Positions 1-64,000 of a stretch of 64,000 nucleotides of DNA are shown one piece after another. The first letter of the stretch is position 1; each line of letters begins with the position of its first letter. The notes under the pieces were generated by a model that did not search any database, was not told the DNA's origin, and was given only the letters and a program-made list of their open reading frames with translations. Both the position numbers and the translations under genes were made by a program. The stretch is taken from the NCBI GenBank assembly GCA_948567375.1, contig OX419759.1, forward strand, positions 7,966,744 through 8,030,743, written 5' to 3'. The stretch comes from Lunularia cruciata. Lineage: Eukaryota; Streptophyta; Marchantiopsida; Lunulariales; Lunulariaceae.

Positions 1-826
1 CCTTGAAAATGTTCTCAATAATATGATTAGCCCACTCTATCTGACCATTGTTTTGTAGATGGTAGGCCATGGACATGGCCAATTTGGTTTCGAAGAGACC
101 AAAGAGTGTTCTCCAAAACAAACTGGTAAATTGAGTACCCCTATCAATGATGAGCACCTAAGACATGCCATGGTGAGAAAACACAATATCTAAGTATAAT
201 TGAGCTAATTGAGGAGCCATCACATCCTTGGTGGTAGGACATACATGGATCATTTTGCTAAGCCAATCAACAAAGACAACAATGGAGTCAAATCTTGAGG
301 TGGTCTTGGACAATTCACAAATCAGATCCATGCTTACCTATTCCCAACGTTGTGCTGAAGTAGGAAGGGGTTGAAGGAATCTTATGGGAGCTTATTAGAA
401 GCTTTATTCTTTTGGCAAAGGAGGCAACTTCAAATGTTCTCCATCACATTGTTGCTCATCTTGGACCAATAATAATTGCATTTGGTTGCATCTAAGGTTT
501 TGTCCACTCCCACGTGACCAACAATGGTAGAATATGACATTTTGCTAGAATGGTGGTCCTTATGTCCTTGTTATTCAAGATCCATAACCTGCCATGACAT
601 GAGTCTTTGTGTACTATTGATACCTTTGGATGATTGAGTTCCTACAATCTATGGGTCAGTTTTTGTAGTAGCATGCATCCTTGGCCAAAATTCAGGGTTC
701 ATCTTTACCTCTACGTCAGATTGTTTGCCATAGGCATTTGGGTGAATGCATCTACAAGTTATTTCCTACCTTCTACATACATGATTGTCTGTTGAATAGT
801 TGTCTCCACTCTGCCCATCAAATCTA

Positions 827-1315
827 TCAATGGGAGAGACCTTTTTGTGTCTCATGGTAGATTGGAGGCTTGTGATCTATCTCCACTAAAGATGCCTTCT
901 TGCCAAGACAGTGCTTCCAATGCTTGGGTGCTAGGACAATGGTTAACTCTTTTAGTTTGGTGGTATGATAGTTGCATTTTGTTGGTAATATCTTCCGAGA
1001 GAAATATGCAATTGGGTGCAATCTGTCATGCCACTCTTGTTGTAGGATTGCTATTATTGCTACTCTTGATGCATCCATAGCCAACTTGATTGGACATTTT
1101 GGGTCATACCATTTCAAGATTGGTGCATGTAGTAATACATCTCCAATTCTTGAAAGGCCAATTCTTTTGTGGTTCTCCACATCCACTTTTTCTCCTTGCC
1201 GAGCAATGCTATTAGAGGCTATGCCACCTTGGAGAAGTCCTTGAAAAATCAACAATAGAATCCCGTCAACCCCAAGAAGCTCTTGAGTTGAGTCTGATCC
1301 TCTTGAGCACACCAT
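827..1315 (-). pseudogene. RNase H domain of the decayed gypsy element
   Basis: The 162-residue open stretch contains the gypsy RNase H block: an aspartate near MDASRVAI, then LQQEWHDRLHPIAYFSRK and finally VEIDHKPP. In an intact copy this domain degrades the RNA of the RNA-DNA hybrid during reverse transcription. It follows the reverse transcriptase remnant at 1441-1990. No sensible start codon exists, because this is an internal slice of a broken polyprotein. Confidence 0.8.
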
Positions 1316-1440
1316 TTTTGAATAATCTTTATTTTATCTATCAACATTTGGATACCTATTGCACTTACTCTATGCCTTAATTAGTCTACTTCAAACTTGC
1401 CAAACTCACACTTTGAGACTTTGGCATATAGTTGATTATG

Positions 1441-1990
1441 TCATAGAATTTGGAAGACTACTTGCAAATGTTGCTTGTGTTCCATCCTCATCCTATTGTA
1501 GACAAGAATATCATCTAAGAAAATGATAACATATTTACCCAAGTATGGACAAAATATGTCATTCATCAAACTCATGAAGGTGATTGGTGCATTGGTGAGG
1601 CCAAACAACATCACTTGGTACTCAAAGTGACCTACTTGTTTGAAAGGTAGTTTTATGAATATCTTCCTCCCCAATCTAGATTTTGTTAAACTTGCTTTGT
1701 AGATCAAGTTTGGTGAAGTATTTTGCCCCATTGAGTTGATCCAACAAGTTGTCCATACAAGGTAAGGGGTATTTGTTTTTCACTATTTGTTGATTTAGAC
1801 CTCAATAGTCAATGCATAAGTGCATTGTACCATCCTTTTTCCATACAAACAAGGAAAAAGCCCCATATGGTCCATTAGGTTGGATAAATCCCTTCTATGG
1901 CATATCTTTGATTTAAGGCTTATAATCCTCAAGCTCATGAGGTGATAGATGGTATAGGGCCTTACAAGGAGGTGTCTTCCTAGGAATTAT
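1441..1990 (-). pseudogene. Reverse transcriptase domain of the decayed gypsy element
   Basis: The open part at 1441-1731 carries the [12 protein letters not shown] block and the catalytic FLDDILVY motif, both diagnostic of Ty3/gypsy reverse transcriptase. Upstream parts of the fingers and palm are still recognisable in other frames up to about 1990. Several frame changes show that it is dead. Confidence 0.8.
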
Positions 1991-2289
1991 CTCAATTTTG
2001 TGGTCTATTCTCCTTTTTGGTGGTAATCATGCATCAAAAAGACATCTTGGAACTCATAACCACATCTTTCAATTTCTTAGGAACTTGTCCATCAAGTTGT
2101 GCATTATGGACTTCTCTTATTAGACCCATGAACATCTATCTGTATTGCAAATTGCTATTTCTCCTATGACATAGAGAGGTACTTCTTGCTTGCATGCTCT
2201 ATCTTCCACGGGTAAGTTTTCACTACTCTCTTTCTATAGTCAACCATGGGATTGTAGTGCTCCATCCATGGCATGCCTAAGATTATATC

Positions 2290-2541
2290 ATAATGAGCTA
2301 ATTGTATCGCTTGCCACTCAACCGCTTCCTAATATTTTTGTATAGAAAGTACTACCTTTCTAGGTAATGACTCAATCCTCTCTATGTGTCCATTTGGTAA
2401 CTCTACTTCTTTGCTCTCATCTTTCTCTAAATCCATCCCCAATCTCAATGTAACAAAGCGAGACAAGGAATTCTCTATCACTCCAAGATCTATCAGTACT
2501 CTCACCTGATTGCCTTCTAGGAGTGCATTCACAACAATCAA
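2290..2541 (-). pseudogene. Aspartic protease remnant of the decayed gypsy element
   Basis: The 70-residue stretch at 2329-2541 reads VRVLIDLGVIENSLS, the retropepsin active-site neighbourhood. The usual D-S/T-G catalytic triad has become D-L-G, so the serine or threonine is lost. It lies between the gag zinc knuckle and the reverse transcriptase, as expected for a gypsy polyprotein. Confidence 0.65.
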
Positions 2542-2639
2542 TTGTGAGTTTGTCTTTTGGATCTTTGTGCACTTGTCTGCTTCCTCCCCTCACTTTTCCA
2601 CTTCCCAATTGAGCAAGTAAGGCTGTGATGTACATTTAT

Positions 2640-3750
2640 TGGCAATCTTGGTTTTGTGAGGTGATTTCTACATCCTTCTCTTCAATTCATCTCTCCATGT
2701 TGTTCAAAGATCACATGTATGGAGGCCGAGGGCCTCTAAGGAGACAGAAATGATAGTTGATGGATAATGCCCAATATGGCCACAATTGTAACAATGCATT
2801 CTTCTCCTTGAGGTCCTTCTCCTAGTGGAACTCCCTCTCTTTGTTCTTCCACTTGTTTCCGTTCTCCTTGGGGTGGTCATGCTCCTTGGTCTTGAAACCA
2901 AAGGTTGCCCAATTCCATAGGAACTGGTTCACCCACATGTGGTATTTCAGCCTGATAATGTTGAGACATAACTACTCCTTCACCTCTTCCTAGTGCCCTA
3001 GCTATTCTTTGAGTGCAGGCAATGGCCTCAAATACAATACAAGGACTTTGTACAATGACTTCTTAGAAAATTTGCTCCTTCAACCCTCATTTGAAATTAT
3101 CTTGTGCCTATGTTGGGCTCATGTTGGTTATTGCAATTTGTAGATCAAGAAACGCCTCCATGTACTCTTGTATGTTGTTTTTCTCTCTCAATCTCCAAAA
3201 GTCAAGTTTGGGTCGTCTGCACAGAGTCCACAAACTAGAAATTCTTCAATAATCCTTCTTGCATTGTTATCCATGTGACCTCTCTTCCTTCTACCAACCT
3301 TGATCATTCCCAAGCATCATACCATGTGAGGGCTTTATTGATCAATTACCCACATGCAAACATGCATGCAGACTACACAATGATCTTTGTTGAGAGCAAT
3401 GTGAAGTATCAATTTATCCTTGCAATCCAATTCTCCACTTCTCCCATAGAATGTTGCTCTTTATAGGGCTCAATATTGCAAGTCTTCTTCATTCGTAGCA
3501 TAAATGTGGCTTCATTGTTGACCAGATTTGGTACCATTGGCATGGGTACCTCTCCAAGAGCTTTAATTAAAAGTATCAAGTTTTGTGATGATTCTCCCTC
3601 CTGCATTGCTTGGTTATTTTTGAAAGTCTATAATTGACTTCGTAATGGATCCATGGTCATCTTGATCTCTCAAAACTTGTTCAACATTCCTTGCATCAAC
3701 TCTTGTAATTACGGATCCATGGTTCCTACAAACACTCAATCTCTACTTCC
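2640..3750 (-). pseudogene. Gag and nucleocapsid remnant of the decayed gypsy element
   Basis: The stretch at 2704-2901 is rich in arginine and serine and contains CYNCGHIGHY, the first three ligands of a CCHC zinc knuckle. The final cysteine is missing. Upstream, 3000-3700 holds gag-like fragments in changing frames, including one at 3409-3606. Identification rests on the knuckle and on position between leader and protease. Confidence 0.6.
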
Positions 3751-4304
3751 GACTTCAATATAGAGTTAATATGGACACTCAAGAGGGTGTGCCAACTATT
3801 AGGACTACCATTGGAACATCAAAGGATATCACTTGTTGATAGTATTCCTCACCAAAATTTTTGACTATGAAATCCTTAAACATTACTTGCAATCTAAAGC
3901 CGTAAGAAATATTTACTTGAGTGTTGAAAGGGAGAGGATTTGGGTCATTCAAATCCATCATAATAGAATGTAGACTATCAAATCCCACTTTGTATTGTAA
4001 ATCACTACAAGAAGAATCACCAAGTTTAGTGAATTCATCATTATGTCCATGAACTCCGCTCCAAAATGATAAACAAGATATACTCTCAATTGCTCTTGCT
4101 AGATGTACATAACTTTGATGTGAAATGGATTCATGAATAGAAAGTGGGGTGCAAGAAATTGTCCACCAAGAGCCCCCATCTCCTCCTTTCTCTAAAACAC
4201 TCCTAACCTATCAATTGCATTGTGGTTCTCCTTCAAAATCACTCAATCTTAAGAACCCATCTTCTTCTAAGAAGAGTGATCCAATCTCTTGGATTGAAAC
4301 ACTT
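3750..4304 (-). other. Leader region of the decayed gypsy element
   Basis: About 550 bases lie between the presumed gag start and the primer-binding site. Short open stretches, for example 3779-3988, show no recognisable domain. I treat it as the untranslated leader or the extreme amino end of gag. Confidence 0.4.
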
Positions 4305-4316
4305 GCTTTGATACCA
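4305..4316 (-). other. Primer-binding site, initiator Met-tRNA type
   Basis: On the minus strand this reads TGGTATCAAAGC. It differs by one base from TGGTATCAGAGC, the complement of the 3' end of plant initiator Met-tRNA. It fixes the element's orientation and puts its 5' LTR just to the right. Confidence 0.7.
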
Positions 4317-4317
4317 T

Positions 4318-4760
4318 TATAATATTTTGAGGATAGAGAAAGACAATAGAGAAAACATGAATTCCACACTCAAACTCCGATGTCCCAAAAGAGCACCTTC
4401 TCTTTACAAAAGAAGATCTTCTCCAAGGAAGCTCCACCAGAGGATTAGGTACATGGGTAGGTGATATGTCAATGAGCTCTACACTTAGATTACTTGCTTG
4501 GATGACATGTTGGTCTTGGTCTTATCAGGTTGGTCAAACATGCATTGACAAAAAGAATCTTTTAGGGAATCTTCTTGTAGGAATCTCAAAATGATGTGGG
4601 TGAGTTACCATTGGAAAGCTCTCGACAAGAAAATTTTGGGGGGAGGGAAGGCCAACCTTTACTCTGTTTTGGGAGGGGGGAAATGTGTACATTTTTTAGA
4701 CCTAATTCATCTATTTAGACCTCCAAAATTACCTCTTAAAGTTTTTAGGTCTATTTTGGC
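4318..4760 (-). repeat. Probable 5' LTR of the decayed gypsy element, right end not resolved
   Basis: By position beside the primer-binding site, the sequence from about 4318 should be the LTR. It starts TATAATATTT on the plus strand, possibly a mutated TGTAATATTT. No second copy is in the window, so the other boundary is a guess. Confidence 0.35.
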
Positions 4761-4769
4761 TTTTGCATG

Positions 4770-5045
4770 AATAGTAGAAGTGTTATTTTGGTGATACCTC
4801 TATCTGATCCACTTTTTTATCATGTGTAACATCATTTTAGATGTTACCACCCCAAGTTTCACCTCTAGATCATATGCCTAGCTATTGATTCTAAAGTTTC
4901 CATGTTTTGGTTTGTGGCCTATTAGTAGAAGTACTCTTTTGGTGATACTTCTACTTGGTCTATTGAGTCAACCATATATAATATCCTTCTAGATATTCTT
5001 AAACCAAATTTCATCTCTAGATCATATTTCTACCTATTGGTATTA
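4770..5045. repeat. Diverged two-copy tandem repeat, period about 151 bp
   Basis: The block starting AGTAGAAG at 4773, followed by TTTTGGTGATAC and then CTCTAGATCATAT, recurs from 4924 in the same order with about 20-25 percent change. It lies between the old gypsy LTR and the fragment of the second gypsy family at about 5050-5105. Function unknown. Confidence 0.6.
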
Positions 5046-5049
5046 CACA

Positions 5050-5105
5050 AATCCATTAAATGCCCATAGTTGTGTAGCATGTTTTGAAGTAGGCCATATG
5101 GTAAT
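5050..5105 (-). mobile_element. Left fragment of the older related chromovirus, split by the young insertion
   Basis: This short piece aligns to 7612-7670 of the young element, the region between reverse transcriptase and RNase H. It is the left shoulder of the insertion site. The same element continues without loss from 10749, after the duplicated GTAAT. To the left of about 5050 the homology stops. Confidence 0.7.
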
Positions 5106-5528
5106 TGTAAAAGACCGAAACCGAGGAGAGAAATAGGAGAATGGAAATTCACATTGGGACACTTGAATGAGGGAAAACTCCGAATGCCTAGCATGAGCTT
5201 CGGCCTTGGTATTTATAGGTATCATACAAGTCCCTTGAAGCTTCTCAAGAAGCTTCCTTGAGCCACTTTCTTGGAGTGCAAGCCAAGTTAACTAGGAAGC
5301 TTCTCAAGAAGCTTCCTTCTAGAAGCCGCCTACTTGGCGTGCAAGCTAAGCTAGTTAGAAGCTTCTAGAAGCTTCCTTCTAGAAGCTACCTGCTTAGGGC
5401 GCAAGTTAACTAGTTAGGAAGCTTCCTAAGAAGCTTCTTAGATGCTTCTAGAATATTCTAGGCTATTTTGTCTTATTCTCTACTTCGTAAGCTCAACTAA
5501 CTTCGTCACTAAACTCCATATTGTTACA
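5106..5528 (-). repeat. 3' LTR of the young chromovirus
   Basis: This 423-bp LTR matches 10326-10748 except at two sites (A/G near 5266, C/T near 5390). It contains the same eight GAAGCTTC palindromes. The pol reading frame runs about 36 nt into it, stopping at 5493, so the polypurine tract and the LTR edge are coding. Confidence 0.95.
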
Positions 5529-5541
5529 TATTCCCCCGCCG
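5529..5541 (-). other. Polypurine tract of the young chromovirus
   Basis: Immediately upstream of the 3' LTR on the minus strand lies GCGGCGGGGGAATA, a purine-rich run of the kind that primes plus-strand DNA synthesis. The only interruption is one C. Confidence 0.7.
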
Positions 5542-8510
5542 CTAGTTGGTGACGTCCTCGTTGCCAGTGAAGCTTCGAATTCCTTGATGGCCATCTGTGC
5601 ATTCTGGAGGTGAGAAAGAGGTTCCCATGTAGCATCATGAAGGGGATACCCTTTCCAAAGGACCTTGTACTCCGTATGTTGGTGACGGCCTCGTTGAATA
5701 TGGCGACGCGCAAGGATATGGTCAACTTCATACTCCTCATGATCATTGATAGGGACAGGAAGAGGGGGAAGTTGGACTCGAGAGGAAAAGGAAGAAGGGT
5801 TAGGAACAAAGGGTTTCAACTTGGAAATATGAAAGACAGGATGGATACGTATGTGACAAGGTAAGGCAAGACGATAAGCAACATGAGAGATAATGTGGGT
5901 GATATCAAAGGGTCCTATCCAATTAGGAGCAAGTTTACGAACTTGGGTATCAAGTGGGAGAGGGAGGTTACTAGAGGATAGCATGACTTTATCACCAACT
6001 TCAAAGGTGAGATCACGACGATGATGGTCTGCATATTGTTTTTGGCGATTCTGAGCAACAAGGAGGTGAGATTTGGCTTGTTGGAGAGATTGGGATATAG
6101 TGGTCAAGAATGTAGAAGTATGAGGAACCTGAGAGGGAGGGGGAGCAAGAAGAGAATCTGGAACAAGCGGATCTTGGCCAAAATTGAGAAAGAAGGGAGA
6201 AAATCCAGTGCTTGCCTGTTTGGAATTGTTGTAGGCAAATTCTACAGCTGCAAGACATTCATCCCAGTTGGTATGGTGGACATTGACAAAGGCCCGCAAC
6301 ATATCCTCCAATGTTCGATTGGCGCGTTCGGTTTGTCCATCAGTTTGAGGATGATAGGCCGTGGACAAAGCAAGCTTGGTGCCGAGTATCTGGAAGAGTG
6401 CTTGCCAAAACTTCCCGGTAAATCAAGGATCACGGTCGGAGATGAGTACACATGGCATCCCATGATGCTTGAAGACATTGTCGAAGTAGATTTGTGCTAA
6501 GGTTGGAGCATCCACGGTATCACAGGTTGGTGCCAAGTGGATTTGCTTACTAAGCTTATCCACAAACACCACAATTGGCGTGTGTCCTTGTTTTGTCTTT
6601 GGCAAGGATGTGATGAGATCCAAGCTCACATGCTCCCCACGAGCGGATGGAATGGCGAGTGGTTGAAGGAGTCCACTCGGCTTCTGGTTGCTGGCCTTGT
6701 TCCATTGGCAACTCTCACATGATCGGACAAAGTCTCGAACATCTCGTGTCATGTTGGGCCACCACCATTGGCGTTGGAGGGTGCCCAAGGTCTTGTCCAC
6801 TCCCATGTGACCAGCTATTGGTAAATCATGGGCTTCTTGAAGGCGCACAAGTCGAAGATCACCTTTGGTTGGAACATAGATCTGGTCTGCATGGAATAAA
6901 AGGCCTTCCTTGAAGGAGAAGGTGTTGTACTCCTTGTCGGGTGCTGTTAGACGACCGTGTACCATTTGGAAGAAGGGATCTTGCTGTAGGGCTAACCGAA
7001 ACTCGTTATGAATCTTGGGATCAATTGACACCGTTGTAATTGCTGCCGTGATGAGAGGAAGAGACTTCAAATCAGGTCGTCGTGATAGAGCATCAGGGAT
7101 GACATGGAACCGACCTGGTTTGTACTCAAGTTTGATGTCGAACAATTGGAGTTGCTCTTCCCATCGATGATGTCGACTCTTCATGTGCTCTAGGTGTAAG
7201 GTCTGCAACAATGGCTTGTGATCAGTTCGCATGATCACTTGTTTCCCCAAGAGATAATGCCTCCATACCTTGGTGGCATATACCATTGCAAGTTGTTCCC
7301 GATCCCGAGCAAAGTAATTTCTTTCCGCTGTATTTAGTCGGCGAGACACAAAGGCAATTGGATGTAGTCCATCTGGAAATTCTTGTTGCAACACAGCTCC
7401 AATTGCAAAGTTAGAAGCATCAAAATCAACCACACAAGGTAGTTGAGGATCATATGGTTGAAGAATAGGTCTTGAAGACACCATATGCTTTAACTTCTGG
7501 AATGCTTCTTCATGCTTGGTGGTCCACTGGAAGCTCGAGTTCTTTCCCAAGAGGTCAGTCAATGGTGCAGCCACGTGAGCATAATAGTGGATGAACCGTC
7601 GATAAAAACTGGCCAATCCATTGAATGCTCGTACTTCTGTAGCATCCTTTGGGGTAGGCCAATCAGTAATGGCCTTGATCTTCTCTTCTTCCATCTTGAT
7701 CCCCTCTGATGAGATCTTATGACCCAAGAAGGTAACCTCCTTCTGCCAAAAAGCACACTTTGACTTCTTGCAGTAAAATTTCCACCGTCGTAGTCGTCTT
7801 AGGACTTCTCGCACATGATTCACATGTTCTGCCTCTGTCCTACTATAGATTAAGATATCATCTAAGAACACCACCACGGACCGATCTAATAGTCCCTCCA
7901 ACACTCGATGCATCTGATCCATGAAGACTGCTGGAGCATTAGTGAGTCCAAAAGGTAGAACTCTCCACTCAAAATGTCCATACCTTGTGCGAAAAGCAGT
8001 CTTTTGCACGTCCTCTCCTTCAATAGGAATTTGCCAATAGCCGCTACGAAGATCCAGCTTGGAAAAGTAGCGTGCTCCACTTAGTTGATCAAGCAGGTCA
8101 TCAATCCGAGGCAAGGGATATGCATTCTTCACGGTTTGCTTATTGAGCCCACGGTAATCAATACAGAAACGAAGTCCTCCATCCTTCTTTGGAACAAATA
8201 GTACCGGTGCTCCCCACGGAGAGGTACTATGTCGTATGAAATCCTTCTCCAACAACTCTGTAAGTGTTGTTCGCAACTCCTCCAACTCCTTTGGTGAGAG
8301 CCAATAGATTGGTCTACTCACTGGAGTACTCCCTGGCAATAACTCAATCTTGAAGGGCATACCTCGATCAGAGGGTAATCCCTTTGGCAGATCATCCGGA
8401 AACACATCTGCAAACTCCTGAACTATCCGATCAACCATTGCTTGATGCGGCACTTGGCCCTCCTCAAATTGTTCTTGTGCAATCGGCTTGATCCACACCG
8501 CAAATACAGA

Positions 8511-8690
8511 CTTATCGTCCTCCAAAGCTTGCTCTATGGCTGCTTCATTCACAAACTTCCCTTCTAGGGACTCATCTCTCTTCCAAGCTTGCTCCATGGT
8601 TGCCTTCCTGGCAAACTTCCCATCTTGGGACTCATCTCCCTTCCAGATTCGCTCTATGGCTACCTTCTCAACAAACTTCCCATCTTGGGA
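8511..8690 (-). repeat. Three 60-bp tandem repeats coding a charged linker in pol
   Basis: Residues 147-206, between protease and reverse transcriptase, are three successive 20-residue units starting SQDGKF, SQDGKF and SLEGKF. Each ends in an acidic-basic stretch. The older family member at 11580-11720 has only two units, so copy number changes within the family. Confidence 0.85.
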
Positions 8691-9097
8691 CTGACTATTC
8701 TTAGGTGTCTTACTCAGAGGTGCCAGACAACCTAATCGGAAATTCCTACCTTGGTGTTGTACTTGAATTTGGTGTCGGGTCCAATCAAATTGAACCTTAT
8801 GACATTCAAGCCAAGGTAGACCTAGAATGATATCATAATGTAGAGGTGCCACTACGAACCTCATACACTCCAAATACTCCTTCCCAATCTTGAAGGTAAT
8901 AGGATGCAAGGTGCGGAATGCAGAACCCTTTCTACCATTCGCCATCATCAAACTACTTCCAATCACTGGCCTAATAGGAATACCCAATTCCTTTGACACT
9001 TGCATAGACATGCAATTCTCTGAACTTCCAGAATCAACCAAAATTCTACAACCCCGATAAGATATCATACCTTGCAAGTGAAGCAAACTTGCATAGG

Positions 9098-9176
9098 TCG
9101 AGCCTTCAATCCCATTGGAACTAATCAAGCTCCCAGTAGGCGGCTCGAAATCTCCTACTGGGATTCCTCGTTTCCC
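9098..9176 (-). promoter_or_regulatory. Gag-pol -1 frameshift signal: slippery heptamer plus predicted pseudoknot
   Basis: Reading on the minus strand:
- heptamer GGGAAAC at 9176-9170, split G GGA AAC in the gag frame;
- 6-nt spacer;
- stem 1 of ten perfect pairs (TCCCAGTAGG 9163-9154 with CCTACTGGGA 9140-9131);
- stem 2 of seven perfect pairs (TCGAGCC 9148-9142, in the stem-1 loop, with GGCTCGA 9104-9098).
The gag stop TAG (9157-9155) lies inside stem 1. The pol frame is exactly -1 to gag and is open from just upstream of the heptamer. This is the architecture known for retroviral -1 frameshifting. That it works in this plant is inference. Confidence 0.9.
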
Positions 9177-10054
9177 GGATCATTCCGCTCCACAACCTCC
9201 ACTTGGGCAACTTGTCGAGGTTGTCTATTCTTGAGTGGACATTCAGCAATGCAATGCCCCAACTGGCGACAATAAAAGCAACCTCCATTTTGTCGTAATC
9301 TTTCTCTATCTGCTGTGCCAAGTGGTCTTCGCTGGATAGCATCAATCTCCATTGGTACCGGTTCTTCCACTCGTGGTACGGGTAGGTTTTGTGTAGGTCA
9401 AGGTCGAGACCAAGTTGTTGCAACTAAGGAATCAAAACGCTCAGCCAATTGCATGGCTTCTTCTACGTTATGTGGCTCTCGCATGGTCACCTCCAATCTG
9501 GTTCGTGACTTCAATCCTCGCACAAATCGATCCAGAACTTCACCTTCTTGGATATCTGGAATTTGCATGATGATATTCTGAAATTGTGTGATGTAGCTTC
9601 TCACCGAACCAATCTGCCTCAACTCCGCCAATTTATCTCGTGCAGCTCGGGTGGCATTTATAGTCTGAAATCGACCAAGTATTGCATCCTTGAATTCTTC
9701 CCATGTCAAAATTGGTGTAACAATTTGTCGTTCAGCTCTTTCTACTCGGAATCGCCACCAAAGTTTTGCCACGCCATCCAACTGGCTAGAAGCCAAGAGA
9801 ATTTGTTTCCGCTCGTCTTGAAGATTGGTGGCTTCAAAGTAACGTTCACAGTCAAACACAAAATTCTCCACTGTGCCTGGAACATTCTTGCCTTCAAACA
9901 CCTTGGGTTTCGGAAATCGAATGCGATCTTCTCCATCTCGAACTGGCGCTCTGTCTATCTGTTCTCGTCGTTGCTGGTCTCGTTCATCCAACAATCGAGT
10001 AAGATGCTCGATTTGTTGTTGCATTGCAAGGATAACATCCGGTATTGCGGCCAT
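9155..10054 (-). pseudogene. Gag polyprotein of the young chromovirus, with an internal in-frame TGA
   Basis: The frame opens with ATG at 10054. It has an amino-terminal coiled-coil-like stretch (LTRLLDERDQQRR), then the capsid-type retrotransposon gag domain (about residues 50-200, with the LWWRF and FVRGLKSR blocks). A TGA lies at 9400-9398 (codon 219). The same frame continues to a perfect CCHC zinc knuckle, CFYCRQLGHCIAEC, and ends at TAG 9157-9155. Without the TGA the product would be 299 residues. The same TGA exists in the older relative near 12383, so it may be a family feature (readthrough, or a short capsid-only Gag) and not a fresh lesion. Confidence 0.88.
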
Positions 10055-10312
10055 TGCTACTACCCTAATCCACTACCCTCAATGTATCTAGTTGATTAAC
10101 ACATAGATACAACACGTCCACCGTTCTCCATAAGTCACAACTGGAAGTATCAAGGGTTCCTCTGACACGGTGATCATATGTAGAAAATCCTGCCCAAAGC
10201 GTGAGGTGATGAACTGTGTGAAACGATGCTTTGGTAATATCTGGACATGAGAGTCCCAATGGTTTGGCGGAAGTGGATTTGGTGGTCCATAAATTCCATC
10301 CATCCCATTCCT

Positions 10313-10324
10313 GCTCTGATACCA
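10313..10324 (-). other. Primer-binding site of the young chromovirus, initiator Met-tRNA
   Basis: The minus strand reads TGGTATCAGAGC, the exact complement of the 3' end of plant initiator Met-tRNA. It starts one base inside the 5' LTR end at 10326. Confidence 0.92.
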
Positions 10325-10429
10325 ATGTAAAAGACCGAAACCGAGGAGAGAAATAGGAGAATGGAAATTCACATTGGGACACTTGAATGAGGGAAAACTC
10401 CGAATGCCTAGCATGAGCTTCGGCCTTGG

Positions 10430-10437
10430 TATTTATA
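10430..10437 (-). promoter_or_regulatory. TATA box of the 5' LTR
   Basis: TATAAATA on the minus strand, inside CTATAAATACC. It lies downstream of the heat-shock-element array and about 105 bp from the LTR end, a normal place for retrotransposon transcription to start. Confidence 0.75.
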
Positions 10438-10456
10438 GGTATCATACAAGTCCCTT

Positions 10457-10679
10457 GAAGCTTCTCAAGAAGCTTCCTTGAGCCGCTTTCTTGGAGTGCA
10501 AGCCAAGTTAACTAGGAAGCTTCTCAAGAAGCTTCCTTCTAGAAGCCGCCTACTTGGCGTGCAAGCTAAGCTAGTTAGAAGCTTCTAGAAGCTTCCTTCT
10601 AGAAGCTACTTGCTTAGGGCGCAAGTTAACTAGTTAGGAAGCTTCCTAAGAAGCTTCTTAGATGCTTCTAGAATATTCT
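10457..10679 (-). promoter_or_regulatory. Heat-shock-element array in the U3 of the 5' LTR
   Basis: Heat-shock factors bind alternating nGAAn and nTTCn units. Here eight GAAGCTTC palindromes (GAA-gc-TTC, each two units in phase) occur in about 220 bp. At 10577-10596 four units are in perfect phase (GAA, TTC, GAA, TTC at 5-bp steps). At 10665-10679 there is a perfect TTC-GAA-TTC trimer. Additional TTCTAGAA dimers lie between. The unit nearest the gene starts 20 bp from the TATA box. The 3' LTR carries the same array at 5237-5459. Confidence 0.85.
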
Positions 10680-11848
10680 AGGCTATTTTGTCTTATTCTC
10701 TACTTCGTAAGCTCAACTAACTTCGTCACTAAACTCCATATTGTTACAGTAATGGCCTTGACTTTCTCTTCTTCTATCTTCATTCATTCCAATAAGATTT
10801 TATGACCCAAGAAGGTAATTCCTTTTGCTAAAAGGTACACTTTGACTTCTTGTAGTAAAACTTTTGTTGTCATAGTCATCTTAGGACTTTTTGGACAAGC
10901 TTCATTTGTTCTACCTTTGTCTTGCTATAGATTAAATATTATCCAAAAATACCACCATGTACCAATCTAATAGTCCATCCAACACCTGATGCATTTGATC
11001 CATGAAGACCGTTGGAGCATTAGTGATTCCAAAAGGTAAAACTCTCCACTCAAAATGCCCATACCTTGTGCAAAAGAGAGTCTTTTACATATCCTCCCTT
11101 TCAATGAGTATTTGCTAATAGCCACTGCAAAGATCCAACATGGAGAAGAATCATGCTCTACTCAATTGATCAAGCAAGTCATCAATTCAAGGCCAAGGAT
11201 ATGCATTCTTCATTGTTTGTTTATTGAGCCCACTGTAATCAACACAGAAAGAAATCCTCCATCCTTCATTAGAACAATTAGTACTGGTGCTCCCCAAGGA
11301 GATCTACTATGTCATTTGAAATCCTTTTCCAACAACTCCATAAGCATTGTTTGCAACTCTTCCAACTCCTTTGGTGAGAGTTGCTAGATTGGTCTACACA
11401 TTGGAGTACTCCGTATCAATAATCTTGAAGGGCATACCATGATTGGGGGGGTAATCCCTTTGGCAAATCATACAAAAACACATCCATAAACTTCTAAACT
11501 ATTTGATCAACTATTGCTTGATGAGACTCTTGACTCACCTCAGATTCTCCTTGTGCAATCTGCTTGATCCACACTATGAAAATAGACTTATCTTCTTCGA
11601 AAGCTTACTCTCTGATTGCTTCACTCCCAAACTTCCCATCTAAGGACTCATCTCTCTTCAAAGCTTACTCTACGACTACCTTCCTAACAAACTTCCCATC
11701 TTGGGACTCACTATTCTTAGATTTCTTACTTAGAGGTGCTAGACAACCTAATTGGAAGTTCATACCTTGGTGTTGTACTTGAATTTCTCATCGGTTTCAA
11801 TCAAATGGAACCTTATGATGTTCAAGCTAAGGTAGACCTAGAATGGCA

Positions 11849-12121
11849 TCATAGTATAGAGATGTCAATGTAAACCTCATACACTTCAAATAGTCTTTCC
11901 CAATCTTTGAAGGTAATGGGATACAAGGTATGGAAGGCAGAACTCTTCCTACCATCCACCATCATCAATCTACTTCCAATTATTGGCTTGATAAGAATAC
12001 AAAATTCCGTTGCTAATTGCATGGATAAGCAATATTTTGAACTTCCCAAATCAACCAAAATCTTACAATCACAATCAGATATCATATCTTGCAAGTAAAG
12101 CAACTTGCATAGGAAGCTCAA
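11849..12121 (-). pseudogene. Protease remnant of the older chromovirus
   Basis: A 90-residue open stretch holds CKILVDLGSSKYCLSM. It aligns with the young element's protease ([12 protein letters not shown]), with the catalytic serine changed to leucine. It is an internal slice of a dead polyprotein. Confidence 0.7.
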
Positions 12122-13264
12122 AATCTCCTATCGGCATTCCTCATTTCCTTGATCATTTTGCTTCACAAATTCCATATGGGAAACTTGTTGAGGTCCCCCA
12201 TTCTTGAGTGGATATTCAGTAATGTGATATCCAAGTTGGCAACAATAAAAATAATCACCATTTTGTCACAAATTTTCTCTATGTGCTGTACCTAGTGGTC
12301 TTTGTTGAATTGGATCAATCTCCATTGGTGTCTATTCTTCCACTTGTATCTAGTGTATTAGTAGGTTTTGTGGTGGTCAAGGTTGAGACCAAGTTGTTGT
12401 GACCAAGGAATCAAAGCATTTGACTAACCGCATGGCTTCCTCTAAGTGTTATGACTCTCACATAACTACCTCTAACTTGGTTTGTGACTTCAAACCCCTC
12501 ACAAATAGATCTAGAGCTTCACCTTCCAATATATTTAGAATTTGCATCATGGTGTTTTGGAATTGTGTGATGTAACTCCTTATAGAGCCAATTTGCTTCA
12601 TTTTTGTCAACCTATCTCGTGTAGCTTGTGTGGTATTTATGGCTTAGAATTGACTACTTATTGCACTCTTGAATTTTGCCCATGTCAAGATTGGCATAAC
12701 AAATTTCCGCTCTACTCACTCCAGTCGGAATTGCAACCATATGTTTGCTACTTCATCTAATTGGCTTGAGGCCAATAGAATTTGTCTTTGTTCATCTTGA
12801 AATTTTATTGCTATGATGTAATGTTCACAATTAAACACAAAATTTTTCACTACACCCGAAAAGTTCTTACCTTCAAATACCTTAGGCTTTGAGAATCTGA
12901 TTTGCTCTTCTCCCTCTCAAACTAGTGCTCTCTCTACTTGCTCTTGTCATTGACGGTCTCATTTGTCCAAGAATTGAGTAAGATGCTCAATTTGTTACTA
13001 CATAGGAAGGATAACTTCAAGCATCTCCATCATGGCTACTACTCTAACACACTTCTCTCAATGGATCTAATTTATTAACACATAGATGCAACACGTCCAT
13101 CGTTCTCCATAAGTTACAATTGTAAGTACCCAGAGTTCTTCATCATTTCACAAGGTGTGAAATGATGTTTGGGTAGTACTTGGACATAAAAATCCCAATG
13201 TTTTGGTGGTAATAGATTTGGTGGTCCATAAATTCCATCCATCCAATTTCTGCTCTAACACCAA

Positions 13265-13705
13265 TGTAAGAGACCAAGATTGAGGAGAGAAATAAGAGAA
13301 TGGAAGATAACATTGGGATGCTTGAATGTGTGAAAACTCCAAATGCCTAGAATGAGTTTCGGCTTTGGTATTTATAGGAGAACTTACAATGCACTTAGCA
13401 ATGAGTTCAAATCAAGTTAATTAGGAAGCTTCTCAAGAAGCTTCCTTTTAGAAGTTGCCTACTTGGCTTTCAAGCTAAGCTGGCCAAGAAGCTTCCCAAG
13501 AAGCTTCCTTCTAGAAGCCATCTGAGTGGTATGCAAGCTAAGCTAGCAAGGAAACTCCCCAAGAAGCTTCCTCCTTGCTCGTTACCCAATACTTAGAAGG
13601 TACCAAGTAGCTTCCTAGATTATTTTAGAATATTCTTAGCTAATTTGGCCTATTTGCTATTTTGTTAGTCAAGAGTAACTCATCTATAAGCTCCATATTG
13701 TTACA
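13265..13705 (-). repeat. 5' LTR of the older chromovirus
   Basis: A 441-bp sequence starts TGTAAGAGACC and ends ATTGTTACA, like the young LTR. A mutated primer site (GCTCTAACACCA on the plus strand) precedes it. Five GAAGCTTC palindromes remain, and the GAATATTC half of the three-unit element survives near 13630. The heat-shock-like array is therefore a property of the family. The matching 3' LTR is not in the window. Confidence 0.85.
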
Positions 13706-14896
13706 ATGCATGTCGTGTCATTGCATGATGGGACTTGAGGGCGCTTAGAGGCATTCTTCTTATGTAACAATTGGATGCACTAATTAGCAATGTGGCGTGC
13801 CACATGTTGCCATCGGTTGTCGCTCATGATTTGTATATTTTCTCATCAAATTGGGGTTCTTTTTGATAAATTACAAAATTTAGTGAGTGCAATTTATATG
13901 AACAATTTGTCATGTAGGGGCTATATACATCCTCCCTCCCTATAGATATATTTCACATTTGAGCATTTTGGGAAGTTTTTGAGAGCAATTCAGCTTAGTG
14001 GCTTTTGAAGGAGGATTGCAATATTCAAAAGATTTTAGATGTTTGCAGTTTTGAAAGTGTGTATCATTTGGTCTTGAGTGTTGTTTGAGTTTTTGTGTAG
14101 AAAAATAAGGTTAGAGAGTAGTGAGGTTTGAGATAAGATTTCACAATTTTTATTTTGGGACCAAGATTGAAAAGTGAGGAAAAAGGTTTAGGAGAGGGTT
14201 TGGAAGCCGTTTCATGAGAGTAGAAGTAGTGAAAGGTGAGAGGAAAGCAACAAGCAAGGAGCCCAAGAATTCTATCAATCAAATTCCTTCATTTCAATCC
14301 TTGCATTTCCTATATTCTCCATGGTAGAAATTTGGGGTTACAAGAGATGATTGACGGTGAGGACATAAGGAATACCCAAGAAGGAGATTGGCTTATCGGA
14401 TTCCACAGAATTAAACACCCTATAAACTTCATCAAATGGTGTTGGATGGAAAAACATCAAATTTGAACAATTGTAGCAAGAATCAAGGAGGTTGATCTTG
14501 ATGTGATCGGCCTCAAAATCACCCTTGGCCTTTACTACCCATGTTTTTAGGTATTTCTCTTCCTTTCCTCAATCATTTTCTACATTTTTCTCTACTTTTT
14601 GAAAGTTCATCTCCATTTCTTGTTTTTCCTATCACTCAATGTTTAGCACCTATAGATGCGACCCAACATTGATTGTATCTGCCCTGCAGCACCTCCTTGC
14701 ATCACCTTGTATAAATGAGTGTTGAGTCCCAAAACCCTAAAACGCTTCCCATAGAGGCACCCAATAGTGTTGTGCCTGCCCAACAGCACAAGCGGGCACC
14801 CATTTGCATCACTATGTGCCACCTTGCATCTTATGGGTTCCCCGCACTATGCTCGGTGTTGTAGCACCTTGTTTGCCAGCGCTAGTAGGTGTCATC
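13706..14896. other. Repeat-like DNA without a supported gene
   Basis: No intact reading frame or domain is visible. Short open stretches at 14064-14282 (minus) and 14236-14466 (plus) have no recognisable similarity. The text from about 13980 to 14700 reads like the leader of a retroelement, but I see no LTR partner or primer site. Confidence 0.4.
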
Positions 14897-15170
14897 CAAT
14901 GGCAATCTCTTGTTTTTTCTCCCTTGGAGTGGCAAGCCATGACAATCTCTCTTGTTTTCCTTGTCCTAGAGCGGACACCAGTGGCAACCCACGGCAAACT
15001 CTCTTGTTTTTGCTATCGTGGAGTGGCCACAAGGGGCAACTCATGGCAATTTCTCTTGTTTTCCCTATCTTGAAGTGACCACAAGTAGCAACCTATGGAT
15101 CTCTCTTGTTTTCATTGTACCATAGCAGCCACAAACAACAACCCACAGCTTTTGGTTTCTTTCACCTATA
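14897..15170. repeat. Minisatellite, unit about 52 bp, five degenerate copies
   Basis: The block GGCAATCTCTCTTGTTTT, followed by CTAGAGTGGCCAC, recurs starting near 14901, 14941, 14993, 15045 and 15097. The first interval is 40 bp, the others 52. Copies differ by 15-25 percent. Confidence 0.75.
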
Positions 15171-15941
15171 GGGGGCATCTATGAGCAATGACCACATCTT
15201 TGTTAAAGTAAAAGTTTTTTTGGTTAGTTTTTTTGCAAGTTCTTCCATGTAGTGAGTTTGTGAGTTCTTGGGACAAGGATTCTTGCACTGGTTTGGTCAA
15301 GGGGAGGCAATTTCAATTGACAACTGATATAGGGAGATGTGTCCTTGCAATGCCAAGAAAGAGGACACCAAGGAGGAAGATTATTCCTTACATAGTGGTT
15401 TCAGATTGGTTTCCACAAAGAGACCGGGTTGCCAAGAGGTATTTGACAATGTGTGTATCCTGCTTTTAGGGCTTTCTTCCAATTGATGGGTACACTTGTT
15501 GCACCAACTTTATGGTGCAACAAGACTATACATGTACATTTGGTTCTCAACACAAAGACAAAGTAGAGGAGATTTGGTGTGGAGGATTATGATTGGGGGA
15601 GTTAGCATTTTGAGCTATCATTGTAGAGGTAGGAAGTTTGCAAAGCTAATTGGAGAGACCTAAGGGATGTAGGTTTAGGGCCACCTTCCTTGAGCAAATA
15701 CTCACTCACCTCTTTGTGGAGAGAGGTTTCATTCTTGATGAGGAAGTGATGTACTTGAGTGATGGAGAGGAGGAGATTATACGCAATGAAGAAGATAATG
15801 ATCATAATCTTGAGGATGCAAAGAGTGAGGACAAGGACACAAGTGCTAAGGTTGGGGAGGATGAGGATGGTCAGTGAGTGATTGATTAGATTAGATTTTG
15901 CATACATATTTGTATGTTTTCATTGTTTGAAAACATACAAA
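15171..15941. other. Decayed retroelement-like stretch, no supported gene
   Basis: A plus-strand open stretch at 15650-15877 codes a very acidic tail (DGEEEI, NEEDNDHN). Another at 15233-15469 is unremarkable. No start, splice signals or domain support a gene. The acidic stretch could be the end of a gag-like protein of an unknown element. Confidence 0.35.
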
Positions 15942-15943
15942 GT

Positions 15944-15984
<41 letters not shown>

Positions 15985-16004
15985 TTATATTTATATTTAT
16001 ATAC
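15942..16004. repeat. AT microsatellite
   Basis: Runs of TA dinucleotides (about 13, then about 8) pass into TTTATA repeats. Typical slippage repeat; no gene is affected. Confidence 0.9.
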
Positions 16005-16399
16005 CATTTTTGGATTTAATAATTGAGTTAATTTAATATACCTTAATTTATAAACTTGTGTATTTACTTGATTCAATAGTGAGATTTATTTGATGGATGA
16101 CAAAATGTACCACTTGTGAATAGGTGTTCAACAGATTTGTGGTGAGACACATGCCTTACCAATAGTGAGTTATTGAGTGATAGTTTTAGGGAGTGAGTTC
16201 CTTCTCCATCTTCATTGTTTGAGAAAGCTCCATCTCCCTCTTCTTCCCCTTCTCTCCTCTCTCCACCTATGGAGAGGGCACTTTAACCCACTTCTATCAG
16301 AGTACATTCACCTTCTTCTTGTTCTATTGACATCACGCATGTTTTAGATGATTGTGTTTGAGTGGTTGAGGAAGGAGAGAGACTTCTTGTTGAGTGTGA

Positions 16400-16620
16400 G
16401 AGATGATAGAGAGTGTAGAGGAGCACAAGAGATTAGTGATTGAGTGCAAGAGGCAATTGGAGAGTATAGAGGAGCAAGAGAGATTAGTGCTTGAGTGAAA
16501 GAGGCAATTAGAGAGTATAGAGGAGCAGGAGAGATTAGTGCTTGAGCGCAAGAGTAGATTGGAGAGCTTTGAGGAGCATGGTAGATTGTTAGTAGAGAGA
16601 GAGAATCCTTTGTGAGCGAG
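16400..16620 (+). pseudogene. Coiled-coil coding fossil built from 51-bp tandem repeats
   Basis: On the plus strand, one frame from about 16400 reads three and a half 17-residue units (RLVLE-KRQLESIEEQE pattern) at 16430-16480, 16481-16531 and 16532-16582. One TGA falls in the second unit. Charged residues and leucines recur as in a coiled coil. A further frame at about 16790 (VEETESNLAQVKAH) continues the coiled-coil character. The parent protein is not recognised; a gag of an unidentified retroelement is possible. Confidence 0.5.
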
Positions 16621-18080
16621 AAGATACTCTTGCTCAATAGGAGGAGAGGCATCACACCTTTATTACTTATGAAATGGAAACTAGCGCAAAGATTAGCTGA
16701 CTTGGATTTGGAAATCATCGGTGCCATTGCCATGGCTGATAGTTATAAGGTCTTGTTATAGAATCTATTCATGAGAGTTAGCATTCACTATGGAGAGGTG
16801 CGAGAATGCACATGTTCAAGTAGAGGAGACTGAGAGTAATCTAGCTCAGGTGAAGGCTCACATGGCTTATCTTGGACCAAGATTTTGTACTATTGCTCAC
16901 CAGACCATACACTTAGTGAGATGCAGACCCTATTTGATGCCACTCTTGTGATGAGACTCATTTGTTACCCCGTAGTCTTGTGAATCAAGGGACCCAAAAT
17001 TTTGCCTCCCATGCCTTACCTCACAGTTTAGAGATTGAGGGGACTCAGACTCAAGGAACTTAGACTGAGTTTAGAGAGAGGCTTTTTCTATCAAGACAAT
17101 ATATTCTATGTATTCTCTTCCCTAGCTTATTTGAAAAGAAGATCATTATCGTGGATGTTACTTGTTTGGTATCATTACGGCTTTGTGGTGCTATTGGTTT
17201 TTGTGCATGGGAGAGCAGGATGACTAGGCATAGTTGGTGCCCTCACACACAACGAGGGCATGTAGGGTGGGTAACATGTCCTAGTGGCAGGCAGTTCATC
17301 CAATTTTGTTTGCTATACTTTGAGGTTATCTTGTGGATGGATCTTACTCCAGATGGAGTGGAGTGGTTGCTATGGAGCATATGGTAGTAGTCTTGCCTCA
17401 TGGCATGTTTGTTTTCTATAGATGTCCAACAAGATGATGAGTTTAGAGGACTTAGAGTTAGATCATATGAGCATCTCACTTCATTAGGTTTACCTCTTCA
17501 TGATCTTTTGATCTTGACAGCTTTGCACTCTCTTATTATAGGAAGCATCCACATGGTGTTATCCATCATACCCACTACTGTCCTTACAAGGTAGAGAGAA
17601 CATCATACACTTGTTCATTTGGCCCTTTGATGAATGCTTTTGATAGATTTATCCATGATGATAGTCCTACTATTATTTGGGTAGAAGAGAAGTGGACATC
17701 TGGTAAACTAAGTTCTCATAGTAGTGACCCTTCTTGCAATTGATATCAGGCACCAACCCTTGGATGAGAGAGAGTGGCCTCTTTGGTGGTCATTGAGTCC
17801 ATTTCAGATTCAACATCATGTATAGCGGCATAGACTTGAGGATGCAGTAGGAGCACGTCAATACCATGTTTCATCTCCCACTTCTTCTTCACCTCCTTCT
17901 CCTCTAGCATATTTATATCCTTTAGTGGCTCTGCTTTTATACACATCTTATGTATCATATTATCTATCATAATTTTAATCACATTTTCTCTAAATCTCCT
18001 TGTCAAGCTCTCAGTTATATTTTAATGTGTTATGTGTTGCTTGTGATTCATTTTATCTATGTTTAATTGGGTGTCAACTG
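16621..18080. other. Decayed repeat-like DNA with scattered short open stretches
   Basis: Fragments at 17035-17223 and 17400-17594 (plus) and 17746-18006 (minus) have no recognisable domains and no agreement of frame. I see no tRNA, rRNA or intact gene here. Confidence 0.4.
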
Positions 18081-18081
18081 G

Positions 18082-18213
18082 TGCCTATGAGCACCACCCA
18101 CATAAGACGAGTGCCATCGAGTGCCACCCAAACAAGACAAGTGCCTATGCATGCCACCCACACAAGACGGGTGCCATCAAGCGGCAACCCGTGGCACTAG
18201 GTGCCTATGAGTT
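18082..18213. repeat. Minisatellite, unit 30 bp, about 4.5 copies
   Basis: Alternating units begin GCCTATGAG or GCCATCGAG and end AAGACGAGT or similar, at 18082, 18112, 18142, 18172 and 18202. Adjacent GC-richer DNA up to about 18400 (GGCAGC and GAGCGG motifs) looks like older, scrambled copies. Confidence 0.7.
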
Positions 18214-18879
18214 ATGATTGATCCACATCTCCAGGCAACAATGGGTGGTCATCACCAAACTTGGAAGCGTCAGCGGGTGGTATTGAGCGGTAGTGGGCAG
18301 CACGGGATATCAGCTACAAGCTTCAACAAGCGCTGATGAGCATGGACGAGTATCATCGAGCGGCAGCTAGCACCGACAAGTGTGGTCATTTCCAAAAACA
18401 TGGTTTACATTTCAAAAACCAGTATAGGTTAACATTTCAAAAAACTCATCTTTATTACAAAAATACTTGGGTTACATTATGGCATGCTATTTGCTATCAT
18501 TAGAGTATAATGAATTTGGAGTAGCACTTTTTTCCTTCAAAGGAGAAGGATGATCTTCATGTAGAAATTGAGGTAGCACTTTGAAATACATGCTTATTTT
18601 CTCAAGAAACTTCCTACTTGGAGGAGACTCATTTTGATTTCTTGAATGCGCTTTGACTCTAAACTCTTCTCCTTGAACCTGTATTTGTCTACCCTAGCTT
18701 TCCTTTTATCTATACTTAGTTTCTTCTCAATTGCAACTTTCAACTTCCCAGTCTCTAATTAAAGCGTTCAACTTCCATTTTCATAAATGTTTTCTCTCTT
18801 TTTCTCATTTTGGTGGCTTCTAGTTCTGCTAGTGTTAACCTCTTGTGATTCTATAGTATTTACTTTCAACATGGTGATT

Positions 18880-19620
18880 TTTGCTAAATCATGAGACAAT
18901 GACACGAGTTGATGCCGCCCATGGTAGTATCCAATTAGGCTGCTAAAAGGAAAATACTATCCTTAAATATGATTTACCATTTGCTTCTTGATCACATCAA
19001 AAACCAATAACTTTTGCATTCCACCGATGCCCCGGACATAGATAGTACAGTGTATGATTAGCTTATCATACACTGTATTCTACCATAGTAATGTACTAGG
19101 CGGAGTTTTGTTGACTGCCTAATCAGATTGATGATTTGTTGTAAAATATGAATAAACTTCTTGCCAAAATGCTTTATTTTCAATGCGGTCGTGCAAATTT
19201 TGGGGCATGCTCTTGATGGTGTTAGATAGATCTTTGATGGTCTTTTTGTTGCCACACAATACTTTAGGCAATCATTACGAGCTAATCCTAGTCTCCCAGT
19301 AGACGCAAGGCGATGAGCCTTTTCCGCGGAGTTACGTTTGACTTTGCATAATTCCAAAATTAGGTTGTTTGATTTGTCCGCTGCATCCAAGCACACAATG
19401 ACAGTTGGAATTTCAGATCTTAACTTGACTGATTCCTATAGGTAACGTCAGTTTCCCGTACGATTCTCGTAGCAAATTTCGGGTGATGCATGTCTCGGGA
19501 GCTTTCAGTTTTTGAAATTATCTCATTCCATTATGGTAGGGATTCCAGATACGATTAGGGAACTATTAAACGAACCATCTGACAAATTAATGTTGAGTCT
19601 ATAACCATCCAGTCCTTTCT
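18880..19620 (-). mobile_element. hAT-like transposase fragment, copy 1
   Basis: Homologous to 20275-21010, the second copy. The minus strand codes MCLDAADKSNNLILELCKV, then frameshifts after KAHRLAS. The family domain is identified through copy 2, where a DUF659-like hAT region follows. Frameshifts relative to copy 2 show that it is dead. Confidence 0.65.
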
Positions 19621-20275
19621 CCTTGGACTGCAGCAGGATCAAATAGGGACAGTGGAGATGGGAGAGAGATAAGTGAGGGGAAAGATCTAAATTCTCCGAG
19701 GGCACCGAGTGATTAGTCGATTCTAATTATTTTTCGATTTGAGTTCCATTTGTATCTAGATTGAATACTAATAGAGAATTGACTAGGAAGTTATGAGGAT
19801 TATAGGGTTTAGAGTGATCATTATAAATTTATAATGATTTCATTTAGTTTGAAAATTTTAGAGATGAAATTTCAAAGTTATGATAATTTATAGTTTTTTG
19901 GATTTAGAAAAAATATATTTTCTTATGTGAGTTATGATGCAGGGGTTGTGATTTTGCAGGTATGGGGAAATGCGAAGATAAATATCATACACTATCATTA
20001 TTATTCTTGTGCTAACCATGGTTATACCTTCCCATGTTTGGCCACCTAGAGCGGCTTGGGGTACACCATGCCCGATGTGACATCAAAACTTTATCTCGCA
20101 AGGGGTAAAGACCCATGTGTGAAGAATACACAATGACTATGATTAGACTACTTTCTTGGGATGTTCACATGGGGCAAGTGACCACATAGACAACAATAAC
20201 ACCCGAGATGACCCACGCTTCTTCTATCCCTCATTGACTGTTCCAAGAGATGATATGACTATTGTTGATCATCCA
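19620..20275 (+). mobile_element. 5' part of the non-LTR element, 3'-truncated, between two hAT copies
   Basis: Aligns, with about 25 percent change, to 43500-44200, the 5' region of the full-length non-LTR element at 43497-47211. Shared blocks include AAGTTATGAGGAT, GTTTGCAGGTATGGGG and CGCAAGGGGTAAAGAC. It stops near 20275, before the reverse transcriptase. Keeping the 5' end and losing the 3' end is the reverse of normal non-LTR truncation, so deletion or recombination after insertion is likely. Confidence 0.65.
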
Positions 20276-20279
20276 TGAA

Positions 20280-22200
20280 GTTGATGCCACCCCTGGTAAG
20301 ATCCAAGTAGGCTGCTACAAGGAAAATGCCATCCTTAAATATGGTTACCATTCGCTTCTTGATCACACCAAAAACCAATGACTTTTGCGTTCCACCGATG
20401 CCCGGACATAGGTAGTACAATATTTAGCAATACAATATACTATCTTTAGCATATACAGTATTCTACCATAGCAATGCACTAGGCGGAGTTTTGTTGCCTC
20501 TGACTGCCTAATAAGATTGATGATTTGTTGTAATGATGACTAAACTTTTTGCTTCTTGCCAAAATGCTTTATTCTCAATGCGGTCTTGCAAATTTTGGGG
20601 CATGCTCTTGATGGTGTTAGAGAGATCCTTGATGGTCTTTTGGTTGCCACACAATGACTTTAGGTAATCATATGCCGAGCTAATCCTACTACTCCCAATA
20701 GATGCAAGGCGTTGAGCCTTTTCTGCGTAGTTACTTTTGACTTTGCATAATTCCAAGATCAGGTTGTTTGATTTGTCAGCTGCGTCCAAGCACACAATGA
20801 CAGTTGGGATTTCAGATCTTGACTTGACTGATTTGACTGATTTCTATGGGTAAACTCAGTTTCCCATACGATTCTCGTAAACAAATTTGCCGGTCATGAA
20901 TGTCTCGGGAGCTTTCAGTTTTTACAATTATCTTATTCCATTGTGGTAGGGATTCCAGAAAGGATTAAGGACCTATTAAGCGAACCATCCGACAAATTAG
21001 TGTTGAGTCTATACCGGTCAGGGGAAAGAGAAATGCCAATGATACACTTGGACATGAAAATACCTTCATTTTCATTAAAGTTACAGAATGCTTAGCTGTA
21101 AATTCCTGCAGATCAGCATTTAGTTTCCCCGGTAGTTTTCCTTGAATTCCGAAATTTTACAATAACTTACTTGTAAAGGAATTTATGGATTTTATGGAAC
21201 TGGAAAAGCCTGTTTGAAATCCCCCAATGAGTAGTTGCAAACTAAACGTATCGTTAAGAGAGTATGTTTTTACCTCCAAAATGTCACCACATACAGGATT
21301 CAGCCCATGAGCAAATCAAAGAATATTTTGCATCCAAGGTAAATCTCTAGAATTGTTATTGTGCAACTTGGTGTAGTTGCTTGTCGAGTCGGTGATGACA
21401 GCAAGTATCTTCTTAGGTCAAAACTGCTCAATGAGTTGTTAGATCTCTCAAAAACTGTTTTTGGTAAGCGTAGCCATTAGACCCATTTCACAACATGCAT
21501 TAAGATCTCCTTGCCTAATGGTAGTAATACCGTAAATGCTATGTTTTCCTCGACTCACCAGCCATCCAACTTCATGTAAAGTATTTCTCATTCGCAAGCT
21601 CTTCAAAAATGGTTGCATCGTGTTTGGCTGTGTACTCAAGAAGCAAGGTCGTGTAAAAACATTTTGGTTGGCCCAAATAGCCGGGGCGTATACAATCCAC
21701 AAAGGATTTGGAAAATGAGTCATTGAGAAGAGTGAAGGAAAATGCAGCAGTCTATGATTAGTTGAGCAATCCACAGATCCGCCATGGGCTCGGTAAAAAA
21801 AGGCGACCGCATAGGAAAAATGAAGGATGGGCAGACCCATCAAGCCGTACAAGGGAGAGACAAAAAAGGTAACATGGGGCTAAGCCCCAATAGAGTCTAT
21901 GAGAAATCTGCCCTACCGCACCTAAGAAGATGTTTTGAAGATGAGGGTTTGTTTAGTCTTTTGGCAGCTGCTCACGTGCAATCTGAAAGGAAATGTTGTG
22001 AACTTGATCGCCAACTGTAGAGTAGTTGATGTCAGATGCTTGCACATATCTTTTAGAGGATGTGCACATCATGTTTTTCTACATACTTTGTTTTGAGCTT
22101 TTTCAAGAACGTTCATTTTCTTCCTTAACCGGAGGCATTGAAATAAAATTAAATACATAGGTTTCTTTCGCTTGCCATCAATGGGAAATTTGTTGATAGA
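20280..22200 (-). mobile_element. hAT-like transposase fragments, copy 2, with DUF659-type region
   Basis: On the minus strand, 21448-21852 reads VGWLVSRGKHSIYGITT and 21300-21420 continues VITDSTSNYTKLHNN, then AHGLNPVCGD. These match the layout of the DUF659 region of plant hAT transposases (TDN-SNY block, then a cysteine/histidine block before AHCL/AHGL). The stretch at 20508-20795 (AADKSNNLILELCKVK, then the SMPQNLQDRIENKAFW helices) lies downstream, as expected. Stops separate the blocks. A T-rich copy of the non-LTR 3' tail interrupts it at 21797-21930. Confidence 0.7.
21797..21930 (-). mobile_element. Short copy of the non-LTR element's 3' tail
   Basis: Begins on the plus strand with AAAAAAAGGCGACCGCATAG and runs through the conserved hairpins (AGACCCATC, GGGGCTAAGCCCC) to CACCTAAG. 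It covers only the 3' untranslated region and the last codons of the family ORF. No clear target duplication is seen. Confidence 0.75.
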
Positions 22201-22259
22201 ATCGCATGCTAGAACGTAGTTCCTTTCTATTACAGATGGAGTAATAGTGTCTTGTTGGC

Positions 22260-22574
22260 ATGGGGGAGGGGTCAAGGCTGACCAACATCTGTACTATCAT
22301 GCGGAATCTAAATACAAAGAAATGCTTACAGCTAGAAGAAGCCATGGTGAAATCATTGAATACGGGTGATTTCTTTGAAATGAAGCTTTACGCACTTTCC
22401 GATACGGATAGACTCACACTTGGAATTGTAAGAGATGCAAGAGGTAAAGTTTGTAGAAAGGTTGCACTCGCTCGTACTCAACCATCACACACTTTGAACT
22501 TAAAGATCTCCAAGTATGGACAAGGATTCCTCTACCAACCTCTATATCATTCTCAATACGGGAAAAATAGTTAA
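22260..22574 (+). CDS. Unidentified small open frame, 104 codons
   Basis: ATG at 22260 opens 104 codons of balanced composition (LNTKKCLQLEEAMVKSLNTG, then FEMKLYALSDTDRLTLG). I recognise no family. It ends at 22574 and is followed by non-coding DNA leading into the segmental duplication. It could be one exon of a host gene or chance; I see no copy elsewhere in the window. Confidence 0.3.
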   Translation: MGEGSRLTNICTIMRNLNTKKCLQLEEAMVKSLNTGDFFEMKLYALSDTDRLTLGIVRDARGKVCRKVALARTQPSHTLNLKISKYGQGFLYQPLYHSQYGKNS

Positions 22575-23115
22575 TGCTATCACCATTTTTGTTATCGTGA
22601 TTCTTCTTGAAATATCACCATCAGAAATATATAGTACTGTAGAGATTTGACTCCCGGTCATCAACGATAAATATTAAGTTGCACAGTCTTGGATGGAAAT
22701 TTATACTCGATGAAGTCAGGTTACTGAGTCGGACATTAATACTTGTCATCTGGAATTTCGTAATTTCGTACTTTTGCTGGACCATAGAACTGGGTCACTG
22801 GCAATGAAGCGCGGAAAGATGCGAACAGGACAGTGGTAGCCTCGCCGTTAAGTTAGGGAAGAGTCCCTGTCTACCTTTGCAGCCATCTGCTACAGTAGTT
22901 TGGAATCCCGCTACTGTAACACCACAGACTATCCGAATCCGTATCAACAATAGTCCAGCTCAAAACCCTACCCTTGGAAATGGAACGATTATCACCTTGT
23001 ACCGATTATCACCTTTAAGCATCCAAGCCGTCAGATACGGCGTGGATAGAATGTCGCAGGTACTAAAGTCGGCATATAGTGCTCTTTTAGCGGGACCTCC
23101 AGTTTAGCGAGGTTT

Positions 23116-24195
23116 TTAAACTGACGGGAAATTCTGCTTAGAACAGAAAGCACCAGTGGAGCGTGCATCGGCAGTGCAATAGACTGTCAACAGTGTTACG
23201 GTACAGCAGATCATAATCCCAAGTGAAAGGCCAATGCGGATTCGGTCATTAAGTACAGGATTCCGGACTGCTACAGTCGATTCTGAGAGAATCCTGACCA
23301 ATTTCTGGGATGAAAGAGCGGAAGATTGTGGACGCTTTGGGAAAAGTGTCATGTGTCACAGCAAAAGGTGCGCATTGTTCTATTGTCAACTTTGCAAGTT
23401 TTCTGCTTGGTCTTCTTCTAATGCAATGAAGAGGAGTAGGAAATCGGGTTGCAGTAGTAATACTGTGCAGGGAGTTGACTGGATAAAAGGCGACCGCGTA
23501 AGAAAAATGAAGGATGGGAAGACCCCATCAAGCCGTACAAAGGTAACATGGGGCTAAGCCCCAATAGAGTCGGTACCAGAAATTTGCCCTACAGCACCTA
23601 AGATATCCGAGCTATGCAAGTCGTACGGTCTACACACAACTGGAGCATCTGAAGAAACATCACCTAATGTGATTGCTCTCCTATGGATTGCACCGGCCAC
23701 TGCCCTCTGTAGAGCAATGGACACACGCTGTCTAAAATATGCAACAAAGTATGAGAGTGAGAGTGGTACCCCTGACGCCTAACATGATAAGCTCTCGTGC
23801 ACTCCCTGACAAATGTGTCAAATGCCGTGTCCATCGCTCCATATAACTCTGGATGAGTTGATTGGATGGGAACCGCGGTATTAGGATTAGGGTCTACAGC
23901 GACTTGTTGACCAGCAGGCAGGGATGAGTTCTGGAGCTCGTGCAAGGGAAGCAGACGAGGAAATGCATGCAGTTGTTGATTATTGCCGACTTTATTTTGG
24001 ATTTGAATTCTGTACCTTCGCATCTACCATTGCTAGGAAGGGGAGAAGATTATGGAGTTTGAGGAGCATGGAAGCCGGAGGCATGGCTACGGCAGTTGAT
24101 GGTAGTGTCGTTGTAGAGCCCGCTAAAACTATTACCACCGAACAAGGTACTAGAGAAATTCTTCTCGGAACGATATGCATGAATGTAGACAAGAG
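23116..24195 (-). pseudogene. Unidentified host coding remnant, left arm
   Basis: The minus strand at 23116-23352 codes a 78-residue end with one hydrophobic segment (IMICCTVTLLTVY), finishing KQNFPSV and TAA. The upstream part, shared with 54081-54560, is interrupted here by the 370-bp retroposon at 23485-23854. Compared with the right arm there are also a small indel and base changes. No family recognised. Confidence 0.45.
23485..23854 (-). mobile_element. 5'-truncated non-LTR copy (370 bp) with 13-bp target duplication
   Basis: Flanked by GAGTTGACTGGAT (23472-23484) and GAGTTGATTGGAT (23855-23867), one mismatch. The right arm of the segmental duplication at about 54310-54325 keeps the uninterrupted site, so the insertion and its ends are verified within this window. 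On the minus strand it carries the last about 80 codons of the family ORF, the two 3' hairpins and a terminal GGTCGCCTTTT. Confidence 0.92.
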
Positions 24196-24607
24196 AAAAC
24201 GTATTTTAACGAAGTGAACAAATAAGACACACGTCGAGTTAGAAGGAAATGGGTGACCACCTAGAAAACACTAGGAATGGGAAGATCCCATCAAGCCGGC
24301 CCAAGGGGGAGAGGAGAAAGGTAAAATGGTGCTAAACCTCAATAGAGTCTATATGAGAAATATGCTTTATAACACCTAAAATATTTGAGCTATGTTGATT
24401 GGTTTATAAACAACAAGAGCATCCTAAGAAATATCACCTAGTGTGATTGTTTTCCTATAGATTACTCCAACCATTGCACTCGGTTGAACAATGTACACAT
24501 GCTGTCTAAAATATATTACAAAATATGAAAGTGAAAGTGATACCCTATGGCGCCTAACATGATAAGTTCTTGTGCATTCCCCGACCAATATGTTAAATGT
24601 TGTGTCC

Positions 24608-24807
24608 NNNNNNNNNNNNNNNNNNNNNNNNNNNNNNNNNNNNNNNNNNNNNNNNNNNNNNNNNNNNNNNNNNNNNNNNNNNNNNNNNNNNNNNNNNNNN
24701 NNNNNNNNNNNNNNNNNNNNNNNNNNNNNNNNNNNNNNNNNNNNNNNNNNNNNNNNNNNNNNNNNNNNNNNNNNNNNNNNNNNNNNNNNNNNNNNNNNNN
24801 NNNNNNN
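24608..24807. other. Assembly gap of 200 N
   Basis: Exactly 200 unknown bases. The copia element to its right begins in the middle of gag-pol, so its 5' LTR and gag, and about 350 bp of the non-LTR host element, must lie in the gap or be lost. 200 is probably a placeholder length. Confidence 0.95.
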
Positions 24808-27466
24808 TTCTCAATTATGGCACCTTTGTTTGGGTCATATGAGTGAAAGGGGTCTAAGTGAATTGTCCAAGCAATAACTTCTGAAGGGCCTTAAAAGTTG
24901 CAAGTTAAATTTTGTGAGCATTTTGTAATAGGAAATCAACGGAGGGTAAGCTTTTCCACAAGAGTTCATTGCACAAAGGGAATTTTAGACTGTGCATTTT
25001 GATGTTTGGGCACCTATATCTTCAAAATCTGGAGCATTATATTTTGTATCTTTGGTTGATGTTACTCTAGTAGAGTATGGGTCTACACCATGAAGCAAAA
25101 ATCAGAGGTCTTCTCCATCTTTAAACAATGGAAGGTGATGATGGAGAAACAAACTGAAGGAAAGTGAAGTGTTTGAGATCTGATAATGGCGGAGAATACA
25201 AATCTGGAGAGTTTGATAGATTGTAAATGTGAAGGGATAATTCATCACTTAACCATATAGGATACTCCTCAACAAAATGTTGTGGCAAAGTGGATAAATT
25301 GTACACTCTTGGAGAAAGCAAGAGTATGTTAAGCAATGCCGGATTGGAGAGGAGTTTTTGGGCAGAAGCTATAAATATGGCTTGTCATCTAGTAAACATT
25401 TCTCCCTCTACTGCCTATTACGACACCTATGGAAAAATGGACAGGTCGGCATGTTGATTACTCTTCACTAAGAATGTTTGGATGCATAGCTTATGTTCAT
25501 ATTCAACAAGAACAAAGGACAAAGTTAGATCCCAAATCTAGAAAATGTATATTCTTGGGATATGAGAAGGATACAAAGGAATATAGAGTATGGGATCTAG
25601 AAAGGTGTTGTCTTGTTGTGAGTAGGGATTTAGTTTTTGATGAGACTAGTACTATGAAGACTATTACCAGAGCAGAAGAAAAGAAAAAAAATAATTCAAT
25701 CAGACTTTGTTAAGACAGACATTGATCTTGGAAATGAATACATCTCACCTCTTGTAGATCTACCAAGTGAACCATTAGAAGAGCAAAGTCCAAAAGTGAT
25801 TCATAAACCTAGATATCCAAATAGGGATAGAAGGCCTCCAAAGAGATTTGATGATTCATTTGTAGCTTATGCTCTTCTTACGGAGAATGGTGAGCCTTCT
25901 TCATATGAAGAGGCAATGCAAGATCAAGAGTGTCAAAAGTGGCATTGTGCAATGGAAGAGGAGATGAAGTCTTTGGCCAAAAACCAAACTTTGAGACTTG
26001 CAAAATTGCCTATGTGAAAGAAGGCAATTGGTTGCAAATGGATATTCCGGAAGAAGGAAGGACTTCCAAAATCAGGTGGATATTGATACAAAGCAAGGCT
26101 TGTAGCAAAGGGTTACAGCCAAAAGAAGGTATTGACTTCAATGAGATTTTTTCACCAATGGTAAAAAACTCTTCAATTTGTGCACTATTGGCAATAGTTG
26201 CATTGCATAACTTAGAGTTGGAGCAACTAGATGTTACACTTGCTTTTTTGCATGGAGAATTGGAGGAGGAGATTTATATGCATCAACTTGAAGGATTTGT
26301 GGTACCAACAAATGAGAACCTAGTTTGCAAGTTACAAAAGTCATTATATGGACTAAAGCAAAGTCCAAGACTGTGGTACATGAAATTTGATGCCTTCATG
26401 TTGAAGCATAGATATCAGGAGTGAGTCAGATTGTTGTGTGTACCTCAAGTAGTTACATGGACCTAGAGTATTTGATTTAATCATCTTAGTACTATATGTG
26501 GATGATATGCTGATTGTTGTGGAGGATATGGTTGAGATGGAGAAATTGAAAGCACAACTTGGTAAGGAGTTTGATATGAAGGACTTGGGTTCTTCAAAGA
26601 GGGTGCTTGGGATTGAGATCCACCGGGACAGGAGCAAGGAAAGTTTTGGATATCTCAAAGGAGATATTTGGAAAATTTACTTGTTCTTTTCGGCATGGAG
26701 AATGCAAAAACAGTGAGCACTCCAATGACAAGTCATTTTAGGATATCATTGGAGCCATGTCCAGAAAATTAGCAGGAGAGAAAATTGATGTCAAATATCC
26801 CTTACGCTAGTGCTGTTGGAAGTTTAATGTATGCTATGGTCTGCACTAGACCAGACATCTCATATGCTGTGACTATGGTGAGTAGATACATGGCAAATCT
26901 AGAAACAACATTGGGAAGTTGTGAAGTGGATACTTTGTTACTTGAAAGGGACTATAAATATTGGCATTGTCTTTGATGTGGAGAAGAATCAAGATGGTGG
27001 ACTTACAGGGTATGTAGATTCTGATATTTCCGGAGACTTGGATAAGAGAAGGTCTACAACAAGATATGTTTTTACACTTGTTGGTGGTGCAGTATGTTGG
27101 AAGTCTACTCTCCAATCTATTGTTGTTCTTTCTACTGCAGAGGCAGAATATATGGCAACAACTGAGGCTCCCAAAGAGGCAATATGGCTAGAAAGATTAG
27201 CCAAGGATGTAGGACTCCCTAACAAGAAGTCCACAATTTATTGTGATAGCAAAAGCGCTATTCACTTGGCAAAGAATCAAGTATATCGTTCAAGGACAAA
27301 GCATATTGATGTGAGATATCATTTTATCAGGGAAGCTAGGACCAATGGTGAAATCAATTTGCAAAAGATTGGCACAGAGGTAAATGCAGCTGATATGTTG
27401 ACTAAACCTGTTCTTGTTGAGAAGTTCAAGTTATGCATGAACTTGCTCAACTGTGACAAATGGTGA
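24808..27466 (+). pseudogene. Copia gag-pol polyprotein remnant
   Basis: Visible blocks:
- LWHLCLGHMSERGL of the gag-pre-integrase domain (24812);
- LRSDNGGEY of integrase near 25175;
- the FGCIAYVHI to FLGYEKDTKEYRVWD end of integrase (25429-25713);
- reverse transcriptase LDVTLAFLHGELEEEIYM and KSLYGLKQSPRLWY (25930-26424);
- catalytic YVDDMLIV at about 26500;
- RNase H with RPDISYAV, STAEAEYMA and TKHIDVRYHFIRE, to the stop at 27466.
The last 181 codons (26921-27466) are uninterrupted. Confidence 0.9.
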
Positions 27467-27570
27467 AATCAATTTGCAAAAGATTGGCACAAAGGTAAAT
27501 GCAGCTGATATGTTGACTAAACCTGTTCTTGTTGAGAAGTTCAAGTTATGCATTAACTTGCTCAACGTAC
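27345..27570 (+). repeat. 115-bp tandem duplication at the end of copia pol
   Basis: The stretch starting TGGTGAAATCAATTTGC at 27346 is repeated at 27461 with two or three changes. It duplicates the last about 35 codons of RNase H after the stop codon. Likely replication slippage. Confidence 0.9.
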
Positions 27571-27695
27571 AATGTTGCTCTTTGGGATGATAAGGTGGAT
27601 ACAAACAAAAGGTGTAGATTTTTATGTTTGGCTTGCTATAAGTGACTTGACTGATCAAGAGCAAGAGCAAAACTTGACTGATTGAAACTCCTTAC

Positions 27696-28045
27696 TGTAA
27701 CATGCGATTATGTGCAATCACTTGTCTAGATATATTCAGTCACTTCTAAGTCTAAGTATTAAAGTGATTAGATATCTTGAGTGGTTAATACTCATGAAGT
27801 CCCACAGGTCAATATTCAGGAGTTCACTTGGATGACAGAGATGAGGAACTATCCCTATGTGTGTATATATACATATGTGCAAAGAGGAATAAAGGTTCGA
27901 AGGCTGATAAGAGCCTATTTCAGCCGTGGAGGTAGCTTCCTGGACAGAAAGTGAACCGCATTACTTCCTTATGTCTTCTGATTTCCAGTTAATGGGGTTT
28001 ATGATGTGTTATTGCAAGTGGTCCTAGGGATTGTATTTTCTAACA
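27696..28045 (+). repeat. Probable 3' LTR of the copia element
   Basis: Candidate limits TGTAACATGCG (27696) and TCTAACA (28045), about 350 bp, with a TATATATA box near 27866. The right limit is fixed by the interrupted non-LTR sequence. The left is chosen for the TG start and is uncertain because no partner LTR is present. Confidence 0.5.
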
Positions 28046-28444
28046 ATATGGACCCGGTATTGCATCTAATGTAGGAATGCATCACACTCACAAGTGAGTA
28101 TTGAAGATGCAAATGGGTGGACCAAACCTAGGCGAAACCTCATCGCGGTAGAGAAAGTAACTGATGTGAGTTGGAATGCCCTAATGCATGGCCGAGCTAG
28201 AAGTGAAAATTATCTTTTCTTGTGCCCTTTGTCCTAGCCAATTTTAGCAGCATGCCATGTCCCTGGATTATGTAAGTAGCACACTGTTACTTTCTTTCCT
28301 CCTGACGCAATGCAGCTACTTAAGATCTTTGTAATCAGAAGAAAGCAGTCTCAAGGGTTAGGATTCTTATAACCAACTATTCAGGTTTCTGGTGCTACCC
28401 GAAACTCGACATTTTTCTCGTTTTGTGGTCGTTAACGCCAAACA

Positions 28445-28571
28445 TGCTTCCTAGACTTGGAAAGGTTCTCGAGTGACGAAGGAAACGAATGTGGAGGTAC
28501 AATTCAACTTGGACGGAACAGGGATCTGTGATCCTGACACTGGCATACCTTTTCTCGACCACATGCTTGAT
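28445..28571 (+). pseudogene. HISN5: HISN5 exon, left arm: imidazoleglycerol-phosphate dehydratase remnant
   Basis: Codes the start of imidazoleglycerol-phosphate dehydratase, the histidine-pathway enzyme: the [15 protein letters not shown] and [12 protein letters not shown] blocks. The second block contains the metal-binding DHM region. It is followed by GTGAGT. One base is missing near 28458 relative to the right arm, putting a TGA directly after LGKVLE. No further HISN5 exon exists in this arm. The family role is well known; the remnant cannot code the enzyme. Confidence 0.88.
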
Positions 28572-29336
28572 GTGAGTATGTAGTGGAAGGACCTGGGACC
28601 TGGTCCAGGAGAATGCCTCTTTTGAGTGCCAAAGTTCATGGATTCAAGGCGTAAAGGGTCAGGGAGCGCTGAAACTCAATGAAGAACATATCTTGGGATG
28701 CTATGGATAACTCATGTCATGTAGACGGACTCTCACTGACGAACTATCTGCAATCGTATCCTATTCCATACCGGAGAATGTGAGAACCATTCGTTGATCA
28801 TCTCTAAAGTTTACATCACTAATCCACGCTGCAATTAGATGTAATTTCTAAAAGACTTGTAACACAAGGAATTCAAGTAAGACAAAAAGTGGACATATAA
28901 CAATGATCTCTGCTGAGGAAGTACATGTATGCCAAGATGCTCTTGTTTGTTGAATCTCGGCACACATTTCGTTATTTCAAATAGTTTGTGACTGGTAAGT
29001 AGACTTGTTCTCGCTCAGATCTTTTGAGACCTCGTTCTTATTGTTTGTCTGGAACTTATTTGTTAAATCTTCCAGTAACAATTTATTTGTCCTCCAGTAA
29101 ATACCGACATATCCCTAAAGTAGGTTTTCCACAGCTATAATCCGTATCAGTGATTCCTATATGTCTGATTTCCGTCTAAATTGATGACCTAGAAAGAGTT
29201 ACATTCTGAAAAATGGGACGGTAGATTTTCAGTTCTCTAGCTTCCTTTCGCTTGTTCTTTTCTAGCCTGCATTTGCATTACATCTTTAAGACTCTGCCAA
29301 GTGGTGCGTGTGACTTGCTTTATTCGTAGTGTCAGA
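28572..29336. other. Non-coding part of the left arm
   Basis: Aligns to 55150-55690, with a deletion of about 60 bp just after the exon. Near 29060 it jumps to sequence equivalent to 60545 in the right arm. That junction marks loss of HISN5 exons 2-6 and the hAT fragment here, or the gain of part of it on the right. No gene seen. Confidence 0.6.
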
Positions 29337-29362
29337 GTGGGAGACATCTCAAGTAGATGTGC

Positions 29363-32300
29363 TCACAGGTGTTTCTTCACGTACTCTCTCAATTCCATGT
29401 TAATAAGTCCGACGAGTACTAAAAGCAGCCCCAAAGGCGTAGTAACCGGCGAGCATACTATAATTTGCAGCATAGAGGGCCCCATTAAAACTAACATTAG
29501 GTTCTCAAGGCTGTTCGTTAAGTTCTCAAGGCGATTGCTGAAAGAAAACAAACCATATCCGAGGAGGGTTGTACATTCATCCGAGGAAGTGAGCACCAAA
29601 GACTCGACTAATCGCCAAAGCCTTTTCACAAACCAGCTAATAGTCAATGTGCAAATTGATCCCCCGATCGCGACCGTACTAATCGTAACACCGCCTTGAT
29701 TCCAAGATCCATCATTCGATATGATGGCAATCGATGCTGCTGCAAACGCCACAAGAATGCACACCAAGGAAATTACCAGGAGGCTCACTGCGAAGAGCAC
29801 GCTCTTCCGCGCTCGTTTTCCCTCGCCCTGTACTGACTCTGTAGGCATGGGAAGAGAGGGAATCATAGCCAACACGATGGCCGACAAAGCCACATAGAAG
29901 GCCAAAGTGTCAAAAATAATGAAAAGCTTGACGGAAACCTTTTCTACTTGGACCGTTTCGTCCACCCCATAACCCATCGGGGGTTGAAGCGGTCCAATAT
30001 ACGAAGCTGTCGCCACGAGTGCTGCAGTCACGGAAATCGCATTCGCTGCAGTAGTGAGACTGGTTTTCATTTCTTGGGTTTCTCGTTCCACCCTCTCCGA
30101 CCACCATGCTCGAAATTCCGGAGAAGTGCCAGGACCAGGTTGCGGAGCATCCTGGCGCCCGAAGGTATCCCAAACGCTCGCTCCCGTTTGCAAGAGGAGA
30201 TTGACGCATGCCTGCCGACTATATCGGTCTGATTCCGGATCGTCTTGAAAGTCTTTCACCTTTTTGCACCATCCATCCCGAAAATTCACAACATGTAATA
30301 AGTGTTTCCCTATGCCGTCCAATTGGGACCAACCTCGAACTGCCGCATGCAAAGCAGTTAAAGGTATCGAGGGGAGACTATCCGGAGGAATATGTCCTTT
30401 GTGATCAAATTTCTCACTCTTCAAAATGGTCTGGACCATTAGGGAATCCCCGACTGCGGCAGCAAGGAGAAGACCCGGCAAACCGGCTTTCACACCGGTG
30501 TTGATCTTTCCACCGTCTTCAGCGGTCTCCCCCCGGTTCTCATCATACTGTTAACAGGATATCAAGTTATGATGGTTAAATAGAATTTAATTTTTTATTA
30601 TAAAATAAAATAAAATAATAAACTTTTTTATTTTATTTTATTTTATTTTTTTAATATTAATTTTATTATATTTTTAATATTTCTATAAACTATTAATCCT
30701 AAGTCAAAATAACGAACACTTGTATAGACATATAGATGACACCTGTTCAAAAGATATACTAATTTAGAGTACTTAGATGATTGCTAGTGAGCGATGTGAT
30801 CTGACATGCCGGTTTGCAGGAAGAAAGATTAAAGCCACTTACCCAGAGCATGTGTCGAACAAACTTGATATTCCCGACGAGTGCTGCGAGGCCTAAAGGA
30901 GCGCAGGCCGGACCGATAACTCCGTTATCTGGCGGAGTCCAATTTCTACTAGAGAAGTCCGTAAGATCGAATGTTACAAAAGGGAATAGAGATATCTTTC
31001 GCTTGTTAGGCGAATCCCTTCGCCCTTCCTTCTCGATCATTTCCATGATCGTCATCAAGAAATCTTCTTTTATAGATGGATTAAATATTGCTAAATGAAT
31101 GACTGTAATAGGTAAGGATTTTAACAATGTTATATTTTTATGCAACAAATCTATAGTAAAATATTCACGACGACGTACATAAGGGGGACATACAATACGT
31201 GGCCCACTTGCCAATGGGAACCATGATGCAAATCCGTTTCAGGCCGACACCTTCCTCACATCTACAAAACAATCCTCGGCTTCTGTTATAAACTCGAAAC
31301 TAGAATGCACGTCAGCTCCAATTTCTAAAAGTACCCGTATCAGATCCATGGGAAAATCAGGGGCCGCAGCCGCGCGATGCAATGGTGTCCGTCCAGCTCT
31401 GTCCTTGGTATTTGCCAAGCGCTTGGCCCACAGGTGGGTGGTTTCTTTAGTGGCGAAACCATCACCGAGGGCCTCCCCCAGGAGGAGATAAAGATATCTG
31501 ATCGTCTGATGATCTATTCCCACATGTAACGCTGTTCGCCCTCGACCATCTTTGAGTTCAAACAAAAACATTAACAACTCGCGTCCATCACCTTCCTTCA
31601 AAGTCTCCCTCACAATACCCCGCCAGCACCGGAACAGGTATTGCACGTCGGCGTCCAATGTACCAGGCTCTGAACTTCCTCCTACTGTGCATAAGGCGAG
31701 AAATAAATACTCGTCCATCTTCAAGAAGTTGAACTCGCACTGTTGTTCATAGTACTGAACAACACGATCTGCGCCATTTCCAATTTCTTCTAGCACTTTC
31801 TTTGTGATTTGTCGGATTCTCTCCAACTTGTCTTCGTCAATCGCTGACGGTACTGGACACCCTGAACCTAGCTTAATACCATAGGGATTAGATCGACACT
31901 TCACCAAAAGAGCTTCAGCAAGGAGCCAAGTAACATCCCGATCTCCATTAAGTAGAGCTATCGCAATTGTGTCCAGTTTACAGTTTCCCTCAACTGCCAG
32001 AATCATATCTCCTAAACTCTTACAAGGATCACGTGTTGTGGGATTCATATTGCTGCGTTCTCTGCTCATGTCGACATACTCTTTGGACTTGTCGATAATC
32101 CTCCTCACTAGTTGACTGCAGCCTTGTTTGACAGCTACGTGCATTGCATTGCATCCTTTCCAACCAGATTCCATTCTCTCAGCTTCAGATTCATCTGGAC
32201 ACATAAATAATAACTCCTTTCTCTCATCCTTATCCAGAAGACGGTCGATTGTGACGCAATTACCCTCGTGTAAAGCGGCGAACCAGTCTAATTTTGACAT
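29363..32300 (-). pseudogene. Ankyrin-repeat protein with C-terminal PGG-type membrane domain, left copy; one in-frame stop
   Basis: Two exons: 32300-30843 (486 codons) and 30547-29363 (394 codons plus TGA). The intron has GT-AG ends in phase 0. The first exon starts MSKLDWFAALHEGN. Ankyrin-like repeats are near residues 48-76 (AMHVAVKQG), 253-280 (GRTALHVGI), 302-332 (GRTPLHRAA), about 464-486 and 500-560 (LTALHAAVRG). The C-terminus has four hydrophobic segments starting ISVTAALVATASYIGPLQPP, the PGG arrangement of plant plasma-membrane ankyrin proteins. Codon 354 (31241-31239) is TGA where the right copy has AGA; the frame is otherwise open. It may be a pseudogene, a sequencing error or a truncated protein. 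Confidence 0.85.
30548..30842 (-). other. Intron of the left ankyrin gene with an AT-rich foldback
   Basis: The intron starts GTAAGT (30842) and ends ACAG (30548). It contains AAAAT repeats followed, after a few bases, by ATTTT repeats (about 30597-30655), able to form a long A-T hairpin. The corresponding right-copy intron is AT-rich without this foldback. Confidence 0.8.
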
Positions 32301-34150
32301 AGTTCCCTTTCAGACGCGAACCTCTGCGACACAAAACCTTAGAGATTAGCTGTAGTAAAACTCGATTCGGAACTGAAGTTCATTTCAGCTCCGATAGTTA
32401 GAACATATCCCACAATGAATTTGAAAACCTAAGTGAGAGCTGCAGAGACAACGAAGACTCCGTTATTTCCTCTGTAAACCTATTCCATGCCTTTTCACAT
32501 CACAAGGACTGAGCTGTGCTGATAAAGATATCGAATCTTTTGTGATCTTCTGTCCTGTGCTCAAAGTTCTAGTGCGCGAGTAACCTCCACCTCTGTATAG
32601 CTAGTAGTTTGTAAACCATACGAATCCAAGTGCATGTCACAAACACATAGATTAATAGATTAGAGCTAGCTTTGCTGTATAACACTCGAAAAAAGCTAGC
32701 GGCATCGACACAAACAGAATTAGCAGAACAAGATTGCAAGTTCCATCTAGGAAAAGAAAAGAGAACTTGGAGATAAGACAAGTTCAACTTGCAGAGGCAT
32801 CATATAGAAGAATCCAGTTCCGTGAACGAGTAGGTCGAATTGATGAATGGCGAAAAGTGAAGTTTAGTGGAAATCAAAATCGATGCGTGAAATACAATTC
32901 AGCTGCTCAAACAGCAAGCAATTTCAAAGAATTGTTCATTTGCAATACACCTGACAAGCCTGCAACGACCGTGCATATCGCTAGCATTCACCTCAGAAGA
33001 ACAACAATCGTGTGACTGCTGAGAGGAAACTAAATCAGAAGAGGAAGTCGCAGCATGCACGCCTCTGAGACAGCATGTGTAGTTCCCCAGTCTTTTATCT
33101 CAATGTTGAGGAAGGTATCGCTCGAATGCTGAAGGACACATGGGAACCAAGCTCATTGTTTAAGATGTTTAAGATGTTTAAGATGCAGCCCGCTGCATCT
33201 TAAACATCTGAATAGGAGAATCACGAGTTTCCTGTAAGTGCTTCAGTCCACTCTGGAATCGCACAATGTAGTTTTCTGGAAAATATTTGTAATGTGCCGA
33301 CTCAGGCAGAATGCTGAAGGTCGACGCCGGGCTGGGCTTATTCCACAGAATAGGGGAAACGAGTAGTCAAAGTAACACGATCCACCTTGATAAGATTCTT
33401 TACGCCATCAATGTCACTCAATTTACTAAATATATCTAGATGGTATAGTTAAGTTGAACAAATGAAAACCCGCCTCTTGTATAGCCTTCGTGTTTTTACG
33501 CGGTCGCCATTTTCCTCTCCTCTTGTATGGCCTGGTGTATACCGTAGTCCGCTTTATCAGTCAACTCCTAGACGTGATGAAACTCTTGATTAAAACAAAA
33601 GATTCTCTAAGGATAGTTCTATTACTAGTAAAACTTAAACTCCGGAATAGTATTAGCCCCGTGAATGATACACAGGGGCTAATGCACTCCCGTCTCTTTC
33701 CCCGTCCGTTGTCTCCATCCCCTTAAAGGATAAAGGAGTATCGCTCGTTAGTTTCGTCTCCAAAAAGTAGTTCCATCTAAGTTCCCCATATGTTGTTCTC
33801 GTCCCCAAAAACATTCCCGTTCATCGTACCCCGTCCCCTAGGTACCTACCTACCTTAGTAGCGACAGTCACCTCTTAGAGGTAAGTAAGATGACCGGAGT
33901 TTAGGGTTCATACGCTTACTATTTTCCCCAATACAAAACTATTCGTGTGATCGAACCTCGTGATTCTTCATTTCGCTAGTACGCTTGAAGACACACCGCC
34001 TCTCTAAGGTTGCTTGGTCTTGAGGAGCATTTTAGTCATTATATATGTAGAGAATTGTATATATGTAATGTGTATATGTAAAATATATGATTTGAATACA
34101 ATACTATAAAGTAATCAAGCATCATTGCACATGGGGACTTCTTGTGTTTT
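32301..34150. other. Intergenic sequence beyond the left ankyrin gene
   Basis: 32301-32400 is still shared with the right arm and probably holds the promoter and leader of the ankyrin gene. The rest has only short open stretches without domains. It includes the hairpin at 33173-33208 and TA-rich DNA near 34040-34100. A lone copy of the ACGCGGTCGCC tail motif occurs at 33498. Confidence 0.5.
33155..33208. repeat. Perfect 16-bp hairpin preceded by a TTTAAGATG triplet repeat
   Basis: GATGTTTAAGATGCAG (33173-33188), loop CCCG, then the exact reverse complement (33193-33208). The 5' arm ends a run of three TTTAAGATG units starting near 33160. No reading frame overlaps it. It could be a small foldback element, a terminator-like structure or a slippage product. 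Confidence 0.8.
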
Positions 34151-34289
34151 TAATAACATCTCACTAGTATTTATATTAGAGAGCTTAGGGAGGCTGGTGG
34201 ATCTTTGGCGAGTCTTATTCTTCTTGTGCTATCATTTTTTTTCTTCCCTTTACTACTAACAAGGTGGTTCCCATGAAGGAATCACCATC

Positions 34290-34889
34290 TTGGAGTCAAT
34301 TGTTGGTACATATCAAGGAGATCCTTTGGGGGGACCTTTATTTGCCATGGTTCACTTCAGAGCTCTCCTATCTACTACTTTGGCCATGCCATGTTGTGTA
34401 TTTCTCTCCTTGGCAGATGATACACACATCGTATGCCCTATAGATCAGATTAGGCAGGCCTTTGACTACTTGACTACCAAGCTACATCTAGTAGGCTTAA
34501 GAATCAAGGTGTCAAAGTGCAGGGCATGGTCCCCTTTTGGTATCCCTCCCCACCTTGAGCTTCCAGAGGGGTGTATCACATCCACATATGGACTTCGTGT
34601 TCTTGGAGTGTCAGTAGGATCAGAGGATTTTGTCACATGCTTCTTAGACACTACCCTTGCAAAGGATGTTCTCCATATGGATGACCTTCTATTACTAGGA
34701 GATCCTCAAGTGGCTTTTGGTATACTCTCCTCCAATATTTCTCATCTACCATCTTACCTCATCCGTACAGTTCCACCTTCACCGTCTTTCTTATCACATT
34801 TGAGAGCATTTGATAGGAGGATTATGGGAGTCTTTGGTGATATTATTGGACCAAGGACATTTGAGTGTGTGATAAGGGATTTGGCATGA
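34290..34889 (+). pseudogene. Non-LTR reverse transcriptase, longest open part
   Basis: 199 codons with TYQGDPLGGPLFAM (the QGDPLG block typical of LINE-class enzymes), the catalytic LADDTHIV, then LHLVGLRIKVSKC (the palm and primer-grip region). The frame stops at 34889, just before a GGVGLLSMEEMAPI block (34917-34960) that continues in another frame. The copy starts inside the gene, so no true start is present. Confidence 0.85.
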
Positions 34890-35379
34890 AGACAAACTGC
34901 TCTACCAATCTTATGTGGTGGGGTTGGCTTGCTATCTATGGAGGAGATGGCACCTATAGCACTTTTGAGTAGCTGGACTCTCTTTCCACCCCTACTTTCC
35001 TCTCATTTTGTGGTTGCTAATTGGCCATTTTTGGAGATTTATGTGATAGAGGTGGAGGGAGGATCCTTTTCTCTCCAGATGTTATTGCGGCATATGAGAG
35101 ATAGTCTATCTCCATGGGCATGAGAGGATTTTCCACCTTTTGCTTCACTATTGTCAGATTGGACTAGAGGTTTTCATTCTTCCTTGATGGAGTGACAGTG
35201 TGAGCATATGCTACATTCTCTCTTAGTTGACTCGTCCATTCCTTAGTCTACTAGAGCCCGTCTTTGCTCTTGCTCCGACAAGCATGCAAGCTCTTGGATC
35301 CTAGCTTGACCATGCATTAGGGCATTCCGACTCGCACCAACTACAACAATGAGGTTTTGCCTAGGTTTGGTCCACCCAC

Positions 35380-36060
35380 GTGCATCTTCATTACTCACTT
35401 GTGAATGTGGTTCTACACTAGATGCAGCAATGGTCTACATGACACAGTGTCTTTTTGGAGGACAAAGAATAGCTACCCATGATGCCATTAGGAACATAGT
35501 GTTTGCTATGGCATGAGAGAGTGGATACTTGGCTTAGAGGGAGCATTCATATGCCTTGCAGACAACACGTGCCAAGGCAGACTTATACTTGATCCAAGAT
35601 CATAGGGGGATGGGTAATCACACCCTCCAAAATTGTATCTTGCATAGGTCTGTAACCACGACATCCGCTACTATCACCTAGATGGGCACGAGTGCAACAA
35701 CAAGTTGCAGGTCTCCAAGTATAGGGGCATGCAGCGAGGTCACCTCTTTGTTCCCCTAGCCTTGGAGTTATATGGAGTGATGGACAAGGTGTTGACACAG
35801 TTTTTTTGGGTGTGCACGAGAGCTTATCATGTTAGGCGCCAAGGGATACCACTCTCACTCTCATACTTTGTAGCATATTTTAGACAGCGTGTGTCCATTG
35901 CTCTACAAAGGGCAATGGCTGGTGCAATCCATAAGAGAGCAATCACATTAGGTGATGTTTCTTTGGATGCTCCAGTTGTGTGTAGACCGTACAACTTGCA
36001 TAGCTCGGATATCTTAGGTGTAGTAGGGCAGATTTCTCATATAGATTCTATTGGGGCTTA
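35380..36060 (+). pseudogene. C-terminal part of the non-LTR ORF, putative restriction-like endonuclease
   Basis: In broken frames it shows LLTCECGSTLDAAMVYMTQC (a cysteine cluster), THDAIRN, then KYRGMQRGHLFVPLALELYG, and finally RAYHVRRQGIPLSLSYF to HIDSIGA and TAG. In the full copy the middle reads DDQVIVADAMAMDPTWD. The order of cysteine cluster, D-rich block and K-Y after the reverse transcriptase resembles the restriction-like endonuclease of R2-type non-LTR elements. This assignment is inference. Confidence 0.5.
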
Positions 36061-36433
36061 ACCTTATTTTACCTTTTTTGTCTCTCCCTTGCATGGCTTG
36101 ATGGGGTCTTCCCATCCTTCATTTTTTCTACAAGATTGCCTTCTTATTTTTGTCCAATTCCAATGTAGCCTATGCCGAGCACCATCTTGCAAGCACCATT
36201 CTTGAGGGAGAGGGTAAATCAATGTAGTCACATATGCAGTGCAGCATCGCAGGCATGCCTATATTGTTTGCCAACTTTGATGCCTTTCTTTCCTCAAGCA
36301 AAAGCCACGTACTTATTTTGGGATTATTTTCCTCTTGTCTTTAAAAAAATATATGGAGTAACCATGTTTGGAAATACGGGAGAGTGTCCTTTTTCTGATA
36401 AAAGTACCGGAGTAGATATTCTGTAATCCACAA

Positions 36434-36567
36434 GAAGAAGGCAACCGCATAGAAAAAACAAAAATTGGGAAGACCACATCAAGCCATACAAGGGAGAGAC
36501 AGAAAAGGTAAAATGGAGCTAAGCCCCAATAGAGTCTATATGAGAAATCTGCCCTACTGCACCTAAG
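36434..36567 (-). mobile_element. 134-bp non-LTR 3'-tail copy with 9-bp target duplication
   Basis: AATCCACAA precedes (36425-36433) and follows (36568-36576) the copy. On the minus strand it ends TGCGGTTGCCTTCTTC. It contains only the last codons and the 3' untranslated region of the family. Confidence 0.85.
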
Positions 36568-36576
36568 AATCCACAA

Positions 36577-37034
36577 CATCACTATACCTTCTTATTCATT
36601 TCTGGTTAATTTTTTTGTCAGCACAGGTTTAGCTTAGATGTGTTTGGAATTCCTCGGTGTGGTGTATAATTCAAAGGAAACAATTTTCTTGTAAACTTAC
36701 CAAGGTGAGTTGACAAATTGTGTCACAACTACACTTGATTAAGTCTTGTTGACATTTTTTTGTCAATAGGTTGTGGATGCTCATGGGATGACTTTGTATA
36801 ATCCTAAACTAAGTTCAATGCAGCATGGCAGATTTGGGAGTCAAATTTTTTTCATATATAAAAGAATTGGTTTGATGACCATGGAAATTTGGACCCAGAA
36901 CAAGAATTTTGCCATTGCATGTTATCCCAAGTGTTGGCACAATAGAAACCTGCAAGTCCCAACTTTTACAATCAGTTAACCTTCTGAAGCCTTGCTACAT
37001 CTAGTGTAAAATCATATTGACATGTGATTAACAA
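36577..37034. other. No supported feature
   Basis: Only short chance open stretches (for example 36773-36979). Unique-looking sequence; I see nothing in it. Confidence 0.5.
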
Positions 37035-37430
37035 AAACCTCAAATGGGTGAACCAAACCTAGGTGTTGGTGTATAGAAAGTAGTTGGTGCAATGTGAATG
37101 CAATGTCAAACTAGGATCAAAGAGCTCACTAGAGCAAGAGTAAAGATGGGTCATAGTGTAGTATAAGGAATGGATGAGGCAATCAGAACAATGGAGCACA
37201 TGTTGAAATTGCTGACCTATCAAAGAAGATTGCAAACCTCTTGTCCAATCAAGAGATAAGTAAGCAGACAATGGAAAACACTCTTATACTTGTGACTATA
37301 GACCATCTCTTGTAGAATAGCACTTGAAGAAAAAAATCTCCCTTGATCACATACATCTCCAAGATTGGTTTGTTAATCGTTACAAAAAGAGAGGAAATTA
37401 GAAGTGCAAAGAAGACACAAATAAAAAAAA
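37035..37430 (-). mobile_element. Internal fragment of the non-LTR element
   Basis: On the minus strand it follows about 46090-46440 of the full copy with about 25 percent change (shared: GGTTTGGTTCACCC, CACAAGTATAAGAG). Both ends are lost. It belongs to the C-terminal part of the ORF, upstream of the cysteine cluster. Confidence 0.55.
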
Positions 37431-37989
37431 ATATTATTCGTGTCATCGCTTCTTTTCTATGCGGTTGTCCTTTTCTCTTTAGATAATAAACTTACTTCTC
37501 TGCATGAGATAGATAGATATGTATGTCTACCCCACTACATAGGTTCAATGGAGACATCTATCTACCCTTTTGCACCAAATCAATAGAGATGTGTGATGGT
37601 GTTGAATCCTTGTCAGATACTCAATATTTTCATTCAATAATATCAAATATTTTCATTCAATAATATTACCAAAGACTCTCATAATCTTACACTCAAATAT
37701 TTTTGAATTAATAATATTATTGAAAACTCTCATAATCCGACTATCAAATACCTTGATACAGGATAAAAAATATAATAGAAAGATTAGAAAAAAGAGGAAA
37801 CTTTACAAAGTTCATCAACTTTATATTTCAATTCATTTGAATGCCTTGCTCTTGCACAAAGATTATTGGAGGTGACAAATTCCTGTTCAACACAAGAATA
37901 AGAATATGCGATTTTACTATAGCAACTGAAAAATCCTCTTGTGCATATAGTCAACTGGTTCAACATCTCAATGGCACATGCAAACTATA

Positions 37990-38670
37990 GATAGCTGTAA
38001 TTTAATCGTATGTCTTTGGACACTTTTGGACCCAAATCTAGATATCTTCTTATCTTTCTCGTGCTACTAAAACTCCTTGAATATACTTGTCAGCAAAATG
38101 ATTTTCAAAACCCGGATCGATTTGACTTACATGTACAGATTCGAATAAGTTTTCGAAACACAGATCCATTTGACTTAAATATGTCAATTGGAAAAATATA
38201 AGGATGGGAAGACCCATCAAGCCAAGCTGTACAAGGGAGAGATGAAAATCAGTTGAAATAAGTATTTGTTTTGGTGACAGCGAATTTAGATGATGCACAC
38301 TTTCATAATATCCACCTGTCACAAAATGACCGAACAGCAATGGTCCATGGTACGTCAGATAGTTAGGTTGGGTAGAAGAGAGAAAAAAGCGACAGTATAG
38401 AACATATGAAGGATGGGAAGATCCCATCAAACCATAAGGGAGAAATGAAAGCGGTAAAATGGGCTACGCCCCAATAATATCGATACAATATCGATATGAG
38501 AAATCTCGGTAAAGATAGGAGGGCAGGTTTTGTTCGATTAAAATGTTTTTGCCCCGGAGGTATACGGTATATGTGATAGGGTATACCTGATTGTCTACTT
38601 AGCTGTTCATGCGAAGAATATTCCAACCTTTCTACGATGATATATCTCGATAATTACAGAAATGAAGGTA
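37990..38670. repeat. Dispersed repeat block related to 57460-57890, with two retroposon insertions
   Basis: Shared blocks include CCAAATCTAGATAT, TTTGTTTTGGTGACAGCGA and TATATCTCG. Compared with 57460-57890, this copy has two extra pieces, at about 38193-38246 and about 38393-38515. Both are 3' tails of the non-LTR family on the minus strand. Nothing coding is recognised. Confidence 0.65.
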
Positions 38671-38950
38671 AAAGGGCGACCGTGAAAACAAAAAGACTTC
38701 ATCAAGCCGTACAAGGGAGAGACTAAAATGGGGCTAAATCCCAATAGAGTCTAAATCTACTTATAACACCTAAGATATCTTAGCTAGCTATGCATGTCAT
38801 ATGGTCTATAAACAATTGAAGAATGGACGCATGGATTGTTTTTTATGGATTGTTCCGACCACTATTCTCTATAGAGCCATGGACCCGCGCTATCTAAGAT
38901 ATGCTATAAAATATGAAAATGAAAATAATGCCCCTATCACCACATGATAA
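38665..38950 (-). mobile_element. Decayed 3'-tail copy of the non-LTR element
   Basis: Begins AAAAGGGCGACCGTG and runs about 285 bp into the end of the family ORF on the minus strand. GGGGCTAAATCCC shows that the hairpin is decayed. Older than the other copies. Confidence 0.7.
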
Positions 38951-39087
38951 TTGTTTGATGATGATAACTTTGATAATAAAATGATAACAAAAATTGTTTT
39001 TATAGTGATATCGACGATTATTCAAAGATGTGAAAATCATCCATCTTGGATTCGGTCAACGCGCACATGTCCCAAATCGACCTCGAA

Positions 39088-39195
39088 AATGACGACCGCG
39101 TAGATTAACAAAAAAGATGGAAAAACCAGAAGGAGAAAAAGAAATGGTACAAGGATGAGACATAGTGGGTAAAATGGGACTAAGACCCACATGAT
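39088..39195 (-). mobile_element. Decayed 3'-tail copy of the non-LTR element
   Basis: GACGACCGCGTAG at 39091 followed by degraded tail sequence (GGGACTAAGACCC for the hairpin). About 110 bp. Confidence 0.6.
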
Positions 39196-42100
39196 CTTTA
39201 CACATCCCAAATCATGGGACTAGGTGGGATTGCGATTCAACTTGCACGGCGGCCACCACCTAGATTACAGATTTACTTACGCGCAGAACTCTTTTATAAT
39301 TTTGCAATATGGTCATACTCATCTGGCTACCGCAATGCCAAGTCAATTCGTGCATTAAGAATTTCACTCCTACTACCGACCATGGTAATACTAAATTTCC
39401 CTCCTACTTTACCTATGATATTATCTTGTCATGAGCTCTAACTAAATTGGATTGGGAGAAACTTTAGAACAGAATAGACACGATGTGAATTACCAACTTA
39501 ATTCCCACATCTTCCCATTTCACTTATTTTCAATAACGACCATCGAATGTAACATCAAAATTATATTATTGATAGAACTTATCTGGTAGCAGAGTAATGG
39601 TTCAGGTATATTCCTTCCCTTACTAAGTGAGCTAATGGTTGATATTATAAACTTGAACCAAGAGTGAAGGGTTATATCACCTTTCTTACTTATCATTGAC
39701 CGCGGAGAGCGAAACACTTGCCAGTTCGGTACCTGATTCTCAATGTGAATCGTTACTACATTACATTTCTGAACATGTACATTACCTTCCTGAACACTGA
39801 ACAGGAAGAAACTGGGGTAAAGTTTTATAGACTTCAATTTGAAACTAGAAGAAGTTGATCTATTGGTTAGAGTATTCAATCTAATAGGTTGTAAATTTAT
39901 ATCATCCCAAGCTGAGGTATCCAATCTAGTGGTTATAAATTTGGTGGTCTAGCTTGGGCATGTTTCACCAAGAAACTTTTATCCTTGTAGTTTGACATAA
40001 ACTTTAAAGTGAATATAGTCAGAGTTAAATATTATCATAGAGATGTGAGAAAGATAATTTTATAAGTCTTAAATTCATATCTTGTTCAATTATAATTATT
40101 TTGAATATCCCCATTCTATGCTTTGCTAAACAGTATTAAAATTTTGTAAGTTAAAAAAATCTAAGTTAGAGAATTGTATTCCGGTGATTAGAAATAAATC
40201 TTGAGAGTATATATACTGTTATAAGAACAAGTAAGATGATTCAAACCCTAGAAAAGGACTATCATTCTCTTCATTCTATATGCTTTAGCTGCATTAGCCT
40301 AATTTATCATGGCACATAAATCTACATTAATTATTCTAAGATTTGAGAACTAGAAGAAAAACTTTCTGAAAGAATTTTTTGCAACTAATATATTGTTTTC
40401 TCCTTGCAAGGAAGTGAGTCTAATAAACATCATATCAAGCTATCACCTATAAACTTTAAACTTGTGATAATTGCAATAGTTGCACTTATACAAGAAGTAA
40501 GATATAGCTGAAGGAAGGCATAAGATGTGCTCACAACTATAATATAGCTTGTTGATAAACTCTAGTCAATGTGCAAGCTTGCTTGTGATGGATAGACATA
40601 ATAAAATTTGGTTTATTATGAGTGATCTTGCTCTTGGTGTAAAATAAAACCAAACTAAGTGAAATTGTGGTATTTTGACATAGTTCTCTTGAGATAAAGA
40701 CTTAAATACTTGAGCAAGTAACTTGATTTTTTAATCAATTTAGCATATTTTGGATATGTAGAATATTTTTAATCCAAAACTGCCCAACCTTGTTAATGTG
40801 CAAATTATCTCATCTCTCAAATTGGGTTTGTATAAGAGGTTTGGAATTTATTTATAGGAGATTACTTGTTGAAGTTATTTGGTATATCATCCATTATATG
40901 TTTTTGTAATTAGAATGTATAATCATTGATGTCTGGTGCATTTGTTAAATGTTATATCTCCTATTTAGTATGTCCATTTCATTGCATTTGATTGTATAAT
41001 ATACTTTGCATCATTTGGATTTTGACTTGATTACATAAAGGAAGCATGATCCTTTGATCTCTTTATGTATGCCGACACATTCTTGTTATAACAATATCAT
41101 CTGCTATTCACATTTTTGTACTTTGTTCACTTGTTTCTTTACCTAGATATTGTCTTTGTTCTTTCTGCTATAGCAAATCTATCCCTACGTGCTTTGACAT
41201 TAGTCTTGTTTCCAATAATTCTATTCCGAAATTTTATCAGTGTTGTGTTTAAGGTTCAATCTCATTATGAATTGTTACTCAATTTCAAGATATTGAAAAT
41301 TTTTTAATTCAATTATATTATATGGGATGTAAGAAATGTCAAGGTGAAGATATGAAAGACTACAACTCCATTATCTTCCTCGAGTTCAACTTTTGACTTC
41401 CCTCTATCTTTCCTCTTATAGTAAAGTTGTTGAGATCTCGATGAATTTGAGGTAATTTTCTAAAAAATACAAAGTTTCATATATGTGCTTGTCATGTAGC
41501 ATGAATTTTTATGTTTTCCTGGGGTTATACACTAAATTTTTATGTTTTGAATTATTTTTTATATTATTAAATCTGGTTTGCTTAGACCACTCGTCATCTT
41601 TGTATTCTTTAGTGTGTTAAATATTTTGCATGTAGTGTATGATATGATGTGAGTTTTTGTACATTCTTAGTTTGTAGGTCGTTTTTTGTTTTAGAACTTT
41701 CTAGATATGCGTCACTAACCTGTATCTGAATTCTTAAATAAGGTATGTTCATGGTATCTGAGAGTAAACATTTTATTCAACATTACACATTACTTACCTA
41801 AATCTATCTCCATGTTCTGTATATGTTTTAAATTTCTAAGTACATCAGCATATATGTTTTCCATTTTATTACTTCTTTATGCCTGTATTATTTTTGGGAG
41901 TTACTGATGAAGGATTATATATGTACAATGAATTGTGCATGGTAACTTACACTCCTTGCAGATTTCTACATGCATTATTTAGCAGCCCAAATCGAGTGTC
42001 TAAGAAGATGTAATTTCTTTAGATTTTCAAGTACCATACAATATTATTAACTTCAATATCTTTTGCATTGGGTGTCACTCTGTTACAGGATCACATTCCT

Positions 42101-43480
42101 TTACTTGATACGCAATACATCACTCTAGTTAATGATCGGGAAAAAAGCCTTTGATTCTGTGAACACTTTGCTCGTTATTCACGTAAAATTTCGATCATCA
42201 ACTGCTAGACAAAAAATGGTAAGGAAAATAAATGACAAACAAAAGTCAAAACAATCGCAGCATGTGGCTCATGTTTATTTATGCAATTTGATTAAGAAAA
42301 TTCCATAATACACATCCCCACGGTGATATCACGACAAACCATGTCCTGTCTTCTGTCCACTAGGCCGCTCATGGTCGGACCATGTTTGTGTCTCCTGTCT
42401 AATATGGATCTCTTTGTCTGGTTCATTATCCAAGGAACTAGTGTTATGCAAGCAATCCATCAGAAGGTTGAGCAGTGCTATCCTACGACTTCCAGCGAGG
42501 AGTGGTTGAGTCTTGATTATCGTAGTTCAATAATGGATGTATGTTAATCGCTTTTTATGTTGTATTAAATTTTGGTTGCAGTCGCCAAAAGAAAGTTACA
42601 TAGCTGTGAGGAAACATAGAAACCCTAAATTTGAAAATACGCTTTAATCTAACAGTTAAAAACCTTCATTGAAATTCAGAGAGTCTAAGGGAAGTAAAGT
42701 CATGCACTATCTCTCTAGACGAAAGCAAAACTGCAACTTTGTTAAAAGGAAAGGCGACCGCGTAGAAAACACGAAGGATGGAATTGGGATTCAGAATGTC
42801 GAGTTCAGCGGTAGCGGATAACCTTCCAGTATTCAGAGGAATATTGTCAAAATTGATTTCATATGTCATAAAAAATTAAACTGTTATATTCATCGAATTC
42901 AATTAGGGAGCTCTTGTGACAGGAAGACATATGATGGATAACTAAATTTCCACTTGTAGTAAATAGATCGATCAGAGGAGAAAGTGGACGCAAACCAAAA
43001 CCATACGAGTGAAGGTGAAGAATGAACTATAAAACACTTATCATAATAAGAATGGTCCAATTTTCATGAATATGAAATAAAGATAGGAATAAATGTAATA
43101 ACAATATCAACACTAGTACTTTTGTCTATATAAACAGATATTCATCTTAAATCAAAAGGAATCAGGGTTGTTTTTTACATAGATATTAATAATGAGAAGC
43201 TTTAGAACAATATATTGAATTAGAATTATAAATGGAAAGTGTTGACTTTACAAAGGTTGAAAGAGTGAATTTTGAAAAGATTAGACACAGTATATACCCC
43301 GAGATTTTGTATTTGAAAAGAAAAAGGACAAAAAGAATTACATACTAAAAACATATGAATATAAGTATATAATAAGAAAAAATACAATTGAACTGAGGCA
43401 CATTGTGAACTAAGGAATCAACTTTTAGAGTACGGATTGATCATCAAACTTCCATAGTTCACAATGTTCCAAAGGTAATT
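39196..43480. other. AT-rich intergenic region without supported genes
   Basis: About 4.3 kb of AT-rich sequence. Open stretches such as 39520-39924 (minus) and 41116-41307 (plus) are short, have no recognised domains and no splice partners. A 35-bp scrap of the non-LTR 3' tail (GGCGACCGCGTAGAAAACA) lies at 42752. I see no RNA gene. Confidence 0.55.
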
Positions 43481-46400
43481 TACTTTTAAGATTAAGATCA
43501 TTCGGCGTTTGGGTGTTTGGGAGTGTGGAGACGGGAGAGGAGAGGGAGAGATGTGAGAGGAGAATTGATCATTTCTGAGTGTTCTCTAGCACATAGCTCT
43601 TGAGTGAATAATAGATTTGGTTCATTTTTTAATTTTGGTTCCATTGGTGCCTAAATTGAAGACTATAGAGAATTGAGTAGAAAGTTATGAGGATTTTTAG
43701 GTTTTTTAGGGTTTAGAGTGATCATTACACATTGAGACTGATGGGTAGGGAATCTTCATTTCTATCCTCTTGGTTTTCAGGATTGAGTTCCATGGGAACT
43801 TAGTTTGAGAATTTTTGAGATGGAAATTGAAAGTTATGAGAGTTCATAGTTTTTAAGGTTTGGAGAGATTGTATCTTATGTGAGTTGGGATGTGAGGGGT
43901 TGTGGGTTTGCAGGTATGGGGAGATATGGTGAAGAAAATCATGTGTTACTATTGTTATTCTTGTGCTAGCCATGGCTACACGTCCCCATGTGGGGCTGCC
44001 TAGAGTGGCTCATGATACACCATGCCCAGTGTGTCACTGATGCTTTACCTCGCAAGGGGTAAAGACTCATGTTTGAAGGATGCACAAGGACTATGATTGG
44101 ACCACTTGGGATGCTCACATGAGGCGAGCTACCACGTAGACAGTTTTGAAACTTGAGATTCTGCATGCTTCTTCTATCACTTCATTGATCATTCCAAGGA
44201 TACCAATAGAGTCGTGGGAGTGGTTAGCTTCTCAGGTGGGTTGCATTTTGGGGTTATTTGTGACTAGTTTTCCTTGTCAATGTCTATTCCATAGGCTACC
44301 CCACACACTCCATGATGAGGCTAGATAGGCTTTTTGCTGACCACTTGATCCCTTGGATGAGTTAGCATGGTTCATATTCCTCTTACTCCCTTGATTGTGT
44401 CTTTGTTATGCTAGAGAGGGACGTGTGATCCATAAAGAGGTGGCTACTAGATTTCATCAATTTTGAGCAGGAGATTGAATGGCTCTTCAGAAGGAGTCTA
44501 TTAAGGCTACACATTTTAGGAGACAAGTTTTGCCATAGGAGATATGTTTTTCCACAGGATACCACAAAGTCCACTGAATTATGACGATGTAGGACATGGG
44601 TCAAGCGAGAGAGTTTAGTAGAGCGGCATGAGTGCTGCATCCTTTGTCTATGGCTAGTCCTACTGATGAAACTATCACTTCCCTATGCTCACTACATCCT
44701 AATGCAGTAGAGAGACTACCATTAGAGGTTCTAGATTATCAGCTTGAGCAGCCTTTATGTCTTGATAGGTTGCATTTTGCACAAACATTGTGCATTGCTC
44801 TTTGCCTTTCCTCAAGAGGCTTATCAAGGATGGTTTATAGCACTTTAGAGATTGCTTTTAGGCAGATGATCCTTCTAGTGGTTTTACCGAGTTGTTTCAA
44901 GTGGCTCACCAGTAGCAAGAGGAGACATTCCTATGTTTATTTGTTGGGTATTAGGTACTAGTCAATTTCTTGTGTGGAGAAGGACACGAGAGGCATTAGA
45001 CCGATTGCTATTGGAGAGATCTTTTTGCATTTGGTTCGTACCATTGTTTTTTTAGCATTGTTCTCACTTTTGACAACACCTTAGCCCACATCAGTTTGGA
45101 GTAGCTACACCTAGAGGATGTGAGGCTATATCTCTATGAATTAGGGCACTCCAAGATATCCATCCCAAGTGGGTCGTCCTATAGGTGGATGTTGAGAATG
45201 CTTTTAATAGCATCTCACAAGCATCCATCTTTTGAGAGCTTAAAGAGGCTGGTGGATCCTTGGCGAGTCTTATTCCTTTTGTGCGGTTTTTTTATGGCTC
45301 TCTTGCTTCCCTCTACTACTAGCATAGTTGTTCACAAGAGGGAGTCACCGTCTTGGAGTCAATTGTTGTACACGTTAGGAAGATCCTTTAGGGGGACCCT
45401 TATTTGCCATGGCTCACTTCAAAGCTCTCCTATCTACTGTTTTGGCCATATCATGTTGTGTATTCCCCTCCTTGGCAAATGATACACACATTGATGGCCC
45501 TATAGATCAGATTAGGTAGGCATTTGACCACTTGATTACCGAGTTGCATCTAGTAGGCTTGAGAATCAAGGTGTCAAAGTGCAGGGCATGCTTCCCTTTA
45601 GGTATCCCTCTCCACCTCAAGCTTCTTGAGGGGTGTATCACATCTATAGATGGATTATGTGTTCTTGGAGTGCCAGTAGGATCCAAGGATTTTATCACAT
45701 GCTTCTTGGATGTTTCCCTTGCAGAGATGTTCTCCATGTGGATGACCTTTTTTTACTAGGAGATCCAAATGTGGCATTTGGTATACTCTCCTCTAGTATT
45801 GCTTGTTGACCTACTTACCTCATTTGTACAATTCTCCCCTCCTTGTCCTTCCTATCACGTCTAAGAGCCTTTAATAGGAGGATTCTAGGAGTCTTTGGTG
45901 ATATCAATGGACCATGGACATTTGAGTGTGTGATAGGGGATTTGGCATGTAGACAGACGGTTTTGCCAATCTTGTGTGGAGGGGTTGGCTTGCTATCTAT
46001 GGAGGAGATGGCACCTATAACATCTTTGGGTGTTGGGCTCTCTTGGCACCCCTGCTTTCCTCTTGTTTTGTACTTGTTGATAGGCCGGTTTTGGAGACTT
46101 ATGTGATAGAGGTGGAGGAGGGATCCTTTCCTCTCTAGATGTTACTATAGTAGATGAGAGATAGTCTGTCTCCATGGGCACGAGAGGACTTCCATCTTTT
46201 GCTTCACTATTGCCATATTGGACTAGAGGTTTACAGTCTTCCTTGATAGAGTGATAGTGTGAGCATTCGCTACACTCTCTCTTAGTTGACTTGTCCATTC
46301 CTTTGGCTAATAGAGCATGTTTGTGCTCTTGCTCCTGCAAGGGTGCAAGCTCTTGAATCTTAGCTCAACCATGCATTAGGGCATTTTGACTCACACCAGT

Positions 46401-46575
46401 TACTTTCTCTACAGCAATGAGGTTTCACCTAGGTTTGGTCCACACATCTGCATCTTCATTACTCACTTGTGAGTGTGGTTCTACACTAGATGGAGCAGCG
46501 GTCCATATGACACGGTGTCCTTTTGGAAGATAGAGGATAGATACCCATGATGCTATTAGGGACATAGGGTTTGCT

Positions 46576-46830
46576 ATGGCACGAGAGAGTGGATACTTGG
46601 CATGGAGGGAGTGTTTGTATGCTTTGCAGACAACACATGTTAGAGCATACTTATACTTGGTCCGAGATGATCAGGTGATAGTAGCGGATGCCATGGCTAT
46701 GGATCCTACGTGGGATATAGTGTTGGAGGGAGTGATTACCCATCCCCTGGATGGGCGACAAGTGCAGCAGCAGGTCGCAAGGTCTCCAAGTATAGGGGCA
46801 TGCAGCGAGGTCACCTCTTTGTTCCTCTAG
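46576..46830 (+). pseudogene. Putative restriction-like endonuclease block of the non-LTR ORF
   Basis: The frame reads MARESGYLAWRE, then YLVRDDQVIVADAMAMDPTWD. Acidic residues in a VIVADAM-DPT context, followed about 40 residues later by KYRGMQ (in another frame here), fit a PD-(D/E)xK-type site. Domain naming is inference from spacing and position after a QGDPLG-type reverse transcriptase. Confidence 0.45.
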
Positions 46831-47107
46831 TCTTGGAGTTATATGGAGCAATGGACACAACGTTCAACACATTTGTCAGGGAGAGCTTATCATGTTAGGC
46901 ACCACGGGGTACCACTTTCACTCTCATACTTTGTAGCTTATGTTAGACAGTGTGTGTCCATTGCTCTACATAGGGCAATGGCTGGGGTAATCCATAAGAC
47001 AGCAATTACACTAGGTGATGCTTCTTCGGATGCTCAAGTTGTTTGTAGACAGTGCGACTTGCATAGCTCGGATATCTTAGGTGCGGTAGGGCAGATTTCT
47101 CATGTAG

Positions 47108-47200
47108 ACTCTATTGGGGCTTAGCCCCGTTGCACCTTTTCCGTCTCTCCCTTGTATGGCTTGATGGGGTCTTCCCATCCTTCATATTTTCTACGTGCTC
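47108..47200 (+). other. Structured 3' end of the non-LTR element
   Basis: Two hairpins are conserved in most copies of the family. The first is TTGGGGCTTAGCCCC (47113-47127), whose loop holds the ORF stop TAG. The second is GATGGGGTCTTCCCATC (47163-47179). The end motif CTACGCGGTCGCC (here mutated) and a short T-run follow. Confidence 0.8.
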
Positions 47201-47223
47201 GCACTTTTCGGTTTAAGATTAAG

Positions 47224-48470
47224 GGTCATCAGAAGAGCTTCCTTGTCACTAGAAGCGTAGCGTCTCCCTAAGTGGTGTTCGACAAATCATGCACATGTGA
47301 AAACATCAATACACAAATAGTTTTGACTTGAAACTTGATTTGGAATTTAAATAACCAACGAAATGTACATGAAGTCCGAGAGCTTTATGAACTATATCAT
47401 GCCACCTTTTATTTTTCCCCTTTCCGCACTTGGTTGTGCCTTGTATTTCTTGCCCTTTTCTTTGGGGTACTATTTGTATATTATTGACCTCTTTGCTCTT
47501 TCGCAACTCTAAGATGTTGGCCTATGTAAAGATAGGAGAGTCCTTAGGAACAAGAAGGGAACGCGACCTGCGCTTTGTAAGATTGTAATGCTTTTCTGTT
47601 TAGATAGATTTTCAGCGTGTTGTGAGTCACATTGAGTGCCTTCTACGCGTGTGCGGACCATCCATTTCCTGCTTTAGGCGCGACTTCTGAAAATCTAAAG
47701 AAAGTCTCTTTGAAGAAAGTATTCCAGATAGTACGTTAAGGAAAAGGTGGCCTGAATGCCCCAAGTGGGAGTGATTAAAACATCAAGTAGTATGTAAAGA
47801 CTGATCCAACCAATGGCGCTTATCGGTTTCGTTAGGACGAGTCACAGCACTGGGATTGACACAGGCCCATGGAAAGCTACAGTGTGGAAACTTGGACAAT
47901 AGGCGAAACCTGATCCGCGTAATATGGCGTGAGTGAAGAATGGAGAAAACCATTCCTTCAGATGGGACGATCGTGGCCCCTTGGGACACTCTTGTCTTCT
48001 TTGTCAACCATTTCGGATAAGACTTGGGACACTATACCTATAGAATCTCGTGTACGCCACGGAAGCTGTAGTATTTCTCTTGTTATTTCGTCATTATTTC
48101 GTTATCATTGACCACAGCCACTAGTTAGTTTGTTTCATCTGCAGATGTCACTCAGATGATATGCATAGACATAAACTCGCCAGAAAACGTCAGAAAATGA
48201 CACCCGTCCGCTCCGCGTAGACCCAAGATCTCATTCTGTTTAAACGGAGTGAGATGCCGACCAATAAGATTCCTTCGGGACACGTATAAGGAAATCTTAA
48301 GCACTGACAAGGTGTCGAACGTCAAACAAATAAGATTAGGAAGCTGCAAATACTACAGATCCTTCAAAGCAAACGTACACCCAGAAGTTGATAGGAGCTA
48401 TCTACGGTGCCAAAGATTCTCTCGAGTCTTCAACGCAGTCAGGTGATCACGTCAAGTCACTCTCACATTA
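47224..48470. other. No supported gene
   Basis: Moderately AT-rich sequence with short open stretches on both strands (for example 47306-47506 and 48152-48349, minus), none with a domain. It ends where the PIF/Harbinger element begins. Confidence 0.5.
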
Positions 48471-48691
48471 GGTGACTGAAGGCCACTTCACATGGCTCAG
48501 TGATGTATGGCAGTATTGACGGACGTTCGCCTTCTAAGCACTGATGGAAAGAGTATCTTTAGGTGTCCATGGGAGTGCAACCCGTCCGGCAATTAACTTG
48601 GACGTAATATACTTTTGATAATTGATAATAGGTCACTTTGGATTATTAATTGGTCCTAATAGGTAATCAGTTTTCTTATTAGGGTATGACA

Positions 48692-48799
48692 GTTTTCCTA
48701 TTGGGGCTTAGCCCCATGTTACCTTTTTTGTCTCTCCCTTATACGGCTTGATGGGGTCTTCCCATCCTTCATTTTTCCTACGCGGTCGCCTTTTATGCT
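48692..48799 (+). mobile_element. 108-bp SINE-like copy of the non-LTR 3' end, 14-bp target duplication
   Basis: ATTAGGGTATGACA (48678-48691) and ATTAGAGTATGACA (48800-48813) flank it, with one mismatch. The copy holds only the stop-codon hairpin, the second hairpin and the terminal CTACGCGGTCGCCTTTT. Sequence agreement with the consensus is high, so it is a recent insertion. Confidence 0.9.
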
Positions 48800-48904
48800 A
48801 TTAGAGTATGACAAATAAGGGGTTCCGGACTTGCAATGTACATATCTTTTGAACTCAAAAGGGTTCATTGAATTCAACTTTCAGTCTTCTTTCACATACT
48901 CAAG

Positions 48905-50240
48905 ATGGATTTTTGTGATCTCATGTTTTTCTGGTTGATGGAGTCTAAAACAGAAAATCTCTTGGAGTTAGCCACATTGTTGATGGGAGAATCATTTTCT
49001 GAACAAGAGGAAAATATTACACCAGAGTTTTGCATTAGGTTCTTGATAGCAAATAATTGTTTTTTGCTATCTCAAAGAGGAATACCAAGAGACTTCTAGG
49101 TGATACCAAGACAATACACATGGTGGGAGATTGTTCACAAGCAAGTATGGTCAATGGATTCAGACTTTCTAAATAATCATATGAGAAGCAGGTACCGAAT
49201 GTCATCTCAGAGTTTTAAGAAATTGGTTGATGAGATTGAACCACATGTGCCTACTATGTCCGAATGGCTGCTACAAAAAGAATGGAGTTGGAAAAACGTA
49301 TAGCTTTAGTTTTACACAAATTTGCACACAATTGAGAACTCTTAGTGATCTCTATTGTCTTGGTGAATAGACTATAGTGAAGTACACTTTAATTATAGTT
49401 GAGATACTAGCAAACAAAGATAAAATATACTCTAAATACATCAAATGGCCTACAATAGTAGAATGTATTGAGAGCATATCAAAGTTTGCACTGATATGTG
49501 GAATTCTACAAATCATTGGTTGTATAGATGGTACACATACCAAATTGAGAACCAAACTATCAATGAGATTTTATCCTGAACACTATAAGAATAGACACTC
49601 ACATTACTCTATTCTACTACAAGGTGTTTGTGATGCGGATCTTTGGTTTTGGTACTTGTGTTATACAATGCTTGGATCTACTCACGATGATGCACATTTA
49701 CGACAATCCAACTTATATTAGGCAATGGAATCAAGGACAACTCTCACTCAGCCAACACTCATTTTTCCATAAGAAAACCATACGATACAAGTGATTCCAC
49801 CATTGATCCTTGGAGATACAACCTATCCATTACGTCAATGGTTGTTGAAAGGTTGACATTGACATTCATATCAAGGAGAACCTATGCAGAATGTATTTGA
49901 CAACCATACATCAAAAGCATGTGTATGTGTGTAGAATGCATTTGGTCAGTTGAAAGGTAGATGGAGCATACTGAGGGACTGTCCAATGTGATTGGAAGTT
50001 GTTCCAAGAGTGACACTTTCATGTGCAGTACTACACAACTTTGTAATTCAATAAAGAGAAACATTACCTATTGATGTCAATGTAGTGGATGAGCATATGA
50101 ATGGAGCACATATTTTGCCACTCCCAGGATCTGCATCAAATAAATGGAGTACAACTAGAGGTGAATTAGTAAGAGCAGCTTTGTACAAGCAATTCAAAAG
50201 TACTCATGCTCATCTAGATATAGCAAATGTAGTTTGACAG
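48905..50240 (+). pseudogene. PIF/Harbinger transposase (DDE_Tnp_4 type) remnant
   Basis: Opens MDFCDLMFFWLMESKTENLL and continues through WSMDSDFLNNHMRSRYRMS (the N-terminal part). It then has IIGCIDGTHTKLRTK (first catalytic aspartate) and LQGVCDADLWF (second) in 49377-49721. GDTTYPLRQWLLKG (49820) and AFGQLKGRWSILRDCP follow near 49935, where family members carry the last acidic residue. It ends LDIANVV and TGA at 50236. At least seven stops or frameshifts interrupt it. In an intact element the protein cuts at the terminal repeats. Confidence 0.85.
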
Positions 50241-50285
50241 TAAAGGTATTTACTTACTCAAGATTGCAGTCCACGTTGGTTGTTT

Positions 50286-51052
50286 TCAAGATTCAAGCTC
50301 CATACGTTTCAGTTCAAGAATTTGGCTCATTAAATCCATCTTATGTTGTTCTTGAACCATCATCAAGTCAAATTTATGATCTTCTTGTAAGGATCTCTTC
50401 TCATTTGTGTCCTTCACTACTTGAGTAAATTCAAGCATACATTTTTGCATCTCGTCTTCACCTTCTTTTGATACTCTTTGCTTTTTGTTATGTTGCACAA
50501 CAACATTAGGTTGAGCATAAGCTTTTGTCTTGGGATTGATTGTGGCCTGATTACCAATTGTCTCTAGAGAAGGTGTAGAGACTTGTGGTGTTTCTTTCTC
50601 ATCATCAGATATCAAAACATCCATATATGATCGTTCAATTTGATTTATATGAGATGCTTCCTCACTCCATCAATAGTTTCATCAGTCAAGTCTACAAACC
50701 CTCTCTCACTTTTTATTGAAGTGTTAATACCACCATCACATGCTCATGGAATGCCTTGTTCTTTGGGCAAACCACCTCTAATTCTATGCATATGTTCATA
50801 GAACTCCCATGAACTTGGTTTTGTGCTTGTGGTTTGTTTTCCTTTCTCAACCATGTATTTTTTAACTAGACCATCAAGCTTGTTCTTGAGAATCTGTGGC
50901 TCATAACGTGGTGTTATAGTGATAGCTTCACTAAACTTATTAGCAAACACCTTCCACTGATCCTGACTTACATTGCCTTGGTTACAATGATTAAAATAAA
51001 TGTCTTCATATATATCCAAAAAAAGACTCACATGACTAGAAATCCACTCCAC
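50286..51052 (-). pseudogene. Myb/SANT-like accessory protein of the PIF/Harbinger element
   Basis: On the minus strand 50744-51052 codes FLDIYEDIYFNHCNQGN, QWKVFANKFSEA, ILKNKLDGLVKKY and WEFYEHM. This is the Myb_DNA-bind_3 pattern of PIF/Harbinger ORF1 proteins, which help the transposase bind the element ends. The next part, 50286-50624, is a coiled-coil tail (EDEMQKCMLEFTQVVKD, EEHKFDLM-like). A short frame break near 50640-50740 separates them. Convergent to the transposase, with ends about 50 bp apart. Confidence 0.78.
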
Positions 51053-51591
51053 TTAGCCTTCTTTGGAATGGAAACACTTGTAAACATAATTGACAACAGT
51101 AGACAAATAATCAACATACTTTTATTTTAGAATAGTATTCCAATCTACATATGAAATAGTTAAAATCATACCTCTCACAAGAGCATCCTTTGATGATGGA
51201 TTTTTCTTTTTTGCTCCAAGCTTATTCTTGGATGGAGCCTGCAAATCTCTCACCAATATAAATTGGTTCCATAGGTGGAAGAGCTCTCAAAACATTCTCA
51301 TTGAGTACAATCTCTTCCATTCTATTGCAAAAAAATTCAAAGATATACATGGAAAAGTTTAGTTTGACACAGAAATTTCATCTCACCAATGTCACTGCAA
51401 TATTAATCTATTGTCTTCAGTTTTAAATCACACATGACAAGCATTTTATAACCTTCTATTCAAGCTATAGAATAGCCCAACACGTCCAAAAATGAAAAAT
51501 TTATGATATATTACATATCTGATCAAACTCCGAGTGTCAAAAATCAGAACCCTCATGTGTTTGGTTGGAAAGTCAATATACTCACTCTTGG

Positions 51592-51845
51592 GAAAACTGA
51601 ACCTGCGATAGAATGGGAAGTTTGTAAGTTGTATTGTTCGTTATATCACCCAACTCATAAACCTAGAAAATCTCCTGTTTGAGAGATTCATACGGAGCTA
51701 GAGCTGATATGCTTGCTATAGGGGAAAACTGAACCTTTCATAGAATGGGACGTATGTAAATTGTATTGCCAATTGTATCATCCAACCTATTAACCTAGAA
51801 AATCTCCTGTTTGAGAGATTCATACAGAGCTAGAGCTGCTTGACA
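51592..51845. repeat. Tandem duplication of about 127 bp inside the Harbinger right end
   Basis: Two copies of a block from GGGAAAACTGAACC to GGAGCTAGAGCTG lie at 51592-51718 and 51720-51845. A third, single copy is in the deletion derivative at 52655-52775. So the doubling occurred after the two elements separated. Confidence 0.8.
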
Positions 51846-51954
51846 TATAATGTCCGGTTGAGGGTTTGAACGTCAGGTAAACCTGACCTGCACATGAGCT
51901 CTGGCAGAATTATCTCTACCATACTTTGTCTTTTAGTGGGCTGTCGGAGCCCGA

Positions 51955-52907
51955 AAGAAGGCCACTTCACATGGCTCAATGATGTACGTCAGTTTTGATG
52001 TCCGTCAGCCTGTAAAACATTGACGGAAAGAGCATAATCATGTGTCCATGGGAGTGCATAGGTCCAGCAGTTAATTTGGACTTACGTCAACCTCATACAT
52101 ATACTTGTGATGATAGGTCACTTTGGATTATTGACTGGCGCTAATAGGTAACCAGTTCTTGGCCTAGATTATGTAAAGTAAAGAGTTTGGGGTTTGTAAA
52201 TCAATAAAATTTTTTTTTTTCACATTCGCTTTAACAAAGGAATCTCCATCAAATTTAGCTTTTAGTTTTTTTATATATAGATGAATTTTTATTATTTCAT
52301 ATTTTTGTGATTAATGGAGTTTCAAAAAGAAAATCTTATGTAATTAATCACATTAGTAAGGAGAAAAAAAATTTATGAAAAAAAATAATTTCACCGAGTA
52401 CTGGAACTGGTTCTCGTTGACAAAAAATTACTTCTTTTTATCTCAAAGAAGAATACTAATAAAATGATTTCATTTTTAAATAAACATGACCAACATTGAA
52501 TAACGGTCCAAATCTGAAAAAGGTAAAACATATTACATCTGCATTCAGTCTCGAAGGTCAAAAATTAAAATCGAAGATGTATTTGGTTGGAAAGATTAAA
52601 GAGTCGATTTCGATCTCGCGAAGACGGGAAGTAGGAAGGTTCATTTCCGGGAAAATTTAAACCTGTCATAGAAAGGGAATGTCCGATCGTTCTATTGCAC
52701 GTTGTATCACCCGACCCATTGATCTAGAAAATTCCCGATTCGAAGGGTTCAAACGGAGCTAGAGCTGCCTGACGTATAGGTACCGGGCAGAGGGTTTGAA
52801 CGTCAAACAGACCTGACGTGCACATGAGCTCCGTCCAAATTGTAATTGCCGAACTTTGTCTTTTTGTGTGCCGCCCGGAGCCCAAAAGAGCCATGTGAAT
52901 CGCGTAA
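51955..52907. mobile_element. Internal-deletion derivative of the Harbinger element
   Basis: 51961-52480 matches the left end 48480-49095 of the full element (without the retroposon), and 52500-52890 matches its right end. The transposase core and Myb ORF are missing. The terminal motifs TTCACATGGCTC (51966-51977) and GAGCCATGTGAA (52888-52899) are inverted repeats of each other. A second GAGCCATGTGAA follows at 52908. This is a non-autonomous, MITE-like form. Confidence 0.75.
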
Positions 52908-52956
52908 GAGCCATGTGAATCGCAATCTTCCGACAACTATCAAGTCCAGCCTAGGG

Positions 52957-53502
52957 ATGGGGGTGAAATCCCCTGGTGCTTCATATCCTACCACCACCCC
53001 TGCTATTGGCACGGATGCTTATGAAACTTCCCGAGCCAGTACTACCGAAGAAGCAGCCGGTGCTCCACCCCAGTCTCCAGGGTTAGTGAGCCGAATCACA
53101 GGATCCGTTACCTCTCTCTTCGGAGGAAAGAAATCACCTACCGTTTCTACCAGCCCCGTGCAAACTGAAACCACTCCTTCATCGGGTAAATCTTGCTTGG
53201 TCATTTCATTTCTTGTGTGTTTTTGGTTAAACCATGATTTATTTCCTATCTCAACAGTTTTGAACTTTATATTGGCTATGCTTTATATTGGCTATGCACA
53301 ATGATTAGAAGTCTGTTCGGACTTTAATGTGTACATTGATTGCATATAACCTGCAAACAACTTTAAGTAAAACTGCGAAAGAGAAAGTGCTGATCTAACC
53401 TTGTTGTCAATGGATTGCGTCGTGGTTGCAACAGGTCCTGGTACATCTGAAACCAGTACAACTGACCTATCGAAGCTTTGCAGTATGAGGCCTTCGTCTT
53501 GA
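52957..53502 (+). CDS. Small two-exon gene, unidentified serine/threonine/proline-rich protein
   Basis: Exon 1 runs from ATG 52957 (MGVKSPGASYPTTTPAIG) to 53185. The intron starts GTAAATC at 53186 and ends TTGCAACAG at 53434. Exon 2 at 53435-53502 continues in frame (PGTSETSTTDLSKLC) and stops with TGA. Splicing in phase 1 gives 98 residues. The middle part GLVSRITGSVTSLFGGKKSP is a short, possibly amphipathic segment; the rest is rich in S, T and P. No family recognised. It could be the last two exons of a longer gene, since CCTAG just before 52955 resembles a splice acceptor. Confidence 0.5.
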
Positions 53503-54049
53503 CAGGATGGAAATCTATACTCGAGGAAGTCAGGTTACTGAGCCGGTCATTAAGACTTGTCATCTGAAATCCCGTAATTTTGCAAGACCGTATAACTGAG
53601 TCACTGGTAATGAAGCGCGGAAAGACGCGAGCAGGGACAGGGGTAGCCTCGACGTTAAGTTAGGGACGAGTCCCTGACTACCTTTGCAGCTACCTGCTAC
53701 AGTAGTTTGGAATCCCGCTACTGTAACACCACGGACTATCAGAATCCAATATCAACAATAGTCCAGCTCAAAACCCTACCCTTGGAAGTGGAACGCTTGT
53801 CCCCTCGTACCTCTAAATGTTTAAGCATGCAAGCCGTCAGTTTCGCCGTGGATAGAATGGCGCACTTACTAAAGTCGGGATATAGTGCTCTTTGCCTTGG
53901 ACTAGGAAGGACCTTCTTAGCGGGACCTCCAGTTTAGCGAGGTTTTTAAACTGACGGGAAATTCTGCTTAGAACAGAAAGCACCAGTGGAGCGTGCATCG
54001 GCAGTGCAATAGACAGTCAACAGTGCTACGGTACAGTAGATCATAATCC

Positions 54050-54560
54050 CAACCGAAAGGCCAATGCGGCTTCGGTTTCTTCATTCAGTGCAGGATTCCG
54101 CACTGTTGCAGTCGATTCTGAGAGAATCCTGACCAATTTGTGGGGTGAAAGAGCGGAAGATTGTGGACGCTTGCAGAAAAATGTCATGTGTCTCAGCAAA
54201 AGCTGCGCAGTGTTCTGTTGTCAGCTTTGCAAGTTTGTCTGCTTGTTCTTCTTCTAATGCAATGAAGAGGAGTAGGAAATCAGGTTGCAGTAGTAATTCT
54301 GTGGAGGGAGTTGACTGGATGGGAGCCGCGGTTTTAGGGTCTGGAGTTGAGTTGTTGAGGAGTAGGCAGAGACGAGTTCTGGAGCTCGTGCAGGGGAAGC
54401 AGACGTGGAAGTACATGCCGTTGGGGATTATTGGCCACTTTATTTCGGATTTGAATTCTGTACCTTTGCGTCTACCGTTGCCAGGAAGGGGAGAGATTGT
54501 GAAGTTCGAGGAGCGTGGAAGCTACAGGCGTGGCTACGTCAGTTGATGGTAGTGGCTTTG
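54050..54560 (-). pseudogene. Unidentified host coding remnant, right arm
   Basis: The minus strand at 54081-54416 reads NSTPDPKTAAPIQSTPSTEL, then LLFIALEEEQADKLAKLTTE and STIFRSFTPQIGQDSLRID, before a stop. The shared C-terminal end with its hydrophobic segment (53930-54065) lies in another frame because of a 5-nt insertion near 54085 relative to the left arm. Upstream, 54416-54560 continues open (EFKSEIKWPIIPNG). It looks like a real protein, but I do not recognise it. Confidence 0.5.
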
Positions 54561-55022
54561 TAGAGCCCGCTAAAACTATTACCACCGAACAAGGTACAAG
54601 AGAAATTCTTCTCAGAACGATATGGATGAATGTAGACAAGAGAAAATGTGTTTTGTCTCATACATTCTGTGCAATTTTTACGGAGTTGAACAAATAGGAT
54701 ACACGTCTTTTCTTTTCTTTTCAAAATTTTCTTTTCACGTGCGCTTGTCCTAGCCAATTTTAGCAGCATGCTATGTCCCTGGATTCTGTAAGTAGCGCAC
54801 ACTTACCTTCTTACCTCCTAACGCTCAAAATAGTGGGACATTGCAGCTACTTAAATTCTTTGTCATCAATAGAAAGCAGAATCGCCGTGAATATGAAAGC
54901 AGTCTCAAGGGTTAGGATTCGTATAACCAACCATTCAGTTTTCTTATAACCAGCCCTTCAGTTTTCTGTTGCTACACGAAACTTGATATTTTTCTCGTTT
55001 TGTGGTCGTTTACGCTGAACAG

Positions 55023-56950
55023 TGCTTCCTAGACTTGGGAAAGTTTCTCGAGTGACGAAGGAAACGAATGTGGAGGTACAATTCAACTTGGACGGAACAG
55101 GGATCTGTGATCGTGACACTGGCATACCTTTTCTCGACCACATGCTAGATGTGAGTATCATTGCCATTGATTCGTGCTGCATTGAGATAATTGTTTGGCT
55201 ATGCCATCACACAAATTTGTAATGGGAGGTCCTGGGACCTGGTACAGAGAATGCCCCTTTTGAGTGCGGAAGTTCATGGATTCAAGGCGTAAAGGATCAG
55301 GGAGCGCTGAAACTCCATGAAGAACATAACTTTGGATGCTATGAATAACTCACGTCATGTAGACGGACTCTCACGGAGGAACTATCCGCAATCATGTCCT
55401 ATGCCATACCGGAGAATGTGGGAACCATTCATTGATCATCTCTAAAGTTTACATCACAAATCCACGCCGCAGTTAGATTTAAGTTCTAGAACACTTGTAA
55501 CTTTAGGAATTCAAGTAAGACGGAAAGTGGACATATATCAATGACCTCTGCTGAGTAAGTACATGTATGCCAAGATGCTCTTGTTTATTGAATCTCGGTT
55601 AACATTTCGTTACTTCAAGTAATTTTTGGCTGGTAAGTAGACTTGTTCTATCGTTTGAGACCTCATTCTTATTGTTTCTCTGGAATGCCTTTGCTCCAGC
55701 AGAAACTTGCATCGCATGGACTTCTGGACGTGACAGTAAAGGGAAGAGTGACACACATATCGATGATTATCATCATCGGATGAGGACATAAGTCTTCCCG
55801 TAGGAACAGTAAGTTCTCTTCTGCACAGGGTCAGCTGTCTCAGAATAAAATGGAACACGAAGGATGGGCATGGTATATATCCATCTGAATAGATCGCTTC
55901 CTTCAAGTTTTGACAGTACATTTTATGGTTGTTTGTTGTATAGACTATATTCTTGATTCCTGATTCTCATATCTTTGTTGCATGTACAGGCATTAGTTCA
56001 GGCCTTGGGAGATAGGAAGGGAATATCGATTTGGTGACTTCTCTGCTCCTCTTAATGAAGCTCTCATCCAAGTGGTCTTGGTAAGGATTTTGACGACCTT
56101 AGGCTTCCAATGCAGCAGGATTGCATGTACTTTAGTTCTCTCTTAATTGATTGTACTATCTTAAATGCTGGCCAGTCTTAGCTGGACTGTAAATTAAGGA
56201 ATTGTGTGAAGGTTCTAGCACTATGCCACCATCTTAGTTTATGACATCCTGACTTTCACGTATATGTCTCTCGGAACGGAGTATCTTAGTCGTTTCTGCT
56301 CTGTTGTTTTATGCAGGATTTGTCATGAAGACCCTATCTGGGGTACAACGTAGACATACCTACTCATCGAGTCGGCACCTATGATACGCAGGTTAGAAAC
56401 AACCGCACGCCCTGGCAACCAATTGACTGTATTTGCACATAAGATCTAATCTATTCCTGGCTGTTTTCAACTTTTTAGTGGTGTTCGGTATTTCCCAAGT
56501 CTCATTGGTGGCGATTCGTTGGGTTGCAGTTGGTTGGGCACTTTTTCCAATCGGTTGTAAATACTTCTGGCATGACGTTACACATTCTTGAGGTATATCG
56601 AAACTCATACAGCATATGTGGATGTAGCACTGAAATCACAGTTGATTACGGAACTGCACTTGTTAGTTGGCGTTTTAGGAGTAGGGAAAGAGTCTTGCTT
56701 CCTCCAAAGCAAGAATCGGAAATTTACTTCCAATCCACAGAATATATGTAAGTTTCTGAACATCATTTATCATCAAGACGGCAATCCATGGGTAATTTGA
56801 GGTCCTGATAAAGGAATTGGTTATGTTTATGCAGCTTATTCTCAAAGCTTTTGCCAGAGTTCTTCGGCAGGCACTTGAATATGATACGAGAAGGAAGGTA
56901 TCCGTTCCCAGGACGTATGGAATCTTAAGCACGAATCCAAGTGAAGAGCG
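55023..56950 (+). pseudogene. HISN5: HISN5 pseudogene (imidazoleglycerol-phosphate dehydratase), six decayed exons
   Basis: Exons in order:
- 55023-55150 ([17 protein letters not shown]);
- about 55703-55789 (LASHGLLDVTV, then HIDDYHH after a frameshift);
- 55990-56080 (ALVQALGDRKGI, frameshift, RFGDFSAPLNEALIQVVL);
- 56317-56391 (DLS-stop-RPYLGYN, HRVGTYDTQ);
- 56530-56592 (HFFQSVVNTSGMTLHI);
- 56835-about 56940 (KAFARVLRQALEYDTRR).
The enzyme removes water from imidazoleglycerol phosphate in histidine synthesis, in plastids in plants. Lesions: a frameshift in exons 2 and 3, a GT to AT donor change after GAGGAC (55790), TGA in exon 4, and altered HIRQ. Intron-exon structure is kept, so it arose by DNA duplication, not retroposition. 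Confidence 0.9.
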
Positions 56951-58440
56951 TGAGTTGCGTTCGATGTTAGACAATTGAACTAAAGACCGATATTGCCTCA
57001 GCCTTAGTGTCCTGATTAGAACCCTCACATGCGATGTTTATGGTTGAATGGGGTGATGTTTGCGCTCAGGGCACTGAAAATTTGTTCACATACTTACATA
57101 TCAGCGTATTGTTTCGTTGCCATCTAACTTTACTATATTTGTATAATTGACAGGTCAAAACAACGGGTGCGCTCTCTTGCCCCTAAATCGAAAGATCCGA
57201 GCGTGTAGCAAATTTACAGCCAAGGAACAAATGAACGTTCTCTGGAACATATTACATAGGGAAGCTACGTTGCTGATTTACATGCTAAGATACACCCATA
57301 AATGTACAGTCTGCTTCATAGGGAGTTCAATTGATGCCATCCCAGCTCCACGGCCTGCACGCGGTTCAGTTGTCATGGGTGGCAGCGCCATCTAGCGGAT
57401 TCCTTAGTGTGGCAGTGCAAGCGTCAAAAGGATAGAGACTTCAGAGTTAAGGTGGATGTGATTTAATCTCTTATGTTTTGGACCTTTTGGAACCAAATCT
57501 AGATCTCTACCTACCTTTGTCGTGCTAGCCATCCTAAAACCCTCGAATTTATTTGTCAGTAAGGATATCCGAAACGCGGATAGATCTGTCTTAAGTGTAC
57601 AGGTGGGTATAAGTTTTTGTTTTGGTGACAGCGAGTTTATTTGATGGCACTTTCTGTGAACCGAAGTATTTTTGTGCCTGTCACTGGAATGATCACACAG
57701 CAACGGACTTTAGAATGTCCCATAATGCGGGAGATAGTTATGGCTGGGTCAAAGACAGGATAGGAGGTAGACCTTTTTCTTCGGACCTGTACCTTCTTTG
57801 GAACTTTTGCTGTTGATGCGAGGAGTACTTCAGCTTTTCTACTATTATATATCTCGGTTATATAGAAATTTCAAAAAGGACGATGGAAATAACAACTCCC
57901 AATTTTTTGAAGTAATTCCTAATAATATTTGCATAGGATTTTTCCTGCCGGTGCTAACGGAACGAAGCTCCATTTTACTCTACATCATTTTCCTACTATG
58001 GTTTGATGGGTTATCCTATCCTTTCACGTGGTTGCCTTTTTAGTAATCTACTTAAGAAAATGTTTTGTTCCGAATAATAGGGATGGGCCCTTTCTATTCC
58101 CACCCTTCTCCTACCTCTCCCAGAACCAAACGTGAACGCCCCGAAACTTATGCCCCAAGAGGGACTCGCCCAAAGAGAGGCCTTGAACACTTTTGAAGAA
58201 TCTCCGCTGTCAAGGGTCGAAGAAGACTGTCTTAGCGAGTTGGTAGGTCACCATATAACCACGTAGAGGAAATCTTCAACAAGTTAAGGTCGAGTTAAGG
58301 TCGAGTTAAGATCCAAGTCTTCAATAAGATCCAGTTAATATCCAAGTCTTGGATCTTAACTCGGTCCAAGTTTCGTTATAACTCAACAGTCCAGGGTCCA
58401 TTGATGATTATTAGAGCTGTTTGCAATATTGTTGCCAACA
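56951..58440. other. No supported gene; contains a dispersed repeat block
   Basis: 57460-57890 is related to 37990-38670. A decayed plus-strand copy of the non-LTR 3' tail seems to end near 58038 (TGATGGGTTATCCTATCC, then GTGGTTGCC). 58284-58370 has several imperfect AAGATCCAAGTCTT-type repeats, partly inverted. Nothing coding is recognised. Confidence 0.5.
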
Positions 58441-59620
58441 TTTGTCATTTAGTTAAATGTCACGAGATGCTGACATTTTACATTCTTGACGGTGTTAGAG
58501 AGATCCTTGATGGTCTTTTTGTTGCCACACAATGACTATAGGCAATCATATGCCGAGCTAAACCTAGTACTCCCAATAGATGCCACGCATTGAGCCTTTT
58601 CCGCCGAGTTACTTTTGACTTTGCGTAATTCCAAGATCAACTCTTTTTTGATTTGTCACCTGCATCCAAGCACACAATGAGAGTTAGATTTCAGATCTTG
58701 ACTTGACTGATTTCTATGGGAAACGTAAGTTTGCTTAGGATTCTCGTCAGCAAATTTACGGGTGATGAATGTCTTGGGAGCTTTCATTTTTTTAAATCAT
58801 CTGATTCCATTGGTGGTAGGGATTCCAGAAAGGATTAAGGAACTATTAAACGAACCATCTGACAGATTAATATTGAGTATACCCGTCAGGGCAAAGAGAA
58901 ACGTCAATAATGCACTTGGACAAGAAAATAACTTCATTAATGTTTTCACTAAAAATTACGGAATGCTTAGCTGTAAATTCCTGCAGGTCACGATTTAGGA
59001 CCCCGGTAATTTTCCTTGAATTCCGAAATTTTAGAATAACTTACTTGTAAAAGAATTTGTGGACTTTTATGGAAGTGGAAAAGCCTATATTTGAAATCTC
59101 CAATGAGTAGTTCAAACCTAAACGTATCACTAACAGAGTATGTTTGTACCTTGAAATTGTCACCACATGCAAGATTCAGCCCATGAGCAAATCAAAGAAT
59201 ACTTTGCATCCAAGTTAAATCTGCAGAATGTTATTGTGCAACTTGGTGTAGTTGCTTGTTGAGTCGGTGATGACACCAAGTATCTTCTTACGTCCAAGCT
59301 GCTCAATGAGTCGTTAGACCTCTCAAAAACTGCTTTCGGTAATCGTAGCCATGAGACCCAATTCACAACATGCACTAAGATCTCCTTGCCTTATGGTAGG
59401 ATGACCGTAAAGACTATCTTTGCCTCGACTTACCAGCCATCCAACTTCAATGTAACTGTATTTCTAATTCGCAAGCTCTTCAAAGATGGTTGCATCGTGT
59501 TTGCCAGTGTACTCAAGAAGCAAGGTCGTGTAAAGACATTTTGGTTGGCCCAAATAGGCGCGGCGCAGACAATCCCCAAAGGATTTGAAAAATATGACAT
59601 CTAACAAAATATTTGACTAG
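58440..59620 (-). mobile_element. hAT-like transposase fragment, copy 3
   Basis: Aligns to 20600-21720 on the minus strand, from the helical KDLSNTIKS region to the DUF659-like block. The HGLNP and TDSTSNY region lies at about 59160-59280. Frames are broken. It is not at a position equivalent to copies 1 and 2, so it is not part of the segmental duplication. Confidence 0.65.
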
Positions 59621-60544
59621 AAGATTGATATTTCAATGGTTCAGGAAATGTATATGAAAAGAAAATCATACTAATAAACAGAATATAGTCACATTGTTTC
59701 AAATTCTGACTCTTTATAGACATAATATGACTAATGCGCCCAAACTTTAAGAAAAAGGTATTTACAGATGACACTTGACTAGAATATTGTTAATGCTCAA
59801 AGTATAATAGGGTTAGCTTTAGTCCGCAAAGCTTTTCACATCTGTTACAAATGTGAGAAGTTTTCGAGAAAATCGGGTTAGAGAAATAAAGGACAAATAA
59901 AAAGTGAGCATAAATCGAATTCTATAGATTCACAGCGAGACAGAACAGTTTTTAATATAAAATTGTCATAGATAATTGACCATGTCTCTCTCACGTGTAA
60001 ATGCGTCAACGTGAATAGGCAGAAAAAGAGCTTAAAATATTAAATAAAACTAATCTCCTAACTTACAATATCAAATTTTCGAATTTTAATTTCATGATCT
60101 ATATTCTCACTCTCTGCGCTCGAGATAATAACATACAGTGTTATGGATTATAGTCACATATTGGTTGATTATCAAATTTAGACCCAGAGAAACATTTGAA
60201 AATTTATTTCGTAACATGATTAGATTCATTGAATTCGGGACATTGATTACGAGATATATCTTGCACAATTAGAATTAGTCCAGTAGTATAATCAAACGAT
60301 ATTATCCTTTTCCAAATGTTGTGCACAAAATACAATAAATTAGGAATTCCTATTAATATATTATTGGAACTTTGAATTCGAATGTTTACAGTAAGAATGT
60401 GCGGTTGCTGATTAGTGCTTCAATACAATATCGTTTACTTTCAATAATCATCCACCACGCTCTCCTTGTCTCTTTCTATATCTTTTTAAACGAGGCTATG
60501 ACTAGACAAATAGATACAAAGAAAGGGCCAATCAGGCTAGTCAG
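59621..60544. other. AT-rich intergenic sequence, no supported feature
   Basis: No open frame above 60 codons, no repeat shared with the rest of the window. I see nothing in it. Confidence 0.6.
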
Positions 60545-60834
60545 CTAATTATTTGTTAATATCTTCCAGTAAATAGGGACATAATCCCTAAGGTAGGTTT
60601 TTCAAAGCTATAATCCATATGAGTGATTCCTATATGTCTGACTTCCGTCTAAATTGGTGACCTAGAAAGAGTTACATTCTGAAAATGGGACGGTAGATTT
60701 TCAGCTCTCTAGCTTCCTTTCGCTTGTTCTATTCAAGCCTGCATTTTGATAACACCAACTTTAAGACTCTGCGTGATGCGTGTCACGTACTCTACTCGTA
60801 GTGTCAAAGTGGGAGACATCTCAGGTAGATGTGA

Positions 60835-63800
60835 TCACAGGTGTTTCTTCACGTACTCTCTCAATTTCGGGAATATAGCTCCCAAGAGTATTCTAAGCGC
60901 CGCCAAAGGTATAGTATATGGCAAGAGTACTACAATTAGCAGCTTGATCTCGGGTAAATGTTCAAATAGGTTATCAAGGCTATACGTTAGGTTCTCAAGG
61001 CTATTGCTGAACGAAAACAAAGCATATCCGAGGACGGTTGTATATCGTCGATCCGAGGAAGTGACCACCAAAGACTCCACTAGCCGCCAAAGCCTTCTCA
61101 CAAACCAGGTAATAGTCAATATGCAAATCGATCCCCCGACCACGACCGTACTAATCGTAACACCGCCTTGATTCCAAGATCCGTCATTGGATATGGTGGC
61201 AATGGAGGCTGCTGCGAACGCCACAAGAACGCACACCAACGAAATTACCAAGAGGCTCACTGCGAAGAGCACACTCTTTCGCGCTCGTTTTCCCTCGCTC
61301 TGTACTGACTCTGTAGGCATGGGAAGAGAGGGAATCATAGCCAACACGATGGCCGACAAAGCCACATAGAAGGCCAAAGTGTCAAAAATGATGAAAAGCT
61401 TGACGGGAAACTTCTCTACTTGGACCGTTTCATCCACCCCATAACCCATCGGGGGTTGAAGCGGTCCAATATACGAAGCTGTCGCCACGAGTGCTGCAGT
61501 CACCGAAATCGCATTCGCTGCAGTGGTGAGACTGGTTTTCATTTCTTGGGTTTCTCGTTCCACCCTCTCCGACCACCATGCCCGAAATTCCGGAGAAGTG
61601 CCAGGACCAGGTCTGGGAGCATCCTGGCGTCCAAAGGTATCCCAAACGCTCGCTCCAGTTTGCAAGAGGAGATTGACGCATGCCTGCCGACTGTATCGAT
61701 CTGATACCGCCTCGTCTTGAAAGTCTTTCACTCTTTTGCACCATCCATCTCGAAAATTCACAACATGTAGTAAGTTTTTCCCTATGCCGTCCAATTGGGA
61801 CCAACCTCGAACGGCAGCATGCAAAGCAGTTAAAGGTATTGATGGGAAACTATTCGGATGAATATGTCCTTTGGGATCAAATTTATCACTGTTCAAAATG
61901 GTTTGGACCATTAGAGAATCGCCGACGGCGGCAGCGAGAAGAAGACCAGGCAAACCGTCTTTTACTTCGCTTTTGATTTTTCCGCCATCTTCACATACCT
62001 CTTGTAGGTAATCATCGTACTGGTAAGAAAATAACAAGTTATGACGTAAATGTTAACGAAATTGTATGTAGAGATTTGTAATATTAAATTATTAAAATTA
62101 ATAAATATAAAAAAATAAGTATAGAGAAATAAATAAATAAAAGGTAAAAATATTATAAATTATAAATGTTTTTTTAAAGTAAAATTGATATAATGATATG
62201 AAGCATCTAGCATTTAATTATAGATTTCAATTATAATGATGATGAAACAACTTGATAAAAGATAAACTATGCTGGTTTACGGAAGACAGGTTAAAGCCAC
62301 TACATACCCAGAGCATGCGTCGAACAAATTTGGTATTCCCGACGAGTGCGGCAAGGCCTAACGGAGCGCAGGCCGGACACATGACTTGACCACTCCGCCA
62401 ATTCTCATCCACACTGTCTCGCATAACTTGACCAGTCTGCCAATTCTCATCCACACGGTCTTGCAGAAACTCATGTTGCAGAACCCATTTGTAAAACGTC
62501 CCTGGACTAGTGAAATCCGTTAAATCCTCGGAGAAGTCCGTTAGATCCAATGTTACGAAAGGGAGTAGAGATATCTTCCGTTTGTTAGGCGAATTCTTAT
62601 GCTCTTGCTTCTCGATAGCTTTCATGACCATTATCAAAAATTCTCCTTTTATAAATGGATTGAATATTGCTAAATGGATTACTGTGATGGGCAGGGATTC
62701 TAGAAATGTCAAATTTTTCATGTTGCAGATCTAACTCATCTGCCGTCAAATGTTTATGAAGAAATGTAGAGTATCGACTATTAGCAAGGGATGGACTATT
62801 AGCGAATGGGAACCATGATACAAATCCGTTTCTGGCAGACACCTTCTTCACATCTACAAAACAATCCTCGGGCTCTGTTTTAAACTCAAAACTGGAATGC
62901 ACATCAGCTCCAAATTTTAAAAGTGTCCGTACCAAGGCTACGGGAAAATCAGCGGCGGCCGCCGCGCGATGCAATGGTGTCCGTCCAGCTCTGTCCGTTG
63001 TATTTGCCAAGCGCTTGGCAAATACTCGAGTTCCTTCAGTGGCGAAACCATCACCGAGGGCCTCCTGGAGGAGGAGATAAAGATACCCAATCGTATGGTG
63101 ATCTACTCCCACATGTAACGCTGTTCGCCCGCGACCATCTTTGAGTTCCAACAAAAACATTAACAATTCTCGTCCATCATCTTCCTTCAAAGCCTCCCTC
63201 ACAATACCCAGCCGGCACTGGGACAGGTATTGCATGTCGGCGTCCAATGTACCAGGCTCTGACCTTGCTCCTACTTTGCATAAGGCCAGAAATAAATACT
63301 CGTCCATCTGCAAGAAGTTGAACTCGCACTGTTGTTCATAGTACAGAACAACACGATCTGCGCCATTTCCAATTTCTTCCAGCACTTTCTTTGTGATTTG
63401 TCGGATTCTCTCCAATTTGTCTTCGTCAATCGCTGAGGGTACTGGACATCCTGAACCTAGCTCAATACCATATGGATTAGATCGACATCTCACCAAAAGA
63501 GCTTCAGCAAGGAGCCAAGTAACATCCCGATCTCCATTAAGTAGAGCTATCGCAATTGTGTCCAGTTTACAGTTTCCCTCAACTGCCAGAATCATATCTC
63601 CTAAACTCTTATAAGGATCAAGTGTTGTGGTATTCATATTGCTGCGTTCTCTGCTCATGTCGACATACTCCTCGGACTTGTCAATAATCCTCCTCACTAG
63701 TTGACTGCAGCCTTGTTTGACAGCTACATGCATTGCATTGCATCCTTTCCAACCAGATTCCATTCTTTCAGCTTCAGATTCATCTGGACACATAAATAAT

Positions 63801-63889
63801 GACTCGTTTCTCTCATCCTTATCCAGAAGACCGTTGATTGTGACGCAATTACCCTCGTGTAAAGCGGCGAACCAGTCTAGTTTTGACAT
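60835..63889 (-). pseudogene. Ankyrin-repeat protein with C-terminal PGG-type membrane domain, right copy; one frameshift
   Basis: Exons 63889-62308 and 62019-60835; the intron starts GTATGT and ends CCAG. It is the paralogue of 29363-32300, with the same ankyrin and four-helix PGG layout and the same MSKLDWFAALHEGN start. Exon 1 is 1,582 nt, one more than a multiple of three. The extra base lies near 62719, where CATGAAAAAT stands for CATAAAAAT of the left copy. Upstream and downstream frames are fully open. A 14-residue duplication (about 62390-62475) is unique to this copy. The PGG family is thought to act at the plasma membrane in stress responses; the role here is unknown. Confidence 0.85.
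62390..62475 (-). repeat. 42-bp tandem duplication in the right ankyrin gene
   Basis: Adjacent units code DRVDENWQTGQVM and DSVDENWRSGQVM. GCCAATTCTC starts at 62397 and 62439, a period of 42. The left copy has neither unit in this form (NWTPPDNGVIG), so the segment expanded after the genes separated. It precedes the last ankyrin repeat of exon 1. Confidence 0.85.
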
Positions 63890-64000
63890 ATTTCCCTTTC
63901 AGACGCGGACCTCTGCGACACAAAACCTTAAAGATTAGCTGTGGTAAAATCGATTCGGAACTGAAGTTCATTTCAGCTCCGAAATCTAGAACATATCCTA

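Follow-up and report, generated by a model that had tools for sequence, protein, structure and literature searches.

A chromovirus of Lunularia cruciata carries, between gag and pol, a slippery heptamer and a predicted H-type pseudoknot that, judged from sequence, very probably act as a programmed −1 ribosomal frameshift signal setting the ratio of Gag to Gag-Pol. We analysed the copy that lies in a 64,000-nucleotide stretch of this genome, hereafter the window, together with other copies of its family in the same assembly (566 Mb in 74 contigs, eight of them large at 60–85 Mb). The signal has the following parts, in window coordinates:

9182-9180, minus strand: TGA closing the pol frame just upstream of the heptamer
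9176-9170, minus strand: slippery heptamer GGGAAAC, read ccG GGA AAC in the gag frame
9169-9164, minus strand: spacer, 6 nt
9163-9154, minus strand: stem 1 5′ arm TCCCAGTAGG, with the gag TAG inside it at 9157-9155
9153-9149, minus strand: loop 1, 5 nt
9148-9142, minus strand: stem 2 5′ arm TCGAGCC, in the stem-1 loop
9141, minus strand: loop 2, 1 nt
9140-9131, minus strand: stem 1 3′ arm CCTACTGGGA, 10 of 10 positions Watson-Crick with the 5′ arm
9130-9105, minus strand: loop 3, 26 nt
9104-9098, minus strand: stem 2 3′ arm GGCTCGA, 7 of 7 positions paired with the 5′ arm

The preliminary description of this region had named a GGGAAAC in G_GGA_AAC phase, a six-nucleotide spacer, a perfect 10-bp stem holding the gag TAG, a perfect 7-bp second stem joining the stem-1 loop to sequence 26 nt downstream, and a pol frame exactly −1 to gag that opens just before the heptamer; the heptamer was confirmed to the base and the rest was found as described. 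The pol frame starts at 9179, right after the TGA and one codon upstream of the heptamer. Because the pol-frame TGA and the gag TAG stand only 22 nt apart, a shift must occur within those 22 nt, and the single canonical heptamer in this overlap is the in-phase GGGAAAC. Stimulatory structures of −1 frameshift signals begin 5–9 nt downstream of the heptamer; here the spacer is 6 nt long and the predicted pseudoknot that follows it is beyond chance.

In the proposed mechanism most ribosomes would read gag as far as the TAG. The pseudoknot, lying six bases further on, would stall some ribosomes while GGA occupies the P site and AAC the A site; the two tRNAs would then re-pair one base back, with GGG and AAA, and translation would continue in the pol frame as CGA GGA ATC CCA GTA, yielding a Gag-Pol fusion with protease, reverse transcriptase (RT), RNase H, integrase and chromodomain. 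That ribosomes slip here, how often they do so and that the pseudoknot forms on the mRNA are what we infer. Readthrough of the gag TAG in place of frameshifting would suit a stop codon that lies within a stem, as pseudoknots stimulate readthrough in other elements (PMC2194720 and PMC3835772). A ribosome that read through, however, would stop at a TGA nine codons further on, and a 16-codon frame counted from GGA occurs at 6 of 101 loci. The gag frame does not reach pol, which excludes readthrough as a route to pol by sequence and leaves that explanation practically no weight.

The frameshift signal belongs to a complete insertion, described by the following features:

5106..10748, minus strand: whole chromovirus insertion, 5643 bp, with LTRs and target duplication
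10326-10748 and 5106-5528, minus strand: LTRs, 423 bp each, with 2 differences between them
10749-10753 and 5101-5105: 5-bp target duplication ATTAC
9155..10054, minus strand: gag frame (capsid), ATG at 10054-10052 and TAG at 9157-9155
6426..9179, minus strand: pol frame, −1 to gag, with protease, RT, RNase H and integrase zinc-binding domain
5496..6422, minus strand: remaining pol frame, with the integrase C-terminal part, SH3-like domain and chromodomain

Gag comprises 299 amino acids counted from its ATG and pol about 1228 codons. Profile matches follow one another in the order gag, protease, RT, RNase H, integrase zinc-binding domain, SH3-like domain and C-terminal chromodomain, a set that, with its chromodomain, makes the element a chromovirus. 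The earlier attribution to a plant chromovirus is borne out by this domain order and chromodomain and by a genome that encodes NAC transcription factors. A CCHC knuckle is legible in the gag translation, with a Pfam knuckle match below cut-off, and the integrase core model finds no match because a stop breaks the integrase in this copy. The chromodomain aligns with solved CDYL-type domains, with HP1 among its 39 matches; its Y, W and Y, which would form the aromatic cage of a canonical chromodomain as in the Tcn1 clade, align with CDYL-type domains. One base past the 5′ LTR stands the primer-site-like stretch TGGTATCAGAGC, presumably a plant tRNA-Met primer site. In the Tcn1 clade self-priming replaces a tRNA primer site; a check for self-priming here found no match longer than 7 nt between the LTR and the 36 nt that follow, and the 64-kb window holds no tRNA genes. 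In-frame stops at 9400-9398 (gag) and 6425-6423 (pol) make the window copy dead, with full Gag and full Pol both now beyond its reach; the signal matters for its open-framed relatives.

Several other features surround this insertion. An older and decayed family member (10747-13705 and below 5105) received the young element in its pol, which can be followed to about residue 504 on one side of the insertion and from 504 onward on the other, where the match is short (19 residues, E 5e-4); a deletion removed most of the pseudoknot from this older copy. About 2.8 tandem 60-bp units lie in frame between protease and RT (8525-8692), with matching tandem units in the older copy at 11585-11718, and each LTR holds about 3.3 tandem 60-bp units with GAAGCTTC palindromes (10457-10657 and 5237-5437). 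On the minus strand at 827-2589, fragments with protease-, RT- and RNase H-like stretches, their translations judged by eye, resemble another Ty3/gypsy remnant. The 566-Mb genome gave 15 NAC-domain (PF02365) matches, some of them halves of one gene and together perhaps ten loci; seed plants have many more NAC genes. This small number, the eight large contigs and the aromatic positions of the chromodomain all point to a non-seed land plant such as a liverwort.

We compared the predicted structure with chance and with competing folds. The two helices sum to −28.9 kcal/mol, a value matched by none of 3000 dinucleotide shuffles (best −21.3), and when all 410 canonical slippery heptamers of the window, both strands included, are ranked in this way, the signal comes first, with the runner-up at −15.9. 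A pseudoknot-free fold competes with stem 1, reaching −30.5 over 91 nt, and 8 of 200 shuffles fold as well. Over the 79 nt after the heptamer the free fold stands at −27.3 versus −26.4 with stem 1 forced, a gap of about 1 kcal/mol, and a pseudoknot-free folding program gives stem 1 a probability of 0.63. The same probability is 0.39 with three bases cut off, 0.59 over 100 nt, and 0.94 with the whole spacer cut off, as might hold ahead of a heptamer-bound ribosome. Rfam returned one match for the signal, far below cut-off (E 0.89), and none for the window.

The element family has many copies in the 566-Mb genome. We read 104 loci: 28 of the best 40 of 4639 candidates and 30 of the best 40 of 6197 whose DNA resembles the signal region of one copy or another, 30 of the best 126 of 18429 found through gag with P0013, and 16 of the best 150 of 9479 found through the capsid family PF19259, these last chosen for stop-free capsid matches. 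Removal of 3 repeats of a place and 3 loci without a usable anchor left 98 places. For 58 of the 104 loci, similarity to the signal region was itself the selection criterion, so part of the conservation they show there follows from the choice, and all DNA copies are closely related and come from one genome. When the P0013 and PF19259 searches were examined for other gag families, the 30 and 16 places read matched the family of the window element.

In 97 of the 98 places the pol frame begins one codon upstream of the heptamer, and in 81 of the 98 the gag stop ends a run of six codons counted from GGA. Among the 70 places with at least 680 nt downstream, pol is open for at least 220 codons in 33, of which 32 carry GGGAAAC and one GAGAAAC, versus GGGAAAC in 10 of the 37 places without an open pol. 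Both frames are open over the part covered in 12 of the 70, and all 12 carry GGGAAAC. The window copy, dead and with two stops, might suggest that the two frames are merely an indel accident in a defunct element, but the shared pol opening and the 12 both-open places refute this reading, whose probability is negligible. Ten distinct rows represent the both-open copies: six have whole stems, three lack one stem 1 pair and one lacks two stem 2 pairs. The expectation that copies with open frames keep both heptamer and stems thus held for the heptamer (32 of 33) and in part for the stems, four of the ten both-open rows having one or two broken pairs.

Copy age confounds the heptamer contrast between open and closed pol. 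We sorted by identity to the window copy those 84 of 91 distinct rows that have all stem columns. Of the 45 rows at least 95% identical, 43 have GGGAAAC, 39 an intact stem 1 and 41 an intact stem 2; in the 29 rows at 84–95% these counts are 8, 15 and 19, and in the 10 rows at 70–84% they are 0, 4 and 7. Older copies thus mostly lack the heptamer, with GGGAAAC present in 8 of the 39 rows below 95% identity. The positions that often change are the first G, which follows CA in many copies, and the last C, which precedes G, whereas the five middle positions are kept in 82 to 84 of the 84 rows. We infer that this pattern fits decay of methylated CHG and CG sites; the loss of the heptamer in older copies fits such C-to-T decay but would also fit a weaker signal in the old elements.

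Constraint on the coding sequence was measured at third-codon sites, with sites of the methylation-decay type (CHG/CG) left out. Across 101 loci, third-codon variation averages 0.0157 over the 16 sites of the pol-only part of the pseudoknot and 0.0546 over 230 sites of downstream pol (permutation p 0.010). Because many copies had been picked by likeness to the signal region, the test was repeated on 43 gag-picked places, where variation is 0.0045 versus 0.0239 (p 0.023); the 16 places picked by capsid family give p 0.039 and the 27 picked by P0013 alone give p 0.22. The signal is the least variable of 78 windows in the whole set but not so in the gag-picked sets.

Two further routes to Pol were considered. 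In one, the heptamer and pseudoknot would be incidental and pol would have its own start, reached by internal entry or re-initiation, at the earliest ATG of its frame (9068-9066, minus strand, 86 nt past the gag stop). This ATG is upstream of the protease active-site motif, and a protein without the 37 preceding residues would keep its protease; however, the codon varies among copies (9067 is T in 85 and C in 12, 9066 is G in 90 and A in 8, some of this maybe decay), the sequence upstream of it is no more variable than that downstream, and less variable at third-codon sites, and the heptamer and structure are far beyond chance. We consider a separate start quite improbable. A minor spliced or edited mRNA that puts gag and pol in one frame has parallels, since splicing joins the frames in Ogre elements (PMC6317226) and alternative splicing sets Gag supply in EVADE and BARE1 (PMC12786077), but here the gag knuckle and the protease both lie near the 22-nt overlap and leave scant room for an intron, and we hold such an mRNA to be very unlikely.

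For the frameshift signal, covariation among copies would offer a further line of evidence. In 61 distinct rows, 95.2% of pseudoknot cells are paired with a score of 0.153, each reached by 0 of 500 shuffles, although relatedness alone can produce such pairing scores. The rival nested stem has no comparable excess in the same 61 rows, 187 of 500 shuffles reaching its paired cells and 108 of 500 its score. Five pseudoknot pairs changed on both sides, which 18 of 500 shuffles reach and which relatedness and methylation-like decay confound. The main covarying pair, at two CHG sites, is G-C in 30 rows, A-U in 13, G-U in 10 and unpaired in 8, and the most variable pair of each stem falls at CHG or CG sites. 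Pair 19-41 also shows A-C mismatches (9 of 91 rows), and within age classes the association at the covarying pairs is weak (p 0.05 or weaker). Pseudoknot covariation among copies is modest.

We used related proteins to look beyond this genome. A gag search with the unchanged 305-amino-acid frame of one copy found 19 proteins, and a profile search with those gags found 15 more among 8000 candidates scored. In the first set of 20, query included, all end in Gln. Over the 35 homologous gags, several of which are near duplicates, the last residue is Gln in 29. In 28 the chain closes with Gly/Glu-Asn, then three or four residues, then Gln and the stop: 21 of these have (Gly/Glu)-Asn-x-x-x-Gln, and the other seven (P0019, P0142-P0146, P0149) have Gly-Asn-Gly-x-x-x-Gln. 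Seven fit neither ending: P0012 (Gly-Lys), P0147, P0150, P0151, P0152, P0153 and P0154, among which P0147, P0151 and P0152 are without a knuckle and probably cut. Only 6 of 120 pol-type proteins end in Gln and none of the 120 has either gag ending. The linker from knuckle to end varies from 10 to 45 residues among the fitting gags (27 measured), so the shared gag end is not simple overall likeness. Before the signature stand Ser (13), Pro (5), Gln (9) or Arg (1) in all 28; a codon ending in G, required by the heptamer, exists for each of these four residues and for many others. Gly-Asn can be encoded GGA AAC, and the Glu-Asn of most (Gly/Glu)-Asn homologues would need the less usual G_GAA_AAC, for which G_GAU_UUU is a precedent of a kind (PMC5009743). 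The gag-end signature suggests an old, conserved slip site, with slip site and frames in the homologues deduced from their protein ends.

Two of these proteins, P0017 and P0018, come from the streptophyte alga Klebsormidium nitens. Our RT tree placed 46 of the 87 rows with enough RT sequence, taken mainly by rank, and the window element joins P0021-P0026 in a seven-row clade (SH-aLRT 100). None of the other six rows of this clade has gag in the same protein, whereas a separate 18-row clade with seed-plant rows (Tanacetum, Prunus, Tagetes, Ulmus) has gag fused in 9; gag missing from a predicted protein is no proof of separate frames. Searches for gag relatives confirmed none of 54 pattern stretches in IMG/VR and none of 154 stretches in GTDB genomes, and gave no result in plasmid records. 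As a tentative proposal, which we regard as possible but doubtful, the G_GGA_AAC slip site and pseudoknot may be an ancient cassette inherited within a chromovirus lineage that extends from streptophyte algae to non-seed land plants, perhaps sharing its origin with the sushi/PEG10 signal of vertebrates, and lost in seed-plant chromoviruses when gag and pol were joined in one frame; the Gly/Glu-Asn...Gln-stop ending, seen in gags down to about 30% identity, would be its trace at the protein level, with G_GAA_AAC as the variant heptamer of the Glu-Asn branch.

The layout has counterparts in known systems. Retroviral and luteoviral signals consist of G_GGA_AAC, a spacer and an H-type pseudoknot; the window signal shares this layout and differs in host kingdom and element class, and its long loop 3 is nearer the type of coronavirus IBV. 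G_GGA_AAC is among the heptamers most prone to slipping with mammalian ribosomes (PMC5009743). The mammalian gene PEG10, derived from a sushi-ichi-related Ty3/gypsy element, likewise has −1 gag and protease frames, GGGAAAC and a pseudoknot, with a 5-nt spacer (PMC2800197) compared to 6 nt in the window element with its 26-nt loop 3; PEG10 is a domesticated animal gene, whereas the present signal sits in a plant element that has many copies, a full pol and a chromodomain. For PEG10 a −1 frameshift is also described in PMC3406341. By size and layout (5643 bp, 423-bp LTRs, Gag of 299 amino acids, pol of about 1228 codons), the window element resembles SM-Tcn1 of Selaginella, a Tcn1 clade chromovirus of 5704 bp with 440-bp LTRs, a chromodomain and separate gag (323 amino acids) and pol (1238 amino acids) frames, and the word frameshift has 0 occurrences in the text of the SM-Tcn1 paper (PMC2864245).

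Seed-plant chromoviruses (CRM, Galadriel, Reina, Tekay) have the same domain order as the window element. The preliminary description held that many plant Ty3/gypsy elements use one continuous frame, and this agrees with PMC6317226, PMC3059260, PMC3605345 and PMC5009743. Intact CRM and Beta vulgaris chromoviruses have a single gag-pol frame (PMC3059260 and PMC3605345), as does SM2-Galahad (PMC3350952); in contrast to the single frame of Galadriel/Galahad, pol of the window family is shut upstream of the heptamer in all but one of the places read. Some plant groups have two frames, SM-Tcn1 among them, and chromodomains with the aromatic positions occur among plants in non-seed plants and algae only (PMC6317226 for the groups and the chromodomains). 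A 2003 survey by Gao and others, as relayed in a 2016 review (PMC5009743), counted only two plant types with separate frames, both with pol at +1. Our searches of open-licence literature turned up no plant chromovirus for which a −1 signal with a pseudoknot had been described. The mechanism is classical, and its occurrence in a plant chromovirus lineage seems new.

The means by which plant LTR elements produce an excess of Gag over Pol are established in few cases, and the chromovirus described here, with its canonical −1 pseudoknot signal, provides a clean, testable one. It also suggests that plant elements have used the retroviral solution for longer, and more widely, than the record shows. 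Should the gag-end signature derive from a conserved slip site, the C-termini of gag proteins could be used to find such elements in protein databases.
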